From Bradyrhizobium barranii subsp. barranii (lineage in GTDB: Bacteria > Pseudomonadota > Alphaproteobacteria > Rhizobiales > Xanthobacteraceae), in contig NZ_CP086136.1 in NCBI RefSeq assembly GCF_017565645.3, forward strand, positions 3,021,501 through 3,085,500: a stretch of 64,000 nucleotides of DNA, read 5' to 3'. The notes beneath the pieces are model-generated. The model was given only the letters and a program-made list of their open reading frames with translations, was not told the DNA's origin and searched no databases. Each line of letters begins with the position of its first letter. Position 1 is the stretch's first letter. The position numbers were made by a program, and so were the translations under genes. This document shows positions 1-64,000 of this stretch, piece after piece.

Positions 1-1
1 C

Positions 2-1024
2 ACCTACAGCCGCAACAAGCGCAGCATCGCGCTGGATACGTCGACCGCGGAAGGCCAGACCATCGCGCGGCGGCTGATCGAGAGCAGCGACGTCCTGATC
101 GAGAATTTCCGACCCGGCCTGCTGAAGCGGATCGGTCTCGACTACGAGTCGGTCGCCGCTTTTGCGCCACGCCTGATCTACTGCTCGCTCAAGGGCTATT
201 TGCCCGGCCCATACGAGAACCGCCTCGCGCTGGACGAGGTCGTGCAGATGATGGGCGGCCTTGCCTACATGACGGGCCTGCCGGACCGGCCGATGCGCGC
301 CGGCGCCTCGGTCAACGACATCATGGGCGGCATGTTCGGCGTGATCGCGATCCAGGCCGCGCTGGCCGAGCGGCAGCGTACCGGCCGCGGTCGCTACATC
401 CAGAGCGCGCTCTACGAGAACAACGTGTTCCTGATGGCGCAGGCCATGATGTGCGAGGTGGTCAGCGGCCAGCCCTCGATCCCCTATTCGATCAAGGACA
501 GCCCCTGGCCGGTCTACGATCTCTTCGACACCAGGGACGGCTCGAAGCTGTTCGTCACCATCGTCGGTGAAGAGCAATGGGAGGCGTTCTGCCGCGCCTT
601 CGATCGCGAATCCTGGCTTGCCGATCCGCGCTTTGCGACGAGCAACGACCGCGTCGATCATCGCGGCTGGCTGATCCCGGAGATCGCGAAGATCTTCAAG
701 CAATGGGACAAGGCCGATCTCGCGGCACGCCTCGAGCAGCTCGATCTGCCCTACGCGCCGGTCAACAAGCCCGGCGATCTCTTCGACGACCCGCATCTGA
801 ACCAGTCGGGCGGGCTGACCAACATTCACCTGCCTGACGGCGGCGAGGCAAAAACGCCGCTGTTGCCGATCTCCATGGACGGCCGCCGGCTGCCCAACCG
901 CTACGATCCGCCGCAGATCGGCGAGCAGACGCGCGAGATCCTGAGCGAGATCGGCATTTCGTCGAGTGAAATCGAGACGCTGCAAAAGGCAGGAACCATC
1001 CGGATTGCGCCTGGGCCGTCCTGA
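2..1024 (+). CDS. CaiB/BaiF family CoA transferase (family III), 5'-truncated by window edge
   Basis: The open frame runs in from the left edge; the codons before the first internal start (DVLIENFRPG, around base 90-120) already carry the family III CoA-transferase signature, so the true start lies outside the window. Later landmarks are the NDIMGGMFG stretch and the C-terminal GEQTREIL motif near the end, as in formyl-CoA:oxalate and carnitine CoA transferases. These enzymes move CoA between carboxylic acids through an Asp-acyl intermediate. The gene is followed 37 bp later by an ABC substrate-binding gene with a strong ribosome site, so it may act on the imported carboxylate. Substrate cannot be read from sequence. 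Confidence 0.9.
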   Translation, partial: TYSRNKRSIALDTSTAEGQTIARRLIESSDVLIENFRPGLLKRIGLDYESVAAFAPRLIYCSLKGYLPGPYENRLALDEVVQMMGGLAYMTGLPDRPMRAGASVNDIMGGMFGVIAIQAALAERQRTGRGRYIQSALYENNVFLMAQAMMCEVVSGQPSIPYSIKDSPWPVYDLFDTRDGSKLFVTIVGEEQWEAFCRAFDRESWLADPRFATSNDRVDHRGWLIPEIAKIFKQWDKADLAARLEQLDLPYAPVNKPGDLFDDPHLNQSGGLTNIHLPDGGEAKTPLLPISMDGRRLPNRYDPPQIGEQTREILSEIGISSSEIETLQKAGTIRIAPGPS

Positions 1025-1061
1025 CGAACGGATCGATCAAACAAGAATCAAGGAGGAGCAC

Positions 1062-2108
1062 ATGAACATCACCAGACGCCAGGCGCTGATCGCAGGCTCC
1101 ACATTGGCCGGCGCATCGATGCTGCCCGGGCAGCTCCACGCCGAGACCAAGCAGGTATCGCTCGCCTTCGGGCCGGTGTCGCCGGTCTACGCCATCGGCA
1201 TGATTGCCGAGCTGAAGGGTTACTTCAGGGAGGAAGGTCTCGACTCCAAGCTCGTCACCGGAAACGCCGGCACGTTCGGCCGTCAGACGCTGGCGGCGGG
1301 ACAAGCCCTGTTCGCGCATGGCGATGCCAGCCATCCGCTCCAGCTCAGTGCGCGCGGCAAACCCTGCAAGATCCTGCTCGCGACCGAGATGGTGTGCTCC
1401 TACGCCAACATCGTGGTCCGGCAGGACCTTTACGACGGCGGTATCAATTCGGTCGAGAAGCTCGCCGAGCATAAACGGCCTGACGGCGCCAAGCCGATCG
1501 TCGCGGCCACCGCGATCGGGTCGGGCACCTGGGTGTTCGGCACCTATGTGTTCGAAACGCGCGGGCTCGGCGACAGGGTGAACTGGGTCGCCGGCGGCGG
1601 ACCCAATACGATGTTCCCGTCGCTGCAGACCAAGCAGTTCGACGCCATCATGGCGCCGCCAAGCTGGATCGTCGAGGTCGAGAAGAAGGGCTTTGGCAGG
1701 ACGATCTACGACACCTCCAAGCCCGGCGTATTCGAGAAGGATTTCGGCGGCACGCTGCCCGTGCTGGTGATCTACACGCTCCAGGACACGATCGAGCAGG
1801 ACAAGGCGATGGTGCAGGCCTATGTGAACGCGATCCACCGCGCGATGGCTTTCGTGAGGGCGACGCCGCTCGCAGACGTGCAGGCACTGGTCACGCCGAA
1901 ATATTTCTCGGGCATCGACCCCGATGCGGTCAGCGCCGAGCTCGGCTTCGACAAGTCGACCTGGGCCTATGACGGCGTCATCGACAAGTCCTCGTTCGAA
2001 CGCGGGGCCAAGCCCTGGTACCGCAAGGGAACGGATATTCCCGAGACGAAATACGAGGATGTCGTCGACATGAGCTTCCTTCAGGCGGCGAGGGCGAAAT
2101 ACAAATGA
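1062..2108 (+). CDS. NitT/TauT-type ABC transporter substrate-binding protein
   Basis: A 348-aa periplasmic binding protein. The chosen ATG is preceded by AGGAGGAGC and opens with a twin-arginine-like signal (TRRQALIAGS, then a hydrophobic stretch and QLHAET), which fits better than the longer upstream reading. The mature part (VSLAFGPVSPVYAIGMIAELKG...) resembles NMT1/TauA/SsuA-like proteins that bind sulfonates, nitrate, pyrimidines or aromatic acids. Its stop overlaps the start of the ATPase gene (ATGA), so binding protein, ATPase and permease form one translationally coupled operon. Ligand unknown; the upstream CoA transferase hints at a carboxylate. Confidence 0.88.
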   Translation: MNITRRQALIAGSTLAGASMLPGQLHAETKQVSLAFGPVSPVYAIGMIAELKGYFREEGLDSKLVTGNAGTFGRQTLAAGQALFAHGDASHPLQLSARGKPCKILLATEMVCSYANIVVRQDLYDGGINSVEKLAEHKRPDGAKPIVAATAIGSGTWVFGTYVFETRGLGDRVNWVAGGGPNTMFPSLQTKQFDAIMAPPSWIVEVEKKGFGRTIYDTSKPGVFEKDFGGTLPVLVIYTLQDTIEQDKAMVQAYVNAIHRAMAFVRATPLADVQALVTPKYFSGIDPDAVSAELGFDKSTWAYDGVIDKSSFERGAKPWYRKGTDIPETKYEDVVDMSFLQAARAKYK

Positions 2109-2944
2109 TCGCCGCGCCAGGCCCGGGATTCGCGCTCGCGCGAGACGAGGTTGAGGAGCGAACCCGCATCGCGGTGCGAGGTCTCGCCAAGCGCTTCAAC
2201 GCGTCCGGCCGCGAGTTCGTGGCGGTCGATGACGTTTCCTTCGAGGTCAAGCAGGGCGAGTTCGTCGCGCTGCTCGGCCCGTCCGGCTGCGGCAAGAGCA
2301 CCATCCTCAACATGGTCGCGGGGCTATTGCCCCGCTCGGGCGGACGCATCCTGATCGATGAGGACGCGGTTGAGCCCGGCAAGGTCAACCGCAGGGTCGG
2401 CTATGTCTTCCAGCGCGACACGCTGTTTCCCTGGCGAACCGTGGAGCGGAACATCGGCTATGGGCTGGAAATCGCGGGGCTGCGAAAGACCGAGCGCGCC
2501 GGGCGCGTCGCTTCGGCCGTCGAGAAGGCCGGGCTCTCCGGCTTTGCACAGTGCTTTCCCAGCACGCTGTCCGGCGGCATGCGCCAGCGTGTCGCCTTGA
2601 TGCGCACGCTGATCATGGAGCCCGAGATCCTGCTGATGGACGAGCCGTTCGGCGCGCTCGACACCCACACCAAGCTCGAGATGCACAAGACGCTGCTGGA
2701 GATCTGGGAACGCGAGCGGCAAACCGTGCTGTTCGTGACCCACGATCTCGGCGAGGCCTTGACGCTGGCGAGCCGCATCATCCTGCTCTCGGCCCGGCCC
2801 GGGAGGCTCAAGGAAGATTTCGACGTCGCCATCCCGCGGCCGCGCGATCCCGTGGACGTGCGCGAGACCGCCGAATTCGGCCGCCTCTACTCTCACATCT
2901 GGCATTCCCTCGGCGAAGAATTCCGCCGCACCAGGGCCGAATGA
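2105..2944 (+). CDS. NitT/TauT-type ABC transporter ATP-binding protein
   Basis: A 279-aa nucleotide-binding subunit with all ABC motifs: Walker A GPSGCGKST, Q-loop YVFQRDTLFPW, signature LSGGMRQR, Walker B ILLMDEPFGALD and H-loop VTHDLGEA. It is closest in style to TauB/SsuB. It energises the importer from the cytoplasmic face of the membrane. It overlaps the preceding gene and the following permease by ATGA junctions. The N-terminal 15 or so residues are poorly conserved, so the true start could be slightly downstream. Confidence 0.93.
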   Translation: MIAAPGPGFALARDEVEERTRIAVRGLAKRFNASGREFVAVDDVSFEVKQGEFVALLGPSGCGKSTILNMVAGLLPRSGGRILIDEDAVEPGKVNRRVGYVFQRDTLFPWRTVERNIGYGLEIAGLRKTERAGRVASAVEKAGLSGFAQCFPSTLSGGMRQRVALMRTLIMEPEILLMDEPFGALDTHTKLEMHKTLLEIWERERQTVLFVTHDLGEALTLASRIILLSARPGRLKEDFDVAIPRPRDPVDVRETAEFGRLYSHIWHSLGEEFRRTRAE

Positions 2945-3798
2945 TCATGTCCAACAGCCGCAGCGCCATCCTGTTCTGGCAAGTGGCCATTCTCGCGGTG
3001 GTTCTCGTCGTCTGGCAGTGGGGCTTCGAATGGAGCAAGGCGCTGTTGCCGAAGGCCTATGTGCCGAAAATCCTCGATCCGTATTTCGTCGCCAAGCCGT
3101 CGTTGATCTGGCAGAGCTTCCTGCGGCTTGGCTGCTTTGCCGATCCCGCCGGGTTCGCCGCCTGCATCAATGGCAACGACAACAATTTGTGGCTCGCCAC
3201 GCTCGTCACGCTGAAGAACACCTGGTGGGGGTTTCTTTTCGGGTCCGCGAGCGGAGTAGCGGCCGGCCTGGTCCTCGGCCGTTCGGACTTCCTTGCCCGC
3301 GTGTTCGGGCCCTATGTCGTGGCGCTCAACTCGATACCGCGCATCGCGCTGGTGCCGCTCGTCATCCTGATCTTCGGCCTCGGCGATCTCTCCAAGATCG
3401 CTACCGCATGGCTCGTCGTGTTCTTCGTGGTGTTCTTCAACACCTTCGAGGGAACGCGTGCGGTCGACCGCGATCAGATCGCCGCTGCCCGTCTGCTCGG
3501 TGCCAGCGAACTCACCGTGCTGCGCACGGTGGTGATCCCCTCCGCGCTGGCCTGGGTGTTCGCGTCGCTGTTGCCGGCGGTGTCTTTCGCGCTGATCGGC
3601 GTCATCGTCGGCGAGTTCATCGGCGCCGAGCGCGGGCTCGGCAAGCTCATCATCGAAGCCGAGGCGCGCGCCAATGCCAGCGAGATGATGGTCGCCATCT
3701 TCGTCATGATGTTCGTCGGAATCCTGTTGGCGATCGCAGTACGCTCGCTGCAGTCCTACCTGCTGCGATGGCAGCCGCAATTCGAGCCGTCGGCATAG
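2941..3798 (+). CDS. NitT/TauT-type ABC transporter permease
   Basis: A 285-aa inner-membrane permease with a hydrophobic N-terminus (AILFWQVAILAVVLVVWQWG) and a binding-protein-dependent transport domain. The EAA loop region is visible around AARLLGASELTVLRTVVIPSAL. The ATG at 2941 overlaps the ATPase stop; the alternative ATG at 2947 is two codons inside. It completes the three-gene importer and is convergent with the RNA methyltransferase gene, whose stop lies 24 bp beyond. Confidence 0.92.
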   Translation: MIMSNSRSAILFWQVAILAVVLVVWQWGFEWSKALLPKAYVPKILDPYFVAKPSLIWQSFLRLGCFADPAGFAACINGNDNNLWLATLVTLKNTWWGFLFGSASGVAAGLVLGRSDFLARVFGPYVVALNSIPRIALVPLVILIFGLGDLSKIATAWLVVFFVVFFNTFEGTRAVDRDQIAAARLLGASELTVLRTVVIPSALAWVFASLLPAVSFALIGVIVGEFIGAERGLGKLIIEAEARANASEMMVAIFVMMFVGILLAIAVRSLQSYLLRWQPQFEPSA

Positions 3799-3822
3799 CA
3801 GTCTGGGGTGGCAGGCACGGCC

Positions 3823-5070
3823 TCAGCGCGTGAACCGCGCCACCAATTCCACATGCGGCGTGTGGCGGAACTGGTCGACCGGGACCACGGTCTCGATCCT
3901 GTAGCCGCCGTCGATGAGGAGCCGGGCGTCGCGGGCGAAGGTTGCGGCGTTGCAGGACACCGCGATCACGACGGGTACCTTGCTTGCAGCGAGTTTCAGC
4001 GCCTGCGCCTGCGCGCCCTGGCGCGGCGGGTCGAACACCACGGCGTCGAAGTCGCGCAGCTCCGGCGGCACCAGCGGGCGGCGGAACAGGTCGCGCGGTT
4101 CGGCCTTGATCGGCTTCAGCCCTGGTGTGCGCGCCGCCTTCACGAGCGCCGCGACGGCGCCGGCGTCATTGTCATAGGCGGTGACGCGCGCCTTCTCGGC
4201 GAGCCTCAAGGCAAACGGGCCGACGCCGCAGAAGAGGTCGAGAACCTCCTTGGCCTTGCCGACGCGCTCGGCGACGAGCGACGCCAGCGTCTCCTCGCCC
4301 GCGACCGTTGCCTGCAGGAACGAGCCCGGCGGCAGCGTCACCTCGGCGCGGCCCATTCGCACCGTCGGCGGCAGGCGTTGCAGCACCAGCTCGCCGTGCC
4401 GCGTCAGCCGCGCCAGCCGATGCTGCTCGGCGACGCGCGACAGCGCCGTGACCAGCGGCGTCGGCAGCGGGCCGGAGCCGCGCACGTCGACATCGAGGCC
4501 GTTGGCGGTCGCGGTGACCTGGATGTCCAGCGGCTTCGTCGCCGCCATTCTGGACGTCAGGGATTCGGCAAGCGCCCAGGCGGCGTCGAGCGCACCCTCG
4601 AGCCCGGGATCGAGGATCGGGCAGCGGTGGATCGGGATGACGTCGTGCGAGCTCGCCGCCGAGAAGCCGACCTTGAGGACGTCATGCGTGCCGAACCGGC
4701 CGTGCAGCGTGACGCGCCGGCGCCCCGCGCCATGGGCATCGACCAGCGGCGCCACCTCGCAATCGATGCCGGCCTGCGCCAGCGTCTCGACCACGATGCC
4801 GCGCTTCCAGGCGTGGTACGGCGCGGGCGCCCAGTGCTGGATGGCGCAGCCGCCGCAGATGCCGAAATGCGGACAGAACGGCTCGATGCGATCGGGGCTG
4901 GCGACGTCGACCGCGAGCAGCTTGCGGCGGTCGGGATGGTTGCCGGCGACGTGGTCGACCTCGACGGTCTCGCCGCCAAGCGTGTAGGGCACATAGACGG
5001 CATCGCCAGCAGCGAGCGAGACGCCGTCGCCGCGATGGCCGACGTGATCGATCCTCACGCGCTCAACCAC
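3823..5070 (-). CDS. class I SAM-dependent RNA methyltransferase (TrmA/RlmD-like, 5-methyluridine)
   Basis: A protein of about 415 aa with a TRAM-like N-terminal segment ([16 protein letters not shown]), a cysteine cluster [15 protein letters not shown] expected to bind an Fe-S cluster, the SAM-binding motif [22 protein letters not shown] and the catalytic-cysteine motif [11 protein letters not shown]. Together these identify a 5-methyluridine RNA methyltransferase acting on tRNA or 23S rRNA; which one cannot be decided here. A GTG at 5070 overlaps the end of tlyA by 8 bp. A longer GTG start at 5106 is possible but would extend into the tlyA C-terminus. Two adjacent RNA-modification genes suggest co-transcription. 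Confidence 0.9.
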
Positions 5071-5797
5071 GGCGCGCGCCCAGGAAGAATTCGATATTGC
5101 CGTCACCGCCCGTGATCGGGGAGGGGAACACCTCGATGTCGGTGCAGCCGAGCGAAGCGGCGAAGACCGCGATGTCGTCGCAGATCTCCTGATGCACGGC
5201 GGCGTCGCGGATGATGCCCTTCTTGTTGTGCTTTCGATCGGCCTCGAACTGCGGCTTGATCAGCGCCAGCAGGCTCATCGGCGCCGCTGCCAGTGGCAGC
5301 GCCACGGGCAGCACCGTCTTGAGCGAGATGAAGCTGACATCGATGACGACGACGTCGGGCCGCGCCGGCAGCCGCTTGCCATCATAGCTGCGGATGTCAG
5401 TCTCCTCCATCGACACGATCTTGGGATGGTCGCGCAGCGAAGGATGCAGCTGGCTGGTGCCGACATCGATGGCGAACACCAGGCTGGCGCCGTTCGCCAG
5501 CAGCACCTCGGTGAAACCGCCGGTGGAGGCGCCGACATCGAGGCAGACATGGTCCTCGATCTCGATGGGGTAGCGCTCCAGCGCGCCGGCGAGCTTGACG
5601 CCGCCGCGCGACACATAAGGATGCGCAGGCTCGGCCACGATCACCGCGTCCTCGGCGATCGTCTCCGAGGGTTTGGCGACCTGCTTGTCGTCGGCGGTGA
5701 CGAGCCCGGCCTCGATCGCCGCGCGCGCCCGCGCCCGGCTCTCGAACAAGCCGCGCTCGACCAGCAGAACATCCGCACGCTTGCGGGCAGGGGACAT
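5063..5797 (-). CDS. tlyA: TlyA family rRNA 2'-O-methyltransferase
   Basis: A 244-aa protein with an N-terminal S4 RNA-binding domain ([22 protein letters not shown]) and a FtsJ-like SAM domain ([41 protein letters not shown]) carrying the K-D-K-E style residues of ribose methyltransferases. TlyA homologues methylate ribose in 16S and/or 23S rRNA and were historically called hemolysin A. It overlaps the downstream RNA methyltransferase. No haemolytic role should be inferred from the name. Confidence 0.93.
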
Positions 5798-5831
5798 CGG
5801 ATCTCCGGAGACGACTGAAGCGTCGAAGCGT

Positions 5832-6386
5832 CTATGTAGCGATCAATCGCGCGGCCGCCATCCGGACGCAAGCCTCGAACGCGGCCAGATCGTGCCAGAC
5901 GTCGATCGGCATCTGCGCCGGCGTCACCAGCGGGCAGCCGTGCAGCTCCAGCGCATGGATCATCATGAGGTTGTCGACGAGGCCAAAATCCTCGACCGTC
6001 AGCCCCTGTGCATCGACCAGCCGTCCGTCCTCGGAGGTCACGTCCATGAAGCGGCCGACGCGGTCGGCATAGACGGCGCCGTCGTTGGAATAGGCCAGGC
6101 AAAACTTGCGGCGGCCGGCCATGTAGCCGAGCTCGTAGACGGTGCCGGGGTCGGCGCCGGCACCGCGGAACGGGGTGAGGTTGGCGATGATGGCATCGGC
6201 CTCGTCCATCATCGCCTCGTTGCCGCAAAAGATCTGCCGCGAGGCGTCGGGCGAGGTGAGATCGATCGCGTTGTCGAGGGGATAGAGGCCGGTGAGCCCA
6301 TGCGCAGCGCAGATCACGGCCTTTTGCCGGCCGATCTCAACCGCATCCGGCAGGAACACGTCGGGCCCTGCCAGATAGATTTTCAT
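5832..6386 (-). CDS. nucleoside 2-deoxyribosyltransferase family protein
   Basis: A 184-aa cytoplasmic protein that begins MKIYLAGPDVFLPDA, the characteristic opening of this family, and contains GADPGTVYELGYMAGRRK, where the Glu of YELGY is expected to be the nucleophile. Family members exchange bases between deoxyribonucleosides or hydrolyse modified nucleotides; the exact substrate is not evident. It lies between tlyA and dxs on the same strand with short gaps and may be co-transcribed. Confidence 0.85.
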   Translation of the reverse strand: MKIYLAGPDVFLPDAVEIGRQKAVICAAHGLTGLYPLDNAIDLTSPDASRQIFCGNEAMMDEADAIIANLTPFRGAGADPGTVYELGYMAGRRKFCLAYSNDGAVYADRVGRFMDVTSEDGRLVDAQGLTVEDFGLVDNLMMIHALELHGCPLVTPAQMPIDVWHDLAAFEACVRMAAARLIAT

Positions 6387-6423
6387 GAAGGTCGCGCTGG
6401 TTCGCGAAGGTCGAAGCTCGCCG

Positions 6424-8352
6424 TCAGGCCAGCTTGACCGTCTCGGCCTTGACGTCCTTGCCCAGCGCCTCGAACACCTTGGCGACGATGCCCTTGGCGT
6501 CGAGACCGGCGCGGCCGTACATCGCGGCCGGCGTGTCGTGGTCCTGGAACACGTCGGGCAGCACCATCGAGCGGAACTTGACCATGCCGCCGTCGAGCGC
6601 GCCCTGATCGGTCAGGTACTGCGCGACATGCGAGCCGAAGCCGCCGACCGAGCCTTCCTCGATCGTGATCAGGATCTCGTGGTCGCGGGCGAGCTTGAGA
6701 ACCAGCTCGGTGTCGAGCGGCTTCATGAAGCGCGCATCAGCGATCGAGGTGGAGAGGCCGTGGGCGGCGAGCTCGTCGGCCGCCTTCTCGCATTCGGCGA
6801 GGCGCGTACCGAAGGAAAGCAAGGCGATCTTGCTGCCCTGGCGAATCATGCGGCCCTTGCCGACCTCGAGCGGAACGCCGACTTCGGGCATCTCGATGCC
6901 GCGGCCTTCGCCGCGCGGATAGCGCAGCGAGCTCGGACGGTCGTCGATCGCGACCTGGGTCGCCACCATGTGCACGAGCTCGGCTTCGTCGGCCGCGGCC
7001 ATGATCACCATGTTCGGCAGGCAGCCGAGATAGGCGTTGTCGAACGAGCCGGCATGCGTCGCGCCGTCGGCGCCGACGAGGCCGGCGCGGTCGATGGCGA
7101 AGCGGACGGGCAGGTTCTGGATCGCGACGTCATGCACGATCTGGTCGTAGCCGCGCTGCAGGAAGGTCGAGTAGATCGCGCAGAACGGCTTGTAGCCCTC
7201 GCTCGCAAGACCGGCGGCGAACGTCACCGCGTGCTGCTCGGCGATGCCGACGTCGAAGGTGCGGTCCGGGAAGGCCTTGTTGAAGATGTCGACGCCGGTG
7301 CCCGACGGCATCGCCGCGGTGATGGCGACGATCTTGTCGTCCTTCTGCGCTTCCTTGACGAGGCTCTGGCCGAACACGTTCTGGTAGGCCGGCGCATTCG
7401 GCTTGGCCTTGGCCTGGGTGCCGGTCGCGACGTCGAACTTGACGACCGCGTGGTACTTGTCGGCGGAAGCTTCCGCCGGGCCGTAGCCCTTGCCCTTCTG
7501 CGTCACGACGTGGACCAGGATCGGGCCGGTCTCCATGTCGCGCACGTTCCTCAGCACGGGCAGCAGATGGTCGAGGTTATGACCGTCGATCGGGCCGACG
7601 TAATAGAAGCCGAGCTCCTCGAACAGCGTGCCGCCGTCCATCATGAAGCCGCGCGAATATTCCTCGACGCGGTTGGCGCGGTTGGCGATGATCTTGGGCA
7701 GGCGCTTGTTGATCTGCTTGGCCGCATCGCGCAGCGTGCGATAGGTCTTGCCGGAGTAGAGGCGCGACAGATAGGCGCTCATGGCGCCGACCGGCGGCGC
7801 GATCGACATGTCGTTGTCGTTGAGGATCACGATCAGGCGCGAGTTCATGGCGCCTGCGTTGTTCATGGCTTCATAGGCCATGCCGGCTGACATCGCGCCG
7901 TCACCGATGACCGCGATAACGTTGTTCTTGCCGCCGGAGAGGTCGCGTGCGACCGCCATGCCGAGGCCGGCGGAAATCGAGGTCGAGGAATGCGCCGCGC
8001 CGAACGGATCGTAATCGCTCTCGCTGCGCTTGGTGAAGCCGGACAGGCCGCCGCCAGTGCGCAGCGTGCGGATGCGGTCGCGCCGGCCGGTGAGGATCTT
8101 GTGCGGATAGGCCTGATGGCCGACGTCCCAGATCAGCCGGTCGCGCGGCGTGTCGAAGACGTAATGGATCGCGGTGGTGAGCTCGACCACGCCGAGGCCG
8201 GCGCCGAAGTGACCGCCGGTCACCGAGACGGCATCGATGGTCTCTTGCCGCAGCTCGTCGGCGACCTGGCGAACCTGCTCGATCTTGAGCTTGCGCAGGT
8301 CATCCGGCGTATGGATGGTGTCGAGAAGCGGCGTTTTACTGTATGCGTTCAC
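6424..8352 (-). CDS. dxs: 1-deoxy-D-xylulose-5-phosphate synthase
   Basis: A 642-aa thiamine-diphosphate enzyme that condenses pyruvate with glyceraldehyde 3-phosphate, the first step of the MEP isoprenoid pathway. Visible landmarks are the N-terminal ThDP region ([28 protein letters not shown]), the [13 protein letters not shown] pyrophosphate motif with ND, the transketolase pyrimidine domain ([17 protein letters not shown]) and the C-terminal domain. The GTG at 8352 (product [12 protein letters not shown]) is chosen because it matches the usual rhizobial N-terminus; the open frame extends 19 codons further to 8409 with unconvincing sequence. Confidence 0.97.
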
Positions 8353-8941
8353 GGCGATTTCCAATTTGTCAGCGCCGGAAGATCGTTCCGGTGCGCGATG
8401 GGTTTGCACAATATCGGCGCAGCGCGAGTCCTTAAACCGTCGGAGCCACCTGCATGGGGCAGGGCCCCGTCTTCAAGCTTAGGTGAGCTTAGGTGCGCTC
8501 CGGTTCAGTCCCTGTGATCCCTGTCACTTAGATCGGCTTCGTCCGTCCCAGCCAATTTCATTAGCAGTTTGAAGCGCTTGTCGTCGGTAATTTGTGCCCA
8601 CGCAAGGCTTGCAAAAAGCCACACTCCGCGCAGCTTTACACCAAAGCTTGGGCCAAAGCCAACCCGCAGGGTCGTTTAGGGGTATGCACCTGCAACCCGC
8701 GGGCCAGCTTGGTTAATCCTGGCGCCGGCGGATGGGTTCCAGTCTTGCCCGGTTCCTCGCCTGCATTTTGGGCGAGAGGAAGGCCGTTTTGGCCAGATTC
8801 GCGAGCCCGAGAGGCCCTGGCCGGGGGAACTCTTCGATGTCAGTGCCTGGCCGCCGAGGGCTGTAAGCCCAAACAGCGGCGTGCGATCATGAAAAACTGC
8901 AGATGGCCGATGCTTGAGGCGGGCGGCTTGAAACGGGGACC
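8353..8941. other. 589-bp intergenic region between xseB and dxs
   Basis: No convincing gene is visible. Open frames here are low-complexity and resemble no family I know. Around 8478-8495 the hexamer-like unit GAGCTTAGGT/GTGCGCTC is nearly repeated. The region must contain the dxs promoter because xseB is separated by more than 580 bp, but no confident -35/-10 pair is seen. A small RNA cannot be excluded. Confidence 0.4.
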
Positions 8942-9193
8942 TTACTGCACGTCGAGTGGTGCGGTGCCGGTGGCCTGGCCGCTGGCATCGGTGGTGATCT
9001 TGTCGACGCGTGCCTCGGCTTGGCGCAGCAATTCCTCGCAGCGGCGCTTCAGCGCCTCGCCGCGCTCGTAGATCGTCACGGATTCCTCGAGTGGCACCTT
9101 GCCGTCCTCGAGCCGCTTCACGATGGTTTCGAGCTCCTCGATGGCGCGTTCGAAGGTGAGCCTGGAGACGTCGACTTGGGTATTTTCGGCCAT
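8942..9193 (-). CDS. xseB: exodeoxyribonuclease VII small subunit
   Basis: An 83-aa protein with the canonical small-subunit core LTFERAIEELETIVKRLEDGKVPLEES followed by a helical region ERGEALKRRCEELLRQAEARV. Several copies bind the large XseA subunit to form a nuclease that degrades single-stranded DNA. The length and position upstream of dxs are typical for alphaproteobacteria. The large subunit gene is not in the window. Confidence 0.95.
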   Translation of the reverse strand: MAENTQVDVSRLTFERAIEELETIVKRLEDGKVPLEESVTIYERGEALKRRCEELLRQAEARVDKITTDASGQATGTAPLDVQ

Positions 9194-9261
9194 ATCCGTT
9201 TCCGATTGCCCGCTTCACGTGAGAAAAAGCGCAGTTTTGCGGGCGTAATGTGGCGGGTGCG

Positions 9262-10191
9262 TCAAGCGCCCATCAGGGCGCCGACATGCGCCGTAACAGA
9301 TTCTTTCAATCCTTGCAGGTCATAGCCGCCCTCGAGCACCGAAACAATGCGGCCCCCTGCGGACTTGTCGGCAAGGTCCATCAGCTTGCGCGTGACCCAG
9401 GTGTAGTCCTCCGCGCGCAAATTCAGCGAGGCCAGCGGATCGCGGTAATGCGCATCGAAGCCCGCGGAGATGACGAGAAGCTCGGGGCTGAATTTTTCGA
9501 GGCGCGGCAGGATCAGATGCTCGAACGCGGCGCGGAATTCGGGTCCGCCGTCTTCGGAAGCGAGCGGCGCATTGACGATGGTGTCGTGGTCGCCGCGCTC
9601 GCCCTTCGCGCCGGTACCCGGAAACAGCGGCATCTGATGCGTCGAGCAGTACATCACGGTCTGATCGGACCAGAAGATGTCCTGCGTGCCGTTGCCGTGA
9701 TGCACGTCGAAATCGACGATGGCGGCGCGCTGGATGCCGTATTTGCGCTGCGCATGACGCGCGGCGATCGCGGCATTGTCGAAGAAGCAGAAGCCCATCG
9801 GCTTGCCGATCTCGGCGTGATGTCCGGGCGGGCGCACCGCGACGAAGGCGTTGCGATGCTCGCCATTCATCACCGCTTCGGTCGCAGCCACTGCGCCGCC
9901 GACGCCGCGCATCACCGCTTCCCACGTGCCTGGAGACATCGAGGTGTCGCCGTCGATATAGACCTGACCACTGGTCGGCGCGATGTGGCGCAGCTCGGTG
10001 ACGTAATGCTCGTTGTGGCACAGCGTCACGAGATCGAGATCGCCTTCCGGTGCCAGGTCGCGCGCCAGGAACTGGAAGCGTTCCTGCGACAGCGCTTCCT
10101 CCACCGCCCGCAGGCGGTCGGGCCTTTCAGGGTGTCCTGGCGGCGTGACGTGGTCGAGGCAGGCCTTGTGGGAGAGGAGAAGCGTGCTCAT
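9262..10191 (-). CDS. histone deacetylase family protein
   Basis: A 309-aa cytoplasmic amidohydrolase of the arginase/deacetylase fold. The motifs are HPERPDRLRAVEEAL, the active-site pair RPPGHHAE, the zinc-binding VDFDVHHGNGTQDIF and SAGFDAHYRDPLASL. Bacterial members deacetylate polyamines, acetoin-related compounds or protein lysines. The ATG at 10191 (MSTLLLSHKACLDH) matches family N-termini; the open frame upstream looks non-coding. It lies just upstream of xseB on the same strand, 68 bp away. Confidence 0.93.
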   Translation of the reverse strand: MSTLLLSHKACLDHVTPPGHPERPDRLRAVEEALSQERFQFLARDLAPEGDLDLVTLCHNEHYVTELRHIAPTSGQVYIDGDTSMSPGTWEAVMRGVGGAVAATEAVMNGEHRNAFVAVRPPGHHAEIGKPMGFCFFDNAAIAARHAQRKYGIQRAAIVDFDVHHGNGTQDIFWSDQTVMYCSTHQMPLFPGTGAKGERGDHDTIVNAPLASEDGGPEFRAAFEHLILPRLEKFSPELLVISAGFDAHYRDPLASLNLRAEDYTWVTRKLMDLADKSAGGRIVSVLEGGYDLQGLKESVTAHVGALMGA

Positions 10192-10326
10192 CAGGTCGGC
10201 CTCACAGGGAACGGGCTCTTGACGTCGCTTGGCGCATCCCGAGCCAAAACGCAAATGCAAAACGCAATCTAAGCGCTTGGGCGGGGATGGCAAAGGGTGG
10301 TTCCGGACAAGTCCGTTTGATCCGGA

Positions 10327-11985
10327 TCAATTCACGCGCAGGATGCGCGTGGGCGGCAGCGGACCGATCGGTCCGTGTGCCCTGAAGAAGGCGAACAGCG
10401 CGTCCGCATCGTAGCCGCCATATTGCTGCGCTGTGCCTTGTTTGGCGGCCGTAAAACCGTCGCCGCCGACGGCGAGGTAATCGTTGACGGTGACGCGGTA
10501 GCCGCTCCCGGGCTCGATCGGCTTGCCGTTGAGCGTCATCTTCTCAAGGCTGATTCGCTCGCCGAACGGTTTCGTCGCATCCCAGGTGTAGCTGAATCCG
10601 TTCGAGACCTGGAGAATCCGCGGGCGCTTCGGATCGAGCCATTGCTGCTCCAGCATGTCCTTGAGCTGGCTGCCCCTGAGCGTCATCGTAACGAGGCGAT
10701 TGCGGAACGGCTGGCTCGCGAACAGTTCGCCGAACGACACCGCGCCGTTCTCCTTCGGAACAATGTCGGTGCGGATGCCGCCGGGATTGGTGAGCGCGAT
10801 GACAGCGCTGCCATCCTTGGCGTCCTTCGTCGCGGCGAGCTGCGCGTCCGCGATGACGTCGCCGAGCGCGCTCTCGCCGGCCTCGTTCGGCACGCGCGAC
10901 AGTGTCTGCGTCACCGATCCGGCCGGGCGATTCGCAATCGGTGCCGACAGCTTGTCATAGGCTTCGATCAACGCGGTCTGTTCGGGATCCTTCGCCAGCG
11001 AGGCATTGGCGACGATGACGTTCTCGGCTTTGGCGCTGACGATGTCGCGGGTTACGGGATCGAGCTTGAGGTCGATCGCGGTGACCAGCGTGCCGTATTT
11101 GTCGCCGCTGGTGACGAGCCGCCCGTCGATGTCGCAGACATAGGCGCGGTGGGTGTGGCCGCTGACGACGACGTCGACGGCGCGGTCGAATTTCTTGACG
11201 ATGTCGACGATCGGCCCCGTAATGGCAGGGCATTCATTGTAGTCGCCCGAGGGCTCGCCACCCTGGTGGATCAACACCACGATCGCCTCGACGCCACGCG
11301 CCTTCAGCTGCGGCACCAGCGCGTTCACCGTCTCGGCCTCGTCGCGGAATTCGAGCCCGGCAATGCCTGAGGGCGAGACGATGCCCGCGGTCTCTTTCAA
11401 GGTCAGGCCGATGAAGGCGACGGGGATGCCCTCGAACTCCCTGATCTCGTAGGGCGGCAGCACGCTCTTGCCGGTCGCGGTCTCGACCGTGGAAGCCGCG
11501 AGATAATGGAATTTGGCGCCCATGAAGGGATGCGGCCCCTGGCAGCCATCGACCGGATGACAACCGCCGTTCTGCATCCGCAAGAGCTCGGTCTTGCCCT
11601 CGTCGAACTCGTGATTGCCGACCGAGGTGATCGCAAGTCCCATCATCGAGAGCGCCTCGACCGAGGGCTCGTCGTGAAACATTGCCGACAGGAACGGGCT
11701 CGCGCCGATCAGGTCGCCGGCGGCAACGAAGATCGTGTTTGTGTGCCCCTCGCGCAGCTGCTTGACCAGCGTCGCCATGTACTCCGCGCCGCCGGCCGCG
11801 ACCGTCACCTTCTTGCTCTTGTCCTCGGGATCCCCGATCCGGATGCCGCCCGGCGGCGGACGCAGATTGCCGTGGAAATCGTTGATCGCGAGAATGCGCA
11901 GCTCGACGGGCGCGGCGGTCTGGGCCGAGGCGGGGAGGGTGGCGAGAGCGAGTGTAAGGACGGTCAGGCGGAGAAAATGTCGCAT
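10327..11985 (-). CDS. periplasmic 5'-nucleotidase / bifunctional metallophosphatase
   Basis: A 552-aa exported enzyme with a Sec signal peptide (hydrophobic LTVLTLALATLPASAQ, predicted cleavage after ASA). The metallophosphatase domain shows NDFHGN, AAGDLIGASP, VGNHEFDEG and VSGHTHRAY, which coordinate two metal ions. The C-terminal 5'-nucleotidase domain carries ALTNPGGIRTDI and the substrate-stacking region near NDYLAVGGDGF. It releases phosphate from nucleotides or UDP-sugars in the periplasm. It stands alone, 135 bp from the HDAC-like gene. Confidence 0.93.
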   Translation of the reverse strand: MRHFLRLTVLTLALATLPASAQTAAPVELRILAINDFHGNLRPPPGGIRIGDPEDKSKKVTVAAGGAEYMATLVKQLREGHTNTIFVAAGDLIGASPFLSAMFHDEPSVEALSMMGLAITSVGNHEFDEGKTELLRMQNGGCHPVDGCQGPHPFMGAKFHYLAASTVETATGKSVLPPYEIREFEGIPVAFIGLTLKETAGIVSPSGIAGLEFRDEAETVNALVPQLKARGVEAIVVLIHQGGEPSGDYNECPAITGPIVDIVKKFDRAVDVVVSGHTHRAYVCDIDGRLVTSGDKYGTLVTAIDLKLDPVTRDIVSAKAENVIVANASLAKDPEQTALIEAYDKLSAPIANRPAGSVTQTLSRVPNEAGESALGDVIADAQLAATKDAKDGSAVIALTNPGGIRTDIVPKENGAVSFGELFASQPFRNRLVTMTLRGSQLKDMLEQQWLDPKRPRILQVSNGFSYTWDATKPFGERISLEKMTLNGKPIEPGSGYRVTVNDYLAVGGDGFTAAKQGTAQQYGGYDADALFAFFRAHGPIGPLPPTRILRVN

Positions 11986-12030
11986 GGAGCCAGATTAGTC
12001 GTTCCGCGCGAAGATTTCACGAAGCTTTCT

Positions 12031-12082
12031 TCCTTCTCCCCTTGCGGGAGAAGGTGGCGCGAAGCGCCGGATGAGGGGTTGT
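12031..12082. repeat. dispersed palindromic repeat of the CTCCCCTTGCGGGAG type
   Basis: The stretch reads CTTCTCCCCTTGCGGGAG, then AAGGTGGCGCGAAGCGCCGG and ATGAGGGG. It holds two small stem-loops (CTCCC/GGGAG and GGCGC/GCGCC). This consensus is widespread between genes in Bradyrhizobium and related genera. It lies between two minus-strand genes, 3' of the enoyl-CoA hydratase gene, and may act as a transcript end or be a miniature mobile repeat. Confidence 0.75.
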
Positions 12083-12128
12083 CTCCGCGAGGTTAGATGT
12101 GAGTTCGAGGAGAGAGGGGAAGACCGCC

Positions 12129-12884
12129 CTACCTCTTCTTCCGGTTTGCAAACGCCTTGAACGCGGCAATCGCCTCGTCCGACTTCAACCGCTCGCCGAA
12201 CAGATGGGCCTCCTGGTCGATGCGGCGGGTGAGCTCCTCGGGCGCGGCGCGCAGCAGCTTGCGCGAGGCCGCGACCGCCTCGGCCGGCAGCCGGCAGATA
12301 TCGCGCGCCACCTTGCGCGCCTCGACCTCGGTATGTCCCGGCGAGACCACGGTGTTGACGAAGCCTGCCGCGTGCGCCTCCGCGGCGGTGAAAGTCCGCC
12401 CCATCACCAGCATCGCGAAGGCGCGCTGGTAGCCCATCGTGTTCGGCATCAGGAGGCTGGCCGCGCCGACCGGAACGAGCCCGAGATGGATATAGGGCGC
12501 GGAGAAGGTCGCGGCGTTCGAGGCGAGCACATAGTCGCAATGAAACAGCATCACGGTGCCCATGCCGATCGAGGCGCCATCGACGGCCGCGATGATCGGC
12601 TTGACGTTGAGGGCGAGCGAATAGAGAAATTTTGCGCCGTCCGACAGCGTCTCGGAATTCGGTTCGGCCTGCAAGAAGTCGTCGATGTCGTCGCCGGCGG
12701 TGAACACGCCGGAGCCGCCGGTGATGATCATGCAGCGGATGTCGGGATTGTTCTGCGCGGTGTCGATCGCGCGGCTCATCTCGCGATACATGTCCTGCGT
12801 GATCGCGTTCTTCTTGCTCGGGCGGCGCAGGGTGATGACGCGCGTTCCGCGCTCTTCGGTGACGACGATATTGCCATTCGGCAT
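12129..12884 (-). CDS. enoyl-CoA hydratase/isomerase family protein
   Basis: A 251-aa crotonase-fold protein. The first oxyanion-hole segment is ITGGSGVFTAGDDIDDFL, the second is VDGASIGMGTVMLFHCDYVLASNAATF, and the tail AFKAFANRKKR is typical. The expected catalytic Glu positions are not clearly both present, so isomerase or other crotonase chemistry is possible. Start at ATG 12884 (MPNGNIVVTEERG) because the preceding 16 codons look non-coding. Likely role in fatty acid or aromatic acid beta-oxidation. Confidence 0.9.
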   Translation of the reverse strand: MPNGNIVVTEERGTRVITLRRPSKKNAITQDMYREMSRAIDTAQNNPDIRCMIITGGSGVFTAGDDIDDFLQAEPNSETLSDGAKFLYSLALNVKPIIAAVDGASIGMGTVMLFHCDYVLASNAATFSAPYIHLGLVPVGAASLLMPNTMGYQRAFAMLVMGRTFTAAEAHAAGFVNTVVSPGHTEVEARKVARDICRLPAEAVAASRKLLRAAPEELTRRIDQEAHLFGERLKSDEAIAAFKAFANRKKR

Positions 12885-13085
12885 GAGAGCCCCCTGCGGT
12901 CGCCGCGACGCTTGCCTTGGCGAGTCTCGCAAGCCTCAGCCTACATCATCTTGCAGGCGTGCCAATCCGCCCGCTCGACCTTTTCGAGAACGTCCCCGTG
13001 AGTCCGCCACATGGCGCGCTGTCGTTTTCCTGATCGGGAACCGCACCGCACCGGATCATGCCGGTTGTATTGCTTCGCACATGCA

Positions 13086-13113
13086 GTTGCGCATTGCAAC
13101 AAATGGCTACAAT
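13086..13113 (+). promoter_or_regulatory. candidate operator/promoter ahead of MFS gene
   Basis: GTTGC-GCATT-GCAAC is a perfect 5-bp inverted repeat at 13086-13100 with LysR-box-like T-N11-A geometry. It is followed by a TACAAT -10-like hexamer at 13108-13113, 74 bp before the MFS start. It lies in the 302-bp divergent gap between the enoyl-CoA hydratase and the MFS gene. Assignment is by eye only. Confidence 0.35.
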
Positions 13114-13186
13114 CTTTCATTTGAAAAGCCGGGGGTTGTAGGGCACGATTGCCCAATGCCGGTTCCTTTGGCCGATTGTTCGTTTG

Positions 13187-14422
13187 ATGATTGCCGCAAC
13201 GGGCGTTGACGAATCCTCGCTGCGTTATCGCGGCTGGCGCGTCGTGCTGGCCTGTTTCCTGATGGCCTTCTTCATGTTCGGCTTCGGCCTCTATGGCCAG
13301 GGCGTCTATCTCGCCGAGCTCCAGCGCGCCCATGGCTGGCCGGGCACGCTGGTCTCCGCGGCGAGCACCTTCTCGTTTCTCCTCACCTCCGTGCTCGTCA
13401 TCTTCACCGACGATCTGCTCGCCCGCATCGGGCTGCGCGCGCTGATCCTGAGCGGCCTGTCGGCGCTCGGCGCGTCGACCGTGCTGCTGGCGCTGATGCA
13501 GACGACCTGGCAGCTTTATCTCGCCTATGCGCTGATGTCGGTCGGCTGGACCGGCATGGGCACCGTGGTGATCGCCACCGTGCTGAACGCCTGGTTCGAA
13601 CGGCGCCGCGGGCTCGCGCTCAGCCTCGCCTTCAACGGCGCGACCTGCGGCGGCATCGTCCTCGTTCCGCTGTTGTTGTCGCTGACCGGCAGCATCGGCT
13701 TCCAGTCCGCCATGCTTGCCGCCACGATGGCGATGGTGGTGCTGGTGCTGCCGGTGGTCGTCATTTTCATCGGCTGGCCGACGCAGATGTCGCCGGCATC
13801 GGGCGGCCGTTCGTCCGCCGGCATGGCCGCGCCGGCCCATTCCCGCAAGACGCTGCTCGCCAACGCGGCGTTCTGGACCATGGTGCTGCCGATCGCGATC
13901 GCGCTGCTGGCGCAGATGGGATTCATCATCCACCAGGTGACGTTCCTCGAGCCGCTGATCGGGCGTTATGCCGCAGGCCTTGCGGTCACCATCATGGCGG
14001 CGATGGCGGTGGTCGGCCGCCTGTCGCTCGGCCTGTTCGTCGACCGGCTCGATCCGCGGCTCGCCTGCGCGGCGTCGATGACGGGCCAGGCGGCGGCGCT
14101 GTTCGTGCTTCTCCAAAGCACGAACCCGACCGTGCTGCTCGTCTGCTGCGCCGTCTACGGCTTCTCGATCGGCAACATGATCACGTTCCCGCCCTTGATC
14201 ATCCAGCGCGAGATCGGTGCTGCCGCCTTTGCCGCCGCAATGGGATTGGGCACGTCGATCAGCGGCGTCGTCAGCGCCTTCGGCCCCGGCATCATCGGCC
14301 TCGTGCGGAGCTTCACCGGCAACTACACGATCGCGTTTGCGATATGTGTGATGCTGGATCTCGTGGCGGCGGGAATCGTGCTGTGGCGGCCGGGGAGAAG
14401 GGCGAAGCTCGCAGCTTCATAG
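13187..14422 (+). CDS. MFS transporter
   Basis: A 411-aa inner-membrane protein with about 12 hydrophobic segments, the first at VLACFLMAFFMFGFGLYGQG and later ones at IAIALLAQMGFIIHQVTF and AVTIMAAMAVVGRLSLGLF. The loop DRLDPRLACA resembles the cytoplasmic MFS motif between helices 8 and 9. An in-frame TTG lies one codon upstream of the ATG. It is convergent with the acyl-CoA dehydrogenase gene (6-bp gap). Substrate unknown; small organic acids are common for relatives. Confidence 0.88.
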   Translation: MIAATGVDESSLRYRGWRVVLACFLMAFFMFGFGLYGQGVYLAELQRAHGWPGTLVSAASTFSFLLTSVLVIFTDDLLARIGLRALILSGLSALGASTVLLALMQTTWQLYLAYALMSVGWTGMGTVVIATVLNAWFERRRGLALSLAFNGATCGGIVLVPLLLSLTGSIGFQSAMLAATMAMVVLVLPVVVIFIGWPTQMSPASGGRSSAGMAAPAHSRKTLLANAAFWTMVLPIAIALLAQMGFIIHQVTFLEPLIGRYAAGLAVTIMAAMAVVGRLSLGLFVDRLDPRLACAASMTGQAAALFVLLQSTNPTVLLVCCAVYGFSIGNMITFPPLIIQREIGAAAFAAAMGLGTSISGVVSAFGPGIIGLVRSFTGNYTIAFAICVMLDLVAAGIVLWRPGRRAKLAAS

Positions 14423-14428
14423 CCACCC

Positions 14429-16207
14429 TTACCCCAGCAACACCGCATCCGCCGCCGCGACCGACTCCGCGCTCTCCGTCACCGTGCGCTCGAGCGCGCC
14501 GGCCTGCACCGTGATGTTCTCGGCGAAGAAGCGCGCGAGCGAGACGTAGCGCGCGGCGTCGGTGTTGCCGTCGGACTTGGCGGCGAGCGCCTCGGAGGCC
14601 AGCATGCAGCCGCCGAGCGTCGAGCCGAACTGCTGGAGATACGGCGTCGCGCCGGCGAGCGCCTCGTTCGGCGCGGAGGTCACGCGCTCCAGCAGCCACT
14701 TGCTGGTGCGCGTCAGCGCCTCCAGCGCTTCGCGCAGCTTGGTACCTGTGGTGCCGAAAGCGGGATCGTTGGAGGCTTCGACCTGCTTCACGGTTGCCGA
14801 GAGCTCGTCGAGCAGCGCCCACACCGCAGCGCCGCCATTGGCCGCGAGCTTGCGGGTGACGAGATCGATCGCCTGAATGCCGTTGGTGCCCTCGTAGATC
14901 GCGGTGATGCGCGCATCGCGATAGTGCTGCGCGGCGCCGGTCTCCTCGATGAAGCCCATGCCGCCGTGCACCTGCACGCCGAGATAGGCGACCTCGTTGC
15001 CGATATCGGTGGAATAGCCCTTGGCCATCGGCGTCAGCAGCGCCGCGCGCGCGGCGGCGTCCGCGCGGACCTTCGGATCCTTGGCGCGCGTGGAGACGTC
15101 GATCGCGACCGCGGTCGCATAGCAGATGGTGCGTGCGGCCGCGGTCTGCGCCCGCATCCGCATCAGCATGCGCTTGACGTCGGGATGCACGAAGATCGCG
15201 TCCGAACCGTCGCCCGTCTTGCCGATGGCGCGGCCCTGCTTGCGCTCCTGCGCATAGGCCAGCGCCTGCTGGTAGGCGCGATCGGCGACGCCGACGCCCT
15301 CCAGCCCGACGCCGAGGCGGGCCTGGTTCATCATCGTGAACATGCAGCGCATGCCCTGGTTCTCTTCGCCGACGAGGAAGCCGATCGCGCCGCCATGATC
15401 GCCCATGGTCATGGTACAGGTCGGGGAAGCATGCATGCCGAGCTTGTGCTCGACGCCCGACGCATAGATGTCATTGCGCGCGCCGAGCGAGCCGTCGGCA
15501 TTGACCATGAACTTCGGCACGAGGAACAGCGAGATCCCCTTGGTGCCGGCGGGCGCATCGGGCAGGCGCGCCAGCACGAAATGCACGATATTGTCGGTCA
15601 TGTCGTGCTCGCCATAGGTGATGAATATCTTCGTCCCCTTGATGCGATAGGTGCCGTCGGCCTGCCGCTCGGCGCGGGTACGCAGCGCGCCGACGTCGGA
15701 GCCGGCCTGCGACTCGGTCAGCTGCATCGTGCCGGTCCATTCGCCGGAGACGAGCTTTTCCAGATAGATCTTTTTCAGCTCGTCGCTGCCATGCGCATCC
15801 AGCGCCTCCATTGCTGACGCCGTGAGCAGCGGGCAGAGGCCGAAGGCGACGTTGGAGGCGCTCCAGATCTCGGTACAGGCGGCGTTGATCGCGATCGGCA
15901 GGCCCTGGCCGCCGAAATCCTCGGGGCCGGAGACCGCGTTCCAGCCGCCCTCGGTCCAGCGCTTGTAGGCGTCCGGCCAGCCCGGCGCAGTCGTGACCTT
16001 GCCATCGCTGAGCTTGATGCCGTGCTCGTCGCCGACCTGGTTGAGCGGCGCCAGCACGTCGGTTGCGAACTTGCCGGCTTCCTCCAGCACGGCGCTCACG
16101 ATGTCGCCGTCGAAATCGCCGTAATGGCCGGCCTCCACGGCAGCCTTGAGGCCGGCGCCATGGTTGAGCGACAGCAGCATGTCTGAGATCGGCGCGCGGT
16201 AGGTCAT
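14429..16207 (-). CDS. acyl-CoA dehydrogenase (long form, DmdC/FadE-like)
   Basis: A 592-aa FAD-dependent dehydrogenase. The N-terminal helical domain, the FAD-binding MQLTESQAGSDVGALRTRA and IKGTKIFITYGEHD segments, and the C-terminal IYEGTNGIQAIDLVTRK motif containing the expected catalytic Glu are all present. An extra C-terminal domain of about 120 aa gives the length usual for 3-methylmercaptopropionyl-CoA or medium/long-chain acyl-CoA dehydrogenases of this subfamily. It introduces a trans double bond between C2 and C3 of acyl-CoA. The exact chain specificity is open. Confidence 0.93.
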   Translation of the reverse strand: MTYRAPISDMLLSLNHGAGLKAAVEAGHYGDFDGDIVSAVLEEAGKFATDVLAPLNQVGDEHGIKLSDGKVTTAPGWPDAYKRWTEGGWNAVSGPEDFGGQGLPIAINAACTEIWSASNVAFGLCPLLTASAMEALDAHGSDELKKIYLEKLVSGEWTGTMQLTESQAGSDVGALRTRAERQADGTYRIKGTKIFITYGEHDMTDNIVHFVLARLPDAPAGTKGISLFLVPKFMVNADGSLGARNDIYASGVEHKLGMHASPTCTMTMGDHGGAIGFLVGEENQGMRCMFTMMNQARLGVGLEGVGVADRAYQQALAYAQERKQGRAIGKTGDGSDAIFVHPDVKRMLMRMRAQTAAARTICYATAVAIDVSTRAKDPKVRADAAARAALLTPMAKGYSTDIGNEVAYLGVQVHGGMGFIEETGAAQHYRDARITAIYEGTNGIQAIDLVTRKLAANGGAAVWALLDELSATVKQVEASNDPAFGTTGTKLREALEALTRTSKWLLERVTSAPNEALAGATPYLQQFGSTLGGCMLASEALAAKSDGNTDAARYVSLARFFAENITVQAGALERTVTESAESVAAADAVLLG

Positions 16208-16476
16208 GGCTCACTCCCGTGGACAGGTATTGGCGCCGTATTCCCATGAAACGGGGGAGGTCTCAACTGCCCGAACGCCGGGACTGCGCCGGCCCGGAAC
16301 GGCGCCGCCGCCGGGCCTATAATAAAGGGTGGCACGGCCAGCGCCGGCCCCGGTCCTGGACCTCAGGTATTTTGCCCCTCCAGGCGGTTGAAATGCCGCG
16401 CCGCTCCCTATAGACCGGCTGCGACCAGCGGGAATCTGCGGTAGCCGGTTCTTCCGCCCGTTCCCTGGTCGCCTGT

Positions 16477-16551
16477 TGGGGCGTAGCCAAGCGGTAAGGC
16501 AGCGGATTTTGATTCCGCCATTCGGAGGTTCGATCCCTCCCGCCCCAGCCA
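16477..16551 (+). tRNA. tRNA-Gln(UUG)
   Basis: A full cloverleaf is visible: acceptor TGGGGCG pairs with CGCCCCA, D-arm GCC...GGC, anticodon stem GCGGA/TCCGC with loop TTTTGAT (anticodon TTG), and T-arm GGAGG-TTCGATC-CCTCC. The CCA end is encoded (16549-16551). It reads CAA. The sequence changes character immediately downstream, where the IS-rich region begins, so the tRNA could be an integration site, but no repeat of its 3' end was recognised elsewhere in the window. Confidence 0.97.
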
Positions 16552-16805
16552 GCCATTCCAGCGTTCCGCCAGGCTTCCCAAGAGACCGGAGAATGGGCCG
16601 GAAATCCCGGCTTTTCGAGCATTCAACTTTGTCTCCACGCTTCCGGATCCCCAATCCCCCGAGCAAAATTGCCGAAAGTCTCCGGCCCTGTCCGCAGAAA
16701 TTCCCGTTTTGCAGAGATTATCGACGGAGACCGGTTCGATCACGACTGCCGCCCTGAAGCTATTAGCGTGGCACAGTCGCTCGATAAGTCAGTCGCGCAT
16801 GGGCC

Positions 16806-16837
16806 ACTGATAAGGTTTTGAGAGAAAGCTTATCAGT
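16806..16837. terminator. hairpin ACTGATAAG/CTTATCAGT after chimeric ORF
   Basis: A perfect 9-bp inverted repeat (16806-16814 and 16829-16837) with a 14-nt loop lies directly after the stop of the minus-strand ORF at 16839. No T-run follows on the minus strand, so rho-independent termination is uncertain; it may instead be a mobile-element end. The surrounding 16552-16838 gap contains no recognised gene. Confidence 0.35.
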
Positions 16838-16838
16838 C

Positions 16839-17762
16839 TTAGGCGGCCTTTCCCTCTAACATAGGTGGTTCATCGATTGCCTCGATCTCCGGCATCGCTT
16901 GCCCCATGATACCGTGAAGATCGCCAACCATGCCAACCGTCGATTCGATCATGGTGCTGACCTGGGCCTCCCGCTTGGCCCAGGCCTTCGCCATGAACTT
17001 GCGTTCTTTATCGATATCCTCCCGCATGTCTTTGAAGCGCTCGACGATGGCTTCGATTCGCTGCTTGAACCGCGAACCAGTCAGATATTGATAGACTTGA
17101 TCAGCCTTGGACTGCTGACCGGCCTGCGTTGTGCGTGCGCTGGCGACCTCTAAAAGGCCCTGGCGTAGAGTAAGAGCGACCGGCACGGCACATCGCGGAT
17201 GGATGGACAAAAGTGGCGAGATCACGCCGAGGAGTTGATGATCCTCGCCCAACAGATCGCTGACCTGGTTGCGGAACTGTTTGCCGATCGCGCGCGGGAA
17301 CAGTAACCCATATTCCTTGATCAGGCTGCGGACTTGATTCTCGATATCCCGGCGAATGGTCACAAGCCGGGATCGCGCGACGAGTATCGCGCGGACTTTC
17401 TGACTTTCCTCGCTCTTTACTTTGACTTCTCGATACCAACCGACGCGCACCAGTTCGGCCAGGCCTCTAGCGTCATTCGGATCGCTCTTGTTCATGCGCA
17501 CTGACAAAGCCGCGTGCGCATGACGAGCGTCTATGCAGACCACCGGAAGATCGACCCTACGAAGTTCATGCCATAGCCAGCTTGCCATTGCCCCGGTCTC
17601 AAACCCGATGCGCGCCGCATGCGGGGCTCGCTCGCGAAGCAGCGCGTTGAGCGCCCCCGGATCGGACTTGACCTTTCCCTCAAATAAGGATTGTCCAGCT
17701 TCGTTGACCACGCACACCGAGGTCTCCTTTTGCGACACGTCAAGCCCAACATATTGCATCAT
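16839..17762 (-). pseudogene. chimeric ORF: IS110 transposase N-terminus fused to DUF2130 C-terminus
   Basis: The first 215 or so residues are an IS110-family transposase: DEDD catalytic domain [38 protein letters not shown]. The usual C-terminal transposase_20 helix-hairpin domain is missing. The last 85 or so residues (from [19 protein letters not shown] to [12 protein letters not shown], about 17095 down to 16842) resemble the C-terminus of DUF2130 proteins. The frame stays open across the junction. Start at ATG 17762 or 17759 after GAGGGGTT. It is unlikely to be an active transposase; whether the fusion is expressed is unknown. Confidence 0.75.
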
Positions 17763-18103
17763 AACCCCTCCCTCGCCTCGAGGGCCGACCGCAATTACGT
17801 CATCGTGTGGGGTCCGGACGCCGGTCGGCGTCCCAAGTGCTTGATTGACTTCGCGCATGCGGGGTCAATGTTCGGCGTCGATTCACAATCGTAAGTGCAG
17901 TAGGCCACGGCAAGCACGGCTTGCAGGTTCGTTGTCCGCGCTTTCGGCAGGAGCTTGAGCAATTCGGGTTTGATAAAGCCGAGCGGCCGAGCGCAGCCGT
18001 GGGCACGAAAACCCAAGGGAGCACGGGCCATTCCTTATGAGCAACGTGTCTTCCGTCAGCGTCGAGCCTTGCAACCGCTTTACGAGCGCGCGCGGTTTCG
18101 TCG
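17763..18103. other. gap between IS110 remnant and IS3 element
   Basis: About 340 bp without a recognisable gene. The first 100 bp are probably the 5' non-coding end of the IS110 remnant. The rest has only short, family-less open frames on both strands. No promoter or RNA is evident. Confidence 0.4.
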
Positions 18104-18194
18104 CGCAGAGCTGGCCCCGCAAATTCGGACAGTAGCTTGAGTGGATTTTCTGCCTGACAGCGGCGAGGATTCTTGCTGCGAATCAGGAGCGAAG

Positions 18195-18496
18195 ATGACG
18201 AAGAAGAGCCGCCGGACGCATTCTCCGGCATTCAAGGCGAAGGTTGCTTTGGCTGCGGTCAAAGGCGACAAGACACTGGCGGAGCTGGCGCGTTTGATGT
18301 TCATCCGAACCAGATCACGATCTGGAAAAACCAGCTCCTGGAAGGCGCCGCCGGCGTGTTTGGGCATGACAAGACATCGGCCGAGACGCCGGTCGATTTG
18401 AAGGCGTTACATGCCAAGATCGGCGAGCTGGCGTTGGAAAACGATTTTTTGTCCGGCGCGCTCACCAAGGCGGGCCTGCTGAGCGCAAAGCGATGA
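18195..18496 (+). pseudogene. IS3-family OrfA, frameshifted (copy 1)
   Basis: Begins MTKKSRRTHSPAFKAKVALA, the DNA-binding helix-turn-helix half of an IS3 transposase. Compared with copy 2, four bases are missing near 18291 (GCGCGTTTG here against GCGCAACTGTTTG), which breaks the frame after LAELA. The rest of the family sequence (FDVHPNQITIWKNQLLEG to LSAKR) is present in another frame to 18496. The orfB start overlaps this stop (ATGA). Confidence 0.88.
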
Positions 18497-19320
18497 TCGA
18501 CCGCGATCATGATCTTTCTATCGTGCGCCAGGCGAAGGTCCTGAAGCTGGCTCGCAGCACGGTCTACTATGAACCTCGGCCAGTTTCGGCCGAGGACCTT
18601 GCCTTGATGCGTCGGCTCGATGAGCTGCATCTCGATTATCCCTTCGCGGGAGCGCGTATGCTGCGATCGTTGCTGCGGCGGGAGGGCGTATACGCCGGTC
18701 GCCGCCACATCGCGACGCTGATGAAGCGCATGGGGATCGAGGCGGTCTATCGTCGCCCGAACACGAGCAAGCCGGCTCCGGGTCACAAGATCTACCCGTA
18801 CCTGTTGCGCGGATTGAAGATCGAGCGGCCCGACCATGCGTGGGCAATGGACATCACCTACATTCCGATGCGGCGTGGCTTCGTCTATCTCGCGGCGGTC
18901 GTCGATGTGTTCAGCCGACGGGTCCTGGCCCATCGCGTCTCGATCACAATGGAGGCGGCCTTCTGCGTCGAAGCGGTCCAGGAGGCGTTGGCGAAGCACG
19001 GCAGGCCCGAGATTTTCAACACGGATCAGGGCAGCCAGTTCACCAGCCTCGAGTTCACCGATGTGCTGCTGGACGCGAAGATCGCCATCAGCATGGACGG
19101 CAAGGGCGCCTGGCGCGACAACGTGTTTGTCGAGCGGCTCTGGCGCACGGTCAAATACGAAGAAGTATATCTCCGCGCCTACGACAGCGTGTCCGAGGCG
19201 CGAGCGTCAATTGCCAAGTATCTGGCCTTCTACAATCAGGGACGCCCTCACTCGAGCCTTGACGGGCGCACGCCCGACGAGGCTTACTTCGGCACGCAAG
19301 CTATGGTGATGGCCGCATGA
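18493..19320 (+). CDS. IS3-family transposase OrfB (integrase catalytic domain)
   Basis: A 275-aa intact catalytic half with an HTH_21-type N-terminus and an rve domain. The DDE residues sit in WAMDITYIPM, FNTDQGSQFTS and DNVFVERLWRTVKYEEVY; the C-terminus NQGRPHSSLDGRTPDEAYF is typical. In IS3 elements the active enzyme is an OrfAB fusion made by -1 frameshifting, so with orfA damaged this copy probably cannot move alone. Confidence 0.95.
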   Translation: MIDRDHDLSIVRQAKVLKLARSTVYYEPRPVSAEDLALMRRLDELHLDYPFAGARMLRSLLRREGVYAGRRHIATLMKRMGIEAVYRRPNTSKPAPGHKIYPYLLRGLKIERPDHAWAMDITYIPMRRGFVYLAAVVDVFSRRVLAHRVSITMEAAFCVEAVQEALAKHGRPEIFNTDQGSQFTSLEFTDVLLDAKIAISMDGKGAWRDNVFVERLWRTVKYEEVYLRAYDSVSEARASIAKYLAFYNQGRPHSSLDGRTPDEAYFGTQAMVMAA

Positions 19321-19329
19321 CCGTCGCCG

Positions 19330-19386
19330 ACGGTTTTGTCGTCGCTCTGGTCGGGCTACGCCCTCCCGACGCAACGACAAAACCGT
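19330..19386. terminator. 13-bp perfect inverted repeat inside IS3 element
   Basis: ACGGTTTTGTCGT (19330-19342) pairs with ACGACAAAACCGT (19374-19386), 10 bp after the orfB stop. The same hairpin is present in copy 2 near 44333-44389. It may terminate or insulate element transcription. Confidence 0.5.
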
Positions 19387-19694
19387 AAAGCCCCGCGTTC
19401 AGCATAACCCGGCAGGAATCCACTTAAATCCAGCGGGGCGCTGTCCAAACAACCGGGGCCAGCTCTCGCCCTGAGTAGAAAATGGCTGTTGCAAACGCCT
19501 AGGTTGTATGCAACCGTAGGCTTGGGCCTCAGAAACCCGAGATAGCATCAGTGGCCATCAATCGGCCAGCGTATAACAGCCCCGTTCGGTGGGACGGTGC
19601 GCCCATGTCGAAGGGGCACCCCAAAAGCACATTGGCCGTTCAGGATTACGGTTTCTGACCCCCGCGCGCACTGACAGTTCAGGGGCCGGTCATC

Positions 19695-21047
19695 ATGAAT
19701 CAGGAACAGCAGAAGCCCGTTCCCGAAGATCATACGTCCGTCAGCAAGGACGAGGAATCGGGCGCACGAGGGTTGCGGCGCGATTTGCAGGATCGGTTGC
19801 AGCCGGCGCACGACGAGCCGGTCAGCGATAGCGCTCCCCATCCCGAAACGCCCCGAGGCTCCAGCCGATGGGTTCGCCGCCTGCTCAAGGTCGGCATCGG
19901 CCTTGCCATCGTCGCCGTCTTCGGATGGCTGCCGCTGAAGGCGGTGCTGCAGACCTCGAGCGTGGAGGCCGTGGTCAACGCCAGGATCGTGACCTTGCGG
20001 TCCCCGATCGACGGCACCGTGAGTGCGAAGCCGCAGGGCTCCGCGCAACTCAGCGTGGTTCACGAGGGCGACGCGATTCTTCATGTCGTCAACGCGCGCG
20101 GCGATCGCGTACGGCTCGATGACCTCCGGCGGCAGATGTCGCGGCTGGAGAACGAGCGCCCGAGCCTGGCCGCCAAGCTCGCGGCCGCCGAGACCGCGCA
20201 ACAGGACCTCGCCCGCCAGGCGGGCCAGTTCCGCGATGGCCGCATCCTTCAGCTCGAGGCGCGCATCGCCGAAATCCAGTCGGCGATCGAGGCCGCGGCC
20301 GCGCGACGGGAGGAGGCCGTGGCCGCCGTCGAGCGGGCCTCTTCACTGATCAAATCGGGCACCGTCTCGACGGTCGAAATGGCCCGCCTGACGCGCGAGC
20401 AGGCGATCGCCCAGCAGACCGAGATCGGTGCCCGCCGCCGGCTCGATGCCGCCAAGGTTGAGCTCACCGCTGTCAGGAGCGGCACCTATCTCGGCGACAG
20501 CTACAACGACCGGCCGAGCTCCGCTCAACGCGAAGAGGAGATGCGACAGCGCGCCAGCGATCTGCGCGCCGATCTGGCACATGCCGATGCCGAGATCGAC
20601 TGGCTGACCCACGAGATCGCCGTCGAGCAGCTGCATTACGTCAACCGGGCGGAAGCCGACATCAAGGCGCCGGTCGCCGGGCGTATCTGGGAGATGATGA
20701 CGTCGCCGGGCGAGGATGTCCGGGCCGGGCAGCCCTTGCTCAAGCTGCTCGATTGCAGCGGCGCCGTGGTCACCGCCAACGTCACCGAAGGCGTCTACAA
20801 CCGCCTCCGGCTCGGCGAGCAGGCGAGCTTCGAGCCGAATGACGGCAGTGCGGCGATCCATGGTGAGATCGTCAATCTCACCGGCGCATCGGGCGCGCCC
20901 GCGAACCTTGCGATCAATCCGGATGCGTTGAACAAAGAACCGTATCGTGTGACGGTCTCGATGCCGGCGCTCGACAGCACGGGCAAGGAATGCGCGGTCG
21001 GCCGCACCGGGCGGGTAGTGTTCAACGGGGACGCGGCAAAGTCATGA
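19695..21047 (+). CDS. HlyD-family membrane fusion protein next to glycan synthase
   Basis: A 450-aa protein with a polar N-terminal 65 residues, one transmembrane helix (LLKVGIGLAIVAVFGWLPL), then a biotinyl/lipoyl-like segment (LRSPIDGTVSAKPQG), a long coiled coil (DDLRRQMSRLENERPSLAAK onward to about residue 300) and the second half of the barrel-sandwich hybrid (ADIKAPVAGRIWEMMTSPGEDV). It probably spans the periplasm for polysaccharide export or synthase support. The ATGA overlap with the downstream glycosyltransferase gene indicates joint function; the pair resembles BgsB-BgsA of Sinorhizobium meliloti. Confidence 0.85.
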   Translation: MNQEQQKPVPEDHTSVSKDEESGARGLRRDLQDRLQPAHDEPVSDSAPHPETPRGSSRWVRRLLKVGIGLAIVAVFGWLPLKAVLQTSSVEAVVNARIVTLRSPIDGTVSAKPQGSAQLSVVHEGDAILHVVNARGDRVRLDDLRRQMSRLENERPSLAAKLAAAETAQQDLARQAGQFRDGRILQLEARIAEIQSAIEAAAARREEAVAAVERASSLIKSGTVSTVEMARLTREQAIAQQTEIGARRRLDAAKVELTAVRSGTYLGDSYNDRPSSAQREEEMRQRASDLRADLAHADAEIDWLTHEIAVEQLHYVNRAEADIKAPVAGRIWEMMTSPGEDVRAGQPLLKLLDCSGAVVTANVTEGVYNRLRLGEQASFEPNDGSAAIHGEIVNLTGASGAPANLAINPDALNKEPYRVTVSMPALDSTGKECAVGRTGRVVFNGDAAKS

Positions 21048-22989
21048 TGGCGGCCTTTGCGCCCGGGCTGGTCGCCTTTGGCGCCTGCCTTGCGATCCTG
21101 CCGCTGCTCCGGCGCGAGCACACGCTGGCCCGCGTCATGATGACCGGCGTGTCGTTCGTGCTGCTGCTCCACTACTTCGTCTGGCGGGTGACCCAGACCT
21201 TGCCGCCTCCGGGCCTCACCGCCGACGCGCTGGTCGGCTTTCCCTTTGTGGTGGCCGAGGCGGCCTCGATGATCGCGGTGTGCCTGTCATTGCTGTTCCT
21301 CTCCAGGACCATCGACCGCTCGCCCGAGGTCAATGCGATCCTTCGCCGATCCAGGGCGTCGACAGATGGGCCGCTCGTCGACGTCTTCATCTGCACCTAC
21401 AATGAGGAGAAGGCGATCCTGGAACGCACCATCATCGGCGCGACGGGACTGAACTATCCCAATTACCGCGTCTGGGTGCTCGACGATGGGCGGCGGCTCT
21501 GGCTGCGCCGGCTCGCCCAGGAGCTCGGCTGCAACTATCTGACCCGTCCGGACAACCGCCACGCCAAGGCCGGCAACATCAATCATGCGCTCCGGCACGT
21601 ATCCACCCTGCCGGAGAGGCCGGAGTTCATCTCGATCCTCGATGCCGACTTCGTCCCGATGCCGGACTTCCTGACCCGGGCGATCAGCCTGATGCAGGAC
21701 GGCAGCGTCGGCGTCGTGCAGACGCCGCAGCACTTCATCAATCCGGATCCGATCCAGACCAACCTCGCCGCGACCGACGTCTGGCCCGACGAGCAGCGCT
21801 TCTTCTTCGATATCCTGATGCCGGCCAAGGATGCGTGGGGCACCGCATCTGCTGCGGCACCTCATCGCTGATCCGCTTCTCCGGCCTGATGCAGATCGGC
21901 GGCTTCCCGACCGATTCGGTGACGGAAGACTATCTCGTCACGCTGCGGCTGAAGGAGAAGGGGCTGCGCACGGTCTATCTCAACGAGCGCCTGACCATCG
22001 GCCTCGCGCCGGAGGGACTGAAGGAATACATCACCCAGCGCGGGAGGTGGTGCCTCGGCTTCATGCAGATCTTCAGAGGCCGCAGCGGGCCGTTCTCGCG
22101 GCAATCCAGGCTCGCCTTCATCGACCGGCTGTCGCTGATCGATGCCTTCATGAGCTGGTCGGCGGTCTACGGCACCAAGGTGTTCGGCCTGGTGGTGCCC
22201 TGGCTCTATCTGCTGTTCGGGATCAAGGCGGTCCATGCCGATCTGTTCGAGCTGCTGAAATATTTCATGCCGTTCTATGTCTGGCACGCCTTCACGATGG
22301 CCTGGATATCGCGTGGCCGCTCGCTTGCGATCATGACCGACGTCTCGCAATACATCGCGGCGCCGGCGGTCCTGAAGGCGGTCGTGACCGGCCTCGCCAA
22401 GCCGCAGGGCCACAAATTCAAGGTGACCGCCAAGGGCGGCGACCGCAACCTCCGCTTCATCGAGTGGCCGCTGCTGCGGCTCTATGGCGGTGCCTTGCTG
22501 ATCACGCTGGTGGGGATCGCCTACGCCTTCATCCTGCACCTGCGAGGCGAAAACATCGCCTATGGCGGGCTGGCGCTGGCCTGGAGCCTGCACAATTGCG
22601 TTGTGCTCGCGATCGTGTGCTTCATCTGCATCGAGCAGCCGCGGCGCCGCAAGGCCGAGCGTTTCGAGCGCGACGAGCCGATCCTGATCCACGAAGGCGC
22701 CGAGCCACGGCTGGTGCGGATGGCCGACATCTCGATCTCGGGCGCGCGCTTCATCGATCCTGCGCCGCCCGCAATCGGCGCCGCGATCAAATGCAATGTC
22801 TACGGCCAGAGCGTGACCGCGACCGTGGTCCGCCGCACCCGCGACGGCTTCGGCGTCCGCTTCGAGGATGCGGTCGCGACCCGGGTCAACGTCGTGCGCG
22901 CCTTCTATGCCGGCGAATATGTCCGCGCCTTCAGCGGCGTGCGCGCCGCGCCGGTCGGCAAGGCCCTGCTGATGCGGTTGTTCGGCTGA
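21044..22989 (+). pseudogene. cellulose-synthase-like glycosyltransferase with PilZ domain, frameshifted
   Basis: Two overlapping frames together give a family 2 glycosyltransferase of about 648 aa. N-terminal membrane helices are followed by the catalytic core: VFICTYNEEKAILE, WVLDDGRR, LDADFVPMPDFL, then after the break TEDYLVTLRL and QRGRWCLGF. More membrane helices and a PilZ-like domain (RRRKAERFERDEPI, DISISGARF) follow, predicting c-di-GMP control. The frame breaks at the GGGG run at about 21838: one more G restores AWGHRICCGTSS. This is either a real null mutation or a homopolymer sequencing error. Likely product is a beta-glucan, as for BgsA or BcsA. Confidence 0.85.
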
Positions 22990-23019
22990 CGACGAGCGGC
23001 GACAAGCCTGAGTGGCGGC

Positions 23020-23223
23020 GCAGTCTCTCACCGTCATGCAGTCTCTCACCGTCATCCCCGCGCAAAGGCTCCGCCTTTGTCGCTGGAGGAGCGCGCTCTT
23101 GCGCGCGTCTCGAAGGATGCACGGCCCGGATATGTCCGCGGGTTGGGTTCTCACGCGGCGCGAGCCTGGCCATCGATCCTTCGAGACGACCGCCGTGCGG
23201 CCTCCTCAGGATGACGGGTCTTG
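23020..23223. repeat. short tandem duplication plus dispersed intergenic repeat
   Basis: An 18-bp unit (GCAGTCTCTCACCGTCAT) occurs twice in tandem at 23020-23055. It is followed by segments such as CGTCTCGAAGGATG and CATCCTTCGAGACG-like ATCCTTCGAGACGACCG with CCTCAGGATGACGG. These are the pieces of a palindromic intergenic repeat common in Bradyrhizobium genomes. No gene is present between 22990 and 23239. Confidence 0.6.
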
Positions 23224-23239
23224 CATGCTCCGCTTTAAC

Positions 23240-23827
23240 CTACGCCGCCGGCTTCGCGGCCTGGTCCTCGCTCGCGGGCAGATGCAGCAGCGCGCTCTTG
23301 ATCGCGGCCTGCCGGGTCGGCGCCGTGATCTGGGCGCCGAGCAGGTCGGTGACATAGAACACGTCGCGGGCGCGTTCGCCGAAGGTCGCGACATGGGCCG
23401 AGGCGATGTTGAGGTTGAGCTTCGAGATCGCGGTGGTGAGCTGATAGAGCAGGTCGGGGCGGTCGAGGCCGGAGACCTCCATCACGGTGTAGCGGTCGGA
23501 CCACTGGTTACTGATGGTCACGTCGGGCTCGACGATGAACGGCCGCGCCTTGCTGCGCACCGCGCGCTTCGCAACCGCCTCGGGCAGCCGCAGCTTGCCT
23601 TCCAGCACCTGCTCGATCATCTCGCCGATCCGCGTCGCGCGGCGGCCTTCGTCATCGTCGCGATCGTATTCGCGCGAGATCGAGATGGTGTCGAGCGCGC
23701 GGCCGTCGGTCGTGGTGTAGATCTGCGCTTCGACGATGTTGGCGCCGGCCGAAGCGCAGGCGCCGGCGATGATCGACAACAGCCCGGGATGGTCGGTTGC
23801 CAGAATCGTCAGCTCGGTGACGGCGCG
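23240..23827 (-). pseudogene. glnD: 3' fragment of glnD (PII uridylyltransferase), C-terminal ACT domains only
   Basis: About 195 residues match the C-terminus of GlnD: a first ACT domain RAVTELTILATDHPGLLSII to ALDTISISREYDRDDDEGRR, and a second ACT domain SDRYTVMEVSGLDRPDLLYQ to DVFYVTDLLGAQI. Full GlnD is over 900 aa with nucleotidyltransferase and HD domains, all absent here. Sequence upstream of the RAVTEL position (above 23827) no longer matches. It is probably a truncated duplicate left by rearrangement; a functional glnD is expected elsewhere. The fragment keeps the ligand-sensing ACT domains, so a regulatory remnant is conceivable but unsupported. Confidence 0.85.
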
Positions 23828-24100
23828 GATAGGACAGCGTATCGATTGCGGATCGTGCGTTCGTGGCGATGGCCTCATGGTCGCCACGCCTCATAGCTTC
23901 GCAGGCGACGGTTATTCCGAAGCACTCGGTCGCGGGAACGGGGACCACGGACTTTCAGGGACATTTCCTCAGGGGCCGCGGCGGAACTTCTGTGGTCGAC
24001 GGCTCGTTGTGGTCGCGCGGAGCCTCCCGCTTGCGCCCTTCAGTGGGCCTCGGCCGACCTCCAGCCACAGGCGGGAAAGGTCAACAGTCCCATCACGACT
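23828..24100. other. gap between glnD fragment and htpG promoter
   Basis: About 270 bp with only short unconvincing frames. The join at the glnD fragment breakpoint lies at its left end. Nothing recognisable is seen. Confidence 0.35.
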
Positions 24101-24131
24101 CTTGATCCATCGTATTTCTGCGCTATATCCG
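24101..24131 (+). promoter_or_regulatory. RpoH-type heat-shock promoter of htpG
   Basis: CTTG (24101-24104), 17 bp, then GCTATATCCG (24122-24131) agree with the alphaproteobacterial sigma-32 consensus CTTG-N17/18-CYTATNTNNG in all but one defined position. It sits 35 bp before the htpG start, consistent with heat induction of this chaperone. Confidence 0.7.
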
Positions 24132-24165
24132 GGTTCCCCTTACCCAATTGTGATCCGGTGAATGC

Positions 24166-26043
24166 ATGACGACGTCAGATACGGCTGTGCATACGCAGCC
24201 CTTTCAAGCCGAGGTGTCCGAGCTGTTGCACCTAATGGTGCACTCCGTCTATTCGGAGACCGACATCTTCCTGCGCGAGCTTCTTTCGAACGCGTCGGAT
24301 GCCTGCGACAGGCTCCGCTATGAGGCTATCGCGATCCCTTCATTACTTGGCGAGGGCGAGGCGCTGAAGGTCCGTATCATTCCGAATAAGCCGGCGAATA
24401 CGCTGACGATCGCCGACAACGGCGTCGGCATGGAGCGGCAGGAGCTGGTCGACCATCTCGGCACCATTGCCCGCTCCGGCACCAAGGCGTTCGTGTCGAA
24501 GCTGAAGGAGGCCAAGGACGGCCTAGGCCTGATCGGTCAGTTCGGTGTTGGCTTCTATTCTGCCTTCATGGTCGCCGAGAAGATCGTCGTGATCAGCCGC
24601 CGCGCCGGCGAGAGTGACGTCTGGACCTGGACGTCCTCCGGCGGCTCCGGATTCGAGATCGCCCGCGCCAGCGACGAGGACGCAGCGCGCGTGGCGCGCG
24701 GCACCGAGATCGTCCTGCACCTGAAGGACGACGCGAAGAAGTATCTCGAGACCTACGAGATCGAGCGCATCGTCGGTGCCTATTCCGACAACATCCTGTT
24801 TCCCATTGAGCTCGTGCCCGGTGAGGGCGAGCCGCGCCAGATCAATTCGGCAAGCGCGCTGTGGCAGCGCTCGAAATCCGAGCTGACGGCAGACGACTAC
24901 AAAAAGGCCTATCAGCAGATCGCTTCCGCCTTCGGCGATCCCGCGATCACGCTGCACTACCGCGCCGAGGGCCGCCACTCCTACGCCGTGCTGCTGTTCG
25001 CACCGTCGACGAAGCCGTTCGACCTGTTCGAGCCGAATCGCAAGGGCCGCGTCAAACTCTACGTCCGCCGCGTCTTCATCACCGATGATGCCGATCTGCT
25101 GCCGGGTTACCTCCGCTTCATCCGGGGCGTCGTCGACAGCGAGGATCTCCCGCTCAACATCTCCCGCGAGATGCTCCAGAACAATCCGCAGCTCGCGCAG
25201 ATCCGCAAAGCCGTGGCGACCCGCGTCGTGTCCGAGCTCGAAAGCCTCAACGAGAAGGACCCGGAGAATTTTGCCAAGATCTGGGATGCTTTTGGCGCGG
25301 TGCTGAAAGAAGGCATCTACGAGGATTTCGAGCGTCGCGAAAAGCTGCTGGCGCTGTCGCGCTTCACCACCACCTCAGGCGAGAAGCGCTCGCTCAAGCA
25401 GATTATCGCCGATTTCAAGCCGAACCAGACCGAGATCTATTATCTCGTCGGTGACAGCATCGAGCGACTGAAATCCAATCCGCGGCTGGAGGCCGCCACC
25501 GCGCGCGGCATCGAGGTGCTGTTGCTGTCCGATCCCGTCGACGCGTTCTGGACCTCGATGCCGTCGGAGTTCGAGGGCAAGCCGCTGAGGTCCTTGAGCC
25601 AGGGCGATCTCAACCTCGACCTGATTCCGCGCACTGACGAGGTCGACGAAGCGAAGCAGGACGAGCCGGCCGCCGATGAAGCGGCCACCATCGCCTTGAT
25701 CAAGGCCGCGCTCGGCGAGCGCGTCAGCGACGTCAAGGCTTCCACGCGCCTCACGAGCTCCGCCTCCTGCCTCGTCGCAGGCACTGACGGCCCGAGTCGC
25801 GAGCTGGAGCGCATTCTGTCGCAGCAGAACCGCGGCATGCGCACCAAGCCGATCCTCGAGATCAACCTGCGCCATCCGATGGTGGCAGCGATTACCAGGG
25901 CAGAGGCCGGCTCCAAGGCCGTCGACGACCTCAGCCTGCTTCTGCTCGAACAGGCGCAGATCCTGGACGGCGAATTGCCGGAGCACGCGGCGGCCTTTGC
26001 AGCAAGGCTGAACCGGCTGGTGCTGCAGGGGCTCGGTAGGTAG
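24166..26043 (+). CDS. htpG: molecular chaperone HtpG (bacterial Hsp90)
   Basis: A 625-aa cytosolic ATP-dependent chaperone. The N-terminal GHKL ATPase shows [24 protein letters not shown], and [18 protein letters not shown] (lid and ATP-binding motifs). The middle domain has VRRVFITDD and [11 protein letters not shown], and the C-terminal dimerisation domain is complete. Full family length, no frame damage, in contrast to its IS-rich neighbourhood. It has its own promoter and no co-directional partner. Confidence 0.97.
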
Positions 26044-26209
26044 CCCAGACACGTGCCTCCGGGTGGATAGTGATTTGCCGCTGCGCATTTCCTCCAGATG
26101 GAGTTAGAGTCCGGCCGAAGATGTAGCGCTAGGTCGTGTGGACTCGAGGGATTCCCTTTTAGGAGCAAATCAGATTCAAAGCTGCTTTTGGGAGGCAGTC
26201 TTGGGTGTG

Positions 26210-26670
26210 ATGGAGCGGTTGGTTTTGAGCGATGCGGCGTGGGAGCGGATGGCGCCGCTGATCATCGGCCGGCCTGACCAGAAGGGCTCAACGGGACGCG
26301 ACAACCGGATGTTTGTGGAGGGCGTACTTTGGATCGTGCGCACAGGCTCGCCCTGGCGTGACCTTCCGGAGGCGTTCGGCGACTGGAACAGCGTGTTCCG
26401 ACGCTTTAGCCGGTGGAGCATCAAGGGAGTTTGGGCACGGATTTTCGAGGCGATGTCGGACGATCCGGACTTCGAATATCTGATCGTCGACTCCACCATC
26501 GTCCGGGCGCATCAGCACGCCGCCGGAGCGAAAAAAGGGGGTCTGAAGATCAAGCGCTCGGCCGCTCGCGCGGCGGCCTGAGCACCAAGATACATCTGGC
26601 CGTCCGAGGCCTGGGATGCCCGGTGCGGTTCACGCTGACCGCAGGCCAGAAGGGCGACGCGCCGCAAGCT
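26210..26670 (+). pseudogene. IS5-family transposase, truncated
   Basis: Starts MERLVLSDAAWERMAPLI with RTGSPWRDLPEAFGDWNSVFRRFSRW and the first catalytic Asp in LIVDSTIVRAHQHAAG, as in IS5/IS427-group elements. An A6G5 run at about 26532-26542 separates it from the second frame (LGRSRGGLSTKIHLAV), probably a programmed -1 frameshift rather than damage. The second half ends abruptly after AGQKGDAPQ where the IS21 element begins, so the remaining catalytic residues are lost. Confidence 0.85.
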
Positions 26671-26763
26671 GTGTTTCGGCATGGAATAAGGACCCCGTTT
26701 TCGGGGTGATCGGCATCCAATCGGGACCCCGGGATAAGGGTCCACAGTGGCTTCCATCGAGTC

Positions 26764-28308
26764 ATGGAAGCCGAGGTTGGGATGCTGGTGGTGGAGACGA
26801 TTGGTAAGATCCGTCGCGCCTACTTTGTTGATGGTCGTCCGATCAAGGCGATCTGCCGAGAACTTGGCGTATCGCGGAAGGTGGTTCGCAAGGTCATTCG
26901 TTCTCAAGCGACGGAGTTCCGGTACGAGCGCGAGACGCAGCCGCTCCCGAAGATGGGTGCCTGGAGTGCCGAGCTTGATCGGTTGCTGGCAGGGAATGAG
27001 AGCAAGGCGGCGCGGGAACGGCTGACGCTGATCCGGCTATTCGAGGAGCTTCGCGGCCTGGGTTATGCCGGCGGCTATGATGCGGTTCGTCGATACGCAC
27101 GACGGTGGAGCAAGGAACGCGGCACCTCGACAGCGTCGGCTTATGTGCCGCTGAGCTTTGCACCCGGCGAAGCCTACCAGTTCGACTGGAGCCACGAGGT
27201 CGTCCTGCTGAGCGGCACCACGGTGATGGTGAAGGCTGCTCATGTCCGGTGTAGAAGTTTTCATTTAATCTGACAGAATGGTTTTGGACCGGTGGGAATG
27301 GAGCTGCGGGGCGAGCGGGAGACGCAGGAGATGGTGTTCGACGCCCACGACCGAGCGTTCGCGCTGTTCAAGGGCACCTGCAGCCGCGGCATCTACGACA
27401 ACATGAAGACCGCGGTGGAGACGATCTTCGTCGGTAAAGGGCGTCTCTACAATCGCCGGTTCTTGCAGATGTGCAGCCACTATCTGGTCGATCCAGTCGC
27501 CTGCACGCCAGCGTCGGGCTGGGAGAAGGGGCAGGTCGAGAACCAGGTCGGGCTGGTCAGGGAACGCTTCTTCACGCCGCGGCTGCGGTTCAAAAACCTC
27601 GACGAGTTAAACGCCTGGCTGCTCGACAAATGCATCGGCTACGCCAAGGCTCATCGTCATCCGGAGCTGGTCGATCAGACGATCTGGGACGTGTTCGAAG
27701 TCGAACGCCCTAGGCTCGTTCCCTATGCAGGCCGCTTCGACGGCTTCCATGCGGTGACGGCGTCGGTCTCGAAGACCTGCCTGGTGCGCTTCGACAACAA
27801 CAAGTACTCGGTCGCAGCCAGCGCAGTCGGACGACCGGTCGAGGTTCAAGCCTATGCCGATCGCATCGTGATCCGTCAGGATGGACGCATCGTTGCCGAG
27901 CACCTGCGATCCTTTGGCCGCGGCGATACCGTCTACGACCCTTGGCACTATGTGCCGGTGCTTGCCCGCAAACCGGGCGCCTTGCGCAACGGTGCTCCCT
28001 TCAAAGATTGGGTGCTGCCGGCAGCGATCGAGCGGATCCGGCGCAGGCTCGCAAGCACTGACGACGGTAACCGGCAGATGGTCAACATCCTCAACGCGGT
28101 GCTGACTGACGGTCTGCCCGCGGTGGAAGCAGCCTGCGCTGAAGCGCTCAGTCACAGCGTCCATTCCGCCGATGTCGTGCTCAATATCCTGGCCCGTCAA
28201 CGTGAACCGGCCCCGCCGGCCAACATCATGACGCCAGCCGCACTGACGCTCCGTCACGCACCAATCGCCGATTGTGCCCGCTACGACAACCTCCGGAGGA
28301 CCAACTGA
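26764..28308 (+). pseudogene. istA: IstA transposase of IS21 element, interrupted
   Basis: The N-terminal part (MLVVETIGKIRRAYFVDGRP to FDWSHEVVLLSGTTVMVKAAHV) carries the helix-turn-helix and first catalytic Asp. The frame then breaks at 27249. The family sequence resumes at RETQEMVFDAHDRAFALFKG (about 27318) and continues to 28308 with the catalytic-Glu region GWEKGQVENQVGLVRERFF. About 60 bp of unrelated A/T-richer sequence replaces the dozen expected residues in between. This is an insertion-deletion scar, not a single-base error. Confidence 0.85.
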
Positions 28309-28335
28309 TGGAACGAACCCAAATACTTCGATCTC

Positions 28336-29078
28336 ATGAGCGAACTCAAGCTACGGCATGAAGGCTGCCTTCGACGAGATCATGGCGACTGCCGTCAAGC
28401 GCCAGCACGAACCTCAGCGCATTGTCGGCGACCTGCTCAACGCCGAGATCAACGAGAAGCAAGTCAGGTCGATCAAATACCAGCTCACTATTGCCAAGCT
28501 GCCGCTTGCCAAGGACATCGCCGACTTCCAGTTCGACGGTACGCCAATCAATCAGACTCTCGTCAATGATCTCGCTGGCGGCGGCTTCATCGCCCAACAA
28601 CGTAACGTCGTTTTGGTTGGCGGCACCGGCACAGGCAAGACCCACCTGGCCATTGCCATCGTCAGAAGCTGCATCCGCGATGGCGCTAGAGGACGCTTCT
28701 ACAACGTCGTCGACCTCGTCAACCGGCTCGAGACCGAAACCCGCAACGGTCGGCAGGGACGTCTCGCCGAGCATCTGACCCGCATGGACTTCATCGTTCT
28801 CGACGAGCTGGGCTATCTGCCGTTCGCGCAATCCGGCGGTCAGCTCCTGTTCCATCTCATCAGTCGGCTCTACGAGCGCACCTCCGTCATTGTCACCACA
28901 AATCTTGCGTTCGGCGAATGGCCGAACGTGTTCGGCGATGCCAAAATGACCACCGCGCTACTCGACCGATTGACCCATCACTGCGGACATCGTCGAGACC
29001 GGCAACGACAGCTGGCGATTCAAAAGCCGCGACGATGTTCAAACAACCCGCGCTCGCGCCGTCTCCGCAACCGCGACC
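28336..29078 (+). pseudogene. istB: IstB helper ATPase of IS21 element, frameshifted
   Basis: A DnaC-like AAA+ ATPase with Walker [16 protein letters not shown] and Walker [14 protein letters not shown]. The start MSELKL is separated from KAAFDEIMA by a small deletion near 28354, and an extra base near 28992 (CTGCGGACATC) shifts the frame after LLDRLTHHC. The tail then runs into the IS6 element. IstB assists IstA in target-site choice; this copy should be inactive. Confidence 0.85.
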
Positions 29079-29903
29079 GGCATCATCAACTTAATCGACC
29101 GCCGAGCCGAAGGAGGCGATTCTCAAAGGTTCGAGATTCGGCGATAGCGCTTGTCGTGGAGATTTCGCGCCAAGTCGCAAAGGCTCGCTCGCGCGAAGCA
29201 CGACGGAAGTCGGCAGTGACAGCTCCGGGATAGGGGATGTGGAAAAGGTTCGCGACCTGATCGTGAACTGACAGAAACCGTTGAGCCTGACGGGACGATT
29301 TGAAACGCTTCATGATCCGCTCGTGTCGCCGCGTCGGCTGATGAGAATTCTCGGCCCGATTGTTGAGAGCTTTGTGCTGGCGATGTTCGACGTGAAAGCC
29401 CATCTTCGCCCTCGCAGCGCCGTACGAACGGAGCTTGTGCGTGATCATCACGCGCGGCGGCGTGCCGGCGGATTTCAAGAGCTTCTTCATGAGCCGCTGG
29501 GCAGCGCGCGAGTCTCTTCGGCGCTGGATCAAGACGTCGAGAACGAAGCCATTCTGGTCGACAGCGCGCCAGAGCCAATGTTGTACGCCCGCGATCGAGA
29601 TAACGACTTCGTCCAGATGCCATTTGTCACCGCGAGCGGGTGCGCGCTGGCGGATCCGATCGGAGAACGGCTTGCCGAATTTCCGTCCCCACTGGCGCAC
29701 GGTTTCATAGGTCACGCCAATGCCACGCGCCGCCAGCATTTCCTCGACCATGCGCAAGCTTAAGGGAACCCGGAAATACAACCAAACGGCATAGCTGATC
29801 ACTTCCGGCGGGAAGCGATGGCGGCGATAAAGAGGGTCCTTGGCAGTCCGCAGGCCGCTCGTCTACCCCCTCCGCCGCTCCAATTCGTTAACTTGACGGT
29901 ACC
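29079..29903 (-). mobile_element. IS6-family insertion sequence, copy A (825 bp)
   Basis: Ends are GGCATCATCAACTTAATCGA at 29079 and, as complement, GGTACCGTCAAGTTAACGAA ending at 29903; 13 of 20 positions agree as terminal inverted repeats. It separates the istB tail from an IS3-family orfB fragment. No 8-bp target duplication is seen, suggesting that it arose by deletion or recombination rather than simple insertion. Confidence 0.85.
29086..29802 (-). CDS. IS6-family transposase with mutated second catalytic Asp (copy A)
   Basis: A DDE transposase of 238 aa or slightly more. The first Asp ([12 protein letters not shown]) and the Glu ([13 protein letters not shown]) are present, but the second catalytic Asp is His: ITHKLRSYG here against ITDKLRSYG in the copy at 52336-53052. 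It is therefore predicted to be catalytically dead. The start is uncertain: copy B has MPIARDPLYRRH, whereas here the equivalent ATG is CTG. Confidence 0.85.
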
Positions 29904-30035
29904 GTCCGGTCGCCTGCTGCGGTAGCGCACCGATGTGCGGTCTGCCTCCAGGACTTTGCACGCCCGCCGTTCGCTCACCTCGAAGGTGGTCCGCAGATGA
30001 GCGACGGCCTGTCGCCTCGCGGCGGGCGTCACCAT
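29904..30035 (-). pseudogene. IS3-family (IS407-like) OrfB fragment
   Basis: Only the first 43 or so residues remain (MVTPAARRQAVAHLRTTFEV to RTSVRYRSRRPD), cut off by IS6 copy A. The A7 run at the start (AAAAAAATGG) overlapping the end of orfA is the usual -1 slippery site of this group. Confidence 0.8.
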
Positions 30036-30355
30036 TTTTTTGCGGCGACGTCCTTGAGCATGGCGTTGTCGAGCATTGCTTCGGCCAAGAGCTTCTTCAG
30101 CTTGGCGTTCTCGTCCTCCAACGCCTTGAGCCGCTTGGCGTCGGACACCTCCAGACCACCGTACCGGGCCTTCCATTTGTAGAACCTTGCGCTGGAGATC
30201 CCGTGTTTGCGGCAGACATCAGCCGTCGCCGCACCCGCCTCCTGCTCCCGCAAAATCCCGATGATCTGTTTCTGTATTCGGTCTGCTTCTGTCAATCCCT
30301 TAAGAGCGCGTGCCGCGGGTACCTTGCTTCTGTTCGTGGTCGGCAAAGCCGCCAC
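30029..30355 (-). CDS. IS3-family (IS407-like) OrfA, orphaned
   Basis: An open 108-aa frame whose recognisable part begins near LTEADRIQKQIIGILREQEA, with helix-turn-helix TADVCRKHGISSARFYKWKARYGG and a leucine-zipper-like tail LKALEDENAKLKKLLAEAML. The first 20 residues are probably not coding; a TTG near 30298 is a likelier start. Its catalytic partner is truncated, so the element is dead. Confidence 0.8.
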   Translation of the reverse strand: MAALPTTNRSKVPAARALKGLTEADRIQKQIIGILREQEAGAATADVCRKHGISSARFYKWKARYGGLEVSDAKRLKALEDENAKLKKLLAEAMLDNAMLKDVAAKKW

Positions 30356-30495
30356 ACGATGGGATTCGGTTGAATGGTCGGTTCAAGCTCTTCGGCGTAG
30401 TCAGCCGCCTGGAGGGCGGACGCCACGACAGATCATACGAACTCGACCATCCCCACGCCCCGCGACGGGCGTCTCTTGGGATGGCGATGGCGTCC

Positions 30496-31515
30496 TTACG
30501 CCACCGCCGTCCATCGGAATTCGGTTCCATCAACCCACATTCGGTGAAGGACGACCGCCATCTTTCTGGCCAGCGCGACCTTCGCACGCTTGCTTCCTTG
30601 CCGGTGGGCAACACGCACCGCCCAAGCCTTCATCGGAGACCATCGGGTTGATGGCCTGAGAACAACGTTGGCAGCTTCGAACAGGGCTGTGCGCGTCTCT
30701 CCATCTCCGACTTTTGTGATCCGTCCCACCCGATCAACCTCGCCAGATTGGTATCGCCGGGGCGTTAACCCGAGATAGGCCCCGACGGATTGGGAATGCA
30801 GGAATCGCCTAGGATCGTCCACAGTGGAGCGGAAGGTCAACGCAGAGACCGGGCCGATCCCCGGCATCGTCATCAAGAGCCGACAAGCCGGGTCACTGCG
30901 CACGACCTTCAGAACCAGACGATGCAGTCGGGCGTACTCCCGCATCAGCGCTTCGCGTCCGGCAAGCAGCGGATTCATGATCGCCTCCAGCAAGGCGTCA
31001 TCGCCCACCAACTCACGAACTCGCGTCGCGAACAGAGTCCGCGAGACGACTCCGACTTTGAGACCGAGCGGACGCAGAAGTCCGCGGATGACCTGCTCTG
31101 CGGCAGCGATGGAGCGGATGATATGCTTGCGAGCCGCGGCCAGCGTCCGCGCCCTTTGGCTGCCGATGCTCTTGACGTGAACAGGCTTGAACCATCCCGT
31201 TCTCACCACCTGCGCGATCCCACGGGCGTCATTCCGATCGGTCTTCACCGGCATGGCCGAAAGTGCCGCCTTAACCTGGCGGGCTTCCAAACTGACGGCC
31301 GGCAGCCCCAGTTCGATTAGATTTGCGGTCAGCCATTCTGACGTCGGTCCTGCCTCAAGGCCCACCCGTTCAACTTGACCAGCCCATGGTTCGAGGTACT
31401 GCACAATCGATGGCGCGTCCGCCAAGGTGGTTCCCTCCCGGATAAGCTTTCCGGTCTCGTCCACCGCACATACCGCAACGGAATTCAGCGAAACATCGAG
31501 GCCGACGTAGATCAT
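30496..31515 (-). CDS. IS110-family transposase, intact
   Basis: A 339-aa DEDD transposase/recombinase: YVGLDVSLNSVAVC, VGLEAGPTSEWL, VKTDRNDARGIAQVV, and the C-terminal transposase_20 domain LLMTMPGIGPVSALTFRSTV with YLGLTPRRYQSGEV. The start has a good ribosome site (GGAGAAAAGTC-ATG). IS110 elements have no classical inverted repeats, so ends were not defined. Structured non-coding sequence lies on both sides (30360-30495 and 31516-31646), as expected for this family. It is one of the few complete transposases in the window and appears to have truncated a FAH-family gene. Confidence 0.93.
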   Translation of the reverse strand: MIYVGLDVSLNSVAVCAVDETGKLIREGTTLADAPSIVQYLEPWAGQVERVGLEAGPTSEWLTANLIELGLPAVSLEARQVKAALSAMPVKTDRNDARGIAQVVRTGWFKPVHVKSIGSQRARTLAAARKHIIRSIAAAEQVIRGLLRPLGLKVGVVSRTLFATRVRELVGDDALLEAIMNPLLAGREALMREYARLHRLVLKVVRSDPACRLLMTMPGIGPVSALTFRSTVDDPRRFLHSQSVGAYLGLTPRRYQSGEVDRVGRITKVGDGETRTALFEAANVVLRPSTRWSPMKAWAVRVAHRQGSKRAKVALARKMAVVLHRMWVDGTEFRWTAVA

Positions 31516-31646
31516 GACTTTTCTCCTTCGGATGGAGTAGGTCCGTGATCATCAGCCAAAACGTGCCGCGCGGCAAATAGGTCAGGCGATCGGGACCGAA
31601 TACCCCATCTCTTCCGTGAACCGACTTGGTTTCATGGTCCATCTCC

Positions 31647-31880
31647 TCAGAGGTGACGGACTCTAACTGCCGCCCGCAAATTGCCGAGAGCTTCCAGAGC
31701 AGAATCCCAGTTTCGAAGAAGTTCGAGAACGCTCTTGCCCGCCAAGAGCTCGCGGCTGGTTGCGGGGCAGATGCGAATGAGATCGTCGAGCGCCGCAACA
31801 CGTTCGCCGATGGCCAAGCCCGCTCGCGGCGTCTCGGCACCACGGCGGAAAGTGGCTACTGCGTATTCATGCAGCGTCAT
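31647..31880 (-). pseudogene. N-terminal fragment of a fumarylacetoacetate hydrolase-family gene
   Basis: The 77 aa (YAVATFRRGAETPRAGLAIG, then RVAALDDL and LRNWDSALEAL) resemble the N-terminal domain of FAH-family hydrolases; the catalytic C-terminal domain is missing. The start overlaps the stop of the upstream substrate-binding gene (ATGA), so they were one operon. The break just precedes the IS110 element, which probably removed the rest. Confidence in the family is moderate because only a weakly conserved domain remains. Confidence 0.6.
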
Positions 31881-32755
31881 CGGTTGGGCTCCCGTGAATA
31901 GCCGGCACTGTCGAAGAGACTGGAATCGACCAGATCTGAATAGGTAACATTGGCCCCGCGCAACCTCGCACGCTCGCGTTGGGCAATGAGGAGGGCGACA
32001 CCGTCCCGGTCCGGAACGAGCGACCTGGGTAGAATTTCGATCATCGCTTCAGCAGAGGGACTCGACATGCCGGCCTCAATGAGATGCGAGACGGCGATTT
32101 TCCTACTTGTCAGCGCCCGCGCCCGCGCGTGATCCAGTGCCGCTTGCCAAGCGATCACACCGGCGCGAACGCGATCGTCTGAGCTGCGCCGCACGACCAG
32201 CCCTTGGCCGGGAAATGCAGGATAGCGATCGTTCACGCGTGACAGCACTCGCGCCCCCTGTGCGATGGCCGTGCCGTCGAAGGGGGGCCCGAGCAGGGTG
32301 GCGTCCCCTTCTCCGGCCAATAAACTCTGGTATCGTTCACGCACGCCGCCGGCAGCTTTGAGTGCATACGATCCGCTCGGCAATCCGGCATCGTCCAGCA
32401 ACGCTCTGGCGGCCACCACGAAACCGTTCTTCGTCGAATCGACGAGAAGCTTGCCGCCTCTCAAGTCTTCGATTTCGGAAACGTCCGCACCGGCAATCAG
32501 GGAGAGGGGAGTCGTCTGCTCGACTTGCGCGATGATACAGAGATCTCGTCCGAAGTCGCGCATCCTCCAGTCCATCACATTGTCCATGGCAGTGACGACT
32601 GCATCTGCCGCCCCGCTCACGAGAGCCACGAACTGCTCATCGGAGGATTTTGTTGCAATGCCGTCAATTCGCGGGCGCGCCGGCGTCGATCGCGTGCTGG
32701 CGCGCGCCAGGATCGAGATTGCGGGCTCGACAAACCAATTGACGGTGATTTGCAT
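31877..32755 (-). CDS. NMT1/TauA-like substrate-binding protein without signal peptide
   Basis: A 292-aa protein starting MQITVNWFVEPAISILARAS with no hydrophobic export signal. The body has periplasmic-binding-protein features: LVSGAADAVVTAMDNVMDWR, DLRGGKLLVDSTKNGFVVAA and LLGPPFDGTAIAQGARVL. Such cytosolic-looking homologues sometimes act as enzymes or ligand sensors rather than transport proteins. A palindrome identical in core to the TetR-cluster operators lies 36 bp upstream. Confidence 0.75.
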   Translation of the reverse strand: MQITVNWFVEPAISILARASTRSTPARPRIDGIATKSSDEQFVALVSGAADAVVTAMDNVMDWRMRDFGRDLCIIAQVEQTTPLSLIAGADVSEIEDLRGGKLLVDSTKNGFVVAARALLDDAGLPSGSYALKAAGGVRERYQSLLAGEGDATLLGPPFDGTAIAQGARVLSRVNDRYPAFPGQGLVVRRSSDDRVRAGVIAWQAALDHARARALTSRKIAVSHLIEAGMSSPSAEAMIEILPRSLVPDRDGVALLIAQRERARLRGANVTYSDLVDSSLFDSAGYSREPNR

Positions 32756-32790
32756 TCCTCGTCACTCCTCCCGCCGAGGAGAGCTAAACG

Positions 32791-32803
32791 AAACGTATCG
32801 TTG
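32791..32803. promoter_or_regulatory. candidate TetR operator (AAACGTATCGTTG)
   Basis: Differs by one base from the perfect palindrome AAACG-TAT-CGTTT found upstream of the MFS gene at 52282, and matches the core at 49655-49678. It lies 36 bp before the substrate-binding gene. Three such sites, each upstream of a catabolic/transport transcription unit, support a shared regulator. Confidence 0.65.
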
Positions 32804-32841
32804 TGTAAAGAACGCGCCGGAATAGCTTTGCTGCCCCGCGG

Positions 32842-33765
32842 CTACTTCTTCTGCATCTTAGCGGCGGCTTTCTTGAAGATGTCCCGTATCCAAATAATGC
32901 CGGGGTCGCGGCTGCGATAGTGGTGCCACTGCATCTGCTGCTCGAACCGCTCCATCGGGAACGGGAGCTCGAGGACTGAAATGGAGAGGTGACGTGCCCA
33001 GAGTTGCGCGGTGCGGCGATGGACGACCGCTATGCGGTCGGTCCCGACAACAAGGTGCGGTACGGAAGAAAAAGCGAAGGTCGAGATCTCCGTCCGCCGC
33101 GTGATCCCCAATTGATCCAGGAGAACGGAATCGAGCGCGCCCCCCGTCGGCGAGGAAAGATATCGCACGTGACCTGCGGCTGCGAACGCCTTCCGGGTGA
33201 GCGGTTCTCGGCCGTACTTGCCGCGACGCCATGCCACGTAACAATAATCGTCGTCGAACAGCTTGATCGACGGGTGTTCCGGTGAACAAACGATACGCGG
33301 CGCGAGCAGAAGATCCGCCTCACCCCGTTCCAGATAGACGTTGGGTCGATCCGTCTGCCGCAAGAAATGGAAGCGGATGTGATCGCCGAAGGGGGCCGTG
33401 AGCTCGAGTACCGGCGGAATGATGGTGTGAAGCGAGTAGTCGGAGACGAGCAGGCGGAATTCACGGCTCGCCTGTTTGGGATCGAAATCAGGCTTCTTGG
33501 CCAAAGCGGCCTCGATGCGCGTGAGCACGTCGGCGATTTCGGGGCGCAGTATTTCGGCGCGTACGGTCAGTTCCATTTTTTGACCAACGCGAACGAGCAG
33601 CGGATCGTCGAAATATTGCCGAAGCCGGCCAAGGGCGTTGCTCATCGCGGACTGGCTGAGGTTCATGCGCTCTGCCGTCTGGCTGATGGACTTTGTGACA
33701 ATCAGGTGGTCGAGCGCGACGAGCAAGTTGAGATCGAGATTGTTCAACCGCAACTTTACCTCCAA
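32842..33765 (-). CDS. LysR-family regulator, NodD/NahR-like subgroup
   Basis: A 307-aa DNA-binding regulator with winged helix-turn-helix LDLNLLVALDHLIVTKSISQ, TAERMNLSQSAMSNALGRLR and a LysR substrate-binding domain. The opening LDLNLLVALD and the C-terminal PFPMERFEQQMQWHHY tail recall NodD, NahR and LinR, which respond to aromatic inducers. The open frame begins at a TTG, but GGAGGT lies inside it, so translation may start 4-6 codons later at another TTG. It is divergent from the extradiol-dioxygenase-like gene, with two ATC-N9-GAT repeats between them, so it probably controls that operon. Confidence 0.92.
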   Translation of the reverse strand: MEVKLRLNNLDLNLLVALDHLIVTKSISQTAERMNLSQSAMSNALGRLRQYFDDPLLVRVGQKMELTVRAEILRPEIADVLTRIEAALAKKPDFDPKQASREFRLLVSDYSLHTIIPPVLELTAPFGDHIRFHFLRQTDRPNVYLERGEADLLLAPRIVCSPEHPSIKLFDDDYCYVAWRRGKYGREPLTRKAFAAAGHVRYLSSPTGGALDSVLLDQLGITRRTEISTFAFSSVPHLVVGTDRIAVVHRRTAQLWARHLSISVLELPFPMERFEQQMQWHHYRSRDPGIIWIRDIFKKAAAKMQKK

Positions 33766-33772
33766 TTTATTG

Positions 33773-33814
33773 ATCTGATGAATAGATATGATTTAAACTA
33801 TCCATTTTCTTGAT
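33773..33814. promoter_or_regulatory. two ATC-N9-GAT repeats (nod-box-like LysR binding site)
   Basis: ATC-N9-GAT occurs at 33773-33787 and again at 33800-33814, in the 143-bp divergent gap between the NodD-like regulator and the VOC gene. ATC-N9-GAT is the recognised half-structure of rhizobial nod boxes, where two copies are 22 bp apart; here the spacing is 27 bp. It probably serves both autoregulation and activation. Confidence 0.6.
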
Positions 33815-33908
33815 GAATTGCCAGGGCATATGCTGATGTCTCGGATCACCCGCGCAATGCGCTCCTTGGATTGGCGGGTTCCGACAAAGATAATGGAGGA
33901 GGAAAGCC

Positions 33909-34832
33909 TTGAAAATCGTCGGCCCCGATGAGCTTGTGTTCGGTGTTGATAGTGTGGAGGCGTGCGCCGCGTTCATCACCGATTTTGGATTGAAACATGT
34001 CGGTGAGAAGGACGGCTCCGGGCTTTACGAGGCCCTCGATGGAACGGGCTTGTCGATCTATCCCAAGGATGATCCCAGCCTGCCGCCGCCGCTGCCGACC
34101 AGCAACATGCTCAGAAAGACGATTTATGGCGTCGAGGATCAGCAGACCCTGGATCAGATCAAGGATGAACTCAGCAAGGACCGTCAAGTCCAGGTTCGGC
34201 CGGATGGTACGGTTGAAGCGGTGGACGACTTAGGGTTCGCGCTCGGCTTCCGCATTACGCGGCGCCGCCAGCTGACCCTGCTGCCGGAGCGCATCAATTC
34301 GCCCGGTGCTGCTCCCCAGCGTGGCTTCAACGAAATCGGCGCTAATGAGGACGCCGCGGCGTTGCCGCGAACCCTGTCGCACGTCGTCTATTTCGTGCCC
34401 GATGCGGCAAAGATGGAGGCCTTCTACATCCAGCGTCTTGGGTTTGCCGTGATGGACCGGTTCACCGGGGGCGGTCCATTCCTGCGCCCAGCTTCGAACA
34501 CCGATCATCACACGCTATTCCTGATCCAAACCCCGGAATACATGAAAGGGATCGAGCATTTTGCATTCCACATGCAAGGTCCGACGGAATTGATGCTTGC
34601 CGGATCGCGAATGGTGAAGAAGGGATACCAGTCGTTCTGGGGACCGGGTCGCCACAAGTTCGGCTCCAACTGGTTCTGGTATTTCAACAGCCCAATGGGT
34701 ACCCACGCTGAATTCGACGCTGATATGGATGTCTTCGATGATAAGTGGGAGCCGCGCGTCTTGCCGATGAGGACCGAGCATTCTCAGATCTTCCTGCTGG
34801 AGCATGGGGAAAAATGGGCTCCGGGCGGCTAG
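33909..34832 (+). CDS. VOC-family extradiol-dioxygenase-like protein
   Basis: A 307-aa two-domain vicinal-oxygen-chelate protein. The C-terminal domain shows candidate metal ligands: His in RTLSHVVYFVPDAAKMEAFY, His in KGIEHFAFHMQG and Glu in PMGTHAEFDADMD, the 2-His-1-Glu layout of type I extradiol ring-cleavage dioxygenases. The N-terminal domain is a degenerate repeat. The TTG start follows GGAGGAGG at good spacing. It probably opens a dihydroxylated aromatic ring in the pathway encoded downstream. Confidence 0.8.
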   Translation: MKIVGPDELVFGVDSVEACAAFITDFGLKHVGEKDGSGLYEALDGTGLSIYPKDDPSLPPPLPTSNMLRKTIYGVEDQQTLDQIKDELSKDRQVQVRPDGTVEAVDDLGFALGFRITRRRQLTLLPERINSPGAAPQRGFNEIGANEDAAALPRTLSHVVYFVPDAAKMEAFYIQRLGFAVMDRFTGGGPFLRPASNTDHHTLFLIQTPEYMKGIEHFAFHMQGPTELMLAGSRMVKKGYQSFWGPGRHKFGSNWFWYFNSPMGTHAEFDADMDVFDDKWEPRVLPMRTEHSQIFLLEHGEKWAPGG

Positions 34833-34958
34833 GTCGCGGCGGGTACCAACGGGTGCGGGAGTAGGGGGCCGCGCCCGTATTCTTGTTCCGTGAAAATGCA
34901 AGGCAGCATGCTTACACAATGATGCGGAAATTTCCTCTACCGCTGCGCGGGGCCTGAT

Positions 34959-35360
34959 TTGAGCGCGGACAAAACGAAGCCGCTAACCAAAGTGCTATGC
35001 TGTCTTTCGGATCTGGAGGACGGTGAGGCTCGCGGGTTCGACCCTTTCAAAATAGGGCGCGACACCGTGTTCGTCGTGCGCAGGAGCGACAAGGTCTATG
35101 CCTATCGGGACGTATGTCCGCACTATGGCAGCACGCCGCTTCCCTGGAAGAAGAACGCTTATCTGACCAGAGACGCGCAGCACATCTTCTGCAGCGCGCA
35201 TGGGGCAACGTTCGATATTGAAACCGGCACTTGCACACTGGGCCCGTGCCTGGGCCAATCGCTGACCTCAGTGCAGATCGCGATCTCCCAGGCGGGGGAG
35301 ATCCGGCTTTTCCTCGAACCGGAGGAGGGCCCGATCCGCACACCGGTTGCCACCGGCTGA
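34959..35360 (+). CDS. Rieske [2Fe-2S] ferredoxin-like protein
   Basis: A 133-aa protein with one Rieske domain: CPHYGSTPLPW and CSAHGATFDIETGTCTLGPC give the Cys-His pairs that bind the cluster (CSAH replaces the more usual CPWH). It probably passes electrons to an oxygenase; no terminal Rieske oxygenase alpha subunit lies in the window. TTG start at 34959 lacks a strong ribosome site. Same strand as the VOC gene, 126 bp away. Confidence 0.85.
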   Translation: MSADKTKPLTKVLCCLSDLEDGEARGFDPFKIGRDTVFVVRRSDKVYAYRDVCPHYGSTPLPWKKNAYLTRDAQHIFCSAHGATFDIETGTCTLGPCLGQSLTSVQIAISQAGEIRLFLEPEEGPIRTPVATG

Positions 35361-35415
35361 CCCCTCTGATCGCGATCACGTTCGCTCAGAAAGCTCGGCC
35401 TTGTCATTCGGCTGG

Positions 35416-35431
35416 AATTGGTTGATATTGG
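35416..35431. promoter_or_regulatory. AATTGG repeats just ahead of GntR gene
   Basis: AATTGGTTGAT followed one helical turn later by ATTGGG directly precedes the GntR start codon. The same AATTGGTYGAT unit recurs in the array at 36218-36283 downstream of this gene. Position overlapping the ribosome site suggests autorepression. Confidence 0.5.
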
Positions 35432-35435
35432 GCGG

Positions 35436-36134
35436 ATGAATGAAATCTCTGATTCCCGTCAACCCGCCATCGAAATCCTCCGGAGCTATCTGAAGGAGCG
35501 CGGCTTCCGCCCCAACGAACAATTGCCCCCCGAGCGCCAGCTCGCCGACGACCTGAACCTGACCCGTAGTCGCCTGCGCACGTCTCTGGCAAGGCTTGAA
35601 CGTGAGGGAGTGATCTGGAGGCATGTCGGGCAGGGTACGTTCATGAGCGCGCGGGCGGAAGCGCAGGGCTTGGCTCAGTTTACGGACGCCGGCCCAACCC
35701 TGGAAACCAACCCAGCTGAGATCCTGGAGACCAGGCTTACGCTAGAGCCGCAGATCGCCTTCCTTGCGGCGCAGCGCGCGACTGGCAGTGATGTCGAAAG
35801 GATCAAGGGAATCCTCGAAACATCGAAGGAAATAGAGGCTTGGGAGGAGTGGCGCGAACTCGACAAGGCGTTTCACCTCGCCATCGCGCAGGCTTCCAAG
35901 AACCAGCTGCTGCTGAAAATTCTGGTGATGATTCAGGAAAGCCAGACCCAGAGAAATTGGGGGCGGCTCTCCGACTTGCCGTCCGCGATTGCTAGGCGCA
36001 GCCATATTACGCACGAGCATGATGCGATCTTTCACGCCATCCAGTCGCGAGAAGCTCGCGATGCTGCGGTTCTCATGCGCCGACATCTCGAGGAAGTGCG
36101 CAAGGCCCTGCTGGGCCCGTTCGCGCCGATCTGA
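35436..36134 (+). CDS. GntR-family regulator, FadR/FCD subgroup
   Basis: A 232-aa regulator with an N-terminal winged helix (LRSYLKERGFRPNEQLPPER, LADDLNLTRSRLRTSLARLE, REGVIWRHVGQGTFM) and an all-helical FCD effector domain. The potential metal-site residues include the D in ELDKAFHLAIA and H in SHITHEHDAIFHAI. The ATG at 35436 is preferred to a TTG six codons earlier. FadR-type regulators usually repress carboxylate catabolism and are relieved by an organic acid. AATTGG arrays flank the gene on both sides. Confidence 0.9.
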   Translation: MNEISDSRQPAIEILRSYLKERGFRPNEQLPPERQLADDLNLTRSRLRTSLARLEREGVIWRHVGQGTFMSARAEAQGLAQFTDAGPTLETNPAEILETRLTLEPQIAFLAAQRATGSDVERIKGILETSKEIEAWEEWRELDKAFHLAIAQASKNQLLLKILVMIQESQTQRNWGRLSDLPSAIARRSHITHEHDAIFHAIQSREARDAAVLMRRHLEEVRKALLGPFAPI

Positions 36135-36217
36135 CCCCAAACGTAAGCCTCGCAGTATCCTTGTATCGGCATCGGGCCCCGTGCCCGCCGATTGCTATTC
36201 CGATTGGGCCAACGCTC

Positions 36218-36283
36218 AAATTGGTTGATTGACTCTTCCAAATTGGTCGATTATTGATCTTAATTGGGTGGTAATTGGTTATA
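36218..36283. promoter_or_regulatory. array of four AATTGG direct repeats in helical phase
   Basis: AATTGG begins at 36219, 36241, 36262 and 36273, that is at 22-, 21- and 11-bp steps, all close to whole helical turns. The first two are the longer AAATTGGTYGATT. The array ends 14 bp before the predicted TTG start of the cyclodeaminase-like gene, so it overlaps its promoter region. Likely operator for the adjacent GntR protein. Confidence 0.65.
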
Positions 36284-36296
36284 CAAGGATTGGGCC

Positions 36297-37295
36297 TTGA
36301 CGGTATCAAATGCGGCCGTGAGCTTCGTGCCGGCCTCGGCAGTTTTGGAAATCCTGGATTGGAAACAGGTCATCGAAAGCCTGTCTCGCGCCTATTCCGT
36401 GCCGCACGGGCCGATGGTCAGTCCGCTTCGGACGGTGGCGCGGAATGGCCGGATTTGGCTCAGAAGCCTGACGGCGATTCCACCGGGCGCTCGCTTCATG
36501 GGCGGCAAGCTGTTCGGCATGGGGCCGAAGCCGGCGATCAACTATCTGATCCCACTGTTTGAGCAGGAAACCGGCGAGCTCCGCGCGCTTGTCGATGGAG
36601 CGTTCATCACCAGCTTCCGCACCGCCTCTACCTCCGCGGCAGCCCTCGACGTGCTCGCACCGAAAGAGGATTTGGTCATTGGCATGATTGGTAGCGGCCA
36701 GGAGGCCGTAGCCCACGCCCGCGCCATTCACGCCATTCGCAGGATTGGCGAGCTGCGCATCTTTAGCCCCACGCCGGAAAGCAGGGCACGCTTTGCAAAA
36801 ACATTTCAGGCCGAGACCGGCGTCACTTGCGTCGCGGCAGATACGCCTGAGGATGCCGTAAGGCCGGCGACCCTCGTGGTCGCGGCAGCGCGCTCGCGCG
36901 ACGAGTCACCAATCCTGTACGGTGACTGGCTGGATAATTGCCGGGCCGTGGTCTCGGTCGGATCCACGGTCCCCGAACAGCGCGAAATCGACACCAGCGT
37001 GGTCGCGCGTTCTGATCTGATCGTGTGCGATGTGCTTGAGGAAGTCATGCACGAAACGGGTGACATGATCGCGGCGAAAAAAGCGGGCGTCAGCTTCGAA
37101 CAGAAATGCGTATCGCTCAACGATCTCTTGTGCGGAAAGGTCGCGGACAGGGTCAGAAGTGCGAGCATGCCGATGTTCAAGAGCGTCGGCGCCGGTATCC
37201 AGGACATCGTCTGCGCCGAGCTTGCTTATGAGCTTGCCGACAAAGCCCGTCGTCTCGTTCCGTTGCCGATCGAGTTCTACAGGAAGACGATCTAG
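36297..37295 (+). CDS. ornithine cyclodeaminase / mu-crystallin family protein
   Basis: A 332-aa NAD(P)-binding protein. The substrate domain has GGKLFGMGPK and GALRALVDGAFITSFRTAS-like ALVDGAFITSFRTASTSA, the Rossmann motif is IGMIGSGQEAVAHARAI, and VVSVGSTVPEQREID follows. Family members deaminate ornithine or reduce cyclic imines (ketimine reductase). TTG at 36297 is chosen because AGGA sits 7 bp ahead; a longer frame from 36264 would run through the AATTGG array. In this pathway it may handle an imine or amino-acid intermediate. Confidence 0.88.
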   Translation: MTVSNAAVSFVPASAVLEILDWKQVIESLSRAYSVPHGPMVSPLRTVARNGRIWLRSLTAIPPGARFMGGKLFGMGPKPAINYLIPLFEQETGELRALVDGAFITSFRTASTSAAALDVLAPKEDLVIGMIGSGQEAVAHARAIHAIRRIGELRIFSPTPESRARFAKTFQAETGVTCVAADTPEDAVRPATLVVAAARSRDESPILYGDWLDNCRAVVSVGSTVPEQREIDTSVVARSDLIVCDVLEEVMHETGDMIAAKKAGVSFEQKCVSLNDLLCGKVADRVRSASMPMFKSVGAGIQDIVCAELAYELADKARRLVPLPIEFYRKTI

Positions 37296-37370
37296 CGCAG
37301 AGCTCTGCGTCTCTCTTGGTGGAGTGTTGAGACTGGCCGTGCATGTTCGGCAGTCCGGGAGGAGATAGAA

Positions 37371-38387
37371 GTGGCCTCTTATTCGAAAAATGAAACACGC
37401 GGCTGGACTCGCGAAAGGATGATCGGTGCTGTGAACTGCACCATCCCTTCCTTCACCGGGGACATGAACGGCATCAACGAAACGGCGATTCGCCACGATG
37501 TCGCGCTCGCCAAGAAGCACGGCTTCGTCGGGTCGCTTGCCATCGGTGAAGTCAACATCACGCTTCCCGAATACGTCGATTTCGTCCGGATCATGAAGGA
37601 GGAGGCCGGCAAGGACTTCTACGTCATGCATCATGCAAGCTGGAATACACTCGAGCAGAACATCGAGGCCGTGCAGCTCGCTGAGCGTGCCGGAGCTGAC
37701 TACGTGCTCCTGACCTATCCCGCAAACTTTTATCCGCAGTCCGAAGATGAGATCTTCCAATACACCAAGGCGTTCTGTGATGCGACGAATCTCGGTGTCC
37801 TGCTGTTTCCGATGGCGATCTGGGGATTTTCTCGGCTGCATCCGGCCGACATCTCATCGAGTGTGATCCGGCGGATGCTGGACGCCTGCCCCAACATCGG
37901 CGCCATCAAGGCGGAGGGCGGCCATCCCTCGATCATGAGCGTGATCGAATGCCATCGGCTGTTCGGCGAAGAAGTGGTGATCTCGATGCCGCTGGAATGG
38001 GATCTCATCCCGTTGTCACAGCTATTTCCAATCCAGCTCTCGGCGACTTCGGACCACGAGTTCTGGGGCCCGCTGATCCCGCACGTCATGAAGCTGCTAC
38101 GCGAGCGCAAGTTCGACGAGGCGACCGAAATCTACTGGCGTATGCATCCGGCACGCAAGGTGAAGAACCAGATGACCCAGTCGATGACGGGTGCGTTCAT
38201 GCTGAACCGCATGCAGTGGAAATTTCAGGGTTGGTTGCAGGGCTACAATGGTGGCCCATTGCGCGGGCCGACGCCGAGGTTGCACGAAAATCACATGCTT
38301 GCGCTGCGCAACGCGCAACGGGCCTCAGGTCTTAATCCCAGTGAGGATCCGCTCCACGAGTACTTCATAGGCCGCAGTCCCTCCTGA
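37371..38387 (+). CDS. DapA-family (dihydrodipicolinate synthase-like) aldolase/lyase
   Basis: A 338-aa TIM-barrel enzyme. The Schiff-base Lys is expected in IGAIKAEGGHPS and the conserved Tyr in VLLTYPANFYPQSEDE. The GTG start follows GGGAGGAG. It is longer than true DapA (about 290 aa), close to the hydratase-aldolases of aromatic catabolism such as NahE, though it is clearly not NahE itself. Likely to split or hydrate a pyruvate-type intermediate, giving an aldehyde for the adjacent dehydrogenase. Confidence 0.85.
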   Translation: MASYSKNETRGWTRERMIGAVNCTIPSFTGDMNGINETAIRHDVALAKKHGFVGSLAIGEVNITLPEYVDFVRIMKEEAGKDFYVMHHASWNTLEQNIEAVQLAERAGADYVLLTYPANFYPQSEDEIFQYTKAFCDATNLGVLLFPMAIWGFSRLHPADISSSVIRRMLDACPNIGAIKAEGGHPSIMSVIECHRLFGEEVVISMPLEWDLIPLSQLFPIQLSATSDHEFWGPLIPHVMKLLRERKFDEATEIYWRMHPARKVKNQMTQSMTGAFMLNRMQWKFQGWLQGYNGGPLRGPTPRLHENHMLALRNAQRASGLNPSEDPLHEYFIGRSPS

Positions 38388-38400
38388 TCAGGACGAGGAC

Positions 38401-39828
38401 ATGACGATTGCCAGGAAATATCAGTCCGGCCGCCACCCGATCCTGATCGGAGATTGGCGGGATAGCGAAACCGGCGCGACGATCGAGGTCCGAAATCCCT
38501 CGAATGATGAAGTGATTGCCCATGTCGCCAACGCCAGCGTGGCCGACGCGCTTGCTGCCGTAGATGCCGCCGCGGCCGCCGCGCCGGCGTGGGCCGCCGC
38601 GTCGCCGCGCCAAAGAGCCGAAATCCTGCGCAAATGCTTCGAACTGATGATCGCAGAGGAGAGGGAGCTGGCGCGCCTGATCTCTCTCGAAAATGGCAAG
38701 GCTTACTCAGACGCGCTAGGGGAGGTACGCTACGCTGCCGAGTTCTTTCGCTGGTACAGCGAGGAAACGCCGAGGATCATCGGCGAGATGAGCTTGGCGC
38801 CTTCGGGGCAGAACCATATTCTCGTATCCTATGAGCCCGTAGGCATTGCCGTCCTTGTGACGCCCTGGAATTTCCCCGCGGCCATGGCCACGCGCAAGAT
38901 GGCGCCGGCCCTTGCAGCCGGCTGCACCTGCGTGCTCAAGCCTGCGACGGAAACGCCGCTGACCGCACTCGCGGTGAAGGCGGGTGTCCCAAAGGGCGCG
39001 ATCAATGTGATCGTGACCTCTCAGTCGGGCAAGTCGGTTGGTGCGATGTTGCACGACCCGCGCGTGCGGACTGTCTCGTTCACCGGCTCAACCGAGGTCG
39101 GTCGTATTCTGCTGAGAGAGGCCGCCGACCAGGTTCTCACCACGTCGATGGAGCTTGGTGGCAACGCCCCGTTCCTGGTTTGCCATGACGCGAACCTCAA
39201 CGCCGCGCTCGACGGCGCCATGGTCGCGAAGATGCGCAACGGCGGAGAAGCATGCACGGCGGCAAACAGGTTCTATGTCGCGCGCAATCTCTACGAGGAC
39301 TTCACTCAAGGGCTGGCCAGACGGATGTCGGGGCTCAAGATCGGTGATGGGGTCGACGAAGATACGCAGCTCGGCCCAATGGTGAATGCCGAGGCGGTGT
39401 TGAAGATCGACGAGCTCGTCCGGGATGCCATCGCGCGCGTCGTTACCGGCGGGCACCGGCTCAATCGCGCAGGCCATTTTTATGCACCCACAGTACTCGC
39501 CGACGTCCCTGAGGATGCAGCCATCCTGAAGAACGAAATCTTCGGACCCGTTGCGCCCATCGTGCCGTTCGACGACGAGGCGCACGCCATGAAACTTGCC
39601 AACGACACCGAATTCGGACTGATCTCCTATTTGTACACCGAGGATTTGAAGCGAGGTTTGCGCCTGTCGGGGCAAATGCAGAGCGGCATGGTTGCGCTCA
39701 ACAGGGGGCTGGCAACTGACCCTGCCGCGCCCTTCGGCGGCAGCAAGGCAAGCGGTCTGGGGCGCGAAGGTTCGACCGAAGGCATCAAGGAATATCTCGA
39801 AACCAAGTACATCGCGGTCTCGCTGTAA
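38401..39828 (+). CDS. aldehyde dehydrogenase (succinate-semialdehyde/salicylaldehyde type)
   Basis: A 475-aa NAD(P)-dependent enzyme. Visible motifs are VTPWNFPAAMATRKMAPAL, the FTGSTEVGR cofactor loop, the general-base Glu in MELGGNAPFL, catalytic Cys in NGGEACTAANRF, and EIFGPVAPIV. It starts 13 bp after the DapA-like gene, so it probably oxidises the aldehyde released by that enzyme. Substrate not defined. Confidence 0.93.
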   Translation: MTIARKYQSGRHPILIGDWRDSETGATIEVRNPSNDEVIAHVANASVADALAAVDAAAAAAPAWAAASPRQRAEILRKCFELMIAEERELARLISLENGKAYSDALGEVRYAAEFFRWYSEETPRIIGEMSLAPSGQNHILVSYEPVGIAVLVTPWNFPAAMATRKMAPALAAGCTCVLKPATETPLTALAVKAGVPKGAINVIVTSQSGKSVGAMLHDPRVRTVSFTGSTEVGRILLREAADQVLTTSMELGGNAPFLVCHDANLNAALDGAMVAKMRNGGEACTAANRFYVARNLYEDFTQGLARRMSGLKIGDGVDEDTQLGPMVNAEAVLKIDELVRDAIARVVTGGHRLNRAGHFYAPTVLADVPEDAAILKNEIFGPVAPIVPFDDEAHAMKLANDTEFGLISYLYTEDLKRGLRLSGQMQSGMVALNRGLATDPAAPFGGSKASGLGREGSTEGIKEYLETKYIAVSL

Positions 39829-39917
39829 CGAGCGACAAGGAGCCGTTTGCTGATCATTGCGTGGCCCGTGTAGGACCGGGAGCCAAAAAAATAGAATACC
39901 ACGAGAAGGAGGATAAC

Positions 39918-41051
39918 ATGGGCGCGGTGAAGAAGGCTTTCGTCGTGGGCGGCGGGATTGGCGGCTTGACGGTCGCCCATGCGCTTCAGCGGATAGGCGT
40001 ATCCACCAGAGTCATTGAAATGGGCGACAGGCATGACCGGATCGGCACCGGCATTACGCTGCTTGGGAATGCCTTGCGGGCACTCGCCGAACTGGGATTG
40101 GTGGATGCTTGCCTCGAAGGCGGCCATGGTTGGGACATCGTGTCGGTGCGCGATGGTGCCGGAACGGTCCTGAGCGAGCAATCCTCGCCAAGAATTTGGG
40201 ACCCCAATCGTCCGGCTGCGCTGGGGATCATGCGCCCGCGTTTGGGGCAGGTCCTGGAGGACTTTGCGACGAAGAGCGGCGCGAAGATCGATTTCAATAC
40301 AACGGTCACCCAGATTGACCAGGACGATGATGGGGTGACGGTTCATCTATCGAACGGCGAGACAGATCGCGCCGATCTGCTGATCGCCGCGGATGGCGCT
40401 TATTCGAAGATACGCCAGAAAATCTTCGGCGAAGAGTTCAAGCCGCATTATGCCGGCCAGGGGGTGTGGCGTTACACGGTCTCCCGCACCCAGTCCATGA
40501 ATGGCTTCGTCCTATACCGTCTTCCGACAGGTCGAATGGTGGGCTCGCTGCCGCTGTCGAAGGAATTGTGCTATCTGTTCTTCCTGGAAAGCACGGATGA
40601 AAAGCTTCGTGTCCCGCAAGATCAGGTGTGCGATTATCTCCGTAACCTGCTCACCCCCTTTACGGCGCCCGAACTGGTCGCGGCTGCTGAAATGGTCGGC
40701 GTGGACAAGCACATAAGCTACCGCCCATTCGATGTCTTGATGATGCCGGCTCCCTGGCACTGCGGCCGGGTCGTGCTGCTGGGCGATGCGGCCCATTCAC
40801 TGACGCCGCAAATGACGTCTGGCGGCGGTATGGCGATTGAGGATGCGCTGGTTCTCTCTCAGGAACTGGATCGGAACGACGATCTGGAGACTGCGCTCGT
40901 GAGCTATTGCCGTCGGCGCGAGGAAAGGGCCAGGCGCGTCTACGACATCGCATACGCCATTTGCCGGGAAGAGCGCAAACCGGAGCATGGTCGGGACTAT
41001 TCGATGGGCCTTCTTCGCGAAGGCTACGCGTTCCTGGCCGCGCCTGTCTGA
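39918..41051 (+). CDS. FAD-dependent aromatic monooxygenase
   Basis: A 377-aa flavoprotein hydroxylase. FAD motifs are VVGGGIGGLTVAHAL, LLIAADGAYSKIR and VVLLGDAAHSLTPQMTSGGG, as in salicylate or 6-hydroxynicotinate hydroxylases. The ATG at 39918 has AAGGAGGATAAC directly upstream. It would add a hydroxyl group to an aromatic acid ahead of ring cleavage. It is expressed from the same strand as the aldehyde dehydrogenase. Confidence 0.92.
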   Translation: MGAVKKAFVVGGGIGGLTVAHALQRIGVSTRVIEMGDRHDRIGTGITLLGNALRALAELGLVDACLEGGHGWDIVSVRDGAGTVLSEQSSPRIWDPNRPAALGIMRPRLGQVLEDFATKSGAKIDFNTTVTQIDQDDDGVTVHLSNGETDRADLLIAADGAYSKIRQKIFGEEFKPHYAGQGVWRYTVSRTQSMNGFVLYRLPTGRMVGSLPLSKELCYLFFLESTDEKLRVPQDQVCDYLRNLLTPFTAPELVAAAEMVGVDKHISYRPFDVLMMPAPWHCGRVVLLGDAAHSLTPQMTSGGGMAIEDALVLSQELDRNDDLETALVSYCRRREERARRVYDIAYAICREERKPEHGRDYSMGLLREGYAFLAAPV

Positions 41052-41183
41052 TTGCGGGTAGGCGAAGTCGAACCGGAATCAACGGACGTCGCTTCCACGG
41101 TGATAGGGCCCATCCGAGGACAGAAGGCAAACTCCGTCACTTAACTTCGGCCTACGACAAATAAATCACGAGAGGGGGAATGC

Positions 41184-42389
41184 ATGACAAGGCAAGCGGG
41201 CTCGTTGCAGGGATGGATCTTGACGTCTGCTCCATGGATGACGGTTTTTGGGGTGGTTCTGTTGTCGCCGGTCCTGCCGTTCATGATGAAAGAGTTTGCG
41301 CAGCACCCGAATGCGCAGGTATTGGTTACGACGGTACTTGCCGGCCCTGCGTTGATCATCGCGCTGCTGTCTCCTTTCGTAGGCGTTTTGGTCAAGCGCG
41401 TCGGACGCAAGAATGCCCTGATAGCGGCTATTGTCGTTTACGCTATCGCGGGATCGGCGCCGGTCTGGCTCAATGATATCTACCATATCATTGCCAGCCG
41501 CATGATCGTCGGCGCGACCGAGGCGGTACTGACGGCGGTGGCCACTGTCTTGACGGTGGACTACTTCTCTGGCCGGGCGCGAGAGCGGTGGCTGGCATTC
41601 CAATTCGGCTCTGCATCGGTGATTGCGGTGATCGCGTTCGGCCTAGGTGGTGCTTTGGGCGGGCTGGCGTGGGGGTGGCACACCCCCTTTCTTGTCTATG
41701 GCTTCATGATCCTGCTGTTGCCGCTCTTCATTTTCTTCCTCTGGGAGCCAACTCAGCCGATCGATCGGCTTACGGACGAAGCCAAACAATCAGCGCCGTT
41801 CCCTTGGCTGCACATTGCGCCGCTTTGGTTGATGACGATGCTCTCATCCATCGCATTCTACGTTGTGCCGGTCCAGCTCAGCTTCGTGCTTAATTCTCGC
41901 GGGCTTGCAACGCCCGAGAGTATTGGTTTGGCGAGTGCCATCGCCAACCTCGGTGTTCCGCTGGGCTCCTATCTTTTCCAGGCCTTCGCGCGACAGCCGG
42001 TGATGCGCCTCCTGACCTCGGGTCTCGTGTTGTTCGCGGCTGGATTTGCGATCGTTGCCGCTGCCGGAACTCCTCAGCTCACGGTCGTTGGTGCGTTCAT
42101 CGCATGCATTGGTGGCGGCCTCGTCATCCCGCTTCACCTGACGTGGATCATGTCCAGGCTTCCTTTCGAACAGCGCGGGCTGGGTGCTGGCGGATTCTCC
42201 GGTGCGTTCTATGTCGGGCAATTCTTCAGCCCGATCGTTGCCGGTATTCTTGCTGCGGGAGCAGGCGGACTTGACGCTGCGATCGGCATACTGGGATGGA
42301 CCGCCGCCGCAGCCGCCATCATCGCTCTGGTCTACGGCCTGACACGGCTGGGCGGGACTATCCGACTTGAACTGGCAGAAGCAAAGTAG
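41184..42389 (+). CDS. MFS transporter in aromatic catabolic cluster
   Basis: A 401-aa inner-membrane protein with about 12 helices, including VVLLSPVLPFMMKEF near the N-terminus, the cytoplasmic loop KRVGRKNALIAAIVVYAIAG (MFS motif A position) and IVAGILAAGAGG. Preceded by GAGAGGGGG. It closes the predicted transcription unit and probably imports the pathway substrate. Confidence 0.9.
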   Translation: MTRQAGSLQGWILTSAPWMTVFGVVLLSPVLPFMMKEFAQHPNAQVLVTTVLAGPALIIALLSPFVGVLVKRVGRKNALIAAIVVYAIAGSAPVWLNDIYHIIASRMIVGATEAVLTAVATVLTVDYFSGRARERWLAFQFGSASVIAVIAFGLGGALGGLAWGWHTPFLVYGFMILLLPLFIFFLWEPTQPIDRLTDEAKQSAPFPWLHIAPLWLMTMLSSIAFYVVPVQLSFVLNSRGLATPESIGLASAIANLGVPLGSYLFQAFARQPVMRLLTSGLVLFAAGFAIVAAAGTPQLTVVGAFIACIGGGLVIPLHLTWIMSRLPFEQRGLGAGGFSGAFYVGQFFSPIVAGILAAGAGGLDAAIGILGWTAAAAAIIALVYGLTRLGGTIRLELAEAK

Positions 42390-42560
42390 GGCGTGGTGAA
42401 TGAGCGCGCGGGCATTGATCGATCACTGCCATTGGCGACTGGAGGCAGCCGATCATGCCCGCCACTGTCCGCGTATTCCGTGCGCATCGCCCACGACGTC
42501 TACGAAGCAAGGCATGTGATGAACGCCACAGAGCGCTTGTTCTTGAAGGTGACCTAGCCG

Positions 42561-42821
42561 ATGTTGGTGATCGCGCGTCAAATCAAAGCTGCGCGGTCGC
42601 TCCTCGGTTGGGAGCAGCACGATCTCGCGGCGCGATCAGGCGTGGCGATCTCGACGATACGCCGGCTCGAAGGCTTCAAGGATGCGCCGTTGGGCGCGCA
42701 TGTCGAGACGCTCACGAAGATAAGTCGGGCATTCGAAGCAGCAGGAATCGAATTTCTGAACGGCCCAGGGCCGGGAGTGAAGCTTTCTGCCGAGCCGTCA
42801 GTAAACAAGCTGGCGGAATGA
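42561..42821 (+). CDS. small XRE-family helix-turn-helix regulator
   Basis: An 86-aa protein consisting of one Cro/C1-type HTH (IKAARSLLGWEQHDLAARSG, VAISTIRRLEGFKDAP) and a short KISRAFEAAGIEFLNGPGPG tail seen in many rhizobial one-domain regulators. No partner toxin or kinase is visible. It lies between the MFS gene and the disrupted outer-membrane gene. Confidence 0.88.
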   Translation: MLVIARQIKAARSLLGWEQHDLAARSGVAISTIRRLEGFKDAPLGAHVETLTKISRAFEAAGIEFLNGPGPGVKLSAEPSVNKLAE

Positions 42822-42946
42822 GGTGGGCGCAGAGCCACAAGCCGGCGCTTCAAGTATATCATGTCGTATCGCAGAACCGAATGCTTGTATCTCAAATACA
42901 AACTAGTGTGATTACTGTAATTAACTGGATTATTTGAATATTCCAT

Positions 42947-42968
42947 CGCGTCATCTATTGATGACGCG
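42947..42968. promoter_or_regulatory. palindrome CGCGTCATC-TATT-GATGACGCG
   Basis: A perfect 9-bp inverted repeat with 4-nt centre, in an A/T-rich 240-bp gap without genes, 93 bp upstream of the disrupted outer-membrane gene. It could be a transcription-factor operator for that gene or a terminator for the XRE gene; there is no T-run, which favours an operator. Confidence 0.5.
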
Positions 42969-43107
42969 TGATTTTTGTACTGCTCTACCCCCGCAATCCG
43001 CTTGGCGGATACTGGCAAAGAGTCCGTTGAAACGGGATATTTGGAAACGCGGGAGGGGGAATGATGAAGAAACGCAACGTGGCCGTGATGGTCGGAACGC
43101 TGACGTT

Positions 43108-44469
43108 AGAGCTGGCCCCGCAAATTCGGACAGTAGCTTGAGTGGATTTTCTGCCTGACAGCGGCGAGGATTCTTGCTGCGAATCAGGAGCGAAGATGAC
43201 GAAGAAGAGCCGCCGGACGCATTCTCCGGCATTCAAGGCGAAGGTTGCTTTGGCTGCGGTCAAAGGCGACAAGACACTGGCGGAGCTGGCGCAACTGTTT
43301 GATGTTCATCCGAACCAGATCACGATCTGGAAAAACCAGCTCCTGGAAGGCGCCGCCGGCGTGTTTGGGCATGACAAGACATCGGCCGAGACGCCGGTCG
43401 ATTTAAGGCGTTACATGCCAAGATCGGCGAGCTGGCGTTGGAAAACGATTTTTTGTCCGGCGCGCTCACCAAGGCGGGCCTGCTGAGCGCAAAGCGATGA
43501 TCGACCGCGATCATGATCTTTCTATCGTGCGCCAGGCGAAGGTCCTGAAGCTGGCTCGCAGCACGGTCTACTATGAACCTCGGCCAGTTTCGGCCGAGGA
43601 CCTTGCCTTGATGCGTCGGCTCGATGAGCTGCATCTCGATTATCCCTTCGCGGGAGCGCGTATGCTGCGATCGTTGCTGCGGCGGGAGGCGTATACTCCG
43701 GTCGCCGCCACATCGCGACGCTGATGAAGCGCATGCGGATCGAGGCGGTCTATCGTCGCCCGAACACGAGCAAGCCGGCTCCGGGTCACAAGATCTACCC
43801 GTACCTGTTGCGCGGATTGAAGATCGAGCGGCCCGACCATGCGTGGGAAATGGACATCACCTACATTCCGATGCGGCGTGGCTTCGTCTATCTCGCGGCG
43901 GTCGTCGATGTGTTCAGCCGACGGGTCCTGGCCCATCGCGTCTCGATCACAATGGAGGCGGCCTTCTGCGTCGAAGCGGTCCAGGAGGCGTTGGCGAAGC
44001 ACGGCAGGCCCGAGATTTTCAACACGGATCAGGGCAGCCAGTTCACCAGCCTCGAGTTCACCGATGTGCTGCTGGACGCGAAGATCGCCATCAGCATGGA
44101 CGGCAAGGGCGCCTGGCGCGACAACGTGTTTGTCGAGCGGCTCTGGCGCACGGTCAAATACGAAGAAGTATATCTCCGCGCCTACGACAGCGTGTCCGAG
44201 GCGCGAGCGTCAATTGCCAAGTATCTGGCCTTCTACAATCAGGGACGCCCTCACTCGAGCCTTGACGGGCGCACGCCCGACGAGGCTTACTTCGGCACGC
44301 AAGCTATGGTGATGGCCGCATGACCGTCGCCGACGGTTTTGTCGTCGCTCTGGTCGGGCTACGCCCTCCCGACGCAACGACAAAACCGTAAAGCCCCGCG
44401 TTCAGCATAACCCGGCAGGAATCCACTTAAATCCAGCGGGGCGCTGTCCAAACAACCGGGGCCAGCTCT
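43108..44469 (+). mobile_element. IS3-family insertion sequence, copy 2 (1362 bp)
   Basis: Same terminal repeats as the copy at 18107-19466. It is bounded by GTT at 43105-43107 and 44470-44472; removing the element plus one GTT restores the signal peptide of the host gene, which proves the boundaries. Both transposase ORFs carry single-base deletions. Confidence 0.95.
43196..44323 (+). pseudogene. IS3-family transposase OrfA/OrfB, both frameshifted (copy 2)
   Basis: OrfA (43196-43500) keeps the intact N-terminus AELAQLFDVHPNQITIWKNQ missing from copy 1, but lost one base near 43404 (GATTTAAGG against GATTTGAAGG). OrfB (43497-44323) lost one G near 43689 (GGGAGGCG against GGGAGGGCG) and splits into two frames joined at 43724. 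The catalytic triad regions are otherwise preserved. Inactive as it stands. Confidence 0.9.
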
Positions 44470-44838
44470 GTTGTCAGCTGTTGCTACGGTGGCCAATGCG
44501 TATGAGTTTGGATCGTCCGGTTGGGCTCAAAAGCCCGGGATCGTGCTTGGAGCTGCCGCCGCGGCGCCGCCGCCTGGCCTCTACGGATTCGATCAGGTGT
44601 TCACCTATCAGTCGAACCTGGTCGGTCCAGGAGCCCCGGTTAATCCCGGAGGAGCGTCGACCGGCGTGAAAGCCGATGTCTTCGCGCAAGGCCTGCTCTG
44701 GGTGCCCGGCTGGAATTTCCTCGGCGCGACCTATGACGTTGTTGGCGTGGTGCCATTCATTTCGGCGAGCGTTGGTCCTCCGATGGACGCCAACCCCTCG
44801 GGCATGCACAACATGTTTCTAGCCAACGAATTGAGCTA

Positions 44839-46022
44839 GTCACGTGAATCTAAAGTTCGCTACATAAAGTCTGCTGGGCTCTGTGGCAGAAGCGTTTGAC
44901 GGAAGCCAAGATCTGGTCTGCGGACTTGGTCCATTTGAAGGGCTTCGGGTTATTGTTGTGCAGTTCGATGAAGGTACGGATGTCGGCCTCGAGCTGCCTG
45001 ACGGAGGTGTGAACACCTCGCTGGATCTGCTTTCTGGTGAGTTCAGCGAACCAGCGCTCGATCTGATTGATCCATGACGTGGAAGTCGGCGTGAAGTGGA
45101 CATGATAGTGCGGCCGGCGAGCGAGCCACGCTTTGATCTTGGGTGTCTTGTGGGTGGCGTAGTTGTCCATGACGATATGGACAGCGAGCCCCTCAGGGAT
45201 TTGAGCGTCGATCTCTTTGAGGAACTTCAAGAACTCGACCGCCCGATGGCGCTTGTAGCATTTGCCAATGACAAAGCCGGAAGCGACATCGAGCGCGGCA
45301 AACAGCGTGGTCGTACCATGCCGCACATAGCTGTGCGTGCGACGTTCCGGCACCCCGGCATCATCGGCAAGACCGGCTGCTCGCGATCGAGTGCCTGGAT
45401 CTGGCTTTTCTCATCGACGCTGAGGACAACGGCTCGGGTCGGTGGAGACAGGTAAAGCCCGACAATATCGCGGACCTTGTCGACGAACAGTGGATCGCTC
45501 GACAGTTTAAATGTCTGGCTGCGGTGAGGCTGCACGCCGAACGCCGCCCACATTCGGCGGATCGTGGTGTGAGAAAAGCCAGCTTCCGCAGCCATCGAGC
45601 GGATCGCCCAGTGCGTCGCGTCGCGCGGCGTCGTACGCAATGTCCGCTCGATTACCTCAGCAACCTGATCGTCGTCGATGGTTCGAGGGCGGCCAGGGCG
45701 GGCTTCGTCAAGCAGGCCATCACAGCGATCCTTCAAGAATCGGCGGCGCCACTTGCCAACGGTGTGTTCATGGATGCCAAGTTCGGCAGCCACAGACTTG
45801 CTTGGCAGACCATCTGCACACCGCAGGATCGCGCGGCACCGCTCAGATAGCGATCGGGCTACACGATGACGACGAACTTGCCTCTCCAAGTACGCCCGCT
45901 CCTGCGCACTCAGCACTAACGGCGCAATCGGCCGGCCCCGCACACCTGCATTCGCCACTAGCACTCTGCTCTCTAGAGATTCGAGCTATCAACTAATGTG
46001 ACGAACTTGCGTTCCAGATGAC
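44839..46022 (-). mobile_element. IS630-family insertion sequence (1184 bp)
   Basis: Flanked by TA at 44837-44838 and 46023-46024, the standard IS630/Tc1 target duplication. Imperfect ends GTCACGTGAATCTAAAGTTC and (complement) GTCATCTGGAACGCAAGTTC share GTCA--TG-A----AAGTTCG and an ACAT further in. Inserted into the outer-membrane gene. Confidence 0.92.
44850..45964 (-). pseudogene. IS630-family transposase in two frames
   Basis: The first frame (45964 down to about 45350) has the helix-turn-helix (SKSVAAELGIHEHTVGKWRR) and first catalytic Asp, LSVDEKSQIQALDR. The second (45353 down to 44850) has VIVMDNYATHK-type HIVMDNYATHKTPKIKAW and the Glu region TSTSWINQIERWFAEL. They meet at a GGGG run near 45350, where one more G would restore a single frame. 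It may be a programmed frameshift, a mutation, or a sequencing error. Confidence 0.85.
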
Positions 46023-46206
46023 TAGAGACTCGGCGATAGCGGGTTCTTCGTCAAAGCCGCTCTGGGCATGTATATACCCACCGGCACTTTGCAGGGACCT
46101 GCGGGGCTCTCCAATGTGGGGGATCCGTGGTGGACCTTTCAACCCAACCTGGCCTTCTCCTACCTGAAGGATGGATGGAATCTCACGGTCAACGTGTTCG
46201 ACGAGA

Positions 46207-47020
46207 GGTACCGTCAAGTTAACGAATTGGAGCGGCCAAGGGGATAGACGAGCGGCATGCCGATCGCCCGGGACCCTCTTTATCGCCGCCATCGCTTCCC
46301 ACCGGAAGTGATCAGCTATGCCGTTTGGTTGTATTTCCGGTTTCCCTTAAGCTTGCGCATGGTCGAGGAAATGCTGGCGGCGCGTGGCATTGGCGTGACC
46401 TATGAAACCGTGCGCCAGTGGGTACGGAAATTCGGCAAGCCGTTCTCCGATCGGATCCGCCAGCGCGCACCCGCTCGCGGTGACAAATGGCATCTGGACG
46501 AAGTCGTTATCTCGATCGCGGGCGAACAACATTGCTGTCGACCAGAATGGCTTCGTTCTCGACGTCTTGATCCAGCGCCGAAGAGACTCGCGCGCTGCCC
46601 AGCGGCTCATGAAGAAGCTCTTGAAATCCGCCGGCACGCCGCCGCGCGTGATGATCACGGACAAGCTCCGTTCGTACGGCGCTGCGAGGGCGAAGATGGG
46701 CTTTCACGTCGAACATCGCCAGCACAAAGATCTCAACAATCGGGCCGAGAATTCTCATCAGCCGACGCGGCGACGCGAGCGGATCATGAAGCGTTTCAAA
46801 TCGTCCCATCAGGCTCAACGGTTTCTGTCAGTTCACGATCAGGTCGCGAACCGTTTCCACATCCCCTATCCCGGAACCGTCACTGCTGACTTCCGTCGTG
46901 CTTCGCGCGAACGAGCCTTTGCGACTTGGCGCGACATCTCCACGACAAGCGCTATCGCCGAATCTCGAACCTTTGAGAATGGCCTCCTTCGGCTCGGCGG
47001 TCGATTAAGTTGATGATGCC
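46207..47020 (+). mobile_element. IS6-family insertion sequence, copy B (814 bp)
   Basis: Both ends present: GGTACCGTCAAGTTAACGAA at 46207 and the complement of GGCATCATCAACTTAATCGA ending at 47020. It interrupts or replaces the 3' end of the outer-membrane gene. Flanks (CGACGAGA and CCCCGAAC) do not match, so it probably brought a deletion or rearrangement with it. Confidence 0.88.
46257..47013 (+). pseudogene. IS6-family transposase, frameshifted (copy B)
   Basis: The only copy with a clear ATG start ([20 protein letters not shown]). An 11-bp deletion near 46536 (after ACATTG; GCTCTGGCGCG absent) breaks the frame after SIAGEQH. All catalytic residues are present across the two frames, including ITDKLRSYG. 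Confidence 0.9.
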
Positions 47021-47125
47021 CCCCGAACCGGTTTGATCGCTTCACGAAACTGCTCGAGGCTTTTCCGGGTTTCCATCGATCAGCTCTGGACCCTCATTCT
47101 CGCACCGTTTTCGCCGGCAAGCGAG

Positions 47126-48001
47126 TTAGCTGCCGAGCAACAGCTTCCTCGCCTCGCTCGGCGAAGCCGGCCTCGACCCGTGCCGCATCACAATCCGAGC
47201 CGCCTCTTCGACAAGCTCCGCGTTGTTCCCGGCGAGCTTACCTTTGGCGATGTAGAGATTGTCCTCGAGGCCGACGCGCACGTGCCCGCCAAGCTCGCAC
47301 GCTGCGGCGGCGATCTTGAACTGGTCATGCGAAATGCCGAAGGCACTCCAGAGCGCTCCGGATGGCAGCATGCTGCGCATCAGCTGCAGCACATCGGCTT
47401 GGGCCGGCGCGCCCCAGGATACGCCGAGACAGAACTGGAAGAAGGTGGGTGCTTTCAGCACCCCAATTTCCAGCAGATGTTTGGCCAATCGTATGTGGCC
47501 GAGATCGAAGACCTCAATCTCCGGCTTGATGCCGGCGTCGGATATCGTTCGCCCCATGAACTCGAGATCGCTCACAAGGTTGACCATTGCTATTCGTCCG
47601 AAGTTCAACGTCGCCACGTCGAGGCTGCAGATTTCCGGCTTGAGCTTGAGGATATGGTCGAGCCGCTGCTGCGGCGTCATGGGTGGATTGACTCCGGGGG
47701 CTGGCTGCAGCCGCAAACCATCTGGGGCATATAGGGAGCCGGGTCCGCTGGTCAGGTTGATGATGACGTCCGTCGATGCCCCCCTGATGCGCTCCACGAC
47801 CTCCGCGTAAAGTTCGAATTCGACCGACGGTGCGCCCGTCGCGGGGTCGCGCACATGAATGTGGACGACCGCAGCTCCAGCATTCGCCGCGTCAATGGCT
47901 TGATCGGCGATCTGCTTTGGCGTGACGGGGACCGCCGGACTCCTGCCGACGGTGTCCCCCGCACCGGTCAGGGCACAGGTAATGATGGTCGGATTGGACA
48001 T
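47126..48001 (-). CDS. BKACE-family beta-keto acid cleavage enzyme (DUF849)
   Basis: A 291-aa TIM-barrel enzyme with the metal-binding AAVVHIHVRDPATGAPS and later IKPEIEVFDLGHIR and LGGHVRVGLEDNLYIAKGK. Family members cleave beta-keto acids with acetyl-CoA to give acetoacetate and an acyl-CoA. The ATG at 48001 (MSNPTIITCALTG) matches the family; the extra 30 upstream codons look non-coding. Last gene of a minus-strand operon with the cupin and FAH genes. Confidence 0.92.
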   Translation of the reverse strand: MSNPTIITCALTGAGDTVGRSPAVPVTPKQIADQAIDAANAGAAVVHIHVRDPATGAPSVEFELYAEVVERIRGASTDVIINLTSGPGSLYAPDGLRLQPAPGVNPPMTPQQRLDHILKLKPEICSLDVATLNFGRIAMVNLVSDLEFMGRTISDAGIKPEIEVFDLGHIRLAKHLLEIGVLKAPTFFQFCLGVSWGAPAQADVLQLMRSMLPSGALWSAFGISHDQFKIAAAACELGGHVRVGLEDNLYIAKGKLAGNNAELVEEAARIVMRHGSRPASPSEARKLLLGS

Positions 48002-48024
48002 CGAATTGCGCGGCTCCCAGCTTT

Positions 48025-48558
48025 CTATTGGTGCTCGGCATCGATCAGCACGAACGCGACCCTGGAGATCCGGTCGGAACGATTGGACCACGCATGGTTG
48101 GTGCCGCGCTGGATCAATACATCGCCGGGCCGCATCAGCGTCTCGCCCTCGTCGAGCAAGGCCCAGATCTCTCCTTCCAGCACGATCGCGTAGTCGAGCG
48201 TATGCGTCTTGTGGAAGAAGAAGTGCCGCGCCTTGGTGTCGAAGGCTTCGGGGCTGCCGATCCCCGCCCTGAACTTCTCGAGCTCGTCGCGAGAGTAGAG
48301 GCTGTCCGGCGGGAATTCGGCGATACGCAGAACGTTCCCTCCGGCTGGAGGCTCGATGGCGAGCTTGCGATCCCCTGGAGCGGGTTCCTCCTGCTGCACG
48401 ATGTCCGCGGGAGTTTTGTCGGCAACCCAGATTACGGTTCCTGCCAACCCCGGTGTCCCCGGCACAACATGCACGTTGGGTGCTGCACCATCCGAGACAA
48501 TGACTGACCGGCCATCGGCGCGATGGCCGGTCACGATACGGCGAACGGGTTTTGCCAT
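48025..48558 (-). CDS. cupin-domain protein
   Basis: A 177-aa protein whose C-terminal half is a single cupin barrel: FHKTHTLDYAIVLEGEIWAL (motif 1) and LMRPGDVLIQRGTNHAWSN (motif 2). The His residues are consistent with a metal site, though motif 1 lacks the usual second His of HxH. Similar small cupins sit in aromatic-acid operons and may be decarboxylases, isomerases or sensors. Function unassigned. Confidence 0.85.
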   Translation of the reverse strand: MAKPVRRIVTGHRADGRSVIVSDGAAPNVHVVPGTPGLAGTVIWVADKTPADIVQQEEPAPGDRKLAIEPPAGGNVLRIAEFPPDSLYSRDELEKFRAGIGSPEAFDTKARHFFFHKTHTLDYAIVLEGEIWALLDEGETLMRPGDVLIQRGTNHAWSNRSDRISRVAFVLIDAEHQ

Positions 48559-48634
48559 GATGATGTAATTCTCGATTGGATCTGAGCGGGTTGGGTTCGG
48601 GCGCTCCTGCCCTGACTAGGCTGTCCCAAGCGGA

Positions 48635-49633
48635 TCACCAGAACTTCTGGCGCCTCTCGGGCCACCAGCGCTTTTCTTCCGGAGGGCCGATCTTGGTGCG
48701 GAGCGTACCGATCCGAGAGACCTCGAGTTCAAGGACGTCACCGGCTTCAAGTTTCCGGCCGATCTCCAGGCCGGATCCGTTGCCGACGGTGCCCGAAGCA
48801 AACAGGTCTCCCGGCTGCACGTATTCCGAGATCGACATGTAAGCCAGCGACTCACCCGGCGTCCAAATAGTCTCGGCACTATCTCCGCGCGAGCATTCCT
48901 TGCCGTTGATGCGAACCGCCATCTCAAGATCATCGAGACGGCCGATCTCATCCATCGTTACGATCCACGGACCGATACCGAAGGCACAATCCTTGCCCTT
49001 TCCGGGGCCCATGCCGATCTTCATCTCGAGCTTCTGGATGTCGCGCGCGCTGAAATCGTTGAAGATCGTCACGCCGAAGATCGCCCGCTGCGCCTCGTCG
49101 GGCGTCAGGTTGTGGCAGACGCGTCCGACGATGTAGCCAAGCTCCAATTCGTAGTCGAAATAATCGGTATAGAACGGCTTGGGCACTTCGGCATCGTGCC
49201 CGACGGCGGTGAACGGGGTACCCTTGAAGTAGCCCGGAATCTCAAGCAGCGCCTCGGTCGGCTCGGCCCCAATGCGCTCGTGGAATTGCTTGATGTGCTT
49301 GACGAAGGTGAGGCCATCCCGGATGACCGGCGGATCGATCGCGCTCAGCCAGTTCACGCTTGAGATTGCGGTAGAGGCATCATCGGCGCGCGCCTGTACG
49401 GCCTCATGAGCAGCCTCCAGGAAAATGTCGCCAAGACCGATCGCAGCCGACATGCTCCCTGGGAAGATCGCCGACGCCAACCGCTGGGCGCCCTCCTGCG
49501 TGGCCCCCTTCGCTTGCCGTCGCAGGATCTCCGCGGTCGCGAGGTCGATGACCCTGCTCTTCGCGGTATCCACCGCGACGAGGCGCGCGACCGATCCGAA
49601 CGGCGTTCCGACTGAAATTCGTCCGAGCTTCAC
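48635..49633 (-). CDS. fumarylacetoacetate hydrolase-family protein
   Basis: A 332-aa enzyme with the catalytic domain intact: YTDYFDYELELGYIVGR (metal-binding Glu residues), IFGVTIFNDFSARDIQ and the GTVGNGSGLEIGRKL loop. Family members hydrolyse C-C bonds in acylpyruvates or hydrate dienoates in ring-cleavage pathways. GTG start preceded by GGAGGA. First gene of the operon; its promoter contains the double TetR palindrome. Confidence 0.93.
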   Translation of the reverse strand: MKLGRISVGTPFGSVARLVAVDTAKSRVIDLATAEILRRQAKGATQEGAQRLASAIFPGSMSAAIGLGDIFLEAAHEAVQARADDASTAISSVNWLSAIDPPVIRDGLTFVKHIKQFHERIGAEPTEALLEIPGYFKGTPFTAVGHDAEVPKPFYTDYFDYELELGYIVGRVCHNLTPDEAQRAIFGVTIFNDFSARDIQKLEMKIGMGPGKGKDCAFGIGPWIVTMDEIGRLDDLEMAVRINGKECSRGDSAETIWTPGESLAYMSISEYVQPGDLFASGTVGNGSGLEIGRKLEAGDVLELEVSRIGTLRTKIGPPEEKRWWPERRQKFW

Positions 49634-49654
49634 GTCGTCCTCCTTATTTATTAT

Positions 49655-49678
49655 ACGATACGTTTCGTATCGTTTCTG
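49655..49678. promoter_or_regulatory. double palindromic operator between FAH and TetR genes
   Basis: ACGATACG-TTT-CGTATCGT is a perfect palindrome at 49655-49673, which can also be read as two overlapping copies of the AAACGTATCGTTT-type site (one in each orientation). It lies 22 bp before the FAH start and 170 bp before the TetR start, in the divergent promoter region. Confidence 0.75.
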
Positions 49679-49843
49679 CTGCGGAGAGTCAAGCGGGCCG
49701 CTGCCGTCTTTCCGACCGGCCTTAATGGAACTCGTTTGTCGAAGGACGTGACGCCGTGCTACGGAAACGCACTGGCTCGATATCCATTGAATTGCTCGAC
49801 ACTGGCTATGGCATCAACCAAACGCGCTACTGCAGGCGGACCG

Positions 49844-50482
49844 ATGAGTTCTCAAGATACCGAACCATCGGATTCAAGGCCGATCGGAAGACCGCGCGAT
49901 CTCGCCTCCAAGCGGTCGATTTTGTCGGCCACAATGGGCCTTCTGCAAACGGTCTCGGTCGCCGATCTCGCGATCGAAACAGTGGCGCGCGACGCCAGGG
50001 TTTCAAAAGCCACGATCTATCGCTGGTGGGACAGCAAGGGCGCGCTGGTCATCGACGCGTTCATGGAGTCCCATTTCAGCAATACTCCGATGCCAACGGC
50101 GGTCGACCCGCGGACCGCTATCAAGCGGCACCTCACCTCCCTCGCGCAATATTTCAGCGGCCGCGCCGGGAAGCTGGTCGTTCAAATCCTGTGCGAAGGC
50201 CACGACAACGATGCGCTTTTGGCAGAGTTCAATGAACGGTTCGCGAAGAACCGTCGGCGTCTCGTTCAGGAAACCTTTGAGCGTGGACAGCAGGAGGGAC
50301 TATTCAGGCGCGGCATCGATGCAGCCTGGGCTGTCGAGATGCTGTACTCGCCGATCTACCGGCGCTTGATCTTCGGCCAGCCGCTGGATGCAGAGTTCAT
50401 CGAGCTCCTTTGCGGGAGCGTCGACTCTATGTTTTCCACGGATGTCAAGTCCAAGACGTCGCGACAGAAATCAAAAGCATAA
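49844..50482 (+). CDS. TetR/AcrR-family regulator
   Basis: A 212-aa regulator with N-terminal HTH (LASKRSILSATMGLLQTVSV, IETVARDARVSKATIYRWWD, KGALVIDAFMESHF) and a C-terminal ligand/dimer domain (FERGQQEGLFRRGIDAAWAV). Start at ATG 49844 gives the usual length; ATG 49808 is possible. It is divergent from the FAH operon and the palindromes at 49655, 52282 and 32791 are probably its operators, making it a repressor of its own cluster. Confidence 0.9.
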   Translation: MSSQDTEPSDSRPIGRPRDLASKRSILSATMGLLQTVSVADLAIETVARDARVSKATIYRWWDSKGALVIDAFMESHFSNTPMPTAVDPRTAIKRHLTSLAQYFSGRAGKLVVQILCEGHDNDALLAEFNERFAKNRRRLVQETFERGQQEGLFRRGIDAAWAVEMLYSPIYRRLIFGQPLDAEFIELLCGSVDSMFSTDVKSKTSRQKSKA

Positions 50483-50503
50483 CTCTCGCTGGACTTCACA
50501 ATC

Positions 50504-50989
50504 TCACGCGGTCTCGGCGCCAGCAAATGGCTCGATGCCCGACTTGCGGCGCGCCGCCACGACGGCCAGCGAGGACACAGAGGTGGCCACTGCCTTGCTT
50601 TCGCGATCCAGAAGCTGTGCACGCGTGAACACGACGGCCTTTCCGCAGCGTTCGACTTCGGCGACTGCTCTGTATTGGCCCGGCTTAGCCGACCTGAGAT
50701 ACGAGACGTTCATGTTGATCGTTGCAACGGAAAGTCCATCAGCAATTGCCAACAGCGCCGCATAGGCCATGGCGAAGTCGAGCATCATCGCGACCGCGCC
50801 CCCGTGAACGACGTCCTCGGCCTGCAAAAATTGCTGACCGACAATAAAGGACAGCTCGATGCGTGGCCCCGCGAGGTCGATTTTTTCGAGGTTGATTTTC
50901 AATGATTCGGCAAGGGAGCTCGATTTGACAGCAACCGGCAACCCCTCCCCCGACTGGTATTGACGCAGAAGCTTTTGATCCAGGTTCAT
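50504..50989 (-). CDS. PaaI-type hotdog-fold thioesterase
   Basis: A 161-aa acyl-CoA thioesterase candidate with the hotdog core VHGGAVAMMLDFAMAYAALL (catalytic-region GG...D) and SYLRSAKPGQYRAVAEVERC. ATG at 50989 has GGAA upstream. It probably recycles CoA from pathway acyl-CoA intermediates. It is downstream of the MFS gene on the same strand, 24 bp apart, and convergent with the TetR gene. Confidence 0.9.
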   Translation of the reverse strand: MNLDQKLLRQYQSGEGLPVAVKSSSLAESLKINLEKIDLAGPRIELSFIVGQQFLQAEDVVHGGAVAMMLDFAMAYAALLAIADGLSVATINMNVSYLRSAKPGQYRAVAEVERCGKAVVFTRAQLLDRESKAVATSVSSLAVVAARRKSGIEPFAGAETA

Positions 50990-51013
50990 TGCTGATTCCA
51001 AATCGCTATCGAG

Positions 51014-52237
51014 TCATGCCACGCTCGGCGCGATCGAACTGTCGCGGAAGACCGAAGATCGACCAATCAGGCAAAGAATGGACGAGACCAGCAGGCAGGT
51101 AGCGGCGACAACAAACCATGGCAGGTAGTTGCCGGCCCGATCATAGAGCATCCCGGCCAGGATCGGCCCACCGCCGCCACCGACCGACACCGCGAGAAAA
51201 ATGCCGCCAAACAGCGTGCTGAAGTGAGCTGGCGGGAAGCGTCTTCCGACCAGGAAAAGAGCGAGATCAAACTCCGAGCCAATGGTGAAACCCATGGCCA
51301 GCGTTCCCGGCAAGATCAGCTCCGAGTTGCCCGACGCCAACATGAGCACACCGCAGGCAGACAACAGAAAAATCGCGGCCGCAAGCAGGTTGGTTTCGAT
51401 GATATCCAGCAGGAATCCTGTAATCAGTCGCCCCGCGATAACAGCAAAGCCTATCAAACCCGCTAGTCCCGCAGCGGCTGCAGCCGGAGTACCGCGGTCA
51501 GTCAGCATCGGGACGAAATGGACGATCGTGCCGAAGATTCCCGTCGATGCCAGCAGGAAGATGATGGCGAGCAGCAGAAAGCGTCGATCGGCGTACAGAC
51601 CCCAGTTCTGCCGTGCCGCGCCGGGCTTGGATCTTTCGTGCCCAGCCTGGCTCTTCAACAGCAGCGCGATGATCGGAATCATGCCGAAAGTCAGTATAGC
51701 CAGCCCGATATAGGCTCCCCTCCATCCGTAAGCGTCGAGTAACCGCCTGACCAGCGATGGAAACGTCAGAGCAGCGAGGCCAGGCCCGCAATACACGATC
51801 CCGTAGACAAGCCCCAAGCGTCGCGGAAAATTGCCGACGATCATGCGGCCGTAAGAGACGGGAGTCGTCGCGCTACCAAGAACAGCCAGAACGAACGTGA
51901 GAAGAAGGAAGCTGACGAGCCCGCCGGTTACCAGACCCAATAAAAGGAACGAAAGCGCTAACGCGCCTCCCGACAAGAGCGCCATTCGAAATGCACCGAA
52001 CCTGTCCACCAACCGCCCCGCAAAGGGACTAGCCACACCGATGGTCAGTATTCCGATCAGTGGACCGAGAGACGCCATCCCGCGCGTCCAGCCGTACTCG
52101 GCGGCAAGCGGCTTCAAGAACAGGCCCGAAGTATAGAAATAGATCGATGAGACGCTCATCATCATGCCGAGCAGGCAACCCACAATCAGATTCCGGCCCC
52201 GCCAAAGCTCGCGTCGCGAGCTGATTTCGCCGTCCAT
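51014..52237 (-). CDS. MFS transporter (OFA-like organic-acid exchanger)
   Basis: A 407-aa membrane protein with 12 helices. Motifs include GLFLKPLAAEYGWTRGMASL, the GRLVDRFGAFRMALLSGG loop (motif A) and VSYGRMIVGNFPRRLGLVYG, all typical of oxalate/formate-antiporter-like carriers. An AAACGTATCGTTT palindrome sits 45 bp upstream, so it is predicted to be controlled with the FAH-cupin-BKACE operon. Likely imports the substrate. Confidence 0.92.
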   Translation of the reverse strand: MDGEISSRRELWRGRNLIVGCLLGMMMSVSSIYFYTSGLFLKPLAAEYGWTRGMASLGPLIGILTIGVASPFAGRLVDRFGAFRMALLSGGALALSFLLLGLVTGGLVSFLLLTFVLAVLGSATTPVSYGRMIVGNFPRRLGLVYGIVYCGPGLAALTFPSLVRRLLDAYGWRGAYIGLAILTFGMIPIIALLLKSQAGHERSKPGAARQNWGLYADRRFLLLAIIFLLASTGIFGTIVHFVPMLTDRGTPAAAAAGLAGLIGFAVIAGRLITGFLLDIIETNLLAAAIFLLSACGVLMLASGNSELILPGTLAMGFTIGSEFDLALFLVGRRFPPAHFSTLFGGIFLAVSVGGGGGPILAGMLYDRAGNYLPWFVVAATCLLVSSILCLIGRSSVFRDSSIAPSVA

Positions 52238-52281
52238 CCTTTTCCTCCCAATAGGCCCGTAGCAGGCTTTTTATAGTTATT

Positions 52282-52294
52282 AAACGTATCGTTT
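52282..52294. promoter_or_regulatory. palindromic TetR operator (AAACGTATCGTTT)
   Basis: A perfect AAACG-TAT-CGTTT palindrome 45 bp upstream of the MFS start, matching the sites at 49655-49678 and 32791-32803. It is immediately followed by A/T-rich promoter-like sequence and then IS6 copy C. Confidence 0.72.
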
Positions 52295-52328
52295 CGAAAA
52301 TACTTATGTCAAGAGAAGCCCTCCGCGC

Positions 52329-53118
52329 GGCATCGTCAACTTAATCGACCGCCGAGCCGAAGGAGGCGATTCTCAAAGGTTCGAGATTCGGCGATAGCGC
52401 TTGTCGTGGAGATGTCGCGCCAAGTCGCAAAGGCTCGCTCGCGCGAAGCACGACGGAAGTCGGCGGTGACAGCTCCGGGATAGGGGATGTGGAAAAGGTT
52501 CGCGACCTGATCGTGAACTGACAGAAACTGTTGAGCCTGACGGGACGATTTGAAACGCTTCATGATCCGCTCGCGTCGCCGCGTCGGCTGATGAGAGTTC
52601 TCGGCCCGATTGTTGAGAGCTTTGTGCTGGCGATGTTCGACGTGAAAGCCCATCTTCGCCCTCGCAGCGCCGTACGAACGGAGCTTGTCCGTGATTATCA
52701 CGCGCGGCGGCGTGCCGGCGGATTTCAAGAGCTTTTTCATGAGCCGCTGGGCAGCGCGCAAGTCTCTTCGGCGCTGGATCAAGACGTCGAGAACGAAGCC
52801 ATTCTGGTCGACAGCGCGCCAGAGCCAATGTTGTTCGCCCGCGATCGAGATAACGACTTCGTCCAGATGCCATTTGTCACCGCGAGCGGGTGCGCGCTGG
52901 CGGATCCGATCGGAGAACGGCTTGCCGAATTTCCGTCCCCACTGGCGCACGGTTTCATAGGTCACGCCAATGCCACGCGCCGCCAGCATTTCCTCGACCA
53001 TGCGCAAGCTTAAGGGAAACCGGAAATACAACCAAACGGCATAGCTGATCACTTCCGGTGGGAAGCGATGGCGGCGATAAAGAGGGTCCTTGGCAGTCCG
53101 CAGGCCGCTCGTCTACCC
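52329..53118 (-). mobile_element. IS6-family insertion sequence, copy C, one end missing
   Basis: Left end GGCATCGTCAACTTAATCG present at 52329. On the other side identity with copy A stops at about 53118 (GTCTACCCC), so the GGTACCGTCAAG inverted repeat is absent. It inserted between the MFS promoter and the amino-acid transporter cluster, and may mark the junction of two genomic segments. The following 219 bp (53119-53337) hold nothing recognisable. Confidence 0.85.
52336..53052 (-). CDS. IS6-family transposase (copy C), catalytic residues intact
   Basis: The 238-aa open frame keeps the DDE triad: [29 protein letters not shown] and [13 protein letters not shown]. As in copy A the ATG start of copy B is replaced by CTG, so translation initiation is unclear. 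With one terminal repeat missing the element probably cannot transpose itself but could act on others. Confidence 0.88.
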   Translation of the reverse strand: MISYAVWLYFRFPLSLRMVEEMLAARGIGVTYETVRQWGRKFGKPFSDRIRQRAPARGDKWHLDEVVISIAGEQHWLWRAVDQNGFVLDVLIQRRRDLRAAQRLMKKLLKSAGTPPRVIITDKLRSYGAARAKMGFHVEHRQHKALNNRAENSHQPTRRRERIMKRFKSSRQAQQFLSVHDQVANLFHIPYPGAVTADFRRASRERAFATWRDISTTSAIAESRTFENRLLRLGGRLS

Positions 53119-53337
53119 CGCTTCACGGCCACCTTGGCACTATTTGTCGGCGCACGAGACTCGTATCCGCAACCGGTTCGCTATACGCGGTGGGATCAGG
53201 GGCAGGGCGGTCTTGTTTGAAATTCGATTGCGTTCGTTGCGCTCTGGTTGGGGTGTTTCTGGCGTGAAACTGGCTCGGTGATTCCTCATCTCTCCGTCCT
53301 CCGCACCAGCGCCAGTGGCTCCCGTAAAGAATGGTCG

Positions 53338-54144
53338 CTAGGTGTCTTGAACTTCGTTGACGGATCGATCCATTCCGAGAAACGACCGAAACCTCTCAGT
53401 TTGAGGATTGGCCATGATGTCGTGCGGCGCGCCGTGCTCCATGATCACGCCGCCGTCCATGAAAATAACGCGATCGGCAACCTCCCGGGCGAAGCCCATC
53501 TCATGCGTGACGACGATCATCGTCATGCCCTCGTTGGCCAGTTCCCGCATGACGCGGAGCACTTCGCCGACGAGCTCGGGGTCGAGGGCCGACGTCGCTT
53601 CGTCAAAGAGCATGACAGCGGGTCGCATCGCGAGCGCGCGGGCGATTGCCACGCGCTGCTGCTGGCCGCCGGAGAGGCGGGCGGGATATTGGTCGGCCTT
53701 GTCGGTCAAGCCGACCTTCTCTAGCAACTCCAGCGCGTGCTTCCTCGCCTCAGTCCTGTCTCGGTGCTGGACCGACACGGGCCCCATCATGACGTTCTGA
53801 AGGACGGTCCGATGCGGGAACAGATTGAAGCTTTGAAAGACCATTCCGACATGCTCACGGTTCTTCGCAACTACCTTCTCATCGAGCATGCGGCGACGGC
53901 CTGCGCTGTCGCTCTGATAGCCGACCGGTGCCCCATTGACCGTGATTGTGCCGTCCTCGAATGTCTCAAGGAAGTTGACGCAGCGCAGCATCGTGGACTT
54001 GCCTGATCCGCTCGGGCCCAGAACGACAACGACTTCACCACGCCGGACATCGAAAGAAACCCCGTTCAGGACACGATGCGCCCCGAAGGATTTCACGAGG
54101 CCATTCACTGATACGATAATGGGCGATCCGGCGGAGATGGTCAT
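53338..54144 (-). CDS. polar amino acid ABC transporter ATP-binding protein
   Basis: A 268-aa GlnQ/HisP-type ATPase: Walker [22 protein letters not shown]-loop [17 protein letters not shown], signature [17 protein letters not shown], Walker [17 protein letters not shown] and H-loop [16 protein letters not shown] at 54144 follows GAGGG. Last gene of the importer operon (binding protein, two permeases, ATPase). Confidence 0.95.
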
Positions 54145-54152
54145 GGGCACCC

Positions 54153-54803
54153 TCAGTGATCGAAGGAGAGTTTCCGCTCGCAATAGTTCGCGAGCAGCGA
54201 AATGGGGTAGCAGATCAAAAAGTAGATCAGCATGACACCCAGGAAGATTTGGAAAGCCGCGAGTGTTCTCTCCACGACCTCGCGAGCCGCAAAGGAGAGT
54301 TCCCAGGCTCCGACGACCGAGGCGTAAGAGGTCTGCTTGATCGCCATAAGCGAGATGTTGAGGATCGGCGCAATCGAGAGACGGGCTGCCTGAGGGAGGA
54401 CGACCTCACGGAGCATCGTCAGCGGCCGCATGCCAAGGCTCTTAGCTGCTGCGATCTGGCCGGTCGGCACGGCTGCGATGGCGCCGCGCACTGCCTCGGT
54501 GACGAAGGCGCCGACATAGAAGACCATCGATATCATGACTGCGGCGTAGGCGCTGAGACGGATTCCAAATGCCGGGAAAGTGTAGAAGCCGAGAAACATC
54601 ACGACCAATACCGGAATGCCCCGAAACACGAAGACGTAAGCCGTGACGAGGGACCGAAGGATCGGTCCACCTCCGCTCGAGATCGTTCCGACGACCGCGC
54701 CAAGAAGCGTGCCGGCTATGACGACGACGAAGGCGAGCCATAGTGTGACCAGCGCACCCTGCAACAGGTAGGGCAGGTTTGCGATAAGGACGGATATGCT
54801 CAT
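54153..54803 (-). CDS. polar amino acid ABC transporter permease
   Basis: A 216-aa His/Glu/Gln/Arg-family permease: the start is followed by [20 protein letters not shown] and the EAA loop reads [20 protein letters not shown]. Five membrane helices are expected. The start overlaps the stop of the second permease gene (ATGA). Confidence 0.93.
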
Positions 54804-55468
54804 CCGAGCCTCCGCGAGAAGCGCATCTCGCTGACTCGAAACCCGGCGCCGATGACGGAAGTCAGGATTAGATAGAGCGCCGCAACGAGGATGAAGACCT
54901 CAAAGGACGCTCCTGATCTTTCGATGATGACCTTGCCGGACAGTGTCAGGTCAAGCACACCGATCGCCGATACGAGAGACGTGTCCTTCACAAGGACGAT
55001 CAGTTGGTTCGAGACGGGTGCCATGACCTTGATAGCGGCCTGTGGAAGAACGATCTGGCGAAAAATCGCCCAGCGGCGCATGCCGATCGCCTGTCCCGCC
55101 TCCCACTGCTTGGCGCCCACGGCCGCGATGCCGCTGCGCAAGAGCTCAGACAAAAAGGCTGCGTGCTGAAGCGCGACGGCGAGGACACCGCAGGTGATCT
55201 CACCCCAGAAGATTCCCACGAGTGGCAGGCCGAAGAAGAGGAGGTACATCTGGACGAGGAGCGGTGTATTCCTCATCACCTCGACATAGGCTCGTACAAG
55301 AGCGCTGGATAGCCGCCAGCCGGCAACGCGCGGCACAGTGAGAAGCACGCCGATTGCGAGAGCCGTCGGCGCCGCGAGCGCCGCGACAGCGATGGTAACG
55401 AGCATCCCGTTCCAGAGTTGCGGAAGGTAGCGGACGGCGAAGTTGCCAAACTGTGACCAATCCATCAC
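54800..55468 (-). CDS. polar amino acid ABC transporter permease
   Basis: A 222-aa paralogue of the neighbouring permease with FAVRYLPQLWNGMLVTIAVA at the N-terminus and EAA loop AGQAIGMRRWAIFRQIVLPQ. The two permeases should form a heterodimeric channel in the inner membrane. A second ATG one codon in is equally possible. Confidence 0.93.
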   Translation of the reverse strand: MMDWSQFGNFAVRYLPQLWNGMLVTIAVAALAAPTALAIGVLLTVPRVAGWRLSSALVRAYVEVMRNTPLLVQMYLLFFGLPLVGIFWGEITCGVLAVALQHAAFLSELLRSGIAAVGAKQWEAGQAIGMRRWAIFRQIVLPQAAIKVMAPVSNQLIVLVKDTSLVSAIGVLDLTLSGKVIIERSGASFEVFILVAALYLILTSVIGAGFRVSEMRFSRRLG

Positions 55469-55489
55469 CCGCCCTCTCTGCGCAGTCGA

Positions 55490-56338
55490 TCAGTTATTGT
55501 TGAGATACCACTTCGCATTCTTCGGCTTTTCGCCGAACCACTTCTCGTAGATCGCGCTGTACTCGGCGAAGAGATACCCGCCGGTCATCTCGGACACGAC
55601 GAGATCGAGGTATTGCCAGAGCCGGAAGTCGCCCGGCTTCATGAAGATACCCGTGTTGACGACATCCGTCAGGCGAGTTTCCATCACGCGCATGTCCGGG
55701 TTGGACTTGACATACCATGCGGCTACGGGAGCATCGAGCTGAGCGGCCTGGGCTCGGCCAAGCTTCACAGAGTTGAATTGCGAGGCGATGCCGTCAAAGG
55801 TCTGGAGCTTGGCCTGCGGGAAGAGGCGCTTGGCGCGCTCCTCCTGGGTCGGCGTGGTCAGATTGGCGATGGTGACGTTCGGCTTGTTCAAATCGTCGAG
55901 CGTCTTGAAGGGCGCATCTTTGCGGACGATGAGGACGATGCCGCCATCGATATAGTTGCGGGTGAACGCGACCCGCTGCGCGCGGTCGGCGTAGATGGTT
56001 GTCGTCTGCGCGCCAAAGTCGATCGTGCCGTTCTGGGCATTGGGCCAGCGCTGGGCTGCGCTCTGGCGAATGAACTCGACCTTGTTGGGATCACCGAAAG
56101 TCGCTTTGGCGATCAGCCGGGCAACATCGATGTCGAAGCCCACCAGCTCCCCCTTCTCGTCGACGAAGCCGAAAGGAGGTGACTCGCTCGACACGCCGAC
56201 GACCAGCTTGCCCCGCGCCAGGATTTCATCCAGCCTGGACTTCTCCTGAGCGTGGCTCGCCCCGGCCGCGAGCGCGAACCCGCAGAATGCCGCAACCAGA
56301 CCGGTGACGAACCGCAGTCCATAGCTTCGCATGTCCAT
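55490..56338 (-). CDS. polar amino acid ABC transporter substrate-binding protein
   Basis: A 282-aa periplasmic protein with signal peptide (LRFVTGLVAAFCGFALAAGA, SHAQ cleavage) and an SBP_bac_3 fold: LVVGVSSESPPFGFVDEKGE, FDIDVARLIAKATFGD, NGTIDFGAQTTTIYADRAQR. The family binds amino acids and opines. ATG at 56338 is preferred; the upstream 32 codons look non-coding. Ligand may be the amino acid metabolised by the divergent operon, but this is inference. Confidence 0.92.
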   Translation of the reverse strand: MDMRSYGLRFVTGLVAAFCGFALAAGASHAQEKSRLDEILARGKLVVGVSSESPPFGFVDEKGELVGFDIDVARLIAKATFGDPNKVEFIRQSAAQRWPNAQNGTIDFGAQTTTIYADRAQRVAFTRNYIDGGIVLIVRKDAPFKTLDDLNKPNVTIANLTTPTQEERAKRLFPQAKLQTFDGIASQFNSVKLGRAQAAQLDAPVAAWYVKSNPDMRVMETRLTDVVNTGIFMKPGDFRLWQYLDLVVSEMTGGYLFAEYSAIYEKWFGEKPKNAKWYLNNN

Positions 56339-56461
56339 GCTCCATTGGTTGTTGGAAAGATAGAAGTGTGGCCTTTGCTCAACGACTAGCGCTCGTCTTG
56401 CCGCGGCGAAAGAACACGTCTCCTGACGGAGCACGTTAGAAATAGTTACGCTGCCAACGTT

Positions 56462-57379
56462 TTAGAGGCGGCAATTGAGGGCCGCTCGCTCCAGGGCCGC
56501 CAATGCAGCGGCAACGATAGGGCGTCGGGATGTGCCCTTGGGAACGGCGCTGAATATGTGTCTGTGTAAGGCGGGCGCAATGGGAAGAACGCGAAAGTCG
56601 GGATCCTTGTCGAGGGGCTGCACCGCAAGACCGGGCAGGACTGTTACGAATTGTCCGGTGCGTACCATCTCAAGGGTGGCAGAAATATTACGAGCGCTGC
56701 AGCCAATCTTCATTTCGAATCCGGCAGCCAAGCACGCGTTAGTCAAGTTCTGCTGATAGGCGACCGCCGTTTGGTTGATCGCCCACTTCTCGTTCGAGAG
56801 ATCCTTGAGCTCTATGCTTGTCAAGTCGGCCTTCGCGAAGCGGTGGTCTGACGAAAGGATCGCATTCAAGGCGTCGACATAGAGGGGGTGGAATTCGAGG
56901 GCCTGTCGGTACGCACTTGCATCGGCATAATCGTCGACAATTGCGATATCGACCTGCTTGGCGACGGTTGCCTTGAGGCCCTCGGTCGGCTCGAGTTCGA
57001 CGAAGCTTGCATCGATCAGGGGGTGTGTCTTGTGGAGATAGCCCAAGGCTCTTGGAACGATGCTGGTCGCGACACTCCCGAATGCGGCAAGTCGTAGTTC
57101 GCCCGCAGGAGGTCCGTCCTTCTCGTCGAGTTCGGCTTCGATGCGCTCTGCCAGTTGCAGCAGCGGCGTGACGCGATCTAGGAGTTGCTGCCCTTTGGTT
57201 GTCAGGCGCAGCCCTCCTGCCGAACGCTCGAAAAGTACCGCTCCCGCCTCGCGTTCGAGCAGCGCCAACTGTTGAGACACGGCCGGCCGTGTTTGGCCGA
57301 GCGCTCGTGCCACTGCCGAGATCGTGCCGAGCTCGGAAAGCTCATGAAAGAGACGTAGTCGTGAAAGACTGAGGGCCAA
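56462..57379 (-). CDS. LysR-family regulator of amino-acid catabolic cluster
   Basis: A protein of about 305 aa with N-terminal HTH (LRLFHELSELGTISAVARAL, GQTRPAVSQQLALLEREAGA) and LysR effector domain. No ATG fits; a TTG at 57379 with GGAG upstream is chosen, while the open frame extends to 57433. It lies between the importer and the divergent enzyme operon, so it probably controls both, with an amino acid or derived keto acid as inducer. Confidence 0.88.
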   Translation of the reverse strand: MALSLSRLRLFHELSELGTISAVARALGQTRPAVSQQLALLEREAGAVLFERSAGGLRLTTKGQQLLDRVTPLLQLAERIEAELDEKDGPPAGELRLAAFGSVATSIVPRALGYLHKTHPLIDASFVELEPTEGLKATVAKQVDIAIVDDYADASAYRQALEFHPLYVDALNAILSSDHRFAKADLTSIELKDLSNEKWAINQTAVAYQQNLTNACLAAGFEMKIGCSARNISATLEMVRTGQFVTVLPGLAVQPLDKDPDFRVLPIAPALHRHIFSAVPKGTSRRPIVAAALAALERAALNCRL

Positions 57380-57449
57380 ACTGGCATATCTCCAAAGAAC
57401 CCGAGAGTAAGAATTTCTTTCGCCTCGCGTCAATTGGACTGGTCTTCCG

Positions 57450-57468
57450 GGGCCGGTCGAACCGGCCC
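57450..57468. promoter_or_regulatory. palindrome GGGCCGGT-CGA-ACCGGCCC
   Basis: A perfect 8-bp inverted repeat with 3-bp centre in the 191-bp divergent gap between the LysR regulator and the enzyme operon. It could be an operator; in principle it could also fold as a hairpin in either transcript. Confidence 0.45.
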
Positions 57469-57570
57469 AAAACCGCCGGCATCACCCTTGTGATCGCGAT
57501 CATCGCGAAGATGAGGCTGCGATCGCCGAGTTTTGACCGGCCTATCGGCCAATATCGCGAGGATTTATCG

Positions 57571-58461
57571 ATGCCGACGATCGCCTTCTTGGGTGTTGGC
57601 CGCATGGGTTCACATATGGCGCGTCGGCTTGCCGAAGCCGGACATAAGGTGCGGGCCTTCGATCCCAACGCGCCGGCCGTCGCCAAGCTTGCCCCGGCTG
57701 GCGTGGAAGCTGCCGCAAGCCCCAAGGCCGCTGCCGCTGGAGCCGATTTTATTCTGGCGAGCCTCCCTTCTCCAGTGGCCCTGACGGCGGCCGTAACCGG
57801 TGAGGACGGGATCCTCGCCGCTGCGAAGAAGGGCGCGACTGTGGTCGATTTCAGTACGGTAGACCCCGAGACCACCAAGGCGGTCGCTGCAGTCTGCGAC
57901 AAAGCTGGGATCAACTATCTCGATGCGCCTGTCAGCGGCGGCGTCGCCGGCGCAGAAAATGGCAAGCTCCTGATCATGATCGGGGGCGACCAGACCGTGC
58001 TGGATGCGACGCGCCCTGTGCTTGAGACGCTGGCTGGCAAGATCATTCATTGCGGCCCGGTCGGTTCCGGACAACTTATGAAGTTGAGCCACAACCTGTT
58101 GACCGCGATCAACACGGTAGCACTCGGCGAGGTGCTGGCAGCTAGCGTGAAGTCCGGCGCGAAGCTCGACGTGTTGCTCGAGGTTCTCGGCGGAGGTCTC
58201 GCCGGCAGCAAGATGCTGGATTGGCTCGGCAAGACGCTCTTTACGCAGGAGCGGCCAGCCTTCTTCGCGCTCGACCTGATGCACAAGGACATCTCGCTCG
58301 CACTCGACGACTTCACGGCTTCACCGATGTATCTCGGGCAGCTCGTTCGCCAGATCTACAATACGGCCCGCGCGGATGGTCTGGGCGGAAAGGATTCCAC
58401 TAGCGTCTCGGAGGTCTACGAGCGACTGCTCAAGGTCAATCTCCGTCACCCCGCAGCATGA
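57571..58461 (+). CDS. 3-hydroxyisobutyrate dehydrogenase-family oxidoreductase
   Basis: A 296-aa beta-hydroxyacid dehydrogenase: NAD(P) motif IAFLGVGRMGSHMARRLAEA, substrate motif FLDAPVSGG-type YLDAPVSGGVAGAENGKL, and the catalytic-Lys region VGSGQLMKLSHNLLTAINTV. Such enzymes oxidise beta-hydroxyacids or tartronate semialdehyde relatives. ATG at 57571 follows GAGG. First gene of an operon with overlapping coding ends. Confidence 0.93.
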   Translation: MPTIAFLGVGRMGSHMARRLAEAGHKVRAFDPNAPAVAKLAPAGVEAAASPKAAAAGADFILASLPSPVALTAAVTGEDGILAAAKKGATVVDFSTVDPETTKAVAAVCDKAGINYLDAPVSGGVAGAENGKLLIMIGGDQTVLDATRPVLETLAGKIIHCGPVGSGQLMKLSHNLLTAINTVALGEVLAASVKSGAKLDVLLEVLGGGLAGSKMLDWLGKTLFTQERPAFFALDLMHKDISLALDDFTASPMYLGQLVRQIYNTARADGLGGKDSTSVSEVYERLLKVNLRHPAA

Positions 58462-59990
58462 TTTCGAAGAACAGGAACGAACAAATGAGAGCGCAACGCG
58501 CCACCACCAGCTACGATTCCGAACTGACGTTGCCGCGCTCCGGGCTGCTTGGCAACTTCATCGGAGGAAAGTGGATCAAGCCGGTCTCGGGCCGCACGAT
58601 GGCAGTCGAGAATCCCTGCCGACGCGACACCATCGCCATGGTCGGGGCTGCGGACAAGCAAGACGTCGATGCCGCAGTCGCGGCGGCCAAGGCGGCCTTT
58701 CCGAACTGGCGCCGCATGGCGGCACGAGCCCGCGGTGCGCTATTGACTGAACTCGGCAATCGTGTGTCGGCGCATGCCGAAGAGATCGCCAACATCCTCG
58801 CGGCCGAAACGGGTAACGCGCTGCGCACGCAAAGCCGACCTGAGGTCGCGAGCACTGCCGAGGTCCTGCGCTACTACGGCGGCGTGGTATCCGAGCAGAA
58901 GGGCGAGACGTTGCCGCTCGGCCCGGGGATATTCAGCTACACTACGCGAGAGCCGCTTGGTGTCGTCGGCGCGATCATCCCCTGGAATTCGCCCCTCGTA
59001 CTCGCAGCCGTGAAGATCGGCATGGCGCTCGGCACCGGTAACACGCTGGTTCTGAAGCCTGCCGAGGACGCGCCGCTAGCGGTCATCAAGGTCGCGGAAC
59101 TTGCAGCCGACATGTTCCCAGCCGGCGTCTTCAATGTCGTCACCGGAACGGGCATCGAGGCCGGTGCGCCGCTTTCGAACCATCCCGACGTGTCGAAGAT
59201 CTCGTTCACAGGCTCGGTCGAGGTGGGAAAGCTCGTGGCGCATGCCGCCGCCGACCGCATTGCGAAGGTCACCCTTGAGCTCGGCGGCAAGAGCCCCTGC
59301 GTCGTCTATCCAGATGCGGCGACGCCGGAGCAACTCGATACCTGCGCGACAAACGTCATCAATGCCATGCGCTTCGCGCGCCAAGGGCAGTCCTGCACGG
59401 CGGGCTCGCGGCTCTTCATCCACCGGGACGTGTTCGAGCCGGTGGTTGCAAAGGTTGTCGAGAAGCTGAAGGCCATGAAAGTCGGCGACGCGCTCGACGA
59501 GGCCTCCGACATCGGCGCGATCATCAACGCCGAGCGCTACGGAGAGGTTTGCGCTTTTATCCGCGAGGCCGTCGATCGTGGCGCGAAGGTGGAGATCGGC
59601 CAGGTCCCAGCTCCCGCTAACGACACCGACGGCTTCATGCCGGGCCCCGTCGTGCTGACGGGTGTCGACAATAGCTGGCGTGTTGTGCGCGAGGAGGTCT
59701 TCGGGCCTGTCCTGGTTGCGATCCCCTGGACGAACGAAGACGAGATGATCGGCTGGGCGAACGACACCCATTACGGTCTCGCTGCCTACATCTTCACGAA
59801 CGACATCACCACTGCCCTGCGCGCAGCGGAGCGAATCGATGCAGGCTGGCTCCAGATCAACCGTGCCGGCGGTCAGATCCCAGGCATGTCCTACGGCGGT
59901 GCCAAACAGAGCGGCATCGGCGCCGAATATTCTATCGAAGGGGCCCTCGAGAGCTACACCTATCGCAAGAGCGTGACCGTCACGGTGTGA
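58458..59990 (+). CDS. aldehyde dehydrogenase
   Basis: A 510-aa NAD(P)-dependent dehydrogenase: GVVGAIIPWNSPLVLAAVKI, cofactor loop FTGSVEVGKL, catalytic Glu in LELGGKSPCVV, catalytic Cys in RQGQSCTAGSRLF and EEVFGPVLVAI. Start overlaps the previous stop (ATGA); an internal ATG at 58485 has a better ribosome site (AGGA). It could oxidise the semialdehyde made by the preceding dehydrogenase. Confidence 0.93.
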   Translation: MISKNRNEQMRAQRATTSYDSELTLPRSGLLGNFIGGKWIKPVSGRTMAVENPCRRDTIAMVGAADKQDVDAAVAAAKAAFPNWRRMAARARGALLTELGNRVSAHAEEIANILAAETGNALRTQSRPEVASTAEVLRYYGGVVSEQKGETLPLGPGIFSYTTREPLGVVGAIIPWNSPLVLAAVKIGMALGTGNTLVLKPAEDAPLAVIKVAELAADMFPAGVFNVVTGTGIEAGAPLSNHPDVSKISFTGSVEVGKLVAHAAADRIAKVTLELGGKSPCVVYPDAATPEQLDTCATNVINAMRFARQGQSCTAGSRLFIHRDVFEPVVAKVVEKLKAMKVGDALDEASDIGAIINAERYGEVCAFIREAVDRGAKVEIGQVPAPANDTDGFMPGPVVLTGVDNSWRVVREEVFGPVLVAIPWTNEDEMIGWANDTHYGLAAYIFTNDITTALRAAERIDAGWLQINRAGGQIPGMSYGGAKQSGIGAEYSIEGALESYTYRKSVTVTV

Positions 59991-61063
59991 GCCGAGAGAC
60001 AGCCCAAGAGGTCTCCATCGTTATGCTCTTAACCGAAGACTCCACGGGTCCGGACCCTCTTCTGGCCACGGCGGGCGAGCGGTTCGATCGCCTGATGACG
60101 ATTGAATCCCGTCCTCTCGCGGGCGGGCTTCCACCGGGTCTCGTCGTTCCGATGTACGAGATCTGCCGTCGTCATCACGGCGAGCCGTTGTCTACGCTGG
60201 CAGCCAGAGCCCTGATGTCGCGCGTCGCCTACGGCGACCACGTCATCGTGGCGACGGGCGCCGGCGTTCCGCCTAAACTCCCGCAGGGCGAGACCGACGG
60301 ACCGCCAGGCGCCGCTGTCCTTGCACGGGCTATGGCCCTCGGTCTTGGCGCCCAGGTCACGATCGTCTCGGAAGAGGCTCATTCTAAGCCAGTGGAAGCT
60401 TGCGCCGCGCTCGTTGGATCCTTCACGGCAAGGCCGATCAAGGTGGAGACTATCCCGCCTCATTCCAAGTATGGGCCCAAGGCCGTCGAGGCGCTGCTGG
60501 CACGACACCAGCCATCGGCAATCGTCTTCGTCGAGCTCGATGGCCCCAACCCGGATGGTTTTTTCCACGGCGTCCGCGGCGACCGTCGCCCTGCCGGCAC
60601 GATGGCGCACCTCCATTTGCTCGCAGAGGCCGGACACGCGGCGAAGCGGTTGACGATAGGAATTGGCGACGGCGGTAACGAGGTCGGCTTCGGCGCGGTG
60701 CGGACGGCGCTTGCCGCTTTTCATCCAAATGGCTTCGTTGTCACGGCGGTCGAGACGGACGTGATCGTCAGCGCCGCAATATCGAACTGGGGCGCTTACG
60801 CCGTTTGCGCCGGACTTGCTGTCGGGCTCGGCAGTCCTGACCTGCTACACGACGAAACTCTCGAAGGGGAGCTGATCAGAGCCTGCGTTAAGGCCGGCGC
60901 TCGTGATGGCGCGACGGCAAGCACCGAACCCCTCGTTGATGGTGTCTCTGAGAGCGGTCATCGGGGTTTTGTCAGTCTGCTCCAAAGCATCGTTGCAAGT
61001 TCGTCAAGCGAGCTTGGTCCGGATTCGTCGTCGCGTCAGCGATCTCGCGAGGTGACCCAATGA
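59987..61063 (+). CDS. D-glutamate cyclase-like protein (DUF4392), paralogue A
   Basis: A 358-aa protein. Recognisable family signatures are VAYGDHVIVATGAGVPPKLP, ETDGPPGAAVLARAMALGLG, GIGDGGNEVGFGAVR and ISNWGAYAVCAGLAVGLG, as in the D-glutamate cyclase domain of mammalian DGLUCY. That enzyme turns D-glutamate into 5-oxo-D-proline. Starts at GTG overlapping the previous stop; ATG at 60023 with GAGG upstream is an alternative. A homologue, paralogue B, lies two genes downstream. Substrate may be another D-amino acid. Confidence 0.82.
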   Translation: MSRETAQEVSIVMLLTEDSTGPDPLLATAGERFDRLMTIESRPLAGGLPPGLVVPMYEICRRHHGEPLSTLAARALMSRVAYGDHVIVATGAGVPPKLPQGETDGPPGAAVLARAMALGLGAQVTIVSEEAHSKPVEACAALVGSFTARPIKVETIPPHSKYGPKAVEALLARHQPSAIVFVELDGPNPDGFFHGVRGDRRPAGTMAHLHLLAEAGHAAKRLTIGIGDGGNEVGFGAVRTALAAFHPNGFVVTAVETDVIVSAAISNWGAYAVCAGLAVGLGSPDLLHDETLEGELIRACVKAGARDGATASTEPLVDGVSESGHRGFVSLLQSIVASSSSELGPDSSSRQRSREVTQ

Positions 61064-61263
61064 CGCCGAGCTACGACCCCGCTGTTGGGCCCGACTTCGT
61101 CGGTCTTGTACCGGGCTTGAAGCATCGAGAATGCCTCGTCTGGCATATTCGCGCGGCAAGACGCTTTCGCCGAACGCTTCTGACAAGAACGCCCATTTCA
61201 TCGCGCGTCGCCGGTCACCTTGGCTCCCTGGTTGTCCGCATCGCCAAGTCACACTGGTTCTAG
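61060..61263 (+). CDS. possible 67-aa protein, unknown
   Basis: An ATG overlaps the stop of paralogue A (ATGA) and the TAG stop lies 6 bp before the next gene, exactly filling the gap in an otherwise overlapping operon. The product is Arg-rich with no recognised motif (ends SLVVRIAKSHWF). The spacing favours a real gene, but the composition and lack of homology to anything I know keep this uncertain; it may be a degenerated remnant. Confidence 0.35.
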   Translation: MTPSYDPAVGPDFVGLVPGLKHRECLVWHIRAARRFRRTLLTRTPISSRVAGHLGSLVVRIAKSHWF

Positions 61264-61269
61264 GAGAAG

Positions 61270-62583
61270 ATGATGACAGCCGTCGCCTCGGAGTCGAAAA
61301 CGCAATCCCCGAAGCCCACAGATCGCTTCGGTAATCCCATCGATCCCATTGTCGGCTTTGCGCGTGGTACCATCATCCGATCCAGTGTCGACGAAGCGCG
61401 TCGCCTTCGTCAGGGGCAGGTCGTAGCGGCCAATCGTGTCCGCAGGCTCGGCCCGCATTCCATCGGCGTGTTCACAGGAAATCAGCGAGACTTTCCGCTC
61501 AAGGCGGAAGATCTCGCGACACTTTGCGAGGAATGGGTTGGCCCGGGCCTCTTCGCCGAAGACCTCCGAGAAGTCGCGATCAATCACCTTGGTGGTGAGG
61601 ACGGGGATGGCGTCGCTGTATTCAAGCGCACCAGCGCGGGAATCATTGCTACCATCGTCGCTCATGCCGGCGGCAGCCCCGTGATTTCGATCGTCCCTCC
61701 GGGTGGGCGATCGCACGCTTCGGTGATCCGAGGCTGTTCCATCGCTCGGGTGGAACTCGTCGAAATCGGGGGCGATCGCGACTGGCAGGCAGCTCTGACC
61801 AAGGCGAAACCCAACCTCGTCGTCGTCACCACCGTAACGAGCGCCCTCGAGCTTCTGGACGACACCGTGACCTCGGCTGTCGTCAAAGCCACTCACGCGG
61901 TCGGCGCCATTGCGTTCGTGGACGACGCTTATGGCGCCCGTCTGCGTCCTGTGCTCCATGGCGGTAAGCCGGGCCTCGCCCTCGGCGCCGATCTCGCGAT
62001 TACCAATTGCGACAAGGCGGGTCTCGCCGGACCGCGCGCAGGCGTCCTTGCCGGCCGCCCCAATCTTGTCACGGCGGCGTCAGCGAAGGGCGCTGAATTT
62101 GGGATGGAGGCACGCGCACCGATCGCCGCTGGCGCCATGCGGTCTCTCCAGGCTTTTCGGCCTGACGACCTGCGGGAGGAAGCTCGCTCCGGACAGGCGC
62201 TCGCCGTCGCACTCGCCGAGAAGCTCGGTCGCGACCTCGTGGTTGTCAGCGATCTCGGACCAATGGTCGACGAGCAAGATGTGCTCGCCGTTGTCCTGCG
62301 GCGCGCCCGCCGTTCCGCCGAAGACCTCGGGCTCGTTCCGTGCGAGGTCTCCTCTGCGCTCGGCATGGTCCTCCTGCGCGACGATGGAATCCTCACGGTC
62401 AACACCCACGGACAGCCTGGGGCTCGTGTGTCGCTGCGCCTGAAGCCGACACTCGACGCGATCGGGCGAGTTGGCGGCCAGGATGCCGTCGTCGCCGCCG
62501 TCGATACTGCACTCGATCATCTCGCCTCGCGGATCGGCGATGTCTCCGCAATCTCACAGCTCGTTCTCGGAGAGCAGGCATGA
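61270..62583 (+). CDS. SelA-like PLP-dependent enzyme
   Basis: A 437-aa fold-type I PLP enzyme. AFVDDAYGARLRPVLHGGKP is the cofactor-Asp region and DLAITNCDKAGLAGPRAGVL holds the predicted Schiff-base Lys; both resemble the selenocysteine synthase/D-glucosaminate-6-phosphate ammonia-lyase group rather than aminotransferases. No selenocysteine machinery is nearby, so a lyase, racemase or ammonia-lyase acting on an amino acid is more likely. Two ATGs (61270, 61273) follow AGGAG. Stop overlaps the next start (ATGA). Confidence 0.8.
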   Translation: MMTAVASESKTQSPKPTDRFGNPIDPIVGFARGTIIRSSVDEARRLRQGQVVAANRVRRLGPHSIGVFTGNQRDFPLKAEDLATLCEEWVGPGLFAEDLREVAINHLGGEDGDGVAVFKRTSAGIIATIVAHAGGSPVISIVPPGGRSHASVIRGCSIARVELVEIGGDRDWQAALTKAKPNLVVVTTVTSALELLDDTVTSAVVKATHAVGAIAFVDDAYGARLRPVLHGGKPGLALGADLAITNCDKAGLAGPRAGVLAGRPNLVTAASAKGAEFGMEARAPIAAGAMRSLQAFRPDDLREEARSGQALAVALAEKLGRDLVVVSDLGPMVDEQDVLAVVLRRARRSAEDLGLVPCEVSSALGMVLLRDDGILTVNTHGQPGARVSLRLKPTLDAIGRVGGQDAVVAAVDTALDHLASRIGDVSAISQLVLGEQA

Positions 62584-63596
62584 GCAACGCCAACACTACC
62601 TTTGCGGGCATGGATGACCGGCTCGACCGACTGGTCAATCTCGATCTCGGGGGCCGAGGCGTCGAGCATCTTTACGAGGCGGCTCGCGCGCGGCAAGGCG
62701 GTGCCCTGTGCGGCGCGGCCGCCGAGGCGCTCGCCGCTATCCCGGTGGGGGCGACGGTCGTGGTGACGACGGGCTCCGTCTCGCGGGCCTGGATTTCGCC
62801 CACTATCGGCGAGAACGACGGGCCTGCCGGCGCCGCCGCGGTCGTGCGAGCGCTTGCCCTATCCAAGCGAGCGACCTGTGTCGTTGTCGCGGAGGAGACC
62901 CTGCTCGACGGCACCGCCAAGATCCTTACCAGCGCCGGCCTGTCGGTGCTCCCCTACGAGCAGGCGCGGATTGCGAGCGGCGACGGAAGCCTCGCGGTCG
63001 CCAGCACGCGCTCCTTTCCCGTGACGGACACCGAGGCGAAGGCCGCCTCCGCCGCCTTGCTCGATGAATTCAAGCCTGCCTTGGTCTTCTCAACGGAGCG
63101 GGTCGGCCGTAACGCCGACGGCATCTATTGCTCGATGCGCGGCATCGACTACGGCATGGGGCGGGCCCGGATTGACTACTTGTTCGACGAGGCGCTCGCC
63201 CGTGGGATTCCTAGCGTCTGCGTGGGCGACGGGGGCAATGAGATAGGCATGGGGGTCGTCGCCGACGCCGTGCGGCGCCATGTGAAGTTCGGCGACGCGC
63301 GGCCGGAAGGCGGTGCCGGCATCGGAGCGGTGACTGGCACCGATGTGCTAGTCACCGCAGCCTGCTCGAACTGGGGTTGCTACGCCATCCTGGGGGCGCT
63401 TGCGGCCCGTCTGAAGAGGCCCGACCTCCTCCATGCGCCAAAAATGGAAGAACACCTGCTGCGTCGCGGTGTCGACATCGGCTTGATCAACTCGGTCGGC
63501 AACGTCGTCGATGCTGACGTCGATGGGATTCCTCTCCAGACGCATGTCGCGATGACCGACTTGATCTCCGCGGTCGTTCGACCAGCGTTGCGCTGA
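62580..63596 (+). CDS. D-glutamate cyclase-like protein (DUF4392), paralogue B
   Basis: A 338-aa protein with the family motifs VGATVVVTTGSVSRAWISPT, NDGPAGAAAVVRALAL, STERVGRNADGIYCSMRGID, VCVGDGGNEIGMGVVAD and ACSNWGCYAILGALAARL. It is closer to the classical family (ERxGRNADG with MRG) than paralogue A, which has DGPNPDGFF at that place. The pair could form a heteromer or act on two steps or stereoisomers. Starts at ATG overlapping the SelA-like stop. Confidence 0.84.
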   Translation: MSNANTTFAGMDDRLDRLVNLDLGGRGVEHLYEAARARQGGALCGAAAEALAAIPVGATVVVTTGSVSRAWISPTIGENDGPAGAAAVVRALALSKRATCVVVAEETLLDGTAKILTSAGLSVLPYEQARIASGDGSLAVASTRSFPVTDTEAKAASAALLDEFKPALVFSTERVGRNADGIYCSMRGIDYGMGRARIDYLFDEALARGIPSVCVGDGGNEIGMGVVADAVRRHVKFGDARPEGGAGIGAVTGTDVLVTAACSNWGCYAILGALAARLKRPDLLHAPKMEEHLLRRGVDIGLINSVGNVVDADVDGIPLQTHVAMTDLISAVVRPALR

Positions 63597-63613
63597 AAAC
63601 AGAGAGGCGCCCA

Positions 63614-64000
63614 GTGTCAACCGAACCGATTGCACCCTTCCTCGATCTGCGTGGCATACGCGTTTCGTACGGATCAAACGAGGTTCTGAAGGGCGTCGAT
63701 CTCTCGGTTCGTCAAGGCGAGGTCGTCGTCATCATTGGCCCGAGCGGCAGCGGCAAGAGCTCGCTCCTGCGAACGGTTAACATGCTTCAGCCGGTCGTCG
63801 GCGGTGAGATCGTGCTGGAAGGCCAGGACTTGCTCTCCGGCAAGCAGGACGTGAATAAGGTCCGCCAGCGCGTGGGAATGGTGTTCCAGCACTACAACCT
63901 GTTTCCGCATCTCACCGTTTTGAAGAATCTCACCTTGGTTCCGCGTCGCGTTTTGAAGGAGCCGACTGCGGAATCGGAAGCTCGCGCCCGAGAGTTGCTC
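63614..64000 (+). CDS. amino acid ABC transporter ATP-binding protein, 3'-truncated by window edge
   Basis: From GTG at 63614 the frame reads through to the window end. It encodes GIRVSYGSNEVLKGVDLSVR, Walker [21 protein letters not shown] and Q-loop MVFQHYNLFPHLTVLKNLTL, typical of GlnQ-type ATPases. It starts 17 bp after paralogue B and is thus the next operon member, implying a second amino-acid importer beyond the window. Confidence 0.92.
   Translation, partial: MSTEPIAPFLDLRGIRVSYGSNEVLKGVDLSVRQGEVVVIIGPSGSGKSSLLRTVNMLQPVVGGEIVLEGQDLLSGKQDVNKVRQRVGMVFQHYNLFPHLTVLKNLTLVPRRVLKEPTAESEARARELL

Follow-up and report, generated by a model that had tools for sequence, protein, structure and literature searches.

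Gene organization of the operon

The operon runs along the plus strand and past the edge of the window, that is, the whole 64,000-nucleotide stretch of DNA that was analyzed. ORFs and Pfam profiles confirmed seven of the genes named in a first-pass annotation of the sequence, all in one direction and in the order given there. The operon begins with a beta-hydroxyacid dehydrogenase of the HIBADH/TSR type (bHAD; 57571-58461, +; start codon ATG; PF03446, 160.7 bits; PF14833, 90 bits), followed by an aldehyde dehydrogenase (ALDH; 58458-59990, +; PF00171, 494.3 bits), the putative metalloenzyme DUF4392-A (59987-61063, +; GLUCM-like_C, PF14336, 186.5 bits), a fold-type-I PLP enzyme of the MJ0158 type (61270-62583, +), a second putative metalloenzyme, DUF4392-B (62580-63596, +; PF14336, 202.7 bits), and a GlnQ-type ABC ATPase (PF00005) that is cut by the window edge (63614-64000, +). 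The genes had been described as overlapping, which holds for most junctions (4 bases) but not for those between DUF4392-A and the PLP gene or between DUF4392-B and the ATPase gene, where gaps of 206 and 17 bases were found, respectively. Beyond the window, the ATPase gene is followed by ORFs for a binding protein and two permeases (L005:11409-13659), whose names were taken from the annotation of their orthologs on plasmid pUSDA76. A scan for promoters and terminators returned one weak promoter-like site and no terminator-like sites.

The divergent regulator and amino acid importer reported previously were also confirmed on the minus strand (57433-53338). They comprise a LysR regulator (56462-57433, −; PF03466 and PF00126), a solute-binding protein of family 3 (55490-56434, −; PF00497, 94.4 bits), two ABC permeases (54800-55468 and 54153-54803, −) and an ABC ATPase (53338-54183, −). 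The last three are ORFs with annotated counterparts on pUSDA76, that of the first permease being annotated as "amino acid ABC transporter permease". In alignments of the divergent binding protein with solved amino-acid binders, it kept an Arg and an Asp that we take to be its amino-acid-binding residues. For the cut GlnQ-type ATPase, the top NCBIfam match was PRK09493, under its cut-off.

The eighth gene allowed for in the first-pass annotation, a short ORF between DUF4392-A and the PLP enzyme (61060-61263, +), is probably not a gene. Pfam searches at E 10 gave zero matches, dN/dS ranged from 0.29 to 0.89 on the basis of few (7-13) changes, and the 206-base space was confined to Bradyrhizobium copies, measuring at most 60 bases in the other A-type loci compared. 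A gap within the short ORF in B. manausense was not used as an argument because real genes there also show single alignment gaps.

The closest solved relatives of the bHAD were 2-hydroxymethylglutarate dehydrogenase (3cky) and TSR (1vpd). It remained under all listed NCBIfam cut-offs, including those of the equivalogs for 3-hydroxyisobutyrate dehydrogenase (203.8 bits, cut-off 291.6) and tartronate semialdehyde dehydrogenase (228.4 bits, cut-off 340.75). The top NCBIfam match of the ALDH, likewise under its cut-off, was betaine-aldehyde dehydrogenase.

The PLP enzyme is of the MJ0158 type

The PLP enzyme matched the MJ0158-like fold, with the PLP Asp and Lys. To our knowledge, the structure of MJ0158-type PLP enzymes is known and their function is not. 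MJ0158 itself (TIGR03576; PDB 2aeu and 2aev) is an archaeal PLP protein that was deposited as hypothetical. The window enzyme scored under the cut-off of the MJ0158 equivalog TIGR03576 (193.5 bits, cut-off 304.45), and its gene shares an operon with ALDH and DUF4392 genes. Of 398 genomes from across the phylum, 184 had weak matches to TIGR03576, all of them under the cut-off. Pfam searches at E 10 returned only UPF0425_C (18.9 bits, cut-off 27) and Aminotran_1_2, with no match to a threonine aldolase family. After MJ0158, the nearest among the folds listed were the T. maritima and mouse threonine aldolases, while the remaining threonine aldolases ranked level with unrelated PLP enzymes. L-threonine aldolases (1jg8, 2fm1 and 8pum) resemble the PLP enzyme in fold without a sequence-family match, and the fold ranking weakly favours aldolases.

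The enzyme had been called SelA-like; by profile it is not SelA. The SelA family (PF03841) had no match at E 10 in the protein or in the genome, with positive controls in E. coli and M. jannaschii, and SelA identity was rejected on the basis of these searches. Several public plasmid records label the protein "selenocysteine synthase"; its neighbour genes look catabolic, and we give this function practically no credence. The label is thus unsupported for this PLP enzyme.

Conserved core and lineage switch

To determine conservation, loci were collected via the PLP enzyme, giving 63 in total. The PLP gene had the ALDH gene upstream in 62 of these and DUF4392-B directly downstream in 61, whereas DUF4392-A was directly upstream in 19 and absent from that place in 44. 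The conserved core consists of three genes in the same orientation, which encode ALDH, the MJ0158-type PLP enzyme and DUF4392-B; DUF4392-A lies outside the core and bHAD outside the universal core. Of the triplet that had been proposed for a genome-neighbourhood check, with DUF4392 genes on both sides of the PLP gene, the downstream half was borne out and the upstream half was found in a minority of loci. Named Alpha-, Beta- and Gammaproteobacteria as well as Actinomycetota carry the core, so the association of its genes is not due to chance. Its carriers include many marine Rhodobacterales. Literature searches limited to open-licence PMC papers found no published function for the operon. The operon, whose core is kept in nearly all of the 63 loci, is therefore supported as a conserved amino-acid gene cluster without a published description; within these searches, neither of the two outcomes named beforehand as refuting it, a lack of conservation or a published function, was observed.

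Among the 50 loci with long flanks, 18 contained DUF4392-A, 32 contained an FAD/GcvT module of the N-demethylation type, and none contained both; on the tree, this exchange corresponds to a single switch. The first lineage, which includes the window, combines the core with DUF4392-A and bHAD as well as with amino-acid transporters of the ABC or MFS type. In the second, mostly marine lineage, the core is accompanied by MttB-type and FAD/GcvT enzymes and usually by a class III aminotransferase. The adjoining module is of the same type as the MttB superfamily proteins and FAD/GcvT dehydrogenases of methylated-amine catabolism, whereas the A-type lineage, which includes the window operon, showed no such module.

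Two distinct DUF4392 proteins

Both DUF4392 proteins are members of PF14336, scoring far above its cut-off of 27.9 bits. The six acidic metal ligands of TON_0340, as named in PMC5132392, were kept in every aligned row of DUF4392-A (23) and DUF4392-B (64). DUF4392-B carries four inserted residues within a TGSVSRAW segment that was invariant in its 64 rows; the insertion was missing from the 23 rows of DUF4392-A and from 10 further rows. In a tree of 59 rows (22 A, 23 of the 64 B and 14 others, several on long branches), DUF4392-A and DUF4392-B formed separate old clades, each supported at 100/100, and a recent duplication of DUF4392-A giving rise to DUF4392-B was rejected. Four further rows (L126, L156, L167 and L172) were left out of this tree on motif-pattern failure alone, and L126 keeps the ligands. 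The two copies had previously been suggested to form a heteromer or to carry out two steps. As a rule, the heteromer is unsupported because most loci have DUF4392-B without DUF4392-A adjoining. Since the metal site is kept in both proteins, it is possible, judging from sequence, that they catalyse two distinct steps.

A second copy and plasmid-borne relatives

The operon block occurs twice in the genome, in copies that are 97% alike over 13.5 kb and lie 1.68 Mb apart; a gene of the glutamate-dehydrogenase family is located 3' of copy 2. The block was also found on rhizobial plasmids, mostly of soybean origin, and zero matches were obtained in the phage records searched. The operon is a mobile, accessory, plasmid-borne trait of soybean rhizobia. 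Among plasmid carriers, Glycine was named for 7 of 8 in Bradyrhizobium and 5 of 6 in Sinorhizobium. In the RepC comparison, however, the 60 best rows (55 of them Bradyrhizobium) included 29 that also named Glycine, and the Sinorhizobium carriers with a species name were S. fredii and S. sojae, compared with 254 Sinorhizobium records with RepC. Soybean specificity is therefore confounded by the frequency of Glycine among the best rows and by the few Sinorhizobium species involved. Two IS6-type copies flank the block; because they are in inverted orientation and many further copies lie nearby, we do not claim a composite transposon.

Proposed function and alternatives

In general terms, the operon probably serves the catabolism of an alpha-amino acid via a PLP-dependent step and an aldehyde. 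A specific route for an unusual polar alpha-amino acid can be proposed tentatively, as possible rather than probable. The importers would take up the compound, and the bimetal DUF4392 site may open or close the lactam of a glutamate-like amino acid. Acting like a threonine aldolase, the PLP enzyme would split a beta-hydroxy-alpha-amino acid into glycine and an omega-oxo acid, and the ALDH would oxidise this semialdehyde. The same semialdehyde could be fed by bHAD from a hydroxy acid or, alternatively, by the aminotransferase from an omega-amino acid released by N-demethylation. A wider, decidedly speculative and unlikely extension of this aldolase route is that the MJ0158-type enzyme is a new amino-acid aldolase that cooperates with ALDH and with a DUF4392 protein opening lactams in a metal-dependent manner. 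By a swap of entry modules, one core would then serve two nutrient classes: for bacteria of soil and legumes, amino acids in lactam or hydroxy form, and for marine bacteria, amino compounds carrying N-methyl groups.

A somewhat doubtful alternative is that DUF4392 opens the lactam first and the PLP enzyme then acts as an ammonia-lyase, beta-eliminating the (hydroxy)amino acid to a 2-oxo acid, with the ALDH acting later as a dehydrogenase of the alpha-ketoglutarate-semialdehyde type. RidA accompanies enamine-forming PLP lyases, and RidA-family genes adjoin a distant relative of the PLP enzyme (L150) and occur in an S. meliloti cluster together with DUF4392, hydantoinase A/B, an aminotransferase, KdgD and ALDH. 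In S. spinosa, a gene beside DUF4392 has threo-3-hydroxyaspartate ammonia-lyase as its closest match (303 bits against a cut-off of 452). However, among the 45 gene clusters listed, only one had the size of RidA (107 aa, 2 loci), and the next fold after MJ0158 among those listed is an aldolase. Clusters of DUF4392 with HyuA/HyuB (hydantoinase/oxoprolinase) or DUF1445 likewise place DUF4392 among amino-acid or lactam-type genes, whereas in the window operon no such gene was recognised and a PLP enzyme and ALDH are present instead. It is from such neighbourhoods, together with the mouse DUF4392 protein, that D-amino-acid chemistry may be assigned to DUF4392 by analogy. Import of a D-amino acid, its racemisation or deamination by the PLP enzyme and true D-glutamate cyclase activity of the DUF4392 proteins, converting D-Glu to 5-oxo-D-proline, would fit the DUF1445 matches beside four gammaproteobacterial DUF4392 genes, one of which lies in locus L122 with a D-amino-acid transaminase-like gene (258 bits against a cut-off of 320), as well as the glutamate-dehydrogenase family gene after copy 2. 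We nevertheless consider it rather unlikely: DUF1445 (PF07286), sought as a domain or neighbour after the example of the mammalian protein, matched in just 3 of the 63 loci, the one match in the genome (C1:3.478 Mb) is close to neither operon copy, the window DUF4392 groups differ from the DUF1445-adjoining ones in the segment preceding the first metal ligands, and racemisation alone leaves the constant ALDH unexplained.

For the marine lineage, the core together with MttB-type, FAD/GcvT and aminotransferase enzymes might degrade a quaternary amine, such as 3-hydroxy-trimethyllysine via trimethylaminobutyraldehyde and gamma-butyrobetaine. This gives each added gene a step, and two papers describe an MttB relative that uses gamma-butyrobetaine (PMC8604678) and the cleavage of hydroxytrimethyllysine by the threonine aldolase Tha1 (PMC11016064). 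The relatives of neighbour gene cluster c7 include 4-aminobutyrate transaminases, and the betaine-aldehyde dehydrogenase match of the ALDH points the same way. Yet no role is left for DUF4392-B, cluster c6 scored far under the TMA-methyltransferase equivalog cut-off (286 versus 525), none of 16 loci with DUF4392-A directly upstream had an MttB or FAD/GcvT match, and the ORFs around the window operon do not resemble these enzymes, making this route quite improbable.

Under the general reading of amino-acid catabolism, MJ0158-type PLP proteins and DUF4392, two families whose function in bacteria is not firmly established, gain a strong shared context with ALDH as a handle. Because the operon is accessory on soybean-rhizobium plasmids and has many carriers among marine Rhodobacterales, its compound may genuinely serve as a nutrient in both environments.

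Operon organization and conserved core

The operon near the right edge of the window comprises genes for a beta-hydroxyacid dehydrogenase (bHAD, 57571-58461), an aldehyde dehydrogenase (ALDH, 58458-59990), DUF4392-A (59987-61063), an MJ0158-type, SelA-like PLP enzyme (61270-62583) and DUF4392-B (62580-63596), followed by a GlnQ-type ATPase gene truncated at the window edge. Past the edge lie a binding protein and two permeases, named from the pUSDA76 annotation (L005:11409-13659; L005 is the window copy of the block), and a LysR gene and a second importer diverge from the operon, giving a block with two importers. The short ORF counted as an eighth gene in the first-pass annotation is probably not a gene.

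Named genomes were searched once with the PLP enzyme, using query-derived patterns that favor close relatives, and neighbors were scored by tblastn in the 63 loci obtained. ALDH lay 5' of the PLP gene in 62 of 63 loci (only partly contained in L027 and L045); in the exception, L065, the DNA ends 293 bases before the match. DUF4392-B was directly 3' in 61 loci, the exceptions being L069, which is cut, and L063, where the flank is complete and the gene is truly missing. DUF4392-A was directly 5' in 19 of 63.

Alternation of DUF4392-A and the FAD/GcvT module

Fifty loci had long flanks (at least 7 kb left and 1.5 kb right). DUF4392-A was directly upstream in 16 of these; all 16 carried bHAD, and none gave a tblastn match to MttB or FAD/GcvT. 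Among the other 34, FAD/GcvT was present in 32, MttB in 27, a class III aminotransferase (c7) in 27, a class V gene (c5) in 26 and bHAD in 14; the two lacking FAD/GcvT (L024, L033) each had a DUF4392-A copy elsewhere in the locus. Within these 50 loci, either DUF4392-A or FAD/GcvT was thus present, never both and never neither. Among the 13 short-flank loci, DUF4392-A was seen in 3, FAD/GcvT in 4 and neither, within the DNA available, in 6 (L027, L034, L037, L045, L065, L068).

A PLP-enzyme tree (58 rows, rooted with a 5-row outgroup) placed the FAD type in a single clade (94/96), counting as FAD type all non-A rows, including L027, L034, L037 and L068 with no visible module; this is thus a single evolutionary switch rather than many. 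The outgroup placed A-type rows outside this clade, weakly suggesting that the A type is the older.

The DUF4392 pair

Both DUF4392 proteins keep the full set of six metal-ligand acids, the residues being those given in PMC5132392, and both look competent. A short way N-terminal to the first two metal ligands, DUF4392-B has an invariant TGSVSRAW segment that exceeds by four residues the corresponding stretch of DUF4392-A (23 rows) and of ten other DUF4392s. Each forms a separate clade (100/100 each) found in both Actinomycetota and Proteobacteria, indicating that they parted early. They likely act on different substrates or steps.

Proposed pathway

Because ALDH is nearly constant, an aldehyde is probably central to the pathway. 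The variable genes, bHAD and an omega-aminotransferase, are both aldehyde-making, and the nearly invariable pairing of the PLP gene with DUF4392-B is a third constraint on mechanism. A compatible pathway would have DUF4392 interconvert a lactam and an amino acid, the PLP enzyme then perform an aldol cleavage, and the resulting semialdehyde be oxidized; N-demethylation followed by transamination could provide a second entry to the same semialdehyde. Malonate or succinate semialdehyde would be chemically consistent, given the families' known substrates. An ammonia-lyase role for the PLP enzyme fits nearly as well as an aldolase role. However, no profile fixes the substrate in either reading, and the demethylation-type module may serve another part of the molecule or another compound. 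We rate the operon among amino-acid catabolic operons.

In the open-licence literature searched, DUF4392 is named in two papers and TIGR03576, MJ0158 and UPF0425 in none, and we found no description of such an operon. The component families are already known; their combination and spread were not found described there.

Two copies and probable integrated plasmid DNA

The genome has four PF14336 (DUF4392) matches, arranged as two pairs. The window block and the second block (L006) share 97.0% identity along 13,536 bases. For the window copy, the match to pUSDA76 of Bradyrhizobium elkanii spans 14,678 bases at 98.2% identity; for the second copy, that to B. manausense spans 14,830 bases at 90.5% and includes a downstream glutamate-dehydrogenase family gene. 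This gene lies directly 3' of the second copy (L006:13711-15138) and is present in B. manausense; none was seen downstream of the window copy. Between the window copy and B. manausense, dN/dS was 0.05-0.13 for LysR, bHAD, ALDH, DUF4392-A, the PLP gene, DUF4392-B, GlnQ and the downstream binding protein, and 0.07 for the divergent binding protein, whose aligned B. manausense sequence has one gap and one stop codon.

Between the two copies, DUF4392-A (92.7%) and the PLP gene (96.0%) are less identical than their neighbors (97.8-99.7%), as if recombination had occurred. Divergence is mosaic: the window DUF4392-A gene (L005:6988-8064) is 96.0% identical to B. manausense (L007) versus 92.7% to L006, an apparent sign of recombination.

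Sequence shared with pUSDA76 extends beyond the operon. An IS6-type transposase gene lies at 52336-53052, with several near-identical copies clustered nearby (contig C1:3050571-3159596) and 31 matches across the genome, fragments included. With these clustered copies and pUSDA76-shared stretches, the region looks like integrated plasmid DNA.

Distribution and other settings

With profile A1 (E <= 1e-25), the PLP enzyme was detected in 3 of 337 genomes of the class, in 5 of 120 from the Saccharopolyspora carrier's family and in 4 of 149 from the Roseovarius carrier's family. These counts include the centre genomes, and each of the two family draws has one partial match; within the draws the enzyme is a rare accessory trait. 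On plasmids, it was found in 18 of 72,556 records (E <= 1e-30), eight from Bradyrhizobium and six from Sinorhizobium. PF14336 occurred in 10 of the 398 genomes sampled across the phylum and in 6 of 98 sampled within the genus, three of the latter (G000, G407, G414) having at least two matches.

Other DUF4392 genes adjoin DUF1445 matches, HyuA/HyuB or a threonine/serine dehydratase. In four loci of one family, f40 (L122, L123, L127, L128), DUF4392 adjoins DUF1445 matches, with PxpABC-like and sugar-kinase-like neighbors recognized by eye from sequence starts rather than profiles; these neighborhoods may represent a D-glutamate salvage route. In a proteobacterium, a 3573-codon frame (L117:4680-15401) combines two PF14336 stretches with DUF4781 beside a DUF1445 gene, an odd use of DUF4392. 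An S. meliloti plasmid cluster (L167:1-12406) annotated as hydantoinase A/B, aminotransferase, KdgD, ALDH, DUF4392, Tct transporter and RidA is perhaps a lactam or amino-sugar-acid pathway. A distant PLP relative (L152:11874-15587) adjoins a sodium:solute symporter and an Oxidored_FMN/Pyr_redox enzyme, an arrangement found in some N-demethylases.
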